A stretch of 37,215 bases of DNA. It comes from Alphaproteobacteria bacterium. GTDB taxonomy: Bacteria > Pseudomonadota > Alphaproteobacteria > SP197. Below the pieces are notes generated by a model. It did not search any database and was not told where the DNA came from. It saw only the letters and a list, made by a program, of their open reading frames with translations. A program made the position numbers and the translations under genes. Numbering within the stretch: position 1 is the first letter of the stretch; each line of letters begins with the position of its first letter. Of this stretch, positions 1-37,215 are shown piece after piece. The stretch lies in the NCBI GenBank assembly GCA_028277285.1, contig JANQGO010000201.1, positions 1-37,215 on the forward strand, in the 5' to 3' direction.

Positions 1-342
1 GGTGGCCGGCTTGCCTTTGAAACGCGCAATCCGCTGGTTCGCCCATGGCAGGCATGGACGCCGGAACGGACCCGCAAGACGGTCGGCGTGCCCGGCATCG
101 GCAAGGTGGTCGTTCATCACGATGTGAGGCGGACGGAACCGCCGCTTGTCACCTTCGATACCGTCTTTCGCTTCGAGAATGGCGATCACGTATCGTCGGC
201 AAGCACGTTGCGGTTCATCGGACAGCAAGACCTCGACGGTTTTCTCCGTCAGGCCGGGTTCGCCGACATCGCCTGGTACGGCGATTGGGACAGGTCAGCA
301 GTCAGTGCGGCGAGCCCGGAGCTGATCGCCGTCGCCCGATGA
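1..342 (+). CDS. SAM-dependent methyltransferase, C-terminal fragment
   Basis: The frame is open from base 1 and ends at TGA 340-342, so this is the last 113 codons of a gene that begins outside the window. The fragment has a strand-rich middle and ends with 'FLRQAGFADIAWYGDWDRS' followed by 'SPELIAVAR'. That ending is typical of class I SAM-dependent methyltransferases of the small-molecule type, where an aromatic/Gly-Asp-Trp segment precedes the final strand. The SAM-binding glycine motif would lie upstream and cannot be seen, so the substrate is unknown. It converges on the MaoC-like gene, with one base between the two stop codons. Family assignment is fairly good; everything beyond it is open. 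Confidence 0.72.
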   Translation, partial: GGRLAFETRNPLVRPWQAWTPERTRKTVGVPGIGKVVVHHDVRRTEPPLVTFDTVFRFENGDHVSSASTLRFIGQQDLDGFLRQAGFADIAWYGDWDRSAVSAASPELIAVAR

Positions 343-343
343 T

Positions 344-790
344 TTAGTCCCGCAGGGGCATCGTATACGTCGTGGCTGTTCCCGTGACGCATTCGTCGCC
401 GCTGGAATCGCGGATGACGGTCTTGAGTCTGCAGATCGGTTTGTCGTCGCGCACGTCCTCAACGCTGACCGAAGCGGTGATCGTCTCACCGATCTTGACG
501 GCTTTCAGGAACTTCCAGTTCGTCTCCAGAAACACGGTGCCCGGTCCCGGCAGGTCTTCGGCGACGACCGCGTTGAGCAGGCCTGTTGTGACGCCACCCT
601 GCACGATCAACCCGCCGAACGGCGTCGCCTCGGCGAGCGTCTTGTCGTAGTGAATCGGGTTCTTGTCGCCGGTCATCGCGGTGAACATCTCGACATCCTG
701 CATCGAGGTCGTGCGGCTTCGCTCGGCCGTCACGCCCGGCTGGGGCTGACCGGCAAAGGTCCGTTGCCAGGGAGAGTTAGTCATCGTCAT
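344..790 (-). CDS. MaoC-like hot-dog fold dehydratase
   Basis: About 148 residues with one MaoC/(R)-specific enoyl-CoA hydratase domain. The segment 'FTAMTGDKNPIHYD' holds the Asp-x4-His hydratase pair (D45 and H50 counted from the most upstream ATG), followed by the usual 'FGGLIVQGGVTTGLL' stretch. Known members add water to trans-2-enoyl-CoA or related thioesters in the cytoplasm. Three in-frame ATGs lie at 799, 790 and 784. The AAGG next to the preceding stop codon fits the second ATG best, so 790 is chosen; starting at 799 would add three residues. It is the last gene of the OsmC/flavoprotein operon, and the preceding stop codon is only a few bases upstream. The substrate is unknown. Confidence 0.85.
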   Translation of the reverse strand: MTMTNSPWQRTFAGQPQPGVTAERSRTTSMQDVEMFTAMTGDKNPIHYDKTLAEATPFGGLIVQGGVTTGLLNAVVAEDLPGPGTVFLETNWKFLKAVKIGETITASVSVEDVRDDKPICRLKTVIRDSSGDECVTGTATTYTMPLRD

Positions 791-801
791 CGTCGTCATC
801 C

Positions 802-1974
802 TTATGCCGCCAGATCGTCACGACCGGAAAAGCCGGCGACATGGTTGGTTTCCGTGTTCATCGCCTCGCTCAGGCGAAGATGATGGTCTTTCACCTCGTC
901 AAGATTCCACGCGAAAGAGGCGATGGTATCGGTCACGTCAAGCAGGGGACGCGACAAGGTATCGCGCTCATTCTGATAACGCGCCAGCGCCTGGTCGCCG
1001 CCGCTGAGTATGGCGCGCGACAGGATTTCGGCGTCGCGCAGGGCATCGGTGATGCCGTGGGCGGTCAGCGGATCCTTGAAATAGCCGGCGTCGCCGACCA
1101 GCGCCCAGCCCGGACCGTAAGACTGTCTGAGGTAACCGGCGCCGCCGCCGAACCCGCGCAGGCGGCTCATGGGCCTGGCCTTCTGGACAGCGTCTCTGAG
1201 TACCGGTGAGTTGGCGGCCGCCGTTTTGAGGAAACCGCCTTCCAGGTCCTTGCGGAAAACCGCGGCGAAGGAATCGCGCGGCACGCTCACAAAGACGCAG
1301 TGCTGGTTGTCGTTGGTCGGTATGACGCCGGCGGCCGTGCCGCGTTCGAAGTACCAGTGCGTGCCGTCGTTCGGCAGGCCGGCGTAGTAGCCGTAGACGT
1401 AGCCGGACGCGTGCGTCCCGTCGACATTCGTCGGCGCCTTGACCCGCCGCGCGACCGTGGACAAACGCCCATCGGCGCCGATGACCATGTCGCAGGCAAC
1501 GGTGACAATCGAATCGTCGTGATCCCGTAGCGTCACGCCGCATACACGGCCGTTCGCATCGACCTCAAGATGCGTCACGGCGACCCCATGGCGAACGCTG
1601 GCGCCGGCTTCTCTTGCCGCGTCGACCAGAATGCGATCGATCACCGTGCGCCGGGGCGCGATGAGAAAGTCGACATCGTGCTCGGGTTTGATGTCGATAC
1701 GGAACGATTCCGCGCCATAGTGAAACGTCGTGACGTCGATTTCGGGCGTCCCGGCGGCGAGCAAACGGCCGAGCACACCCCATCGCTTGAGCTGCAGGAC
1801 ACCGGCGCGCATCAGCGCGTGTGTCGATACGATGTCGCTGCCATAGGTCTGCCGGTCGACCAGCAGAACTCTTGCGCCTGCGCGTGCCAGCAGCATCGCC
1901 GTCGAGGCGCCGGCGCATCGGGCGCCGACAACCACGACGTCATAGCGCGGCCGGAAGTTTTCGTGATCGGTCAT
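802..1974 (-). CDS. FAD-dependent monooxygenase-like oxidoreductase
   Basis: 390 residues. An N-terminal Rossmann motif, 'DVVVVGARCAGAST' (about residues 12-25), uses the GxRxxG variant common in the PHBH/geranylgeranyl-reductase-like FAD_binding_3 group and is followed by the ribose-binding acidic end 'VLLVDR'. The mid-protein DG motif 'VIGADGRLSTVARR' and the C-terminal FAD-phosphate motif 'GWALVGDAGYFKDPLTAHG' are both present, so the enzyme looks intact. Such proteins hydroxylate, epoxidise or reduce small aromatic, isoprenoid or similar substrates using FAD and NAD(P)H. A GAGGG Shine-Dalgarno sequence overlaps the preceding gene's TGA, with 12 bases between the genes, which points to translational coupling. 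The substrate cannot be read from sequence. Confidence 0.85.
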   Translation of the reverse strand: MTDHENFRPRYDVVVVGARCAGASTAMLLARAGARVLLVDRQTYGSDIVSTHALMRAGVLQLKRWGVLGRLLAAGTPEIDVTTFHYGAESFRIDIKPEHDVDFLIAPRRTVIDRILVDAAREAGASVRHGVAVTHLEVDANGRVCGVTLRDHDDSIVTVACDMVIGADGRLSTVARRVKAPTNVDGTHASGYVYGYYAGLPNDGTHWYFERGTAAGVIPTNDNQHCVFVSVPRDSFAAVFRKDLEGGFLKTAAANSPVLRDAVQKARPMSRLRGFGGGAGYLRQSYGPGWALVGDAGYFKDPLTAHGITDALRDAEILSRAILSGGDQALARYQNERDTLSRPLLDVTDTIASFAWNLDEVKDHHLRLSEAMNTETNHVAGFSGRDDLAA

Positions 1975-1986
1975 CGCCGTTGGCCC

Positions 1987-3228
1987 TCACGCCGCGCTTT
2001 GGCACAAGGAGGCGCACAGGTGTTCGGCGAGATCGCGGGCATCGTCACCGGCGCCATCGATAAACGACGACTTGCGACGGCGCAGGAACGGCAGGCCCAT
2101 GACATACATGCCGGGCGCGTCGACAACACCGCCGTCATGGCGGATGCGCCCCTTGCGGTCGAGCACGGGAACCTCGAGCCAGGAATAGTCCGGGCGGTAT
2201 CCGGTCGCCCAGATCACCGTCTTGATGCCGCCATCTGCGAGGTTACGGCTCAGCGGCGGTTCGGCGTCGACCTCGGTGGGCTCGAAACGATGGGCCGGTT
2301 CGACCTCGCCCGACAGGCCGTTCTCAGCGACCCATGCGTCGATGCTCTCCAGCAGCCGGTTCATCTTGAGGTCGGCCAGCGTGCACTGGTTGTTGAGGGA
2401 CCCCGAGAACTGCGCGACACCGTCCCTCAAACCGGCCATGCGTCCGACGATCTCGACGCCCATACCGCGCAGCGTGTTGAGGTCCAGCATCACCCGTTCC
2501 GGCGAGCCCACGAGTTGCAGAGAGGGGACGCGGCGGGCACGTTTGATGTCGTCGACCTCGGTGTAGCGCATATCCATGACGCCGGTGGCGTCCATCCACC
2601 ACTTGATGTCGCGCCCGCGATAGAGCCGCGGCACGCGCACGTGTTCGCCGACCGACAGGACGACCTGCCGGCCCGACGCCTGAACCTCTTTGGCCAATTG
2701 AACGCCGGTCGCCGAGGCGCCGGCGATCATGACACCGCCCTCGTCCAACTGGCCGGGGTTGCGGTACTCCATCGGCGTGATGCTTGTGATCGACGACGGC
2801 AGAGCGTTTGCACACGCCGGTACGGTCGCGATGTTACAGGCGCCGCTGGCCAGTACCAGCGTGCGGCACGACCAGGCGCCGCGATCCGTCAACACCATAT
2901 AGCCGTCTTCTGACCGACGGACCGACGTCACCGTTGTCCCGGCCTGAACCGGGGCGGCAATATGGTCGGCGTAACCGCGTACAAAGCGAAGCACCTCCGG
3001 CATGGTCATGTAGCCATCTGGGTCATCGCCGCCATAGGCATAACCGGGCAGCCGGCTTTGCCAGTTGGGTGTCAGCAACCGCAGGGAATCCCAGCGTTCG
3101 TGACGCCAGGCGTTGCCGACCTCGCCACGCTCGATCAACACGTGGTCGATCGAGCGTTCGGCGAGTTCGCGGCTGAAAGCGAGCCCGGACTGTCCGGCGC
3201 CGATGATGACGGTCGTAACGTGCTTCAC
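1987..3228 (-). CDS. FMO-like NAD(P)/FAD-dependent oxidoreductase
   Basis: 413 residues from a GTG start. The FAD site 'VIIGAGQSGLAFSREL' lies at the N-terminus, a second dinucleotide-binding segment 'MIAGASATGVQLAKEV' near residue 168, and the 'WATGYRPDYSWLEVPVLD' segment near residue 345. This is the layout of flavin-containing monooxygenase/CzcO-like proteins. The N-terminal 'RWDSLRLLTPNWQSRLPG' and 'DDPDGYM' recall the MSMEG_0569-type flavoproteins, which in other genomes sit in a nitrilase-associated cluster; none of those partner genes is visible here. It is the second gene of the operon, 20 bases after the OsmC-like gene and 12 before the next flavoprotein. It probably oxygenates or oxidises a small organic substrate in the cytoplasm. 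Confidence 0.83.
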   Translation of the reverse strand: MKHVTTVIIGAGQSGLAFSRELAERSIDHVLIERGEVGNAWRHERWDSLRLLTPNWQSRLPGYAYGGDDPDGYMTMPEVLRFVRGYADHIAAPVQAGTTVTSVRRSEDGYMVLTDRGAWSCRTLVLASGACNIATVPACANALPSSITSITPMEYRNPGQLDEGGVMIAGASATGVQLAKEVQASGRQVVLSVGEHVRVPRLYRGRDIKWWMDATGVMDMRYTEVDDIKRARRVPSLQLVGSPERVMLDLNTLRGMGVEIVGRMAGLRDGVAQFSGSLNNQCTLADLKMNRLLESIDAWVAENGLSGEVEPAHRFEPTEVDAEPPLSRNLADGGIKTVIWATGYRPDYSWLEVPVLDRKGRIRHDGGVVDAPGMYVMGLPFLRRRKSSFIDGAGDDARDLAEHLCASLCQSAA

Positions 3229-3248
3229 GGGCCCGCTCTTCCTACCGG

Positions 3249-3815
3249 TTATTCGTTGACGGTGACGAAGACGTTGGTCGGGTTCGTCACGATGTCGAAC
3301 ACGGCCGAACGTTTCTGGGACTGGGCGACCAGCGCCTTGATGTCCTCGTCGCTGGCGTCGGCGTCGATGTTAAAGTTGACGCGAATGGTGCCGAAGCCGT
3401 TACGGACTTCATCGTCGATGCCAAGGATGCCCTGAAGGTCCATGTCGCCTTCCAGGGTCGCCTTGACGGAGTTCAGCTGAATGCCGCGGTGCTGGGCAAC
3501 GGCCGCGACACCGGCGGTCAGACAGCTCGCCAAACCGGACAGGACGATCTCGACCGGCGTTGCCGCATGGTCTTCGGCGGCAAAAACCTCCGGATGGTCG
3601 GCTTCGATGGTAAAGGACTTGTTGCGCGCCTGTTCCTCGCCAAGACCGAAGAACTCGCTGATGGTCGAGCGGCTATACGTGCCGTCGATCCACTCGCAGG
3701 TCGCGCGCCATTTGAACTGCGCGGCTTGCGGCGCGGCTTCAAGCGCCTCGCGGGCGCCCAGAAGCGCTTCAACGTTGACGCCATTGTTGACGTCGCCTGT
3801 GGTTGTCTGGGTCAT
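3249..3815 (-). CDS. OsmC family protein lacking the second cysteine
   Basis: 188 residues with an OsmC/Ohr-like fold. The helix 'PVEIVLSGLASCLTAGVAAVAQHRGI' carries the first conserved cysteine, C98. In active OsmC/Ohr hydroperoxidases a second cysteine lies in a 'CPV'-type segment near the C-terminus; here that region reads 'QKRSAVFDIV', with Ser-Ala (S170, A171). A classic two-cysteine peroxidase cycle is therefore unlikely, and the protein may bind small molecules or act with a single thiol. An AGGGGA ribosome site lies six bases before the ATG. It is the first gene of the four-gene minus-strand operon and is divergent from the acyl-CoA synthetase gene across a 339-base gap. Confidence 0.85.
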   Translation of the reverse strand: MTQTTTGDVNNGVNVEALLGAREALEAAPQAAQFKWRATCEWIDGTYSRSTISEFFGLGEEQARNKSFTIEADHPEVFAAEDHAATPVEIVLSGLASCLTAGVAAVAQHRGIQLNSVKATLEGDMDLQGILGIDDEVRNGFGTIRVNFNIDADASDEDIKALVAQSQKRSAVFDIVTNPTNVFVTVNE

Positions 3816-4154
3816 GATTTTCCCCTTTCAAAGTCTGATGATGGTTGATGCACTCTGCCGTGTGGCGCGTCCGGCCGGCAGCCGGCGGCACACGCACGTA
3901 AACCTTCAAGTTTTGCGGAACCCTCTATGCTGGCGTGTCAGCGCAGCAGCCTCCAATGGGGAGGAAAGTGGGCGGCGAATGCATCACTTTGATTTCGCGT
4001 GAACCGCAAAAAGGTTTCATTTGTTTCGAGTCGCCCACGATTTCGTGAGGAGGAGGTAGGCCGCCCTAAAGTCCGGCGTCCGAACCATGCCGCTTGATCC
4101 AAGGCGTCTCGGACCCTAGCGTTCTGCCCGTCCCGTCTCTCAAAGCAGGTTCCC
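3816..4154. other. Divergent intergenic region with no gene recognised
   Basis: These 339 bases separate two divergent transcription units, so they should hold promoters for both, but I cannot pick a convincing -35/-10 pair on either strand. A purine block GAGGAGGAGGTAGG at 4047-4060 resembles a strong ribosome site, yet no start codon follows at a useful distance. The only nearby ATG (4087) opens ten codons. A GC-rich imperfect palindrome sits around 3869-3888. I see no RNA gene or mobile element remnant. Confidence 0.6.
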
Positions 4155-6221
4155 GTGAAACGTATCGATCATTGGCTGACGCCGCTGTTGACGCCGCGCT
4201 CCGTCGCCCTTGCCGGCGCCTCGCGCACGGTATCGGCGATCATGACGACGCTGAACGAGCTGGGGTTCGACGGCCCGATCTATCCGGTGAACCCACGCCG
4301 CGAGGAGATCGACGGCGTCGCCTGCCATCCCTCCTTGACGGACCTGCCGGAGCCGGTGGACCTCGCCGTCCTGGCCGTGGCCGACGAGCGGATCGAGGAG
4401 CAGCTTGGGCTCGCGATCAAGAGCGGCGCGCGGGCGGCCTCGATCTTTGCGAGCTGTGTGATCGACGAAGATGCGGAAAAACCTTTGGCCGAGCGCCTGG
4501 CAGCCATGGCGCGCGAGGTCAACCTGCCGATCTCCGGCGGCAACTCCATGGGTTTCTGTAACTACGAAGCCGGCATCCGCATCAATTCTTATCCGTTCAG
4601 CGATCGTGATCCCGGCTCCATGACGTTCCTGTCGCAGTCCGGCTCGGTGTTCGGCGCTTTCACCAACAACAACCCACGTCTGGATCTCAATCTCGCGGTG
4701 TCGTGCGGACGCGAACTGACGGTGAGCGCCGCCGACTACATGGACTACGCGCTCGAGCTTGAGTCGACGAAGGTCATCGGCCTCTTCCTGGAGACCATAC
4801 GCGATCCCCAGGGTTTCATCGCTGCGCTTGAAAAGTCGGAACGGCGTGGCGTGCCGGTCGTTGCGGTGAAAGCCGGTCGGACCGAAAAGGCGGCCAAGAT
4901 GGCGGTCAGCCATTCCGGCGCGCTCGCTGGCGATGACATGGCCCATGATGCCGTCTTCCGCCGTTATGGCTTGCTGCGTGTCGACACCCTCGACGAACTA
5001 GCGGCCTCGATGCTGATGATGAACGTCGGCCGCCCGACCGGGCCGGGCGACCTCGCCACCATTCACGAGTCCGGTGGCGAGCGGGAGCTGATCGTCGATC
5101 TTGCCGACGATCTGGGCGTTCCCTTCGCCCAGATCAACGAACAGACTGTCGCGCGGCTCGCCGAACGGCTCGACTTCGGCCTGGCGCCGGAGAATCCCTG
5201 CGATGCGTTTGGCACCGGCCACGACTTCGACGGCATGCTGCGCGATTGTTTCCAGGCGCTGGTCGACGATCCGCAGACCGCCCTCGGCGTCTTCTTCCTC
5301 GATATCAACCAGGACAACTGGTACAGCCCGGCCTGTGCCGCCGCGTGCATGGCGGTGCGCAACAACACGAAAAAACCGATCGCGCTCGCCACCAATTACA
5401 GCGCGGTCAATCATCATGACATCGCGGCCCAATTGACGGCCGAGGGTCTGCCCGTGCTGGACGGCACCGTCGCCGCATTGAAGGCCGTCCGTCACGCTTT
5501 TCATCTGCGCGACTGGCGCGAACGGCCCCGCGACGTGCCGGCGCCGGTCGATGCGGCGGTCAAGGAACGCTGGCGGGGGCGTCTGGTGACCGGCGAGGCA
5601 TTCGATGAGGCCGACGGTATGGCGCTGCTTGCCGATTACGGCATCGGTGTGCCGCAAAGCCGCGTCGCCACCACCAAACACGAGGCGGAGGAGGCGGCCA
5701 ACACTTTCGGTTTTCCCGTGGTGATGAAGACGGCGATGCCGGAGATCCACCACAAGAGCGATGTCGGCGGGGTCGTGCTGGATATCACCGACGTCATCGC
5801 CTTGCGCGCGGCCTATGACGACCTTGCCGAACGCCTGGGGCCACGCGTGCTGGTCGAACCGATGGTCACTGGCGGCGTCGAGCTGGTGCTGGGCGTCACC
5901 ATCGATCCGCAGTTCGGGCCCATGGTGCTGGTCGGCGCCGGCGGCGTGCTGGTCGAGGTCATGGGCGATGTCGCCGCGCTCGTAGCACCGGCACCCGCCT
6001 GGGAGGTGCGCCGGGTGATCGACAGCCTCGCCGTGCGCAAGCTGCTCAACGGCGTGCGCGGCGGCCCACCCCTCGATGCCGAGGCCGCGGTCGAGGCGGT
6101 GGTGCGGCTCTCGGTGCTCGCCGCCGACCTCGGCGACCGCCTGCGGGAGCTCGACGTCAACCCGCTCCTGGTGCGCGAGAAGGGGGCCGTCGCTCTCGAT
6201 GCCCTGGTGGTGTGTGCCTAG
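4155..6221 (+). CDS. ADP-forming acyl-CoA synthetase, fused alpha-beta type
   Basis: 688 residues from a GTG start preceded by an AGG-type ribosome site. Domain order matches single-chain NDP-forming acetyl/acyl-CoA synthetases: a CoA-binding domain ('SVALAGASRTVSAI', about residues 16-130), a succinyl-CoA-ligase-like flavodoxin domain, and a C-terminal ATP-grasp domain (about 475-688, with 'FPVVMKTAMPEIHHKSDVGG' and 'RELDVNPLL'). The segment 'AVSHSGALAGDD' places H253 where the phosphohistidine of this superfamily lies. It should interconvert acyl-CoA + ADP + Pi with acid + ATP + CoA; the acid is unknown. 'ESGGERELIVD' near residue 303 differs from the usual 'TNAGG' pattern. The full length argues for function. 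Confidence 0.87.
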   Translation: MKRIDHWLTPLLTPRSVALAGASRTVSAIMTTLNELGFDGPIYPVNPRREEIDGVACHPSLTDLPEPVDLAVLAVADERIEEQLGLAIKSGARAASIFASCVIDEDAEKPLAERLAAMAREVNLPISGGNSMGFCNYEAGIRINSYPFSDRDPGSMTFLSQSGSVFGAFTNNNPRLDLNLAVSCGRELTVSAADYMDYALELESTKVIGLFLETIRDPQGFIAALEKSERRGVPVVAVKAGRTEKAAKMAVSHSGALAGDDMAHDAVFRRYGLLRVDTLDELAASMLMMNVGRPTGPGDLATIHESGGERELIVDLADDLGVPFAQINEQTVARLAERLDFGLAPENPCDAFGTGHDFDGMLRDCFQALVDDPQTALGVFFLDINQDNWYSPACAAACMAVRNNTKKPIALATNYSAVNHHDIAAQLTAEGLPVLDGTVAALKAVRHAFHLRDWRERPRDVPAPVDAAVKERWRGRLVTGEAFDEADGMALLADYGIGVPQSRVATTKHEAEEAANTFGFPVVMKTAMPEIHHKSDVGGVVLDITDVIALRAAYDDLAERLGPRVLVEPMVTGGVELVLGVTIDPQFGPMVLVGAGGVLVEVMGDVAALVAPAPAWEVRRVIDSLAVRKLLNGVRGGPPLDAEAAVEAVVRLSVLAADLGDRLRELDVNPLLVREKGAVALDALVVCA

Positions 6222-6310
6222 GTCGGCGAGTCGCCGGATTCAGCGTGGCGTTGCAGAGCAAATACGCTGTTCTCGCGGGGATAGGCATATGCGCTGGCCG
6301 GAACGCGCGT

Positions 6311-6325
6311 GTTCTTTTTTTGTTT
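6311..6325. promoter_or_regulatory. Possible distal LexA-like box
   Basis: The sequence GTTC, seven T, GTTT matches the alphaproteobacterial LexA operator (GTTC-N7-GTTC) at seven of the eight defined bases. It lies about 195 bases upstream of imuA in an AT-rich stretch that stands out from the surrounding GC-rich DNA. The T-run also makes a chance match more likely. A second box lies much closer to the start codon. Confidence 0.35.
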
Positions 6326-6428
6326 GTCACGATGATGTCAGGAAGATGCCGTTAGCGCAGCGTCAAGAAACCACCTTTCTTGTTGTTTTTATTGGGAAAA
6401 TTTCCTTTCCACTTTGATAGGCTAGTGG

Positions 6429-6443
6429 CCGGAAGGCTTCCGG
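6429..6443. repeat. 15-base inverted repeat upstream of imuA
   Basis: CCGGAAG and CTTCCGG are perfect complements separated by one G, giving a compact palindrome 16 bases before the TTGACA element of the imuA promoter. No T-run follows, so it is a poor Rho-independent terminator. It could be a protein-binding site or a structure in a read-through transcript from the acyl-CoA synthetase gene. Function is not known. Confidence 0.4.
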
Positions 6444-6459
6444 TAAGGCAGTGGCCACC

Positions 6460-6497
6460 TTGACAAGACCAGCATGGAGTGAGAACAAAAAGTGAAT
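6460..6497 (+). promoter_or_regulatory. Candidate SOS promoter/operator of imuA-imuB-dnaE2
   Basis: A perfect TTGACA -35 hexamer (6460-6465) is followed, with 17 bases between, by GAAC-AAAAAGT-GAAT at 6483-6497. That sequence matches the GAAC-N7-GAAC form of the alphaproteobacterial LexA box at seven of eight bases, and it covers the place where the -10 element should be. This would let LexA block RNA polymerase until DNA damage. The -10 itself is poor, so the exact promoter is uncertain. The imuA start is 23 bases downstream, with GAGGG as its ribosome site. Confidence 0.55.
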
Positions 6498-6519
6498 AAA
6501 AGACGGATCGAGGGTATCC

Positions 6520-7356
6520 ATGACGGTGCGGACGGTGCTCCGTGACGACAATCGAAGGCAGCAGACGCTTGCCGCACTCAGGGCATGTCTTGCCGAGGTC
6601 GAGACGACGGCGCAGCCGGGGCCGTCGGCCGGGCGCTGGACCTTCGGTGATCCGACGCTCGATGACACGCTTGCCGGCGATGTTCTGCTGCGCGACCGCT
6701 TGCACGAGGTGAGGCCAGCGGCGTTTGGCGATGGTGCGGCGGCGGCCGGGTTCGCCGTGGCGCTTTGTTTGCGTCTGCAGCGTGCTAGTGGGCCGGGCTT
6801 TGTCCTGTGGTGTGACCGCTTCGCCGGCATGCGCCAGGCGGGCGCGCTTTATGGGCCGGGCCTCGTCGATCTGGGCCTTGATCCCGGCCGCCTGATCCAT
6901 GTCGCGCTGCGCCGTGACATCGACGTCTTCTGGGCGATGGAGGAGGGGTTGAGGAGCCGCGCGCCCGTCGCCGTGGTCGGCGATGTCGCCGAAGCGGACC
7001 TGACCGCCAGCCGCCGCCTCAGTCTCGCCGCCCAGGAAACCGGCATCACACCGTTTCTGATCCGCGGCGCCGCCGATCAAAGCGCCAGCGCCGCATGGAC
7101 CCGCTGGGCGGTCGCCGCGGCGCCAAGCGCGGCGGACCAATTTGAACCTCGTGCGCCCGGACGCACGCGATGGCAGATCGACTTGTTGCGCTCGCGCGCC
7201 GGGGCGCGGCCGCAAAGCTGGACCCTGGAATGGTCGCATGAGACGCATCGTTTCGCTGTGGCTGCCGGCCTGGCCGATCGAACGGTGGCGCCGCGCGCTT
7301 CAGCGGCGCCGGGCGTTGTCGCGCCCTTCGTCGCCGGCCAGCGCCGGACCGCGTAA
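6520..7356 (+). CDS. imuA: ImuA, RecA-like SOS mutagenesis accessory protein
   Basis: 278 residues. The sequence follows the ImuA pattern: 'WTFGDPTLDDTLAG' and 'LHEVRPAAFGDGAAAAGFAVAL' near the start, 'LYGPGLVDLGLDPGRLIHVALRRDIDVFWAMEEGLRS' in the middle, then 'SRRLSLAAQETG' and 'AAWTRWAVAAAPS', ending with 'WTLEWSHETHRFAVAAGLADR'. ImuA is a RecA-like protein of the translesion mutasome that acts with ImuB and DnaE2 at damaged replication forks. GAGGG lies five bases before the ATG. The last 119 bases overlap the start of imuB in another frame, so the two are probably translationally coupled. The position as first gene of a LexA-type regulated operon supports the name. Confidence 0.9.
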   Translation: MTVRTVLRDDNRRQQTLAALRACLAEVETTAQPGPSAGRWTFGDPTLDDTLAGDVLLRDRLHEVRPAAFGDGAAAAGFAVALCLRLQRASGPGFVLWCDRFAGMRQAGALYGPGLVDLGLDPGRLIHVALRRDIDVFWAMEEGLRSRAPVAVVGDVAEADLTASRRLSLAAQETGITPFLIRGAADQSASAAWTRWAVAAAPSAADQFEPRAPGRTRWQIDLLRSRAGARPQSWTLEWSHETHRFAVAAGLADRTVAPRASAAPGVVAPFVAGQRRTA

Positions 7357-8836
7357 GCCCTTTGTCCTCGTCCGCAAACAGGCTCAGGGGCTCAGACTCT
7401 ACGCGGTCAACGCGCCGGCTGCCGGCGACGGCCTTACGCCCGGCATGGCGCTCACCGACGCGCGCGCCATCGTGCCGGATCTGGCGAGCGCACCCGCCGA
7501 TCTTGCCGCCGACCGTCGCGCTCTCGAAAAGCTGGCGCGCTGGTGCAGCCGCTACAGCCCCTGGGTCGCGGTCGATCTCAGCCATGACGAGGAGCCCGAT
7601 GGCATCTGGCTCGACACCACCGGCTGCGATCACCTGTTCGGCGGCGAGGCGGCCATGCTGCAGGACATGAACGAGCGTCTGGCAAAGGCGGATATCACCG
7701 CCCGCCTGGGCCTCGCCGCGACGCCGGGCGCGGCCTGGGCCGTCGCGCGCCATGGCGACGAAGCCATCGTGCGGGGCGATGACAGCAAGGGGACATTGGC
7801 GCGGCTGCCGGTCGAAGGCCTGCGTCTCTCCCACGATGTCAGCGCCGATCTCCGCCGCTTCGGGCTGCGCCGTATCGGCGACCTCTACGATCTCCCGCGC
7901 GACGCGCTCTATCGCCGTTTCGATGCCCGCGACAGCGCGCAGGCGGTGATGCGCCGCCTGGATCAGGCGCTCGGCAAGGTCGAGGAACCGATCGTGCCCA
8001 TGGCCATGCCGCCGGTCCTGCGCGTCAGCCGCAATTGCGCCGAGCCGATCTTCGACCTGCCGGTCATCGAACGGGTCTTGGCTGACTTGCTGGAGGATCT
8101 GATGCCGGCGCTGGAGGAACGCCAGCAGGGCGCTCGCACGCTTGTCTTCACCGCCTACCGGGTCGACGGCACGGCGTTCCCGCTGACCGTTGCCACCTCG
8201 GTGCCGAGCCGCGACACCCGCCATTTCCAGCGCCTCTTCGCCGAGCGTCTGGAAGAGATCGATCCCGGCTTCGGTATCGATCTTCTGGTGCTCGGCGCCG
8301 CCCGTGTGGAGACGATGACGCCGCGCCAGAAGGCATGGGCGACGAGCGGTCAGGCCCTGCCGGAGCGTCAATCCCTGGCGCCGCTGATCGACCGCCTGAT
8401 CAACCGTTTCGGGCCGGACCGGGTGCTGTGGCGCGAGCCCCATGAAAGTCATGTCCCCGAGCGCGCCGAGCGGCGGCGTTCGGCTTTGGCCGGACCGCCA
8501 TGCGAGACCGCGGTTTGGCAGACGAACCGGCCGCCGCGCCCCTTACGCCTGTTCGACCAGCCCGAAAGCGTCGAAGTCATGGCCGAGGTGCCGGACGGTC
8601 CGCCGATCCGTTTCCGCTGGCGCCGTCAGATCCACGACGTCAAACGCGCCGAGGGGCCCGAACGCATCGGGCCGGAATGGTGGGCGAAGAACGAGCCCGG
8701 CGCGCGCGGCACCCGCGACTATTTCCGGGTCGAGGACGAAACCGGCCGGCGTTTCTGGCTCTACCGCGACGGTCTTTATGAGGGCGAAGCGCGGGAAGGG
8801 CCGCCGCGCTGGTATGTGCACGGGCTGTTTGCCTGA
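7238..8836 (+). CDS. imuB: ImuB, Y-family polymerase-like mutasome hub
   Basis: 532 residues, starting at the ATG of 'MRRIVSLWLPAWPIERWRR'. A longer upstream frame exists but reads through imuA without any family likeness. The fold follows Y-family DNA polymerases (palm/finger, HhH-like, little finger). However, the first strand has no Asp where active polymerases carry a catalytic one ('SLWLPAWP'), as in other ImuB proteins, so it is probably not a polymerase itself. ImuB links the sliding clamp, ImuA and DnaE2; 'RPLRLFDQPE' near residue 437 could be the clamp-binding peptide. The C-terminus 'RDYFRVEDETGRRFWLYRDG' is family-typical. dnaE2 begins eight bases after the stop. Confidence 0.9.
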   Translation: MRRIVSLWLPAWPIERWRRALQRRRALSRPSSPASAGPRKPFVLVRKQAQGLRLYAVNAPAAGDGLTPGMALTDARAIVPDLASAPADLAADRRALEKLARWCSRYSPWVAVDLSHDEEPDGIWLDTTGCDHLFGGEAAMLQDMNERLAKADITARLGLAATPGAAWAVARHGDEAIVRGDDSKGTLARLPVEGLRLSHDVSADLRRFGLRRIGDLYDLPRDALYRRFDARDSAQAVMRRLDQALGKVEEPIVPMAMPPVLRVSRNCAEPIFDLPVIERVLADLLEDLMPALEERQQGARTLVFTAYRVDGTAFPLTVATSVPSRDTRHFQRLFAERLEEIDPGFGIDLLVLGAARVETMTPRQKAWATSGQALPERQSLAPLIDRLINRFGPDRVLWREPHESHVPERAERRRSALAGPPCETAVWQTNRPPRPLRLFDQPESVEVMAEVPDGPPIRFRWRRQIHDVKRAEGPERIGPEWWAKNEPGARGTRDYFRVEDETGRRFWLYRDGLYEGEAREGPPRWYVHGLFA

Positions 8837-8844
8837 GGCCGCCC

Positions 8845-11800
8845 ATGGACTACGCCGAACTTCAGGTTACCAGCAACTTCTCCTTCCTGCGCGGCGCCTC
8901 GCATCCGGAGGAACTGGTGGTGCGCGCTAAGGAACTGGGCATGACCGCCATCGCGGTCACCGACCGCAACACGCTGGCCGGCGTGGTGCGTGCCCACACC
9001 GCGGCTAAGAAACACAACATGAAGTTCATCGTCGGCTGCCGCCTCGACCTGATGGACGGGACGGCGCTGCTTTGTTACCCGACCGACCGGGCGGCCTATG
9101 GCCGGCTTTGCCGCCTGTTGAGCCTGGGCAAGACCCGCGCGCCCAAGGGCGAATGCCATCTGACCCTGGAAGATGTCGTGGCCCATGCGGAAGGTCAGAT
9201 CTTCATGATCGTGCCGCCGGAAAGCTGGTCCCAGGACGATTTCATCGCCCAGGCCCGCGATATCGCCGAGCGGCTGGGCGAACCCTGTTATCTCGCCGCC
9301 AGCAAACTCTATCGCGGCGACGACCGGGCGCGCATCGCACGCTTGACCCAGGTCGCGGAAGCCGCCGGCACGCCCCTGGTCGCGACCGGCGACATCCACT
9401 ATCACGTGCCCCGGCGCCGGCCGCTGCAGGATGTCGTCACCTGTATCCGCGAGGGCTGCTGCATCTACGATGCCGGTCACCGGCTGCACGCCAACGCGGA
9501 GCGGCATTTGAAGGCGCCGGAGGAAGTGGCGCGCCTGTTCGGCCTGTGGCCTGACGCGCTGGCCCGCACCAACGAGATCGTCGCACGCTGCCAGTTCTCC
9601 CTCGATGAACTGCGCTACAACTACCCCGACGAGCCGGTGCCGCCGGGCAAGACGCCGCAAGCCCATCTGGAAGACCTCACCTGGAAGGGTGCGGCAACCC
9701 GTTATCCCGATGGCGTGCCCGACAAGATACGCGCGACCCTGGAGAAGGAACTGGCGCTGATCGACCAGCTCAACTACGCGCCCTATTTCCTCACCGTCTA
9801 CGACATCGTCTATTGGGCGCGCAGCCAGGAGATCCTGTGCCAGGGCAGGGGATCGGCGGCCAACTCGGCGGTCTGCTATTGCCTCTTTATCACCTCGGTC
9901 AATCCGGACGAGGTCGATCTCTTGTTCGAGCGCTTCATCTCGGCCTCGCGCAACGAACCGCCGGATATCGATGTTGACTTCGAGCACGAGCGGCGCGAGG
10001 AGGTGATGCAGTACATCTATGAGCGCTACGGGCGCCAGCGCGCCGGCATCGCCGCGACCGTCATCAGCTATCGCGCCCGAAGCGCGATCCGCGAGGTGAC
10101 GAAGGTGATGGGGCTCACCGAAGACGTCCAGAACGCGCTCGCCAGCACGATCTGGGGCTGGTCCGATGACGGCATCCCCGACGAGCATGTGCGCGAAGCT
10201 GGTCTGAACCCGGCCGACCCGATCCTGAAACGCGCCATCGCGCTCGCCACCGAGCTCACCGGGTTTCCGCGTCACCTTTCCCAGCATGTCGGCGGCTTCG
10301 TCCTGACCCAGGACCCGCTCAGCGAGGTCGTGCCGATCGGCAACGCGGCCATGAAGGACCGTACCTTCGTCGAATGGGACAAGGACGACTTGAGCGCGCT
10401 CAACATCCTGAAGATCGATGCGCTGGCGCTCGGCATGCTGACCTGCATCCGCAAGTGTTTCGATCTGATGGCGAAACACCGTGGCGTCGACCGCAACCTC
10501 GCCAGCTTCTTCCCGATGGACGACACCGCGACCTACGACATGCTGTGCCGGGCCGATTCACTCGGCGTTTTCCAGGTCGAGAGCCGGGCGCAGATGAACA
10601 TGCTGCCGCGCTTGAAACCGCGCATCTTCTACGACCTCGTCATCGAGGTCGCGATTGTCCGTCCCGGACCGATCCAGGGCGACATGGTGCATCCTTACCT
10701 GCGCCGTCGCGACGGTATCGAGGCGGTGACGTACCCCGCGCCCGATCCCGCCCATGGCGACGCCGACGAATTGCGCCGCGTGCTCGGCAAGACCATGGGC
10801 GTGCCGATCTTCCAGGAACAGGCCATGCGCATCGCCATCGACGCCGCCAAGTTCACCGGCGACGAAGCCAACGAACTGCGCCACGCCATGGCGACTTTCC
10901 GCCGGCGCGGCACCATCGAGACGCTGGAAGAAAAGATGATCGGGCGCATGATCGAGCGTGGCTACGAACCTGAATTCGCCCAGCGTTGTTTCGATCAGAT
11001 CAAAGGGTTCGGCGAATACGGTTTCCCGGAAAGCCACGCGGCGAGCTTCGCACTGCTCGTCTATGTCTCCTCCTGGATCAAATGCCACGAACCCGCGGTC
11101 TTCTGCTGCGGCCTCTTGAACGCGCAGCCCATGGGTTTCTACGCGCCCGCCCAGATCGTGCGCGACGCGCGCGAGCACGGTGTCACCGTGCGCCATGTCG
11201 ATATCAACAAGAGCGATTGGGACAACACGATCGAGCCGTGTCCGGACTCAAAAGGCGGCCTGGCCGTGCGCCTGGGTTTCCGCCAGATCAAGGGCATGAG
11301 CCAGGAGGCGGCGGAGAAGATCATGGCAGCGCGCGGGTCGGGCTATGCGGATGTCGACGAACTGCATGCGCGCGCCGGCGTGCCGCGTTCGGTGCTGGAG
11401 CGCCTGGCCGCCGCCGATGCGTTCGGCTCGCTCAAGATCGACCGGCGTCAGGCGCTGTGGCGGGTGAAGGCGCTGCCCGACACGGTGGCGCTGCCGTTGT
11501 TCCTGGCCGCCGACACCCGCGATGCCGGACCGGAGGCCGAGGTGGCCTTGCCGGCCATGGCGCTTTCTGAACACGTGGTCGATGATTACCAGAGCCTGCG
11601 GTTGTCCCTGAAGGCGCACCCGCTCGCCTTTCTGCGCGAGGATTTCGCCAGGCGCGGCGTGATACCGACCTCCGATCTCAGAGAACTCAAGAACGGCGCG
11701 CGGGTGATGGTCGCCGGCATCATCATCGTGCGCCAGCGCCCGGGCAGCGCCAAGGGCGTTGTCTTCATGACCATGGAGGACGAGGCCGGCATCGCCAACG

Positions 11801-12168
11801 CGGTGGTCTGGCCGAAGGTGAAGGAAACGTACCGCAAGGTCGTGATGGGCAGCCGCTTGGTCATGGTGAAGGGCCGCATCCAGCGCCACGAGGACATCAT
11901 CCACGTGGTCGCCGATCACCTGGAAGACTGGTCGGTCGAGCTGCTGCGGTTGTCGGAGCAGGGCATCGATCTGAAACCGGCATTGGCCCATGCCGACGAG
12001 GTCCGGCGGCCGGGCAAGGATCCCTATCAGACCGAACTGCTGCCGCCGCCGGCCTATCAGATCCGCAAGACCAGGAAATCGGACGCCGCGCGCCTGCCGC
12101 CCTTCACCCCGGGCCGCCACCCCCGTTCGCTGCGCGACCTCGTGCCGAAGTCACGCGACTTTCACTAG
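8845..12168 (+). CDS. dnaE2: Error-prone DNA polymerase DnaE2 (ImuC)
   Basis: 1107 residues, a normal length for DnaE2. It opens with a PHP domain ('YAELQVTSNFSFLRGASHPEEL'), continues with the C-family polymerase core and ends with an OB-fold ('ARVMVAGIIIVRQRPGSAKG', about residue 952 on). The catalytic motif 'PPDIDVDFEHERREE' gives D376 and D378, and 'LKIDALALGM' gives D525, the three metal-binding aspartates of bacterial replicases. The segment 'GFGEYGFPESHAASFALLVY' is strongly conserved in DnaE2. The enzyme copies past lesions during the SOS response, at the cost of mutations, as the catalytic partner of ImuA and ImuB. It ends seven bases from a convergent minus-strand gene. Confidence 0.95.
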   Translation: MDYAELQVTSNFSFLRGASHPEELVVRAKELGMTAIAVTDRNTLAGVVRAHTAAKKHNMKFIVGCRLDLMDGTALLCYPTDRAAYGRLCRLLSLGKTRAPKGECHLTLEDVVAHAEGQIFMIVPPESWSQDDFIAQARDIAERLGEPCYLAASKLYRGDDRARIARLTQVAEAAGTPLVATGDIHYHVPRRRPLQDVVTCIREGCCIYDAGHRLHANAERHLKAPEEVARLFGLWPDALARTNEIVARCQFSLDELRYNYPDEPVPPGKTPQAHLEDLTWKGAATRYPDGVPDKIRATLEKELALIDQLNYAPYFLTVYDIVYWARSQEILCQGRGSAANSAVCYCLFITSVNPDEVDLLFERFISASRNEPPDIDVDFEHERREEVMQYIYERYGRQRAGIAATVISYRARSAIREVTKVMGLTEDVQNALASTIWGWSDDGIPDEHVREAGLNPADPILKRAIALATELTGFPRHLSQHVGGFVLTQDPLSEVVPIGNAAMKDRTFVEWDKDDLSALNILKIDALALGMLTCIRKCFDLMAKHRGVDRNLASFFPMDDTATYDMLCRADSLGVFQVESRAQMNMLPRLKPRIFYDLVIEVAIVRPGPIQGDMVHPYLRRRDGIEAVTYPAPDPAHGDADELRRVLGKTMGVPIFQEQAMRIAIDAAKFTGDEANELRHAMATFRRRGTIETLEEKMIGRMIERGYEPEFAQRCFDQIKGFGEYGFPESHAASFALLVYVSSWIKCHEPAVFCCGLLNAQPMGFYAPAQIVRDAREHGVTVRHVDINKSDWDNTIEPCPDSKGGLAVRLGFRQIKGMSQEAAEKIMAARGSGYADVDELHARAGVPRSVLERLAAADAFGSLKIDRRQALWRVKALPDTVALPLFLAADTRDAGPEAEVALPAMALSEHVVDDYQSLRLSLKAHPLAFLREDFARRGVIPTSDLRELKNGARVMVAGIIIVRQRPGSAKGVVFMTMEDEAGIANAVVWPKVKETYRKVVMGSRLVMVKGRIQRHEDIIHVVADHLEDWSVELLRLSEQGIDLKPALAHADEVRRPGKDPYQTELLPPPAYQIRKTRKSDAARLPPFTPGRHPRSLRDLVPKSRDFH

Positions 12169-12175
12169 CAAGCTC

Positions 12176-12595
12176 CTATTCGTCGATGCTCTTGAGCGCG
12201 CCCTGCAGGTCTTCCCAGGTTTCCGCGGGCTGATCATAAACGCGCGCGCCCAGACCTTGCATTAAGGGCTCGTGGATCTCGGCAAACGCCATGGAGCTGT
12301 CGAGCATGTAGACGAAGTAGGCCGTGCGATAGCCGTCCTCTTGCGAAAAATAGGCGGCCTCGGGTTTGATCTTGTCGATCAGGTCCTGAAAAATCTGACC
12401 CATCGTTCCGTTCGCAATGGCCTCGTTGCCGGCTTCCGTCGGAATCTGGACCTTCAGCATCATGCGGATGCCGCTCTCGTCCGATGCGCCCTCCTGCGCC
12501 GACAGATCGGCAGCCCCAACAAGAACGGCAAGGAGGACCGCGGCTGCAAATACAGGGGCCCGCCGCACGGCAAACCAAAATCGGACAACTTTCAT
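12176..12595 (-). CDS. Small secreted protein, DUF3303-like
   Basis: 139 residues from the ATG at 12595, chosen because GAGGAG lies seven bases before it; the frame extends upstream without a ribosome site. The N-terminus has basic residues, then a hydrophobic run 'APVFAAAVLLAVLVGAA' and a likely signal peptidase site after 'DLSA' (about residue 34). The mature part, with 'IPTEAGNEAIANGTMGQIFQDLIDKIKPEAAYF' and 'TAYFVYMLDSSMAFAEIHEPLM', resembles small dimeric alpha/beta-barrel proteins such as DUF3303. No catalytic residue is obvious. It is probably periplasmic, with unknown function. It lies about 110 bases downstream of the efflux pump gene on the same strand and may be co-transcribed with it. 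Confidence 0.68.
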   Translation of the reverse strand: MKVVRFWFAVRRAPVFAAAVLLAVLVGAADLSAQEGASDESGIRMMLKVQIPTEAGNEAIANGTMGQIFQDLIDKIKPEAAYFSQEDGYRTAYFVYMLDSSMAFAEIHEPLMQGLGARVYDQPAETWEDLQGALKSIDE

Positions 12596-12704
12596 GGGGT
12601 GTCTCCTCGGGCGGCTCAGCAACCGGCGTCTGTTCGTCCTGAATGGTTGAACGAAGGATGCATGCACACCGAGCGACATTCAACAGCACACCCTCAACCC
12701 CGCG

Positions 12705-14084
12705 TCACGCCGGCTCCCTCTTGCCGCGAATGAAGAGGAAGACGACGACAAGCCCGCAGGCCGCCAGGATCGTATCCAGACGGAACGCGATGTTGATGCC
12801 CTGGTCCAGGCTGGGCTCGGAGACCACCAGTGCGGTGTTGAGGCCCAGACCAATGGCGCCGCCGGCGACCTGGAACATGTAGATCGTCGCGCCGGCCAGG
12901 CTTGACCGGGACGGGTCGAGCGCGGTGATGGCGGTGGTCGTGATCGACGCATAAAACAGTCCCGACCCGACACCCAGGACCAGCAACCCCGGCACGAGAT
13001 CAAGGAACGTCGTCGCCGGCGACAACCACGACAGCAGCAATATGCCGCCGCCCAGGCACCCGACCGCCAGGGCGAGCGTCAGTTTCGCCCCGAGCCGCTG
13101 GTAAAGCGGGCCCGCGGCGAGCGGCACCAGCGCGGAGGTCGCCATCATCGGCAGCATCCCGAAGCCAGCCTGCATCGCCGAATAGCCCAGCTGCTGGGTC
13201 ATGAACTGCGGCATGTAGACCAGGGCCGCGAAGAAGATCGCCGAAAGCAGAAGCGTCGTTATGCCGGTTGCGATGAAGGTGCGGTTGGTGCGCACGTCCT
13301 TCGGTATCAATGCCTCCGGGCCGGCGCCCTTCTCAATCCAGGCGAAACCCGCCAGAGCGATGGCGGCGAAGGCGACGAGGCCAAGAACCGGCGTGGAAAG
13401 CCAGCCGACATCCGCGCCGATATCGAGAGACAGCAGCAGCGCGAAGAGGCCGATGGAGAGCGTCGCCACTCCGGCATAGTCGACCTTCTCCTCGACCGCC
13501 TCCGGCCTGTCGGACGCCACCACCGTCCACGTGATCAAGACCGCGGCGGCGCCCACGGGCAGGTTGACGAAGAAGACCCAACGCCAGCTCAAGAGATCGG
13601 TCAGCGTGCCGCCCAGAAGCGGCCCGACCGCGTTGCCGAAGCCAACGGCGGCCATGATCAAGCCGCCGGCGAGCGCCGCGCGGTTGGCGGGCACCAGCGC
13701 ATAGGTCATGCCCAGGATGGCGGGCCATGTCAGCGCGGCACCGACCGCCATCAAGCAGCGGGCGACGATGAGCACCCAGACGCTCCAAGCAAGGCCGCCC
13801 AAGGCCGAGAAAAGACAGAAGATGGCGATGCCGATGAACATGATGCGGCGGCGACCGAACATGTCGGCGAGACGTCCGCCGGTCACGATGAACATGCCGA
13901 AGACCAGCGCGTAGCCGCTGATGACCCATTGCACCGTGGTCACGTCGGCGCCGAAGTCGGACTCCATGGCCGGAAGCGCCACGGAGAGTGCCGTGAAGTC
14001 GATGGCGATGACGAGAATGGAGAGACCCATCGCCACCAGGCCGACCATCTCAGGCTTCGTGAGTGGCGCCTCGCGCTCTGCCAT
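12705..14084 (-). CDS. MFS drug efflux transporter, DHA2 (EmrB/QacA) type
   Basis: 459 residues from the ATG at 14084. A GTG at 14126 would add 14 residues but has no ribosome site. The protein is almost wholly hydrophobic, with about 14 predicted membrane helices. Major-facilitator motif A is 'GGRLADMFGRRRIM' after the second helix; 'DFTALSVALPAMESDFGA' at helix 1 and 'WRWVFFVNLPVGAAAV' near helix 6 are typical of the proton-driven DHA2 family. It should export drugs or other hydrophobic compounds across the inner membrane. No adjacent HlyD/EmrA adaptor is encoded, so it may work alone. The substrate is unknown. The Hsp70-like gene lies about 100 bases upstream on the same strand. Confidence 0.9.
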   Translation of the reverse strand: MAEREAPLTKPEMVGLVAMGLSILVIAIDFTALSVALPAMESDFGADVTTVQWVISGYALVFGMFIVTGGRLADMFGRRRIMFIGIAIFCLFSALGGLAWSVWVLIVARCLMAVGAALTWPAILGMTYALVPANRAALAGGLIMAAVGFGNAVGPLLGGTLTDLLSWRWVFFVNLPVGAAAVLITWTVVASDRPEAVEEKVDYAGVATLSIGLFALLLSLDIGADVGWLSTPVLGLVAFAAIALAGFAWIEKGAGPEALIPKDVRTNRTFIATGITTLLLSAIFFAALVYMPQFMTQQLGYSAMQAGFGMLPMMATSALVPLAAGPLYQRLGAKLTLALAVGCLGGGILLLSWLSPATTFLDLVPGLLVLGVGSGLFYASITTTAITALDPSRSSLAGATIYMFQVAGGAIGLGLNTALVVSEPSLDQGINIAFRLDTILAACGLVVVFLFIRGKREPA

Positions 14085-14186
14085 CTGTTGCCCCGTCCAG
14101 AATCTTCTGACGACCAGATCTAGCACAAAGATGGGTACGGCCCACCCGGCAAAGGCCTGACGACGACCCGCCGTGACCGGAACCCT

Positions 14187-15446
14187 TCATCCGTCCGCAA
14201 ACCGCGTGGCGGCTTCGAGCGCAAGGCCTTTAGCGACACTGCCGAAAACATCGCCCGCGACGAGCCGTGCGTCGGGGATGAGCTGGACGATGGTCCGCTG
14301 CACGGCGGGCATGCGCGTGGCGCTGCCGGTGAGAAACACCGCCGATACAGTGTCCGGTCTGATGGCAGCCATGCGCAACACATCGCTGATCCGCGCGCGG
14401 ATACGCTCGAGGCTGCCGGCAATGGCCGTCTCGAGCTCGGGCCGGTCAATCTCCAAGCAGATGTCATCGGCATAGGCGGCGAGATCGAGTGTTGTGCGAT
14501 CGGCTTGCGACAACGCGATCTTGGCCGATTCGACGCCGGCCAACAGCTCGTGCCCTTTGCGCTTCTCAAGCACGGCCAAGACCCGCCTGATCTTCTCGGG
14601 TTCCGCGGAGTCCCGCAAAACGCCGCGGATTTCGGTCAACAGTTTGGGATCGTAGAGAAAGTTGATCCGGTGCCAAGTGGCGAGATCGTGGAAGTACCAC
14701 GACGGCGCGAGAAGCCCGTCGCGTCGAAGCCGGCTGCCGAGGCCGAAGGCCGGCATGACACGCGCCAGCGCCAACGCTCGGTCGAAATCCGTGCCGCCAA
14801 TGTGCACGCCGGCAAACCCCAGAATGTCCTGTCGCCGGTCCTGCAACCCCGCGCGTTCAGGCGAGACGCGCACGACGGAGAAGTCCGACGTGCCGCCACC
14901 GATGTCGGCGACGAAGGCGATCTGTTCGCCATTGACACTCTGTTCATAGTCGAGAGCCGCCGCGATCGGTTCGAACTGAAAGGCGACCTCCTGGAAGCCG
15001 GCGGCCCGGGCCGCCGCCTCAAGTTGCCTCTGGGCGTCGGCGTCGGCTTTCGCATCATCGTCGACAAAGAACGCCGGGCGACCCAGCACGACATTCGTCG
15101 GTGGCTGACCGAGGTTTTTGCCGGCGGCCGTGCGCAGGAAACCGAGATAGGTGGCGATGATCTCGTCAAATCCGTAGCGCCTGCGTTTGATCTGCGTGGT
15201 CTCCGCGAAGAGTTCGGTGCCGAGCAGGCTCTTGATCGCACGCATGTAGCGGCCGGTCTCGTGCGCGAAATAGCGCTTGAGCGCTTCGTTGCCGAAGGTC
15301 GTGGTGTCATCGTCGAAACTGAAGAAGAGCGCTGTCGGAACCGATGTCGCGCCGTCCTGGATCGGCAGAAGGTGAGGCTGCCCGGCGTCGCAGACGCTGA
15401 TGGAGGAGTTCGACGTGCCAAAATCAATGCCGCATGCGCGTATCAT
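14187..15446 (-). CDS. Hsp70 family ATPase, YegD-like, without substrate-binding domain
   Basis: 419 residues. It has the actin/Hsp70 nucleotide-binding signatures in order: phosphate 1 'GIDFGTSNSSISV' (residues 6-18), phosphate 2 'VADIGGGTSDFSVVRV' in the middle, and the adenosine motif 'VFLTGSATRMPAVQ' near the C-terminus. DnaK is about 640 residues and carries a peptide-binding domain after the ATPase; here the chain stops at the end of the ATPase domain, as in E. coli YegD. Whether such proteins act as chaperones is not established. There is no DnaJ or GrpE gene nearby. The opposite-strand cupin gene is divergent across a gap of about 290 bases in which I see no clear promoter. Confidence 0.85.
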   Translation of the reverse strand: MIRACGIDFGTSNSSISVCDAGQPHLLPIQDGATSVPTALFFSFDDDTTTFGNEALKRYFAHETGRYMRAIKSLLGTELFAETTQIKRRRYGFDEIIATYLGFLRTAAGKNLGQPPTNVVLGRPAFFVDDDAKADADAQRQLEAAARAAGFQEVAFQFEPIAAALDYEQSVNGEQIAFVADIGGGTSDFSVVRVSPERAGLQDRRQDILGFAGVHIGGTDFDRALALARVMPAFGLGSRLRRDGLLAPSWYFHDLATWHRINFLYDPKLLTEIRGVLRDSAEPEKIRRVLAVLEKRKGHELLAGVESAKIALSQADRTTLDLAAYADDICLEIDRPELETAIAGSLERIRARISDVLRMAAIRPDTVSAVFLTGSATRMPAVQRTIVQLIPDARLVAGDVFGSVAKGLALEAATRFADG

Positions 15447-15740
15447 GGCCTGTGCTCCCGTGACCGTTTCCAGAGGTTGCGAGGGCGCGGACTCTCGGCA
15501 GATTTAGGCGCTTCACAAGCCTGCAATTTGCCTTTAAAATCCGGCGCATCCGGAAAATTGAATAAGACTTGGCGGGCTCCGACGAATGCGAGTCCGTTGA
15601 CGATCCGTCGGCGCGAAATCGATGGGCTGATGGTGACGCGCGATACCCCGGCGCATCGCAAGAAACGGGTGGTCGCCGAGGGCCTGATCACCAGATCCAC
15701 ATGGCACACCTTGAACCGAGAGTTCCTTATGGAGGATGCC

Positions 15741-16145
15741 GTGGCCCACGTCACATTAGCCGACGCCAAAGACGTTCTGATGCAGGCCCTGGAGACCGGC
15801 ATGTCGCCACTCGGCTTGCCGGCCGCACTACTCTTCGAACACGGTAGCTTGAAGCTCTACCTTTATGAGCCGATCGCCACCGACCAACAGCCTGTCCACG
15901 ATCAGGACGAGGTCTATGTCGTGACGGCGGGCACCGGGCTTTTCGCCATCGGTGCGACGGAAGACACGCTGGAACGCCGGCCCTTCGGTCCCGGCGACGC
16001 GATCTTCGTCCCGGCCGGTTCGGTTCATCGGTTCGAAAACTTCACCGACGACTTCCAGACCTGGGTCATCATGTATGGGCCCGACGGCGGTGAAAGGCCG
16101 TTCGCCACGGAAACCACGTGGCCGGCGCCCGTCACCACCATGTGA
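15741..16145 (+). CDS. Single-domain cupin protein
   Basis: About 134 residues. GTG 15741 is chosen because GGAGG lies five bases upstream; ATG 15729 would add four residues and is a real alternative. The much longer open frame upstream is only the antisense of the Hsp70 gene. The small beta-barrel is clear: 'PVHDQDEVYVVTAGTGLFAIG' is the first cupin motif (His, Asp, Glu), and 'FGPGDAIFVPAGSVHRFENF' the second, with the metal-binding His. It resembles stand-alone cupins with 'SPLGLPAALLFEHGS' near the N-terminus. Some cupins are dioxygenases or isomerases and others bind sugars; the reaction here is unknown. It converges on the ABC permease gene, 29 bases away. Confidence 0.8.
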   Translation: MAHVTLADAKDVLMQALETGMSPLGLPAALLFEHGSLKLYLYEPIATDQQPVHDQDEVYVVTAGTGLFAIGATEDTLERRPFGPGDAIFVPAGSVHRFENFTDDFQTWVIMYGPDGGERPFATETTWPAPVTTM

Positions 16146-16174
16146 CGCCTGCGCCCTCTAAAAGCCAAGCTGCC

Positions 16175-17305
16175 TTAGTGCCGGGCGATCGCGGTGATAC
16201 TGGAGCGGAACCGCAAGGCCGCGAAGGCAAAGAAGGCGCCGCCGATGGCCGCGACCAGGGCGAACTGGGGCCACACGATGTCGAAGCCGGCGCCGCGATA
16301 AAGGATCGCCTGGGCGAAGCTGACAAAGTGGGTCGACGGTACGGCCTGCATCAGGGCCTGCAGGATGGCGGGCTGGCTTTCGGTCGGCGTGTTGCCGCCC
16401 GACAGCAGGTTCATCGGCAAGACGACGAGAACGAAGAGCAGGCCGAACTGCGGCATCGACCGGGCGAGGGTCGCCAGGAAGATGCCGAGCGCCGTGGCGA
16501 AGAAGAGGTAAAGCGCGGTGCCCGCCAGGAACAGCGCGATGGAACCGGCGATCGGCACCTGCAGGAGCGTCTCGATGACGATGCTGAGGCACAAACCGAC
16601 GCCGACCAGAACGACCAAGCCGTTCGCCCAGACCTTGGCCATCATGATCTCGAACGCGGTCAGCGGCATGACAAGGAGGTGCTCGATCGTGCCGTGCTCG
16701 CGTTCGCGGATCAGCGCGGCACCGGTCAGCAGGATCGCCATCATCGTGACGTTGTCGATCATCTCCATGACGCCGGTGAACCAGGAACTGGTCAGATTCG
16801 GGTTGAAGGCATAGCGGCTGGCGAGCCGCACCGCGGGCTCGCTCTGTGCGGCCCCGCGGTCGGCGAAGGTCGCGATCTCGTTCGCCATGATCCAGGTGAT
16901 GTAACCTTCGCCGATGCCGGCCTGCATCATCGCGGTCGCATCGATGTTGATCTGAACCTCCGGTCTGTGTCCGGCCAGCACGTCGGCCTCGAAGCCTGCC
17001 GGAATCACCACGGCAAAGGTGAAACGCCCGGCCTCCATGGCCGCGTCGATGTCGCTATAGTCGATCAGCACGGGTTCGTTGAAATAGGGCGGCAGGAACG
17101 CGTCGCGGATGCGCATGGAGAGCTGGGAGCGATCCTCGTCGACGATGGCGATCGCGGCGTTGTTGAGGTCGTGGGAGACACCGGTCGCGGCCGAATAGAT
17201 CGCGAGCGAAAAGCTCCATACGATCAGGCCCATCAGGACGGCGTCGCGGCGCAGGCTGTAGAGCTCCTTGATGCCGAGCCGGAAGATGTTCTCCAGGCGC
17301 TTCAT
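16175..17305 (-). CDS. yhhJ: ABC-2 type permease, YhhJ-like
   Basis: 376 residues. There is one N-terminal membrane helix ('AVLMGLIVWSFSLAIYSAA'), then a large extracytoplasmic part (about residues 45-170), then five or six helices, the topology of ABC2_membrane_3 permeases. The motif 'REREHGTIEHLLVMPLTAFEIMMAKVWANG' before the helix bundle is diagnostic of the family. It starts two bases after the double-ATPase gene and is the last gene of a three-gene operon ordered as yhiI-rbbA-yhhJ in E. coli. It should form half of the membrane channel of an export pump. The gene symbol rests on order and architecture, not on a measured similarity score. Confidence 0.86.
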   Translation of the reverse strand: MKRLENIFRLGIKELYSLRRDAVLMGLIVWSFSLAIYSAATGVSHDLNNAAIAIVDEDRSQLSMRIRDAFLPPYFNEPVLIDYSDIDAAMEAGRFTFAVVIPAGFEADVLAGHRPEVQINIDATAMMQAGIGEGYITWIMANEIATFADRGAAQSEPAVRLASRYAFNPNLTSSWFTGVMEMIDNVTMMAILLTGAALIREREHGTIEHLLVMPLTAFEIMMAKVWANGLVVLVGVGLCLSIVIETLLQVPIAGSIALFLAGTALYLFFATALGIFLATLARSMPQFGLLFVLVVLPMNLLSGGNTPTESQPAILQALMQAVPSTHFVSFAQAILYRGAGFDIVWPQFALVAAIGGAFFAFAALRFRSSITAIARH

Positions 17306-17307
17306 GA

Positions 17308-20034
17308 TCAGCGTTCCTGCTTTCTGAGCAGGAGCATGCTCAGAAGCGTCAGAGCCGGGAAGAACAGCGCGAGCGCGACAAAGTCCGGCGCCAACTCCTC
17401 GAACCCTAGCGCCTTGGTAAAGGTGCCCAGGCTGATGATCATGAAGTACGTCGTCGGAAAGAACTCGCCGACGATGGCCGCGCCGCCTTCAAGCGTCGCG
17501 ACCGGCTGCATCATGCCGGAGAACTGGGTCGCCGGCAGCATGGTCGCGATGGCGGTGCCGAACAGCGCCGCGATCTGCGTGCGGGTGAAGGCGGAGACGA
17601 GAAGACCGAGCCCGGTCGTGGCAATGATATAGAGCAGGGCGCCGATGGTGAGCGCCAGAAAGCTGCCCTTGATCGGCACGCCGAACACCAGGACGGCGAT
17701 GGCGACCAACATCAAGAAGTTGACCATGCCGACGCCGACATAAGGCAGCTGTTTGCCGAGCAGGAATTCCAGCCGCGTCACCGGCGTGACGTAAAGATTG
17801 GTGATCGAGCCGAGCTCCTTCTCCCGCACCACGCCAAGCGCCATCAGGATCGAGGGGATGAAGATCAAGAGCAGCGCGATGGTCGTCGGCACCATGGAGA
17901 AGATGCTGCGGAAGTCCTGGTTATAGAGATAACGCGGCACGATATCGGCCAACGCGCCGCCCGGTTCGCCGCCGATGTCGCGCCGCCACAGTTCGACGAG
18001 ATAGTGCTGATGGATGCCCTCGACATAGCTGCGGATGGTCTCGGCGCGGAACGGCATGGCACCGTCGATGCGGGCGCCGATTTCCGGTTCGCGCCCCTGC
18101 AGCAACGCCTTGCCGAAACCGGGCGGGATCTCGATGGCGAGCGTGATGTCATTGGCGACCAGCCGGCGGTCCATCTCCGCGTAGTCGGCGATGGGCGCCT
18201 GCTCCAGGAAGTACCGCGACCCCGCCAGTCCTTCCAGGTAGGTGCGGCTTTGCGGTGTCTGATCACGGTCGAGCGCCGCATAGGTCAACCCTTCGACGTC
18301 GAAGGTGATGCCGTAGCCGAAGACCAGCATGAGAATCGCGGTGCCCAGCAGGGCGAACGAGAGCCTGATGGGGCCGCGCCGCAGCTCGACGGTCTCGCGC
18401 CGGCTATAGGCGAGCAGGCGGCGGCCGCTGAACCCGCCCGTCCGGTGATGCCTGCGCATAGGCGCCACCGTTCGGGATTGGTCCCGGCCAGACGTTTGAT
18501 CACCTTCTCTTTCGAGCAGGGCGATGAACGCGGCTTCCAGCGTACCGACGCCTTGTTCCGCCATCAGCGCGTCTGGCGTGCCGCTGGCGAGCACCTTGCC
18601 GGCATCCATCAGCGAGATGCGGTCGCATCGCTCGGCCTCGTTCATGAAGTGGGTCGAGATGAAGATGGTGACGCCGTCCTCACGCGACAGCTTGACCAGC
18701 AGTTCCCAGAACCTGTCGCGCGCCATCGGATCGACGCCGGATGTCGGTTCGTCGAGGATCAGAATGTCCGGCCGGTGAATGACAGCGACGGCCAGCGACA
18801 GACGCTGGCGCACGCCAAGCGGCAGTTTCTGGGCGAGCTTGTCCATGTCGTCGTCGAGGCCGAACTGCGCGGCGAGTTCGGCGATGCGCGGTCTGATCTG
18901 GTCGCGCGGCAGATGGAACAACCGGGCATGCAGATCGAGGTTCTGGCGGACGGTCAGCTCGGCATAGAGCGAGAACGACTGCGACATATAGCCGACGCGT
19001 TTGCGGGTCTCCAAGTCGTGCGACTTCACCTGCTCGCCGAACAGCCACGCCTGGCCTTCCGAGGCCGGCAGCAGGCCGGTCAGCATCTTCATGGTCGTCG
19101 TCTTGCCGCAGCCGTTGGAGCCCAGGAAACCGAAGATCTCGCCGGTCTCGATGGTGAAGCTGACATCGTCGACAGCGGTGAAGTCGCCGAACCGGCGGGT
19201 CAGATGGGACGCGGCGATGGCCGGGGCGCCATCATGTTCGACCCGTTCGGGTATCGCGAGCGTGCGATAGCCGTCCCGTCGGTCCTCGGGCAGCAGGGCG
19301 ACAAAGGCGGTCTCCAGATCGTCCGCCGCCGTCTCGGCCATGATATCGGCGGGCCGGCCGGTCTTCAGCACCGCACCGCGGTCCATTACCACGAGCCAAT
19401 CGAAGCGCTCGGCTTCTTCCATGTAGGCGGTCGCCACGAGGACGCTGATGTCGGGCTGGCGGGCCCGCATGCGGTCGATCAGCTCCCAGAACTGCCGCCG
19501 CGACAGCGGATCGACGCCGGTGGTCGGCTCGTCGAGGATCAGAAGATCGGGATCGTGGATCAACGCGCAGCACAGGCCGAGCTTCTGCTTCATGCCGCCG
19601 GATAGTTTGCCGGCGAGCCGATCGGGAAACGGATCAAGCCCCGTGCTTTCCAGCAATTCGGCAATACGTTCCTCGCGCTCGCGCGGACCCTGGTCGAACA
19701 GGCGGCCGAAGAACGCAAGGTTCTCCGCGACCGTCAGGTCCATGTAGAGGTTCTTGCCCAGACCCTGCGGCATGTAGGCAATGCGCGGACAGACCACCTT
19801 GCGGTGTGCCTTTCTCCCCATGTCGCCGTCCAGGACCTCGATCGAACCCGACTGCAGACGGCGTGCGCCCGCGACCAGGCCGAGCAGCGTCGACTTGCCG
19901 ACACCGTCGGGTCCGACAAGGCCGACCATGGCACCGGCGGGCAGGTCGATCGTGACGTCGGCAAGGGCGGTCGTTTTGCCGTAGCGGTGGCTGACGGCGT
20001 TCAGCCGCGCGACGGCGCCGGCCGCCGTCGTCAT
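17308..20034 (-). CDS. rbbA: Double-ATPase/permease ABC fusion, RbbA-like
   Basis: 908 residues from the ATG at 20034, which overlaps the previous gene's TGA as ATGA; an upstream frame is poorer. ATPase domain 1 has Walker A 'GPDGVGKST' (41-49), signature 'LSGGMKQ' (144-150) and Walker B 'LLILDEP'. ATPase domain 2 has Walker A 'GSNGCGKTT' (305-313) and Walker B 'ILILDEP', but a degenerate signature 'LPLGVRQ' (404-410). From about residue 530 follows an ABC-2 permease with a large external domain and about five helices, including '[26 protein letters not shown]'. E. coli RbbA was studied as a ribosome-associated ATPase, but this operon structure looks like an export pump. The substrate is unknown. 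Confidence 0.88.
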
Positions 20035-21029
20035 GATCCCGGCGGTGGCGGCAGGTGAACGGCGAACTCTTCCGGCCAATCGACACCGGCGCCCAGCATC
20101 ACGAATGCTTCGCCCGGCAAACCGGTCTTGACCTGGTCGATATAGGTTTCCAGCAGTTCGGGATCGATCCGGACCTTGACGCGGAACATCAGCTTGTCGC
20201 GTTCGGAGGATGTCTCGACCTCGCGCGGCGTGAACTGGGCTTCCGACGCGACGAAGGACACGGACGCGGGAATGACGTATTGCGGCGCGGCGTCCAGGAT
20301 GATCCGCGCCTCCGCGCCGATGGCGACGCGGCCCGCCTCAGTCGTCGGCAGGAAGATCGTCATGTAGACCTCGGTCAGGTCGAGAAGGGTGACGACCTTG
20401 CCGCCGGCCGGCAGCACCTCGCCCGGTTCGGCGAGGCGGTACTGCACCCGGCCGTCGATCGGCGCTTCCAGGCAGCAATCGTCGAGCCGCACCTGCAGCC
20501 GGCGCACCTCGGCTTCGGCCGCCTCGACCGCACGCTCGGCGGCGGCCAGATGCGCCTTGGCTACATTCAGCGATGCCGACGCCGCATCGCGTTCGCTCAG
20601 GCGCTGTTCGGCGACGCTTTGGGCGATGTGATCGCGCTCGACCAGATACATCGCTCGGTCCAGCTCCTGCTGGGCGAAGGTCAGCTCGCTCACACGTTGG
20701 GCGATCTCCGCGTGTGCCTCGGCGACGCCCTGCTCGGCACGGGCAACATCGGCCTCGGCCTTGGCCAGGCTGGCTTCCGTCTCGGCCGAATCGATACGGG
20801 CAAGCACGGTGCCCTCTGCGACCATGTCGCCTTCCTGCACCAGCACCTCCTCGACGCGGCCCGCATAGACCGTCGCGACATGGACTTCTTCGGCCTCGAT
20901 ACGGCCGTTTCCGGTCGCGATGCCGTCCGGCAACGACGGGCCGGCGAGGCGGTCGGAGACAACCAGCGCGCCAACCACAACGATGCCGACGACAAGTGCC
21001 GCCAGCCACACGAGGCTTCGTTTGCTCAT
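20031..21029 (-). CDS. yhiI: HlyD-family membrane fusion protein, YhiI-like
   Basis: 332 residues. One membrane anchor lies at residues 8-27. It is followed by a lipoyl-like half ('[18 protein letters not shown]', '[17 protein letters not shown]'), a long Ala/Glu-rich coiled-coil hairpin (about 85-190), the second lipoyl half ('[25 protein letters not shown]') and a beta-barrel. This is the periplasmic adaptor of ABC export pumps and would link the two downstream permeases to an outer-membrane channel, which is not encoded in this window. It is the first gene of the operon and overlaps the ATPase gene by four bases. No clear Shine-Dalgarno or promoter is visible upstream. Confidence 0.9.
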
Positions 21030-21159
21030 GGCCGAACCGATCGATGTTGCGTGGCGCGCGCGCCGCCGCCGATCAATGGGCGGCTGCCGCTTCTAGCCTT
21101 CCGGAGCTACTTGCGGCGGCCAAGAGACACCCGCATTGATTCAGGTCAACCGGTGGGGG

Positions 21160-21525
21160 TCAGCCCGTTGTGGATATCCAGTCGGGGTCTTCCTGTGCGC
21201 GGCGTTCGAACGTCAGGAAATCGTAGTAGCCGCAGCGGCCCTTGCCCGGAAACTCCCGGCAGATGCCCGGGCGGGCCTCGTAGATCGTGCAGCCGCGCGT
21301 TTCCTGGTCAAGAAACCTGCAGATCGATGTGAAGTGCGGATCGGACTGATGACGCAGGATGCGTTCGCCGGGCTCCTCGCCCTTTTTGGTGAACTTCTTT
21401 CGCGCGTCCTGAACCGAAAGACCATGGTGCTTGGCCAGGCGTTTGATGTCCTTGTTCGTCACAATGATCCGTGCGTAGGAACAGCAATAGGCCGGACACT
21501 TGTTGCAGTTGTACTTACGGCTCAT
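21160..21525 (-). CDS. YkgJ-type cysteine-cluster protein
   Basis: 121 residues from the ATG at 21525, with GGAG nine bases upstream. The N-terminus 'YNCNKCPAYCCSYARI' carries the CxxCxxxCC cluster (C7, C10, C14, C15), and four more cysteines follow at C69, C79, C89 and C98 in 'ICRFLDQETRGCTIYEARPGICREFP' and 'GRCGYY'. This is the layout of the YkgJ/UPF0153 family, small proteins thought to bind zinc or an Fe-S cluster; their function is not settled. It lies 130 bases upstream of the HlyD-like gene on the same strand and is divergent from the M24 hydrolase gene. It may be a separate transcription unit. Confidence 0.85.
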   Translation of the reverse strand: MSRKYNCNKCPAYCCSYARIIVTNKDIKRLAKHHGLSVQDARKKFTKKGEEPGERILRHQSDPHFTSICRFLDQETRGCTIYEARPGICREFPGKGRCGYYDFLTFERRAQEDPDWISTTG

Positions 21526-21758
21526 GACCACACTCTCCGCAGAAACGCGATACCCGGCAACCGCCGGTAATGTGCCACGCACACTGCTTGAGCGACAAAA
21601 AACTTGCGAGCGTTTTTTGACGACCTGTCCCCAGAACGCTCCGGCTTGTCCACGTTTGACCGCTTATCTTTCGGATGGGGCTCGATATCCGTAATCGTTG
21701 AAGGGTGTTGTGTCGTCGCTGGCGCCCGGTACCATCGCGCCGGACTAGAGGGGGACCG

Positions 21759-22940
21759 ATGGCAAACCTGGAACCGCGCTTTGACCTCAGCGAATACGCC
21801 GAACGCCTGGCCAAGGTTCGCCGCGCCATGGAACGTCAGGGCGTCGAACTTCTGATCGTCACCGATCCGTCGAACATGGCGTGGCTGACCGGTTATGACG
21901 GCTGGTCGTTCTACGTTCACCAATGCGTGCTGGTGCCGGGCGACGGCTTGCCCATCTGGTATGGCCGCGGCATGGACGGCCAAGGTGCCAAGCGTACCGT
22001 CTATATGGATGACGATCACATCATCGGTTACCCCGACAACTACGTTCAGTCGACCGAGCGCCATCCGATGGACCATCTGTCGGCGGTTATCGAGGACAGG
22101 GGCTGGGGTACGGCCGCCATCGGCGTCGAGATGGACAACTACTATTTTTCCGCCGCCTGTTACCGGTCTTTGACCGACAACCTCGCCAACGCGACGTTCG
22201 TCGACGCAACCGGCGTGGTGAACTGGCAGCGCGCGGTCAAGTCGAAGACCGAGCTTGCCTACATGAAGACTGCCGCCAGCATTGTCGATGCCATGCATGC
22301 GCGGATCCTGGAGCGCATGGAGCCCGGCATGCGCAAGAACGATCTGGTCGCCGATATCTACGAGGCCGGCATTCGCGGCGTCGACGGTCACGGAGGCGAC
22401 TATCCGGCCATTGTCCCCATGCTGCCGACCGGTCCCGATGCCTCAGCGCCCCATCTGACCTGGGACGACAAGCCGCTGGAGGCCGGCGCCGGGACGTTTT
22501 TCGAGATCGCCGGCTGTTACCATCGTTATCAATGTCCGCTGTCGCGCACGGTCTATCTGGGCAAACCGCCGCAGGCGTTCCTGGATGCCGAGAAAGCGAT
22601 GCTGGAGGGTATCGAGGCGGCGCTGGAAGCAGCGCGCACAGGCAACACCTGCGAAATGGTGGAGGCGGCATGGCGCCAGGCGATCGCGCGCCACGGCCTG
22701 GAGAAGGAAAGCCGCTGCGGCTACGCCATCGGCCTGAGTTATCCGCCGGACTGGGGCGAACGCACCATGAGTTTCCGGCCGGGCGACAGGTCGGAGCTTA
22801 AGACCGACATGACCTTTCACTTCATGCCGGCGCTATGGTTCGACGACTGGGGCATCGAGATCAGCGAGAGCATTCGCATCGACGAAGGCGGCGGCGAACC
22901 GCTTTGTCGGACACCGCGCAGGCTCTTCATCAAGTCGTAA
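21759..22940 (+). CDS. M24 creatinase-like hydrolase, probable ectoine hydrolase
   Basis: 393 residues from the ATG at 21759, with GAGGGGG seven bases upstream. It has an N-terminal creatinase domain ('NMAWLTGYDGWSFYVHQCVLV', 'HIIGYPDNYVQSTERHPMD') and a C-terminal pita-bread domain. Metallo-members carry Asp, Asp and His ligands; here these positions read E249 ('FFEIAG'), P260 ('YQCPLSRT') and Y322 ('CGYAIGLSYPPDWGE'), so it is of the metal-poor, creatinase-like kind. The segments 'GYDGWSFYVHQ' and 'GYPPDWGERTMS' are those I associate with ectoine hydrolase DoeA/EutD, which opens the ectoine ring. DoeB (the deacetylase) is not in the window, so creatinase-type or another amide substrate remains possible. 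It converges on the Rieske gene. Confidence 0.72.
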   Translation: MANLEPRFDLSEYAERLAKVRRAMERQGVELLIVTDPSNMAWLTGYDGWSFYVHQCVLVPGDGLPIWYGRGMDGQGAKRTVYMDDDHIIGYPDNYVQSTERHPMDHLSAVIEDRGWGTAAIGVEMDNYYFSAACYRSLTDNLANATFVDATGVVNWQRAVKSKTELAYMKTAASIVDAMHARILERMEPGMRKNDLVADIYEAGIRGVDGHGGDYPAIVPMLPTGPDASAPHLTWDDKPLEAGAGTFFEIAGCYHRYQCPLSRTVYLGKPPQAFLDAEKAMLEGIEAALEAARTGNTCEMVEAAWRQAIARHGLEKESRCGYAIGLSYPPDWGERTMSFRPGDRSELKTDMTFHFMPALWFDDWGIEISESIRIDEGGGEPLCRTPRRLFIKS

Positions 22941-22949
22941 AGACAGGCA

Positions 22950-24125
22950 TCACAGCATCGCCTTGACGATCTGGCGCGACAGCTCCAGCGGCGCCTCGTC
23001 CCAATAGGGCGAAAACCGGCCGCCGTCGTAGCCCGGCGAGAGCCTGCCGCGTTGCAGGCGGGCGATCAGGCCAAGGTCTTCCTTGTTCAGATCGTGCCAG
23101 GTATCGAACACCGCCTGTCGCTGGGTAGCGAACTGCTCGCCCTTCGCCGCGTCGCCGATCAAGTAGATGTCGATGCGTTCGCGCGACGTGGCGGGCGTCA
23201 GGGGCGTCACGATAAAGGTCGCGATGTGGTCAGGGTAGACCTCGAAGGCGAAGTTCGGCACCGCGACAAACCACAAGCCGCGCGATGCGAGTTCTTCGGT
23301 GAGGTTCGGAAAGTAGGGTAGGCCGACACCGCGGCCCTCTTCGGGTTCGCGGAACTGATAGAAATTCCAGAGGACATGGCCGTCGCATTTAGACGGCTCG
23401 CGCTCGGCCATGGGCACGAAGCTGTGCAAGCGCGGATGAGCGGCGAAGACGTGATAGGGCTCGATATAGTTCTCCAGCGCGAACTTCCAGTTGCACGCGA
23501 CGTCGAAGTCGAGCGAACCGGCATAGCGGGCGGCGCCGATGTCGTAGCCGTCGCAGCGTCTGGCGATCGGCGCGATGAAGTCGTCGAAGGAGCCGGCCTG
23601 GCCGTCGATGTTGACGAAGATCCAGTGGTGCCAGACCGCCGTCGCCACCGGCTTCAGACCCGGCCCGTTGCCATCGTCGCCGACGTCGTGTTTGTCGCCG
23701 CCATGAAAGTGCGGCCGTGTTCTGAGCGTACCGGTAAGGTCATAGGCCCAGGCATGATAGGGGCAGGTCAGGACCGTCAGACCGCAGGCTTTTTCTTCCA
23801 GAAGCGTCGCGCCGCGATGGCGGCAGACATTGTGAAAGCCGCGCACGACACCATCCTTGTCGCGCACCAGAAGAACCGGCATGCCGCCGATATCGATGGG
23901 CACCGCATCGCCGGGGTTGGGCAGATCGTGCGCATAGCCGGCAAAACACCAGGTGCGGGCGAAAAGCCGCTCGTTCTCCAGCCGCTGCCAAGCCTCGCTG
24001 GTATAGGCGACGTTCGGCAGCCCGGACGCCTCGGCAAGCGGCAGGTCGAGACGACGGAGCGCCTCGTGTCCCAGCATGGCCTCGACGTCACCCTCGGCAG
24101 ATAAACCCTCAGATGACACACCCAT
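22950..24125 (-). CDS. Rieske non-heme iron oxygenase, alpha subunit
   Basis: 391 residues. The Rieske [2Fe-2S] motif is C-x-H-x17-C-x2-H with C101, H103, C121 and H124. The catalytic domain has 'NWKFALENYIEPYHVFAAHP', giving mononuclear iron ligands H225 and H230; a third acidic ligand probably lies in 'NKEDLGLIARLQRG' near residue 351. The arrangement resembles oxygenases acting on quaternary amines (choline, glycine betaine, carnitine, stachydrine) more than those acting on bare aromatics, which is an inference from pattern. No reductase gene lies beside it, so electrons must come from elsewhere. GGGAG sits six bases before the ATG. It is divergent from the OYE-like gene. Confidence 0.87.
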   Translation of the reverse strand: MGVSSEGLSAEGDVEAMLGHEALRRLDLPLAEASGLPNVAYTSEAWQRLENERLFARTWCFAGYAHDLPNPGDAVPIDIGGMPVLLVRDKDGVVRGFHNVCRHRGATLLEEKACGLTVLTCPYHAWAYDLTGTLRTRPHFHGGDKHDVGDDGNGPGLKPVATAVWHHWIFVNIDGQAGSFDDFIAPIARRCDGYDIGAARYAGSLDFDVACNWKFALENYIEPYHVFAAHPRLHSFVPMAEREPSKCDGHVLWNFYQFREPEEGRGVGLPYFPNLTEELASRGLWFVAVPNFAFEVYPDHIATFIVTPLTPATSRERIDIYLIGDAAKGEQFATQRQAVFDTWHDLNKEDLGLIARLQRGRLSPGYDGGRFSPYWDEAPLELSRQIVKAML

Positions 24126-24181
24126 CTCGATCTCCCAATCCCTCGGCTATCCAACGCCCTGCGGATAAACCCGGAACCACA

Positions 24182-24209
24182 GTTATACGATTTGTAAAAA
24201 AATCAGCAA
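24182..24209 (-). promoter_or_regulatory. Candidate promoter of the Rieske oxygenase gene
   Basis: On the minus strand TTGCTG (24209-24204) is followed, after 16 bases, by TATAAC (24187-24182), a near-consensus -10. Transcription would start about 50 bases before the ATG at 24125. The region is AT-rich in a GC-rich genome and holds a short inverted repeat, GATTT and AAATC, between the two hexamers. That repeat could be an operator shared with the divergent OYE-like gene; the XRE-cupin protein encoded nearby is the natural candidate binder. Confidence 0.42.
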
Positions 24210-24279
24210 TATGTTAACCCGCCGATCGTGTCGATTTGAGCTCGATTCCCGGCCACTTGCGCTAACCGGTGTGATCTCC

Positions 24280-26241
24280 ATGAGCAGCTTTCCCCAACTC
24301 TTTTCGCCGGTCGACCTGGGCGGCCTGACAATCAAGAACCGTCTGTTCTTTCCGCCCCACGGCACGTCACTGGTCGAGGACGGCAAGGTCGGTGACAGGC
24401 TGGTCGCCTATCACGAGGCGCGTGCCAAGGGCGGCGTCGGCCTGGTGATTATCGAGGGGATGTCGATGCATCCCTCGTTCGACAATCCGTCGAAATACAT
24501 CTCCGGCGGCGATCCCGACGTGGTGCCGGGGTTCTCGCGGCTGGCGCGGACCCTGCACCGCTACGACTGCAAGCTGTTCGGGCAGCTGTTTCATCCCGGC
24601 GCGTCGAACCGCGCCTCGGCGGACGGGTCGAAACGCGCGGCGTTCGCGCCGTCGGACGTGCCCCATGACCGCTATGGCCTGATCCCCTATCCGGCCCCGG
24701 CCGAGTGGATCTGGGACGTCATCGAGTCCTATGGCCGGGCCGGCGGGCACATGCGCGAGGCCGGTTTCGACGGTGTCGAGGTGCTGGCCAGCATGGGCTA
24801 TCTGGTCGCCCAGTTCCTCAACCCGCGCACCAACCTGCGCGAGGACGCGTTCGGCGGCAGCTTCGAGAACCGCATGCGGTTCCTTTACGAGGTGCTGAAG
24901 GCCATTCGCGCGAAGACCGATGACGAGACGGTCATCGGCGTGCGCGTTTCCGCCGACGAGATGGCGGAAGAGGGGCTCCATGTCGACGAGACGCTGGCGA
25001 TCTGCGAGGCGCTCGATGCCAGCGGTCTGGTCGACTACGTCAACGTCATTGGCGGTTACTCGGCGGCGGCATCGGGATGGCTGCACGTCTTTCCGTCGAT
25101 GTCTGTCCCGCACGGCTTTTGGGCGCCGCAGGCCGCCGCCATTCGCCAGCGCATCGCGAAGCCCGTCCTCGTCGGCGGCCGTATCAACCAACCGCAAATG
25201 GCCGAAGAGGTGGTCGCCCAGGGCCAGGCGGACATGGTCGGCGTGGTGCGCGCGTTGATCTGCGATCCCGACTTCCCGGTCAAGGCCCAGAAGGGAAAGT
25301 TCGACGACATCCGCGCCTGCATCGGCTGCAACCAGGCGTGCGTCGGTCACCGGCTTTCCTACTACCCGGTTTCCTGCATCCAGCATCCGGAGACGGGGCG
25401 CGAGACGCAGTTCGCCCACGAGAAGTCGCCGGCGCGCGAGCCGAAGAGGATCCTTGTCATCGGCGGTGGCCCGGGCGGCATGAAGGCCGCCGCCATTGCC
25501 GCCGAACGCGGCCACGACGTGACGCTGGTCGAAAAGGACGGGCAGCTTGGCGGCCAGGCGCGTCTTGCCCAGATGTTGCCGGGACGTGAGGAGTTCGGCG
25601 GCATCATCACCAATTTCGAGCGCGAGATGGAACGCGCCGCCGTCAAGGTTGAACGCAACGTGGAAGCCGATGTGGTGTTCGTGCGCGAACGCGCGCCCGA
25701 CGCGGTCGTCATCGCGACCGGTGCCGTGCCGCGACGACCTGAGCTGGAGGGTGCCGACGGCGCCCATGTGGTCGACGCGTGGTCCGTCATTCGCGGCGAG
25801 GCCAATGTCGGCGGCTCCGTCGTTATCGCCGATTGGGCGTGCGATTGGATCGGGATCGGCGTCGCCGAAAAGCTCGCGCGCGACGGCTGCCGGGTTCGCC
25901 TGGCGGTCAACGGCATTGCGCCGGGCGCGCAGATCAACGAGATCGTCAGGGATCAGGGGATTGGTGATCTGCATAAGCTGGGTGTCGAGGTCATCACCCA
26001 TGCCGGCTTGTTCGGCGCAGACGACTCAAGCGTTTACTTCCAGCACATCATCAACCGTGAGCCGATCATTTGCGACGACGTCGATACGCTCGTCCTGGCG
26101 CAGGGCCATAACCGGATCGCCGGTCTGGTGGGGGATCTGGCTGCTATCGGCATGCCCGCGACGCTGATCGGCGATGCGCTGAGCCCGCGGACCGCGGAAG
26201 AGGCCGTGCTGGAAGGCCTCAAAGCCGCCATGGCGCTGTGA
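24280..26241 (+). CDS. OYE-like FMN/4Fe-4S/FAD oxidoreductase (demethylase-like)
   Basis: 653 residues from the ATG at 24280; the frame runs further upstream without family likeness. The N-terminal half is an old-yellow-enzyme TIM barrel ('LFSPVDLGGLTIKNRLFFPPHG', 'FGGSFENRMRF'). The cluster motif 'CIGCNQACVGHRLSYYPVSC' supplies the four cysteines of a [4Fe-4S] centre, and the C-terminal half is a two-Rossmann FAD/NAD(P) module ('RILVIGGGPGGMKAAAIAAERGH'). This is the architecture of trimethylamine dehydrogenase, 2,4-dienoyl-CoA reductase and the dimethylglycine demethylase subunit DgcA. Next to a quaternary-amine type Rieske oxygenase, oxidative N-demethylation is the likeliest role, though this is inferred. 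The regulator gene follows 15 bases later. Confidence 0.85.
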   Translation: MSSFPQLFSPVDLGGLTIKNRLFFPPHGTSLVEDGKVGDRLVAYHEARAKGGVGLVIIEGMSMHPSFDNPSKYISGGDPDVVPGFSRLARTLHRYDCKLFGQLFHPGASNRASADGSKRAAFAPSDVPHDRYGLIPYPAPAEWIWDVIESYGRAGGHMREAGFDGVEVLASMGYLVAQFLNPRTNLREDAFGGSFENRMRFLYEVLKAIRAKTDDETVIGVRVSADEMAEEGLHVDETLAICEALDASGLVDYVNVIGGYSAAASGWLHVFPSMSVPHGFWAPQAAAIRQRIAKPVLVGGRINQPQMAEEVVAQGQADMVGVVRALICDPDFPVKAQKGKFDDIRACIGCNQACVGHRLSYYPVSCIQHPETGRETQFAHEKSPAREPKRILVIGGGPGGMKAAAIAAERGHDVTLVEKDGQLGGQARLAQMLPGREEFGGIITNFEREMERAAVKVERNVEADVVFVRERAPDAVVIATGAVPRRPELEGADGAHVVDAWSVIRGEANVGGSVVIADWACDWIGIGVAEKLARDGCRVRLAVNGIAPGAQINEIVRDQGIGDLHKLGVEVITHAGLFGADDSSVYFQHIINREPIICDDVDTLVLAQGHNRIAGLVGDLAAIGMPATLIGDALSPRTAEEAVLEGLKAAMAL

Positions 26242-26256
26242 CGGGAGCGTAGCCGC

Positions 26257-26931
26257 ATGGCCAAACCCGACATCGACGCCAAACAGGCCGCGGCGAAGCC
26301 CGATCAAACGGACGCCATCGCGCAACGGCTTGGCAACGACATCCACGGCCTTCGCAAGGCGCGCGGCATGACGCTGGCGGACCTTGCCCAGCGCACGGGC
26401 CGCTCGGTCGGTTTTCTCAGCCAGATCGAGAATGGGCTCAAGAAACCATCGGTCGGCACGTTGCAAAGCATAAGCGACGCGCTTGGCATCACGATCGGCT
26501 GGTTCTTCCAGAACGACATGGCCGATGAGGATGGCGAACGCCGGTACATCGTGCGTCACGACCAGCGCCGGCGGCTCTCCTATTCCAGCCTCGCGACATC
26601 CGATTATCTGGGCATGAACGACTATCTGGTCTCGCCGACCCTGGCGGGGCAGCACGCGATGGTGCTCAGCGAGTTCGAACCCGGCGCGTCATCGGGTGAC
26701 GACACCTATGGTCACGAGGGCGAGGAGTCGGGCTTCCTTCTGTCCGGCGTTCTCGACGTTCAGATCGGCGACGACGTCTATCGTTTGGAGCCCGGCGACA
26801 GTTTCCTGTTCGAGAGCCATCTGCCGCACCGCTATCACAATCCCGGCGACGAGGTTGCCGTCGTGTTGATGACCTTGCTGCCGGTCGCGCTGCGCTACGG
26901 TCACTCCATCGACGACGGCGAAGAGACGTAA
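26257..26931 (+). CDS. XRE-family regulator with C-terminal cupin domain
   Basis: 224 residues. The helix-turn-helix lies at about residues 22-80 ('IHGLRKARGMTLADLAQRTGRSVGFLSQIENGLKKPSVGTLQSISDALG'-like order, seen as separate helices). A cupin sensor domain fills about 140-215 ('GHEGEESGFLLSGVLDVQIGDD', 'LEPGDSFLFESHLPHRYHNPG'). XRE-cupin proteins commonly control neighbouring genes for amine, amino acid or polyamine use and bind a small ligand in the cupin barrel. It is 15 bases downstream of the OYE-like gene and probably co-transcribed, so it likely controls this locus and itself. A GGGAG site precedes the ATG. The first 20 residues are charged, low complexity and poorly conserved. Confidence 0.87.
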   Translation: MAKPDIDAKQAAAKPDQTDAIAQRLGNDIHGLRKARGMTLADLAQRTGRSVGFLSQIENGLKKPSVGTLQSISDALGITIGWFFQNDMADEDGERRYIVRHDQRRRLSYSSLATSDYLGMNDYLVSPTLAGQHAMVLSEFEPGASSGDDTYGHEGEESGFLLSGVLDVQIGDDVYRLEPGDSFLFESHLPHRYHNPGDEVAVVLMTLLPVALRYGHSIDDGEET

Positions 26932-26940
26932 GACCGGCAA

Positions 26941-26956
26941 CGGCGCGTCGGCGCCG
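26941..26956. terminator. Possible hairpin between convergent genes
   Basis: CGGCGC and GCGCCG pair across a GTCG loop, directly between the stop codon of the XRE-cupin gene and that of the GNAT gene. The position suits a shared two-way terminator, but no T-run follows on either strand, so the call is weak. Confidence 0.3.
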
Positions 26957-27520
26957 CTAGTACACCTTGATGCGGTAGATCTCAGCCTTGCACTGACACG
27001 AGTCGGTGCGGTCGACACAGCGGAACTCCCCGGCATCGCAGCGTGTCTTCCAGTAGGAGTCCATACTGGTCCAGAACTCATAACCAAGTCGTTCCATGAG
27101 TTCCTTGACCTTGGACGAGCTGGGACCGCGCCGGAACGTGATGATCAGCTTGTCGGCGCCGTATCCGACGATGTGGTCGTGCAACACGCGCAGCAGCTTG
27201 GTGCCGATGCCGGCGCCTCGATGCTCGGGCGAGACCGCCACGGTCTCGATGACACCCAAGCGGCCCTTCGCGTCGGCTTCGGCGATGTCGGGGGGTACAT
27301 CCTCGATCTGCTTATCCAAGAAATCGGCGAGGCCGTGTTCCGGCAACAAACGGCCGCTGGTGAAACCGATGACCTCGTCGCCTTGGGTGGCGACAAGGGC
27401 AAGTGTATCGGGGTGGCGCCAATCGTCGGCCGGCCCCTCAAAGAAACCTTCGCCAAAGATGCGGTCTGTCAAGGCCGTGACCGCGTCCTGCAGGGACGAC
27501 CGATATTCTTCTATGCGCAC
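26957..27520 (-). CDS. GNAT acetyltransferase with Cys-rich tail
   Basis: 187 residues from GTG 27520, preferred because GGGGA lies eight bases upstream and the domain begins at once ('VRIEEYRSSLQDAVTALTDRIFG'). An ATG at 27586 would add 22 residues with no ribosome site. The acetyl-CoA binding motif A is clear: 'IETVAVSPEHRGAGIGTKLL' with RGAGIG, followed by 'HDHIVGYGADKLIITFRRG'. The C-terminal tail carries four cysteines ('KTRCDAGEFRCVDRTDSCQCK'-order), not usual for the family, which could bind a metal. The acceptor substrate is unknown. It is divergent from the CBS gene, so both may share the regulatory stretch between 27521 and 27707. Confidence 0.8.
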   Translation of the reverse strand: MRIEEYRSSLQDAVTALTDRIFGEGFFEGPADDWRHPDTLALVATQGDEVIGFTSGRLLPEHGLADFLDKQIEDVPPDIAEADAKGRLGVIETVAVSPEHRGAGIGTKLLRVLHDHIVGYGADKLIITFRRGPSSSKVKELMERLGYEFWTSMDSYWKTRCDAGEFRCVDRTDSCQCKAEIYRIKVY

Positions 27521-27609
27521 TACTTTGTCCCCACTCAGCCCACGGCATCTGAACACGATGACGTCGCCTTTGGGAAGGCGGATCATCGCGAGCGATTCGC
27601 AGTTTCAAG

Positions 27610-27657
27610 TTGCCGATCTTCTGCCGTCCACTATTATTTCTAGGCGCCTATGCGCCT
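27610..27657 (+). promoter_or_regulatory. Promoter and start-site hairpin of the CBS gene
   Basis: TTGCCG (27610-27615) and TATTAT (27632-27637) are spaced by 16 bases and form a good sigma-70-type promoter. Directly after it, AGGCGC (27642-27647) and GCGCCT (27652-27657) pair across a CTAT loop. Transcription would begin at about 27644, so this palindrome lies on the start site. It could be an operator, or a hairpin at the very 5' end of the transcript. The gene starts 50 bases later, behind GGAGGGAG. Confidence 0.5.
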
Positions 27658-27707
27658 TGTAACCATAGCTTCAATCTCTACGTCACAAAGGTGGAGGGAG
27701 CTAACAG

Positions 27708-28139
27708 ATGAACGTTAACAGTATTCTGCAATCGAAGGGCGACCGAGTCGTGACCGCGCGGCCGGATTGGGCGGTGTCTGAGCTGGCCAAACAGTTGCGG
27801 GCCGAACGAATCGGTGCCCTTGTGGTCTGTGAGGACGATCGTCGGATCGCCGGCATCGTCTCGGAGCGCGACATCGTCAATTGCCTTGCCGAACGCGGCA
27901 CCGCCGCGCTGGACTGCCGGGTCGACGAAATCATGCAGGGCGACGTCGTCACGGTGACTCCGGACGATGCGATCGAAGACGTCATGGCCAAAATGACCGA
28001 TCACCGCATTCGTCATCTGCCTGTGGTCATCGACGGCAAGCTGGCCGGCATCATCAGCATCGGCGACGTGGTCAAACACCGGCTCGAAGCGTTGGAGTCG
28101 GAGACCCAGGCGATGCGCCACTATATCGCAGGACACTGA
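27708..28139 (+). CDS. CBS-pair domain protein
   Basis: 143 residues made of two CBS motifs in tandem and nothing else: the first at about residues 8-62 ('DWAVSELAKQLRAERIGALVVCEDDRRIAGIVSERDIV'-order), the second at about 74-130 ('DDAIEDVMAKMTDHRIRHLPVVIDGKLAGIISIGDVV'-order). A short helix carrying 'ETQAMRHYIAGH' ends the chain. Such stand-alone Bateman modules bind adenine nucleotides (AMP, ATP, NAD or SAM) and usually regulate a partner protein. The partner is not obvious; a GNAT enzyme and a methyltransferase flank it. A strong ribosome site, GGAGGGAG, lies seven bases before the ATG, and a promoter can be read upstream. Confidence 0.9.
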   Translation: MNVNSILQSKGDRVVTARPDWAVSELAKQLRAERIGALVVCEDDRRIAGIVSERDIVNCLAERGTAALDCRVDEIMQGDVVTVTPDDAIEDVMAKMTDHRIRHLPVVIDGKLAGIISIGDVVKHRLEALESETQAMRHYIAGH

Positions 28140-28176
28140 ACGCAGAGACAGACCGCCGCTAGCCCGGCATCCGTTC

Positions 28177-28213
28177 GACCGACGCCAAAAGGGGGCGTTC
28201 GCTGGTGTCGGTC
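28177..28213 (+). other. RNA hairpin over a possible small gene start
   Basis: GACCGACGCCA (28177-28187) pairs with TGGTGTCGGTC (28203-28213) over 11 bases, the one non-Watson-Crick position being a G-U pair. The 15-base loop holds GGGGG, the ribosome site for the possible small gene, and the right arm covers its GTG start. No T-run follows, so a terminator is less likely than a translational switch or chance. Confidence 0.4.
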
Positions 28214-28363
28214 CGCTATGAGATAGCGGCGTGGGGCGCGCGTCACGATCCGAAGACCGGTGCACCCGCATCGTTCCTGGAAGCCTTCGATTCGGATCGT
28301 CAGGCCGTCATCGATGCGTGTATTGATGGCCTGAGGGACAAAACGTCATCAGACGAAGGTTAG
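28205..28363 (+). CDS. Possible small protein of 52 residues, hypothetical
   Basis: A short open frame runs from GTG 28205 to TAG 28361-28363. It is preceded by a GGGGG ribosome-like site and its stop lies ten bases before the methyltransferase ATG. Third codon positions are mostly G or C, as in neighbouring genes. The peptide has no signal sequence or membrane segment and ends in charged residues ('LRDKTSSDEG'); the middle part 'SFLEAFDSDRQAVIDACIDG' could form a helix. I recognise no family. Its end carries the AAGG/AGGG that serves the downstream gene, which suggests coupling if it is translated. It may also be a chance frame in the 234-base gap. Confidence 0.4.
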   Translation: MSVRYEIAAWGARHDPKTGAPASFLEAFDSDRQAVIDACIDGLRDKTSSDEG

Positions 28364-28373
28364 GGTAGACCGC

Positions 28374-29153
28374 ATGACGAAGAATGCCGCCAAGGATTTC
28401 GGCGCCATCGAGGCCGACTACGACTTCTTCATCGCGACGACCGACGAGGCTGAGCGTGGTCTCGACGCCTTCAGCCCCTATATCGACGAGGCCGGCGAGG
28501 CCAGGCAATCGATCCGCATGCTGGACTTCGGGTGCGGCGGCGGTGATTTCTCGGCGAAGTTCCTGACCCAGGCGGACTGGTCACCCGATCGCCTGACGTT
28601 GTCGCTGGTCGAACCCGTCGAAGGCCAGCGTATCCACGCGGCCGACTTGCTGCAGCGTTTCGCCGACAAGCCGATTGCGCACTGGCCGGCACTGCCGGAA
28701 ACAGGCGCTACGCCCTTTGATCTCATCCTGTCGAACCATGTTCTCTATTACGTGCCCGACCTCGAGGTGACGCTGAAGCAACTCATCGCCGCTCTGGCGC
28801 CCGACGGTCTGATGCTGATCGCCCTGGCGGGCCGTACCAACAGCTTGATCCGTTTCTGGGACTACGCGTTCGACGCCATGGGCAAGGCGATCCCCTATCA
28901 CCTGTCGGAAGACTTGGACCAGACGCTCGCCAGGCTCGGCATTGCCCACGACCGCGAGACCGTCGCGTACAGCATGCGGTTTCCCGACACGCGGGAGAAC
29001 CGGATGAAGATCCTGCGCTTCGCCTTGGCCGATCATCTGAGCGAGCTGCCGACGCAGCCGCTCCTCGATCTGTTCGACGATTGGGTGAAAGGCGATCAGA
29101 TCGATACCCGCACCGTCTTCTCGCACTACATCATTCGCGCCACGAACCTCTGA
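28374..29153 (+). CDS. Class I SAM-dependent methyltransferase
   Basis: 259 residues. SAM-binding motif I is 'IRMLDFGCGGGDFSAKFL' (about residues 47-64). An acidic post-motif lies in 'LTLSLVEPVEG', motif IV in 'FDLILSNHVLYYVPDLEVTLKQL' and motif V/VI in 'LAPDGLMLIALAG'. This is a complete Methyltransf_11/12-type fold with a helical C-terminal cap (about 165-255) that probably selects the substrate. It acts in the cytoplasm on an unknown small molecule. A TAGGGT ribosome site lies a few bases before the ATG. It follows the CBS gene on the same strand by 234 bases and converges on the CoA-transferase gene. Confidence 0.87.
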   Translation: MTKNAAKDFGAIEADYDFFIATTDEAERGLDAFSPYIDEAGEARQSIRMLDFGCGGGDFSAKFLTQADWSPDRLTLSLVEPVEGQRIHAADLLQRFADKPIAHWPALPETGATPFDLILSNHVLYYVPDLEVTLKQLIAALAPDGLMLIALAGRTNSLIRFWDYAFDAMGKAIPYHLSEDLDQTLARLGIAHDRETVAYSMRFPDTRENRMKILRFALADHLSELPTQPLLDLFDDWVKGDQIDTRTVFSHYIIRATNL

Positions 29154-29179
29154 CGGCGTTCGGCTGACGGCATTCGGCG

Positions 29180-30430
29180 TCAGCCGCCCGGCGCCATCTC
29201 CGGTAGACCGATAACGCCGTCGCCGGCCAATTGATCGATCTCCGCATCGCCGTAGCCCAGGCCCTTGAGCAGGTGGCGCGTGTGTTCACCATAAAGCGCC
29301 GCCGGCGCCTTCGGTCCGCCCGGCGTCTCGGAGAACTTCACCGGCAGCCCCAGCGTCTGCACCGGACCGGCGGTCGGATGATCGAGTGAGACGATCATCT
29401 CGCGGGCCAGCGCCTGTTCGTCCTCATGCATGGCGGGAATGGTGTTGAGCGGTCCTGCCGGAACGCCGGCATCGTCGAGAGCGCGCAGCCATTCGGCCGT
29501 CGTGCGCGTGCGAAAGATATCGTCCAGCACGTCGACGAGCTCGGACAGATGGTCCATGCGCGCCTTGTTGGTGCCGAACAGCGCCTCGTCGCGCAGGCGG
29601 TCGTCATCGATCATGGCGACAAAGCGTTGCCATGTCGGGCCGTTCGCCGCGCCCAAGGTGAGCCAGCCGTCCTTTGTCGGAAACGCCTGATAGGGCGCCG
29701 ATAGCGGATGGCCGCTGCCCAGGGGGCCGGGAACCTCGTCGGTGGAGAACGCGATCGCCGAATGCCAATAGGTGTGAATGATGCCCGCTTCGAACAGGGA
29801 CGTGTCGACCATCTGGCCTTCACCGGTGCGGTCGCGGTGGTGCAGGGCGGCGCACACGCCCATGGCCAAGAGGATGCCGGCGGTGGTGTCGGTCATCGGC
29901 GGGCCGGGTTTGACCGGCGGGCGGCCGTGACCTTCGCCGGTGATACTCATCAGCCCCGCCATGCCTTGGGTGATCAGGTCGAATCCGGCGCGATCCGCAT
30001 AGGGTCCGGAACGCCCGAACCCGGACACCGCGCCATAGATCAGGCCGGGGTGTTTCTGATGCAGGCTCTCCCAACCGAAACCCAGGCGGTCCATGACGCC
30101 GGGCCGGTAGTTCTCCAGCACCACGTCGGCGTCTGCGATCAACCGGCCCAGGACCTCGCGCCCCTTTTCCTGTTTCAAATTCAACGGCAGGCTTTTCTTG
30201 TTGCGGTTGACGATCATGTGCGGCGCCGAAACACCGTTGATGTGGTAGGGATCGGTGTCGGTGCGGGCTTCGTCGGCCTCGAACGGGACCCGCTCGATCT
30301 TGATAACGTCCGCGCCCATATCGGCCAGCATCAGCGCGCAGACCGGTCCGGCCAGGATGTGGGTCAGGTCGACGACACGGACGCCTTGCAGCGGTCCGTA
30401 GCCGGTCTTGGATGCTTGCATGGCCGCCAT
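29180..30430 (-). CDS. CaiB/BaiF family III CoA-transferase
   Basis: 416 residues. The start has 'LQGVRVVDLTHILAGPVCALMLADMGADVIKIE', the CoA-binding N-terminus of family III CoA-transferases; 'NRNKKSLPLNLKQEKG' and 'NYRPGVMDRLGFG' follow. D151 in 'RAGFDLITQGMAGLMS' is the residue that forms the aspartyl-CoA anhydride in this family. Length is normal and all landmarks are intact. The enzyme moves CoA between two carboxylic acids; carnitine, formyl, succinyl and bile-acid versions exist and I cannot tell which applies. Its ATG shares one base with the TGA of the crotonase gene (TGATG), so the two are translationally coupled and probably act in one pathway. Confidence 0.9.
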   Translation of the reverse strand: MAAMQASKTGYGPLQGVRVVDLTHILAGPVCALMLADMGADVIKIERVPFEADEARTDTDPYHINGVSAPHMIVNRNKKSLPLNLKQEKGREVLGRLIADADVVLENYRPGVMDRLGFGWESLHQKHPGLIYGAVSGFGRSGPYADRAGFDLITQGMAGLMSITGEGHGRPPVKPGPPMTDTTAGILLAMGVCAALHHRDRTGEGQMVDTSLFEAGIIHTYWHSAIAFSTDEVPGPLGSGHPLSAPYQAFPTKDGWLTLGAANGPTWQRFVAMIDDDRLRDEALFGTNKARMDHLSELVDVLDDIFRTRTTAEWLRALDDAGVPAGPLNTIPAMHEDEQALAREMIVSLDHPTAGPVQTLGLPVKFSETPGGPKAPAALYGEHTRHLLKGLGYGDAEIDQLAGDGVIGLPEMAPGG

Positions 30431-31206
30431 CAGCGCCCCTTAAAGACTGGTTTCTCTTTGGCGGCGAAGGCTTCGCGCCCGATCCGGAAGTCCTCGGTCT
30501 CAAAGCACAGATAGGCCTCGTCGCGTTCCGCATCGCTCAGCGGTGTGGGATCCATGAGGCGATTGACGAACTTTTTGTGCCAGCGCGCCGAGAGCGGTGC
30601 TTTCTCCGCGATGTTGCGGGCGGTCTCGTACGTCACTGCTTCGACCTCGTCGTCATCGACGACCCGGTTGACCAGACCCATTTCGAGGACCCTCTCTGCG
30701 CCGATCATCTCGCCTTCCAACAGGAGCTCCAGGGCGCCTGCCGGACCGATCAGTCGGGCCAGCGCGGCGATCTCGTGGTGGCTATAGGTGATGCCCAGCT
30801 TCCCCGCCGGCACCGCGAAGCGCGCCGACCGCCCGGCGATCCTCAGATCGCAATAGGGGATCAGGCCCAGGCTGCCGCCGACGCAGTAGCCTTTGATCAT
30901 GGCGATCACCGGATGACGGCAGCTTGCCAGCCCGTCGCCCCAATTGGCGTCGTAGCTGCGTGCCTGGTCGGCGTTCGATCGGGCCTCGCCGAATTCCTTG
31001 ATGTCAGCGCCGACACCGAAAGCACGGTCGCCGGCGCCGCGCAACACGATGCAGCGCACACCGTCGTCGGCCGACAGGTCGTGAAAGACTTCGGACAAAC
31101 CACGCGCGGTCACCTGATCGAGGGCGTTGAGCCTCTCGGGGCGGTTGACGGTCACGGTGACGATGGTGTCGTCGCGCGCGACGATCAGACTTTCGGGCAC
31201 AGACAT
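30430..31206 (-). CDS. Crotonase-fold protein (enoyl-CoA hydratase-like)
   Basis: 258 residues from the ATG at 31206 (GGA-type ribosome site); the frame continues 20 codons upstream without likeness. The fold is clear: 'VNRPERLNALD', oxyanion-hole segment 'RAFGVGADIKEF', 'IKGYCVGGSLGLIPYCDLRIAG' and 'RFAVPAGKLGITY'. In true enoyl-CoA hydratases two glutamates (144 and 164 in the rat enzyme) act in catalysis; by alignment these are G114 and A134 here. A classic hydration is thus unlikely, although a 'PAxLG' subfamily without them is common. It may be an isomerase, hydrolase or lyase acting on an acyl-CoA. It is coupled to the CoA-transferase and lies about 100 bases after the ATP-grasp gene. 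Confidence 0.85.
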   Translation of the reverse strand: MSVPESLIVARDDTIVTVTVNRPERLNALDQVTARGLSEVFHDLSADDGVRCIVLRGAGDRAFGVGADIKEFGEARSNADQARSYDANWGDGLASCRHPVIAMIKGYCVGGSLGLIPYCDLRIAGRSARFAVPAGKLGITYSHHEIAALARLIGPAGALELLLEGEMIGAERVLEMGLVNRVVDDDEVEAVTYETARNIAEKAPLSARWHKKFVNRLMDPTPLSDAERDEAYLCFETEDFRIGREAFAAKEKPVFKGR

Positions 31207-31304
31207 GGCTCGGTTCCAGCTAACGGGCGGGACCGCAGTCTGGACCGAGGATTGTATTACCGGCAAGACAAAGCGGGGCTCGTCCTAAAACAGGTGAATC
31301 CGCT

Positions 31305-32783
31305 CTAGAGGATTTTGAAGGCCCCCGGCTGGATCTCGGCCGACTGCGGCTCGTGAACGTTGTTGACGGGCGTCGCCTTGTAGTTCGCATGGATGCCATC
31401 GATCCAGGCCCGCGCCCGGTTGTTCAGCTCGAACTTCTTGGTCATCAAGCGGCCGCGTGTGATTAGAATTCCGAGATCGGCACCCTCGTAGCGGTAATCG
31501 CCCGGTCCGGCGATGCGCAGGAAGAACGCCTCGTTCTCGTTCTCGACCGCGCGGCGATGATAATCGAAGCGGCCGTAATCGACCTCGCCGTTGTCGCGCA
31601 GATGCCAGATCCCGGATTGCGGCGCTTCGGTCACCTGCTCGACCGTATCGGCCGTGTGTTTGATGACCAGCTGCGACCAGCTGTCGATGTTGTCGGGGTC
31701 CGACCAGCGATCGTTCAATGCGGCCACGTCGAACTCGAAATCGACATCGCTGAACTCAAGCAGATGAAACAGGAATAGCGGCGCGTCGGCATGGGCGAAC
31801 GCCGCGTGGTTGGTCATCGAACTGGCGCCGGTAACGCGGGGGTTCAGTTCGCCGAGCCAGATCTCATCGGTATCCCGGTCGATCAGAAAGTCGAGCTCGA
31901 AGTAGCCGCGATAGCCTTCCTTGCGCAACTGCTCGCCAAACCGGAAGGTCAGGTCGCGCGCCTTCAGTCGAATTGCCGGTGTAAACGAGTCGGCAAAGAT
32001 CTCGTTGCCGGCCCAACCGCCTTTGTAAGGCGTCAGCTCCTCGAAGCCGACGATCTCGGTCATCAAGGGACCGACAATCGTTCCGGCCTTCGTCGTACAA
32101 CCTTCGATCGCGGCCTGGCGGCAGGCGATGCGCTTCATGATCTTGGTATCGCCCTGACCGACGATCTCATCGGCGTGCTCGTTCCAATCCTTTTCGTTTC
32201 GGATGAAGAAGGTCGTGTGACCGGAATCGCCATAGGCTGTCTGGACGACCAGATCATCGCCCAGCGCGGCTTCGCGGGCGCGCGCGACAAGATCGTCATA
32301 GGAGGCAAGCGGCGCCAGCACGTTGGGCACAGACGGCACGCCCGCCGCGTTGCCGATCCGGACGGTCTCGACCTTGTGATCAAGGCGGGTTCGAAGATCG
32401 GCCTCGGGAAACCAGACATCCATGCCGGCTTGCCTGGCAAGCGCTTCGGTTTGTTCGTCGAACATCAGGAAGACGGCCTTGGGCTTGCCGCTGCGTTTGT
32501 TGATCAGGCTGAGAACGTCGGGGTGTTGCAGCAGATAGTTGTTGATGTCCTCGATCGACTGAAACTCGTCATGGGGCCGTTCAGGCGGAATGAAGGTGTT
32601 GGGATGCCGGCCGTCGTAACAGTCCAAATAGTTGATAAATTTGAAATTTCTGACCCACTCATCCATGCCCAGCAGGTTGAAATTGGTGGCGCTGATGAAG
32701 TAGATCGGTGTTTCGTTGCGGTGGAAGTAGCGGCGGATATCGGACAGTCCGCGCAGTTTCTGCTGTTTCTTCTTGCCAGCCAT
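31305..32783 (-). CDS. ATP-grasp superfamily ligase, substrate unknown
   Basis: 492 residues from the ATG at 32783, where GGGAG sits nine bases upstream; the frame runs 40 codons further without support. An N-terminal domain ('ETPIYFISATNFNLLGMDEWVRNFKFINYLD', about 25-60) is followed by the ATP-grasp core. That core includes 'DDLVVQTAYGDSGHTTFFI' (glycine-rich loop region), 'FELDFLIDRDTDEIWLGELNPRVTGASSMTN' (metal-binding Glu and Asn near residue 320) and a long C-terminal part. Such enzymes join a carboxylate, through an acyl phosphate, to an amine or other nucleophile. I recognise no specific reaction; biotin carboxylase-like is as close as the motif allows. It is the first gene of the unit leading to the crotonase and CoA-transferase. 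Confidence 0.72.
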   Translation of the reverse strand: MAGKKKQQKLRGLSDIRRYFHRNETPIYFISATNFNLLGMDEWVRNFKFINYLDCYDGRHPNTFIPPERPHDEFQSIEDINNYLLQHPDVLSLINKRSGKPKAVFLMFDEQTEALARQAGMDVWFPEADLRTRLDHKVETVRIGNAAGVPSVPNVLAPLASYDDLVARAREAALGDDLVVQTAYGDSGHTTFFIRNEKDWNEHADEIVGQGDTKIMKRIACRQAAIEGCTTKAGTIVGPLMTEIVGFEELTPYKGGWAGNEIFADSFTPAIRLKARDLTFRFGEQLRKEGYRGYFELDFLIDRDTDEIWLGELNPRVTGASSMTNHAAFAHADAPLFLFHLLEFSDVDFEFDVAALNDRWSDPDNIDSWSQLVIKHTADTVEQVTEAPQSGIWHLRDNGEVDYGRFDYHRRAVENENEAFFLRIAGPGDYRYEGADLGILITRGRLMTKKFELNNRARAWIDGIHANYKATPVNNVHEPQSAEIQPGAFKIL

Positions 32784-32961
32784 GAACGGTTTCTCCCTAA
32801 CGTGCCGGTCGTGCGGTTCTTCTTTTGCGCAACCGGCTTGATTGCCTCTTTCGATCGATGCCGACCACCAGCTTGCGCCCGGGACACCCGGACACAACAT
32901 CACCGGCAGACGGACACGGCCCCTTGCTTAGCCCCGGGGCGTTTTCTTGTTATGCTTGAGA

Positions 32962-33027
32962 CTAGAGCAGATCCCAACCAGATTGAATCGCGCAGCGATT
33001 CAATCTGGTTGGGTGAAGATGCTCTAG
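32962..33027. repeat. Nested palindrome, element 1
   Basis: The inner arms CCCAACCAGATTGAATCG (32973-32990) and their exact complement (32996-33013) make an 18-base-pair stem with a CGCAG loop. Outer arms CTAGAGCA (32962-32969) and TGCTCTAG (33020-33027) are also exact complements, so the element folds as one long nested hairpin. It lies in the divergent gap between the ATP-grasp and lipoprotein genes. It looks like a REP- or MITE-like intergenic repeat as found in alphaproteobacteria, but I cannot count its copies in the genome. No T-run follows. Confidence 0.72.
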
Positions 33028-33037
33028 ATTTGATGGC

Positions 33038-33097
33038 GAGCGGATTCACGTAACCAGACGGAACTGCGCTGCGGTTCCGTCTGGTTGCGATCCGCTC
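33038..33097. repeat. Nested palindrome, element 2
   Basis: Inner arms AACCAGACGGAAC (33052-33064) and GTTCCGTCTGGTT (33074-33086) are perfect complements with a short loop; outer arms GAGCGGAT (33038-33045) and ATCCGCTC (33090-33097) are too. It shares the core 'AACCAGA ... TCTGGTT' and the nested build with element 1, ten bases away, but the rest differs. The pair resembles a two-unit REP composite. Confidence 0.7.
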
Positions 33098-33145
33098 TGT
33101 GTCAGTTTACCTGACGGTCCAAACCGCGATGAGGACATGTTGGAC

Positions 33146-33709
33146 ATGCCTAACCTGACAAGACGGGGGATGATCGGTGCTGTTGCGCTGATGGGTGTGC
33201 TGGCTCTTGCAGCCTGCGTCAAGCCGACGCCCTATCAGCCACGACAGGATGGTTACGGCTACAGCAGCACGCAGTTGGAGCCGAACCGTTATCGCGTCAC
33301 GTTCTACGGCAACACAAGGACGTCACGCGAAACCGTCGAGAACTATCTGCTCTACCGGGCTGCGGAACTGACGCTTGAAGTCGGCGGCGATCACTTCCAG
33401 GTCGTCGAGCGCGATACCGAACGCGACGTCAACACCTATACCAGCTACAACGTCTATCCCGGCGGCAGCCTGTTTTATGGGTACAGGTCTTATCGCGGCC
33501 CCTATTACGGACCTTATTATGGGCCGTTCTATGGCCCCTATTACGGCGCGACCTTCGGCACGGCAACGACGCGCACGACGGAGAAGTTCGAGGCCACTGT
33601 GGAGTTCCTGGCCTACCGCGGTCCCAAACCGGCGGACGATCCGTTCTCCTACGATGCGCGCGAGATCATCGCCAATCTGGGACCGCATATCCGCTATCCC
33701 ACCAACTAA
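33146..33709 (+). CDS. CC0125/CC1285-like lipoprotein
   Basis: 187 residues from ATG 33146, which GAGGA fits at a ten-base distance; ATG 33137 would add three residues. A basic start and hydrophobic stretch ('MIGAVALMGVLALAAC') end in the lipobox LAAC, so the cysteine should be lipid-modified and the protein anchored to a membrane, probably the outer one. 'YRVTFYGNTRTSRETVENYLLYRAAELTLE' is the conserved block of the CC0125/CC1285 lipoprotein group, of unknown function. Between about residues 107 and 135 lies a Tyr-Gly-Pro rich run ('YYGPYYGPFYGPYYG'), a repeat of possible membrane or wall contact. It converges on the HAD gene with seven bases between stops. Confidence 0.83.
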   Translation: MPNLTRRGMIGAVALMGVLALAACVKPTPYQPRQDGYGYSSTQLEPNRYRVTFYGNTRTSRETVENYLLYRAAELTLEVGGDHFQVVERDTERDVNTYTSYNVYPGGSLFYGYRSYRGPYYGPYYGPFYGPYYGATFGTATTRTTEKFEATVEFLAYRGPKPADDPFSYDAREIIANLGPHIRYPTN

Positions 33710-33716
33710 CGCCGTG

Positions 33717-34370
33717 TCATGCTGCGCTTGTGACGATCTCCCAGCCGTCGACACTGGCGCGCTGTCTAAGCTTGCGGTCGGGCGCCACGGCGACCGGATG
33801 GCCGACCGCGGTCAACAGCGCGATATCGTGTCTTGAATCGCCGTAGGCCGTCGTCTCGGCAAGCGTGGTCTCTTGTTGCGCGGCGAGCTGTTGGGCGATC
33901 AGGAGTTTTTGCTCCCGGTAGGGATGTCTGAGCGGCGGTGCGACCAGATAACGCCCGTTGCCGGTTCGACATTGCGTCGCGCAGACCTCGTCCACATTCA
34001 CGTGCTGCCCCAACGTATCGGCCAGAAAGTCGGGCGCGCCGGTCAGCAGCACCACGTGATCGCCGGCGGCACGATGGCGACGGAGACGCTCGACCATGTC
34101 GGGACGCAGCAACGGAATGAGACTCTCCGATGCGAACCGTTCGGCTGCCCGGCGGGTCGTTTCGACATCGAGGCCGGCCAGATAGTCCTTGTTGCGGGCC
34201 ATGCCGTGAGGATCGCCGGCGATCAAGGCAGCGATGAACGCACGACCGCCACGCAGGAACTGCCGTGGGCCGACAAGGCCCTTACGCAGCATGTGGGCGA
34301 AGAACCGTTTCTCGCTGCTGGGAAGAGGCAGCAGCGTGCCGTCCAGATCGAACAGGGCCAGCCGCGTTAT
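33717..34370 (-). CDS. HAD-IB type phosphatase, apparent AUA start
   Basis: About 217 residues. The HAD motifs are complete: I 'LALFDLDGTLLPL' (nucleophile and acid Asp), II 'HVVLLTGAPDF', and III/IV 'AYGDSRHDIALLTAVG'. A helical cap lies between I and II. No ATG, GTG or TTG occurs near motif I in this frame. The best-placed initiator is ATA 34370, seven bases after GGGAG and overlapping the TAA of the phosphatidyltransferase gene; an upstream GTG would give about 50 extra residues encoded inside that gene. Similar proteins include CicA and the PgpC lipid phosphatase. Coupling to a phosphatidyltransferase suggests removal of a phosphate from its lipid product, which is an inference. Confidence 0.82.
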   Translation of the reverse strand: MTRLALFDLDGTLLPLPSSEKRFFAHMLRKGLVGPRQFLRGGRAFIAALIAGDPHGMARNKDYLAGLDVETTRRAAERFASESLIPLLRPDMVERLRRHRAAGDHVVLLTGAPDFLADTLGQHVNVDEVCATQCRTGNGRYLVAPPLRHPYREQKLLIAQQLAAQQETTLAETTAYGDSRHDIALLTAVGHPVAVAPDRKLRQRASVDGWEIVTSAA

Positions 34371-34999
34371 CGCCGGTCTCCCGCTGTCGAATGCGGACCC
34401 AGCAGGCCGCTTCCCATGGCAAACTCGATGATGACCGGCAAACCGCGTGCCAGACAGATTGTGACCGAGATGCCGACAAGAAGGCCGGTGGCAAGGTTGA
34501 ACGTGTCGTGCCACGCAGCCCAAAGGCCCGGATCGACAGCCGGCAACGGCTGCATCAACAGCACCCAGCCGAAGGTGACGGCTTTGACGGTACCGTAGAA
34601 GCCGCGCATGAACCGGCCGGCGACCAGGAACCTGCCGATCGGCGAGCGCATCATGCCGAACGCCGTCTCGCCGTCGGAGATTGCGCCATAGCGTATCGAA
34701 TCGACGATGGTGCCGCGCACGATGAAGACCAGCGCGACCCAGATCGGGATCAGGTCGAGATCTGCCAGCACGATCCAAAGGACATACTCGACGATACGGT
34801 CGACGGCGATGTCGAAGATCGATCCGAAGGTCGTGGTTTCATGCCGCTTGCGCGCGACATAGCCGTCCAGGCCATCGAGCGCGATGATGACGAACAAGAG
34901 CGGCATGTTGATGAGTTGCCATGCGGGCGGTGCCTGATAGGCCATGGCGACCAGGACAAACAGAAGCCCGAAACGCAGCAGGGTGATCAGATTGGCCAT
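34367..34999 (-). CDS. CDP-alcohol phosphatidyltransferase
   Basis: 210 residues from ATG 34999, since GGAG lies nine bases upstream; ATG 35008 directly abuts that site and is less likely. The CDP-alcohol signature D-G-x2-A-R-x8-G-x3-D-x3-D is seen intact: 'DGLDGYVARKRH', then 'FGSIFDIAVDRIVEY'. About six membrane helices place it in the inner membrane. Members make phosphatidylglycerophosphate, phosphatidylinositol-phosphate or related lipids from CDP-diacylglycerol. The overlapping HAD gene downstream would fit a phosphatase acting on such a product (PgsA with a PgpC-like partner), but the lipid alcohol cannot be read from sequence. It is preceded by the methionine gamma-lyase gene on the same strand, about 93 bases away. 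Confidence 0.86.
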   Translation of the reverse strand: MANLITLLRFGLLFVLVAMAYQAPPAWQLINMPLLFVIIALDGLDGYVARKRHETTTFGSIFDIAVDRIVEYVLWIVLADLDLIPIWVALVFIVRGTIVDSIRYGAISDGETAFGMMRSPIGRFLVAGRFMRGFYGTVKAVTFGWVLLMQPLPAVDPGLWAAWHDTFNLATGLLVGISVTICLARGLPVIIEFAMGSGLLGPHSTAGDRR

Positions 35000-35092
35000 G
35001 CGTCGCATCTCCGCTGAACCCAAGCACAGCGCCCCCCGCGACAATCACCTGATCTCTACATATGGGCTCTCGTCGGCAAATGTCACTCGCCA

Positions 35093-36301
35093 TTAAGTCG
35101 CCGCGTCCAGCGCGCCGCCGATATCGTCCAAGAGGTCCTCGACGTTCTCCAGGCCGACCGATAGGCGCACCAGGCCGTCGCTCAATCCGTGCTCGGCGCG
35201 TTCCTCGGCGCTGTAAGATGAATGGGTCATGCTGGCGGGGTGTTGCACCAGCGTTTCGCTGTCGCCCAGGCTGACGGCACGGGTGACGAGGTCGACATGG
35301 TTCATGAACGCCAGACCGGCCGTCATACCGCCCTTCAGTTCGAACGCCAGAAGACCGCCGCCGCCGGACATCTGACGGCGCGCGACGTCGCGTTGGGCGA
35401 AGTCCTCGCGCCACGGATAGGACAAGGACGCGATCGCGCGGTGTCCGGCCAGCGTGTCGGCAATACGCATCGCGCTTTCGGAATGGCGGGCCATGCGGAT
35501 CTCCAGCGTCTTGAGGCCCCGCATGATGAGGAACGCCGCCATCGGCGACAGGGTGGCGCCGGTGAGGTAGCGCAGCCCGTGCTGGCGCACCTGGTGAACC
35601 GTGTCCGCGGGACCGACAAGAAGGCCGGCCAGAAGATCGCCATGACCGCCAAGAAACTTCGTCGCCGAATGGACGACCAGATCGGCGCCATGCGCCAGCG
35701 GCCGCTGCAGGGCAGGGGTCGAGAACGTGTTGTCGACTACAGTCAGCGCGCCATGGGCTCTGGCGATAGCGGCGATGGCGGCGATGTCGATGACGCGCAG
35801 GTTCGGGTTCGCCGGCGTTTCGAAAAAGACGACCTTGGTCTTGTCGGTAATGACCGCTTCCAGGTTGGCGGGATCGGTCAGGTCGGCCAGGCGCACGTCG
35901 ACGCCGAAACGCGGCAGCCCATGGGTGAAGAACGAGAACGTGTTGCCGTAGACGGTGTGGTCCAGCACCACCTGGTCGCCGGCCGAAAGCAACGTCCACA
36001 TGGTCGCGGTGATCGCGCCCATGCCGGTGGCCAGCGCCAAGGCCGCTTCGCCGCCCTCAAGACTGGCGATGCGTTCTTCCAGGAGCGCCTGGGTCGGGTT
36101 GCGCGTTCGGCCATAGACATAGCCCGGGCGTTCGCCGCGGAACATCTCGCCGCCGGCTTCCGCCGATTCGAACGCATAGGTCGATGTCATGAAGATCGGC
36201 GGCGTCAGCGCGCCGTGCTCGCTGGACGGGTCGTATCCGTGATGGATGGCCCGCGTCGAAAACCCAAACTTTCGATTGTCACCGTCTTTTGTTGCCGCCA
36301 T
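35093..36301 (-). CDS. Methionine gamma-lyase-like PLP enzyme
   Basis: 402 residues from ATG 36301 (GAGGCAGG upstream); the frame runs 76 codons further without likeness. It is a complete Cys/Met-metabolism PLP enzyme: 'GYVYGRTRNPTQALLEERIASLEGG', D190 in 'ALTVVDNTFSTP' and the PLP lysine K215 in 'HSATKFLGGHGD'. The end 'RAVSLGDSETLVQHPASMTHSSYSAEERAEHGLSDG' is very close to methionine gamma-lyase, which splits methionine to methanethiol, ammonia and 2-oxobutyrate. The active-site Cys116 of that enzyme, next to Tyr114, is N120 here ('VYGNTFSFF', Y118), so specificity may differ, for instance towards cystathionine or homocysteine. It is divergent from the DUF992 gene. Confidence 0.87.
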   Translation of the reverse strand: MAATKDGDNRKFGFSTRAIHHGYDPSSEHGALTPPIFMTSTYAFESAEAGGEMFRGERPGYVYGRTRNPTQALLEERIASLEGGEAALALATGMGAITATMWTLLSAGDQVVLDHTVYGNTFSFFTHGLPRFGVDVRLADLTDPANLEAVITDKTKVVFFETPANPNLRVIDIAAIAAIARAHGALTVVDNTFSTPALQRPLAHGADLVVHSATKFLGGHGDLLAGLLVGPADTVHQVRQHGLRYLTGATLSPMAAFLIMRGLKTLEIRMARHSESAMRIADTLAGHRAIASLSYPWREDFAQRDVARRQMSGGGGLLAFELKGGMTAGLAFMNHVDLVTRAVSLGDSETLVQHPASMTHSSYSAEERAEHGLSDGLVRLSVGLENVEDLLDDIGGALDAAT

Positions 36302-36437
36302 GACCTGCCTCTGATTCCTGGAATGCTGAGCGTTAGACCGGATTGGGGCCGACGCGCAAGCATCCGGCCTTGACGAAAGCACCGGTTGTGACCAGCTATG
36401 GACGGGCGTCTTACGACCTGAGGGAAGGGAAAACACC

Positions 36438-36920
36438 ATGTCATCCACCGTTCGCCGTCTTTGCGCGGCAGCCGCCTTGGCCGCTGCCACGTCCTTGCCT
36501 ATCGCGGCCAACGCTGATTCGATCGACACCGAGGCCGGCTACCTGCGCTGTGATGTCGAAGGTTCCGTCAGCTTCATCTTCGGCTCGACACGCAATGTCA
36601 CCTGCACGTTCGACCCGGTCGGCGATGGCTCGGTCGAGACCTACACCGGCACCATCGAGCGCTACGGTGTCGACATCGGCTACATGGAAAGCTCGGTCAT
36701 GCTGTGGGGCGTGCTGTCGACCGGACAGCCGGTGCCGGCAGGCGGGCTGGCCGGATCCTATGCCGGTGTCAGCGCCGAGGTCGCGGCCGGCTACGGCGTC
36801 GGTGCCAACGTTCTGGTATTCGGTGAAAAGTCTCTGGCATTGCAGCCGCTGAGCGTCCAAGGCGGTGAGGGCCTCAACATCGCCGCGGGCGTCGCCGAGC
36901 TCACACTGCAGCACAACTGA
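36438..36920 (+). CDS. Secreted DUF992 protein
   Basis: 160 residues. A signal peptide (basic start, 'LCAAAALAAATSLPIAANA', cleavage near residue 26) is followed by one DUF992 domain: 'AGYLRCDVEGSVSFIFGSTRNVTCTFDP', 'YTGTIERYGVDIGYMESSVMLWGVLS', 'LAGSYAGVSAEVAAGYGVGANVLVFG' and 'LALQPLSVQGGEGLNIAAGVAELTL'. Two cysteines in the first part could form a disulfide. These alphaproteobacterial proteins are probably periplasmic; their function is unknown. AGGGAAGGG sits about ten bases before the ATG. A TTGACG at 36370-36375 could be its -35 element but no good -10 is visible. It converges on the SDR fragment, with three bases between stops. Confidence 0.88.
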   Translation: MSSTVRRLCAAAALAAATSLPIAANADSIDTEAGYLRCDVEGSVSFIFGSTRNVTCTFDPVGDGSVETYTGTIERYGVDIGYMESSVMLWGVLSTGQPVPAGGLAGSYAGVSAEVAAGYGVGANVLVFGEKSLALQPLSVQGGEGLNIAAGVAELTLQHN

Positions 36921-36923
36921 CGA

Positions 36924-37160
36924 TCAGGCGCCGGACAGCGTACCGCCGTCGACGGGCATGGCGACGCCCGTCGTGAACGAGGCGCTGTCCGACGCGAAAT
37001 AGAGGACGGCGTCGGCGATCTCTTCGGGCCGCGCCATCCGTTTCATTGGTGCGTGCGCGTGAGCGGCCTCCATGAACGCCGTTTCGTCGTCTGTCAGCGC
37101 GCCGGCGCCGCGCATCATGTCGGTGTCCACATTGCCGGGACACACGCAATTGACCCGAAT
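36924..37160 (-). CDS. Short-chain dehydrogenase, C-terminal fragment
   Basis: About 79 codons on the minus strand ending at TGA 36924-36926. The sequence begins 'IRVNCVCPGNVDTDMM', the PG motif region after the catalytic Tyr-Lys in classical SDRs, and ends with 'RPEEIADAVLYFASDSASFTTGVAMPVDGG', the standard C-terminus. Going upstream on this strand, likeness stops at about 37160 and an in-frame TAG follows, so the N-terminal two thirds is missing. The missing catalytic part appears on the other strand immediately next to it. The fragment is therefore disrupted either by a true inversion or by an assembly artefact. The family is NAD(P)-dependent oxidoreductases of unknown substrate. Confidence 0.8.
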   Translation of the reverse strand: MRVNCVCPGNVDTDMMRGAGALTDDETAFMEAAHAHAPMKRMARPEEIADAVLYFASDSASFTTGVAMPVDGGTLSGA

Positions 37161-37215
37161 GGCCGCCGCCTACTGCGCCGCCAAAGGCGGTGTCGTCAAC
37201 CTGACCAAAGCCATG
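37159..37215 (+). CDS. Short-chain dehydrogenase, catalytic-motif fragment running off the window
   Basis: On the plus strand the last 19 codons read 'MAAAYCAAKGGVVNLTKAM', which is the catalytic Y-x3-K segment of a classical SDR and the helix after it. There is no Rossmann N-terminus upstream; the preceding bases belong to the opposite-strand fragment. The two fragments touch head to head at about 37158-37164. In an intact gene this segment would be followed, some ten residues later, by 'IRVNCVCPG', which is exactly where the minus-strand fragment begins. The reading frame is open to the end of the window. It may not be an independent gene. Confidence 0.65.
   Translation, partial: MAAAYCAAKGGVVNLTKAM

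Follow-up and report, generated by a model that had tools for sequence, protein, structure and literature searches.

Betaine-like osmolytes are a large marine source of nitrogen and carbon; for many, the enzymes involved have yet to be identified. DgcA and DgcB act on dimethylglycine. CntA, Stc2 and GbcA belong to the Group V Rieske oxygenases. Some or most Group V members carry a Cys-x-x-Cys pair near the mononuclear iron (PMC10952381). Efficient ectoine degradation by EutD requires EutE, and EnuR or AsnC regulators are present in most clusters (PMC5924519, PMC8739950).

Gene content and arrangement

We analysed a stretch of 37,215 nucleotides (the window) from a host described as a marine-type alphaproteobacterium. 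The initial annotation had placed four genes of these families next to each other. The ORF calls on the window gave four uninterrupted ORFs at the same coordinates, and TIGR02993 and Pfam confirmed the families of all four proteins.

21759..22940, + strand: M24 protein assigned to the ectoine hydrolases (DoeA/EutD); 393 aa; TIGR02993; outside the conserved module
22950..24125, − strand: Rieske non-haem iron oxygenase, alpha subunit; 391 aa; Pfam Rieske and Ring_hydroxyl_A
24126..24273, no strand: divergent promoter region shared by the Rieske and OYE genes; divergent genes with gaps of about 100–255 bp in 11 genomes
24274..26241, + strand: OYE/4Fe-4S/FAD-NAD(P) three-domain flavoprotein; 655 aa; Pfam Oxidored_FMN and Pyr_redox_2
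26257..26931, + strand: XRE-cupin (PuuR-like) regulator; 224 aa; HTH_3 and Cupin_2
29180..31266, − strand: CaiB-type CoA-transferase and enoyl-CoA hydratase (ECH), possible accessory genes; Pfam CoA_transf_3 and ECH_1

The convergent orientation of the DoeA and Rieske genes (~10 bp apart) means that the four do not form a single operon. The Rieske and OYE genes are divergent with a spacing of 148 bp, which likewise rules it out. The XRE-cupin gene lies 15 bp downstream of the OYE gene, for which an alternative ATG is possible upstream, at 24211. Comparison of the two species of the genus shows purifying selection on all four genes, with a dN/dS of about 0.06–0.12 (DoeA 0.06, OYE 0.06, XRE 0.10 and Rieske 0.12).

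Neither DoeB nor a GbcB-type reductase was found within the window, as the initial annotation had noted for the locus, and the same applies to DgcB. No transporter adjoins the Rieske–OYE module in the window. The four genes fall into two units and not one locus, probably with two neighbouring catabolic functions.

Conservation of the Rieske–OYE pair

The Rieske protein was searched against 60 relatives, and the matching regions were mapped. The divergent Rieske–OYE pair was present in 11 of 16 family genomes, the window's own included (G000, G001, G003, G005, G008, G010, G011, G012, G013, G014 and G015). A decayed copy of the pair was seen in G009. Outside the family, the pair occurred in gammaproteobacterial metagenome genomes with another gene order (L013, L014). 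A described match for homarine, stachydrine or Rieske–OYE clusters was not found in the open-licence literature.

DoeA was beside the pair in 2 of the 11 genomes, G000 and G001, which are those of this genus. It was absent in the nine other pair-bearing genomes; a few relatives have contigs that stop shortly beyond the Rieske gene, and there the absence rests on the immediate flank (~0.2 kb in G011). Of the neighbourhood that had been proposed for comparison, the Rieske–OYE pair was conserved, while the contact between DoeA and the Rieske gene was confined to the genus. DoeA is thus separable from the module.

The far-side neighbour of the Rieske gene varied by genus. It was a 2OG-Fe(II) oxygenase (L010, G013, G015), a class II aldolase (L015, G005), an oligopeptide-type (Opp-type) ABC transporter (L011, L012) or, in the genus of the window, DoeA. 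As these neighbours differ by genus, the substrate of the module may do so as well.

The XRE-cupin gene followed the OYE gene in G000, G001, G005, G013 and G015. Its product reached 63 bits against the PuuR model (cut-off 211). An AT-rich GTAAAAAAAT element occurred in several Rieske–OYE intergenic regions and is a putative operator.

The ectoine hydrolase

The M24 protein scored 695.6 bits against TIGR02993, the ectoine hydrolase equivalog (cut-off 613), and its gene was the only one in the genome above this cut-off. The alignment to the solved DoeA 6twk covered the full length (E 4e-154). In a quick tree, the window DoeA fell into a 7-row clade with 6twk and the DoeA of G043, G054, G055 and G037 (SH-aLRT 99). 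Judged by sequence, the M24 gene is a genuine, ordinary ectoine hydrolase (DoeA) in an unusual, genus-specific position.

The DoeA genes of G043 and G054, the nearest relatives of the window DoeA, directly adjoin a DoeB above the cut-off. No DoeB above the cut-off was found in G000 or G001. DoeB-like genes were located by a whole-genome search on contigs C157, C46 and C62. The DoeB-like gene on C157 is paired with a DoeA-like one, and a zinc-type alcohol dehydrogenase comes next. No EnuR (MocR) or AsnC regulator was found near DoeA among the larger window genes with profile scans that were general rather than EnuR-specific. Ectoine synthesis was rejected as an explanation; EctC-like genes are present but double-domain, and they lie on another contig (C241). 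A search for an operator common to the Rieske–OYE intergenic region and the promoter of DoeA gave none. An element upstream of DoeA resembles a terminator hairpin.

It had been proposed that all these genes form one pathway, in which DoeA-like amide or ring opening is joined to N-demethylation of a methylated ectoine-like solute by the Rieske and OYE proteins. Both species of the genus do have DoeA next to the Rieske gene. Several relatives (L011, L013, L015) carry M24 hydrolases from other subfamilies close to the module, and loci that combine a DoeA-like/DoeB-like pair with other Rieske enzymes occur in G012 and partly in G006 and G009. However, the window DoeA groups with true ectoine hydrolases and is convergent with the Rieske gene, the module has no DoeA beside it in nine other genomes, and the relatives of the window DoeA accompany DoeB and not Rieske or OYE genes. 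The joined pathway is therefore very unlikely. DoeA probably belongs to a separate pathway; it would convert ectoine to N-acetyl-diaminobutyrate, which would then pass to a DoeB-like deacetylase encoded elsewhere, with the C157 pair as the candidate. DoeA is thus best seen as adjacent to the module and not as working with it, and the lead of a joint route as a false one.

The Rieske oxygenase

Both domains of an alpha subunit are present in the Rieske protein. The best PDB sequences found by phmmer, ahead of aromatic oxygenases, were the carnitine monooxygenase CntA and the stachydrine demethylase (Stc2). A Foldseek search with the AlphaFold2 model (mean pLDDT 86) returned CntA, Stc2 and 3n0q at ranks 1–18, in line with the earlier leaning towards quaternary amines. 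The [2Fe-2S] ligands C101/H103/C121/H124, the iron site H225/H230/D350 and the bridging Glu are present. The bridging residue (E205 in CntA) lies in the motif ENYIEPYH of the window protein, and is Asp in several related clades. The Cys-x-x-Cys pair is missing: the window protein has EPYHV where Group V has ECYHC. In a quick tree with few characterised references, partly rebuilt from printed alignments and weak in long-branch placement, the window family fell into a group of 41 rows, separate from CntA and Stc2 and from the CECYHC-type Rieske proteins of the same genomes. By its sequence features, the protein is a new subfamily near the quaternary-ammonium oxygenases. The model suggests that it works much like a Group V enzyme, and Group V activity is a prediction.

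We weighed against this assignment a route in which the Rieske protein hydroxylates an aromatic ring and an NCR-type OYE then reduces the ring or an enone. The Rieske superfamily includes aromatic dioxygenases, and 2-naphthoyl-CoA reductase (NCR) is the nearest structure to the OYE protein. However, the Foldseek matches to aromatic oxygenases were orders of magnitude weaker than those to CntA and Stc2. Moreover, no gene for a beta subunit, a ferredoxin or ring cleavage was seen nearby, and a paralogous cluster contains betaine-binding transport genes. We regard the aromatic route as highly improbable.

The whole genome contained a single FAD_binding_6 (FNR-type) reductase match, on C387, and 11 Rieske matches at E ≤ 1e-60. 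The best models for the C387 protein were Hcr, flavohemoprotein, PaaE and GbcB, each below its cut-off. It is probably the natural candidate for a shared electron donor to the Rieske protein. The OYE/4Fe-4S/FAD protein could also serve its Rieske partner as electron donor instead of acting on the substrate, and its constant pairing with the Rieske gene, the lack of a reductase gene next to the module at the loci examined, and the ratio of one FNR-type reductase to 11 Rieske matches would fit such a role. A shared reductase accounts equally well for the missing gene, though, and OYE paralogues exist without a window-type Rieske. We know of no precedent for an OYE-class electron donor to a Rieske enzyme, and consider this role extremely unlikely.

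The OYE flavoprotein

Pfam and alignment showed an FMN barrel, a 4Fe-4S site and an FAD/NAD(P) half. The 4Fe-4S cysteines C349/C352/C356/C368 were invariant in alignment A2. The nearest structures were NCR and 2,4-dienoyl-CoA reductase (FadH), and the active site was FadH-like, with the Tyr of the GYL motif conserved and the 4Fe-4S ligands kept. The sequence identity was 34% to the genome's DgcA, 33% to E. coli FadH, 30% to NCR and 28% to TMADH.

The family formed its own clade (21 rows, support 100/100), which lies towards FadH, NCR and DgcA in the tree and away from the TMADH type. The clade was placed sister-side to FadH/NCR, on long branches and with one FadH and one NCR sequence only, and was separate from DgcA, again on long branches and with a single DgcA sequence; characterised references were few in this tree as well, and some were rebuilt from printed alignments. 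A TMADH type was rejected by the tree and by the absent flavin Cys (PPHG in the window protein vs VPHC in L138 11733).

The protein had been described as built like DgcA. This holds for the architecture and not for the identity. The genome's only DUF3483 gene, which we take to be DgcB, is on C277 and is overlapped by another OYE gene, the genome's own DgcA. With a true DgcA–DgcB pair there, only 34% identity to it and a separate clade, the window protein was rejected as DgcA. Grouping with dienoyl-CoA enzymes had been named as a result that would speak against the proposed route; the nearest structures are of this kind, while in the tree the family stands in its own clade. Since DgcA itself branches near FadH, closeness to dienoyl-CoA enzymes discriminates poorly. 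On sequence grounds, the OYE protein is a distinct family, neither DgcA nor TMADH-like, with FadH/NCR-type active-site features.

At E ≤ 1e-180, the family was found in 9 of 289 genomes of a class-wide sample. The same genome has a paralogous cluster on C76 (L138), with two OYEs of 54–57% identity and an XRE-cupin gene of 52%. This cluster also contains window-type Rieskes, two CECYHC-type Rieskes, a TMADH-like OYE and two OpuAC betaine-binding proteins. Other OYE paralogues overlap or adjoin genes for MttB (L221) and DAO-type amine oxidases (L213, L217), or lie next to class III aminotransferases (L216; homologues in L218 and L220). Paralogues also occur without a window-type Rieske. The methylated-osmolyte context of the initial annotation was supported.

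The FadH-like active site, together with a Rieske protein that is off Group V in its Cys pair and in the tree, makes an ene-reductase role possible. In a CoA-thioester route, the OYE protein would be a FadH/NCR-type enoyl-CoA reductase that acts with CaiB and ECH on a carnitine- or crotonobetaine-like unsaturated side chain, and the Rieske protein would cleave or hydroxylate the quaternary amine. The nearest structures, the GYL Tyr and the 4Fe-4S cysteines agree with this, and L010, L025 and L217 have CaiB/ECH homologues (60–67%) flanking either the module or the paralogue of its OYE. However, the CaiB/ECH genes are on the strand opposite the OYE gene with three genes between, they were absent from the flanks examined in G003, G005, G008 and L013, and the window CaiB is below the carnitine CoA-transferase cut-off. 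The OYE paralogues, moreover, accompany MttB and DAO enzymes. Overall, we judge the CoA-thioester route unlikely.

Loss of Rieske ligands in a sister lineage

The Rieske domain shows erosion within the subclade of G008, G010, G011 and G014. All four [2Fe-2S] ligands are present in G011; Cys121 has been lost from G008, His103 and Cys121 from G014, and His103, Cys121 and His124 from G010. L011 and L012 show these variants too, but apparently represent the assemblies of G008 and G010 again and are not independent. The dN/dS within the subclade was 0.21–0.68 for the Rieske domain vs 0.08–0.18 for the catalytic domain. The His/His/Asp iron ligands of the catalytic domain and the OYE partner are intact. 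A search of the open-licence literature found no publication on such a loss. The loss of ligands with the iron site kept was the most unexpected observation of the analysis.

The loss could reflect either incipient pseudogenisation or an altered route for electrons. As the ligands are lost while the iron site is under strong selection and the OYE partner is intact, the [2Fe-2S] centre of this Rieske-fold iron enzyme might be dispensable, and the pair may use another electron source or a non-redox iron reaction; this is a tentative idea that we think doubtful. The lineage offers a natural way to test whether a Rieske centre is required in every case.

Proposed function

We consider it fairly probable that the locus combines a Rieske–OYE(–XRE-cupin) module for the N-demethylation of a betaine-like osmolyte with a separate ectoine hydrolase. 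We infer the chemistry from fold and context, and likewise the order of steps, the regulation and the electron donor. The Rieske oxygenase would hydroxylate an N-methyl (or N-alkyl) carbon of the osmolyte, giving formaldehyde or an amine. The OYE flavoprotein would then oxidise (demethylate) the tertiary or secondary amine so formed, or an isomer of it. Electrons would reach the Rieske protein from a reductase encoded elsewhere, probably the one on C387. The XRE-cupin gene is probably co-transcribed with the OYE gene; its product would sense substrate or product and control the shared divergent promoter. N-demethylation is supported by the MttB, DAO and betaine-transport context of the OYE paralogues, despite the FadH/NCR active site.

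The best reading of the module is an undescribed N-demethylation module, or a variant of methylated-osmolyte catabolism, as predicted from sequences and models. The conserved pair and its several paralogues in one genome provide a set of candidate demethylation routes in an uncultured lineage.

Comparison with known systems

The window DoeA is above the equivalog cut-off and clades with 6twk, as expected for a DoeA/EutD of the DoeA–DoeB (EutD–EutE) system. It differs in being an orphan, with no DoeB, EnuR or AsnC seen beside it. The regulator shares HTH and cupin domains with PuuR-like XRE-cupin proteins, but is below the PuuR cut-off and is linked to an OYE gene.

The Group V enzymes CntA, Stc2 and GbcA are the nearest to the Rieske protein in fold and among PDB sequences, and share the bridging Glu. 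In contrast to them, it lacks the Cys-x-x-Cys pair, has 23–25% identity, stands in a separate clade, misses the GbcA cut-off and has no reductase gene beside it. The OYE protein has its architecture in common with DgcA, but has no DgcB near it and is in a clade of its own. FadH and NCR are its nearest solved structures and share the 4Fe-4S cysteines and the active-site Tyr. The identity to them is about 30–33%, however, and the OYE paralogues adjoin methylamine-type enzymes, not fatty-acid genes.

Putative betaine island and OYE family neighbourhoods

On contig C76 of the window's own genome (locus L138), a 20-kb cluster forms a large putative betaine-catabolism island. Three OYE genes lie there together with several genes for Rieske proteins and a pair of OpuAC proteins.

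The flanks of the OYE family, i.e. the window OYE and its paralogues, repeatedly contained a CaiB-type CoA-transferase and/or an enoyl-CoA hydratase (window 29180-31266; loci L010, L025 and L217). In L221 (5254-8762), L213 and L217, paralogues of the window OYE have as direct neighbours either a methyltransferase gene of the MttB superfamily or amine oxidase genes of the DAO type.

Rieske orthologues and other Rieske loci

Orthologues of the window Rieske oxygenase (22950-24125, minus strand) are carried by L131, L130 and L129 (genomes G008, G010 and G014). One to three of their four [2Fe-2S] ligands are gone, while the mononuclear iron site is kept; dN/dS was higher in the Rieske domain than in the catalytic domain.

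A different Rieske oxygenase occurs in L165 (G012) with an enzyme closely resembling cis-3-hydroxy-L-proline dehydratase, and portions of this gene set were found in L163 (G006) and L171 (G009). All three loci have a DoeA-like (ectoine-hydrolase-like) gene; L165 additionally has a DoeB-like gene, a choline dehydrogenase and a TMAO/DMSO-reductase-like gene. In Roseovarius sp. ZX-A-9 (L028), the locus of a remote relative of the window Rieske also encodes a DddP-like M24 protein, which scores below the DddP cut-off, and a ProX/ProW betaine transporter.

Further genes

L183 (contig C241, window's genome), 3693-5425: two neighbouring genes with two EctC (ectoine synthase) domains each
Window, 7142-12168: IMS (ImuB-like) polymerase, then DnaE-type polymerase III alpha subunit

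Two AstE/AspA-type hydrolases adjoin the EctC gene pair. The order of the two polymerase genes resembles the ImuB-DnaE2 mutagenesis cassette.
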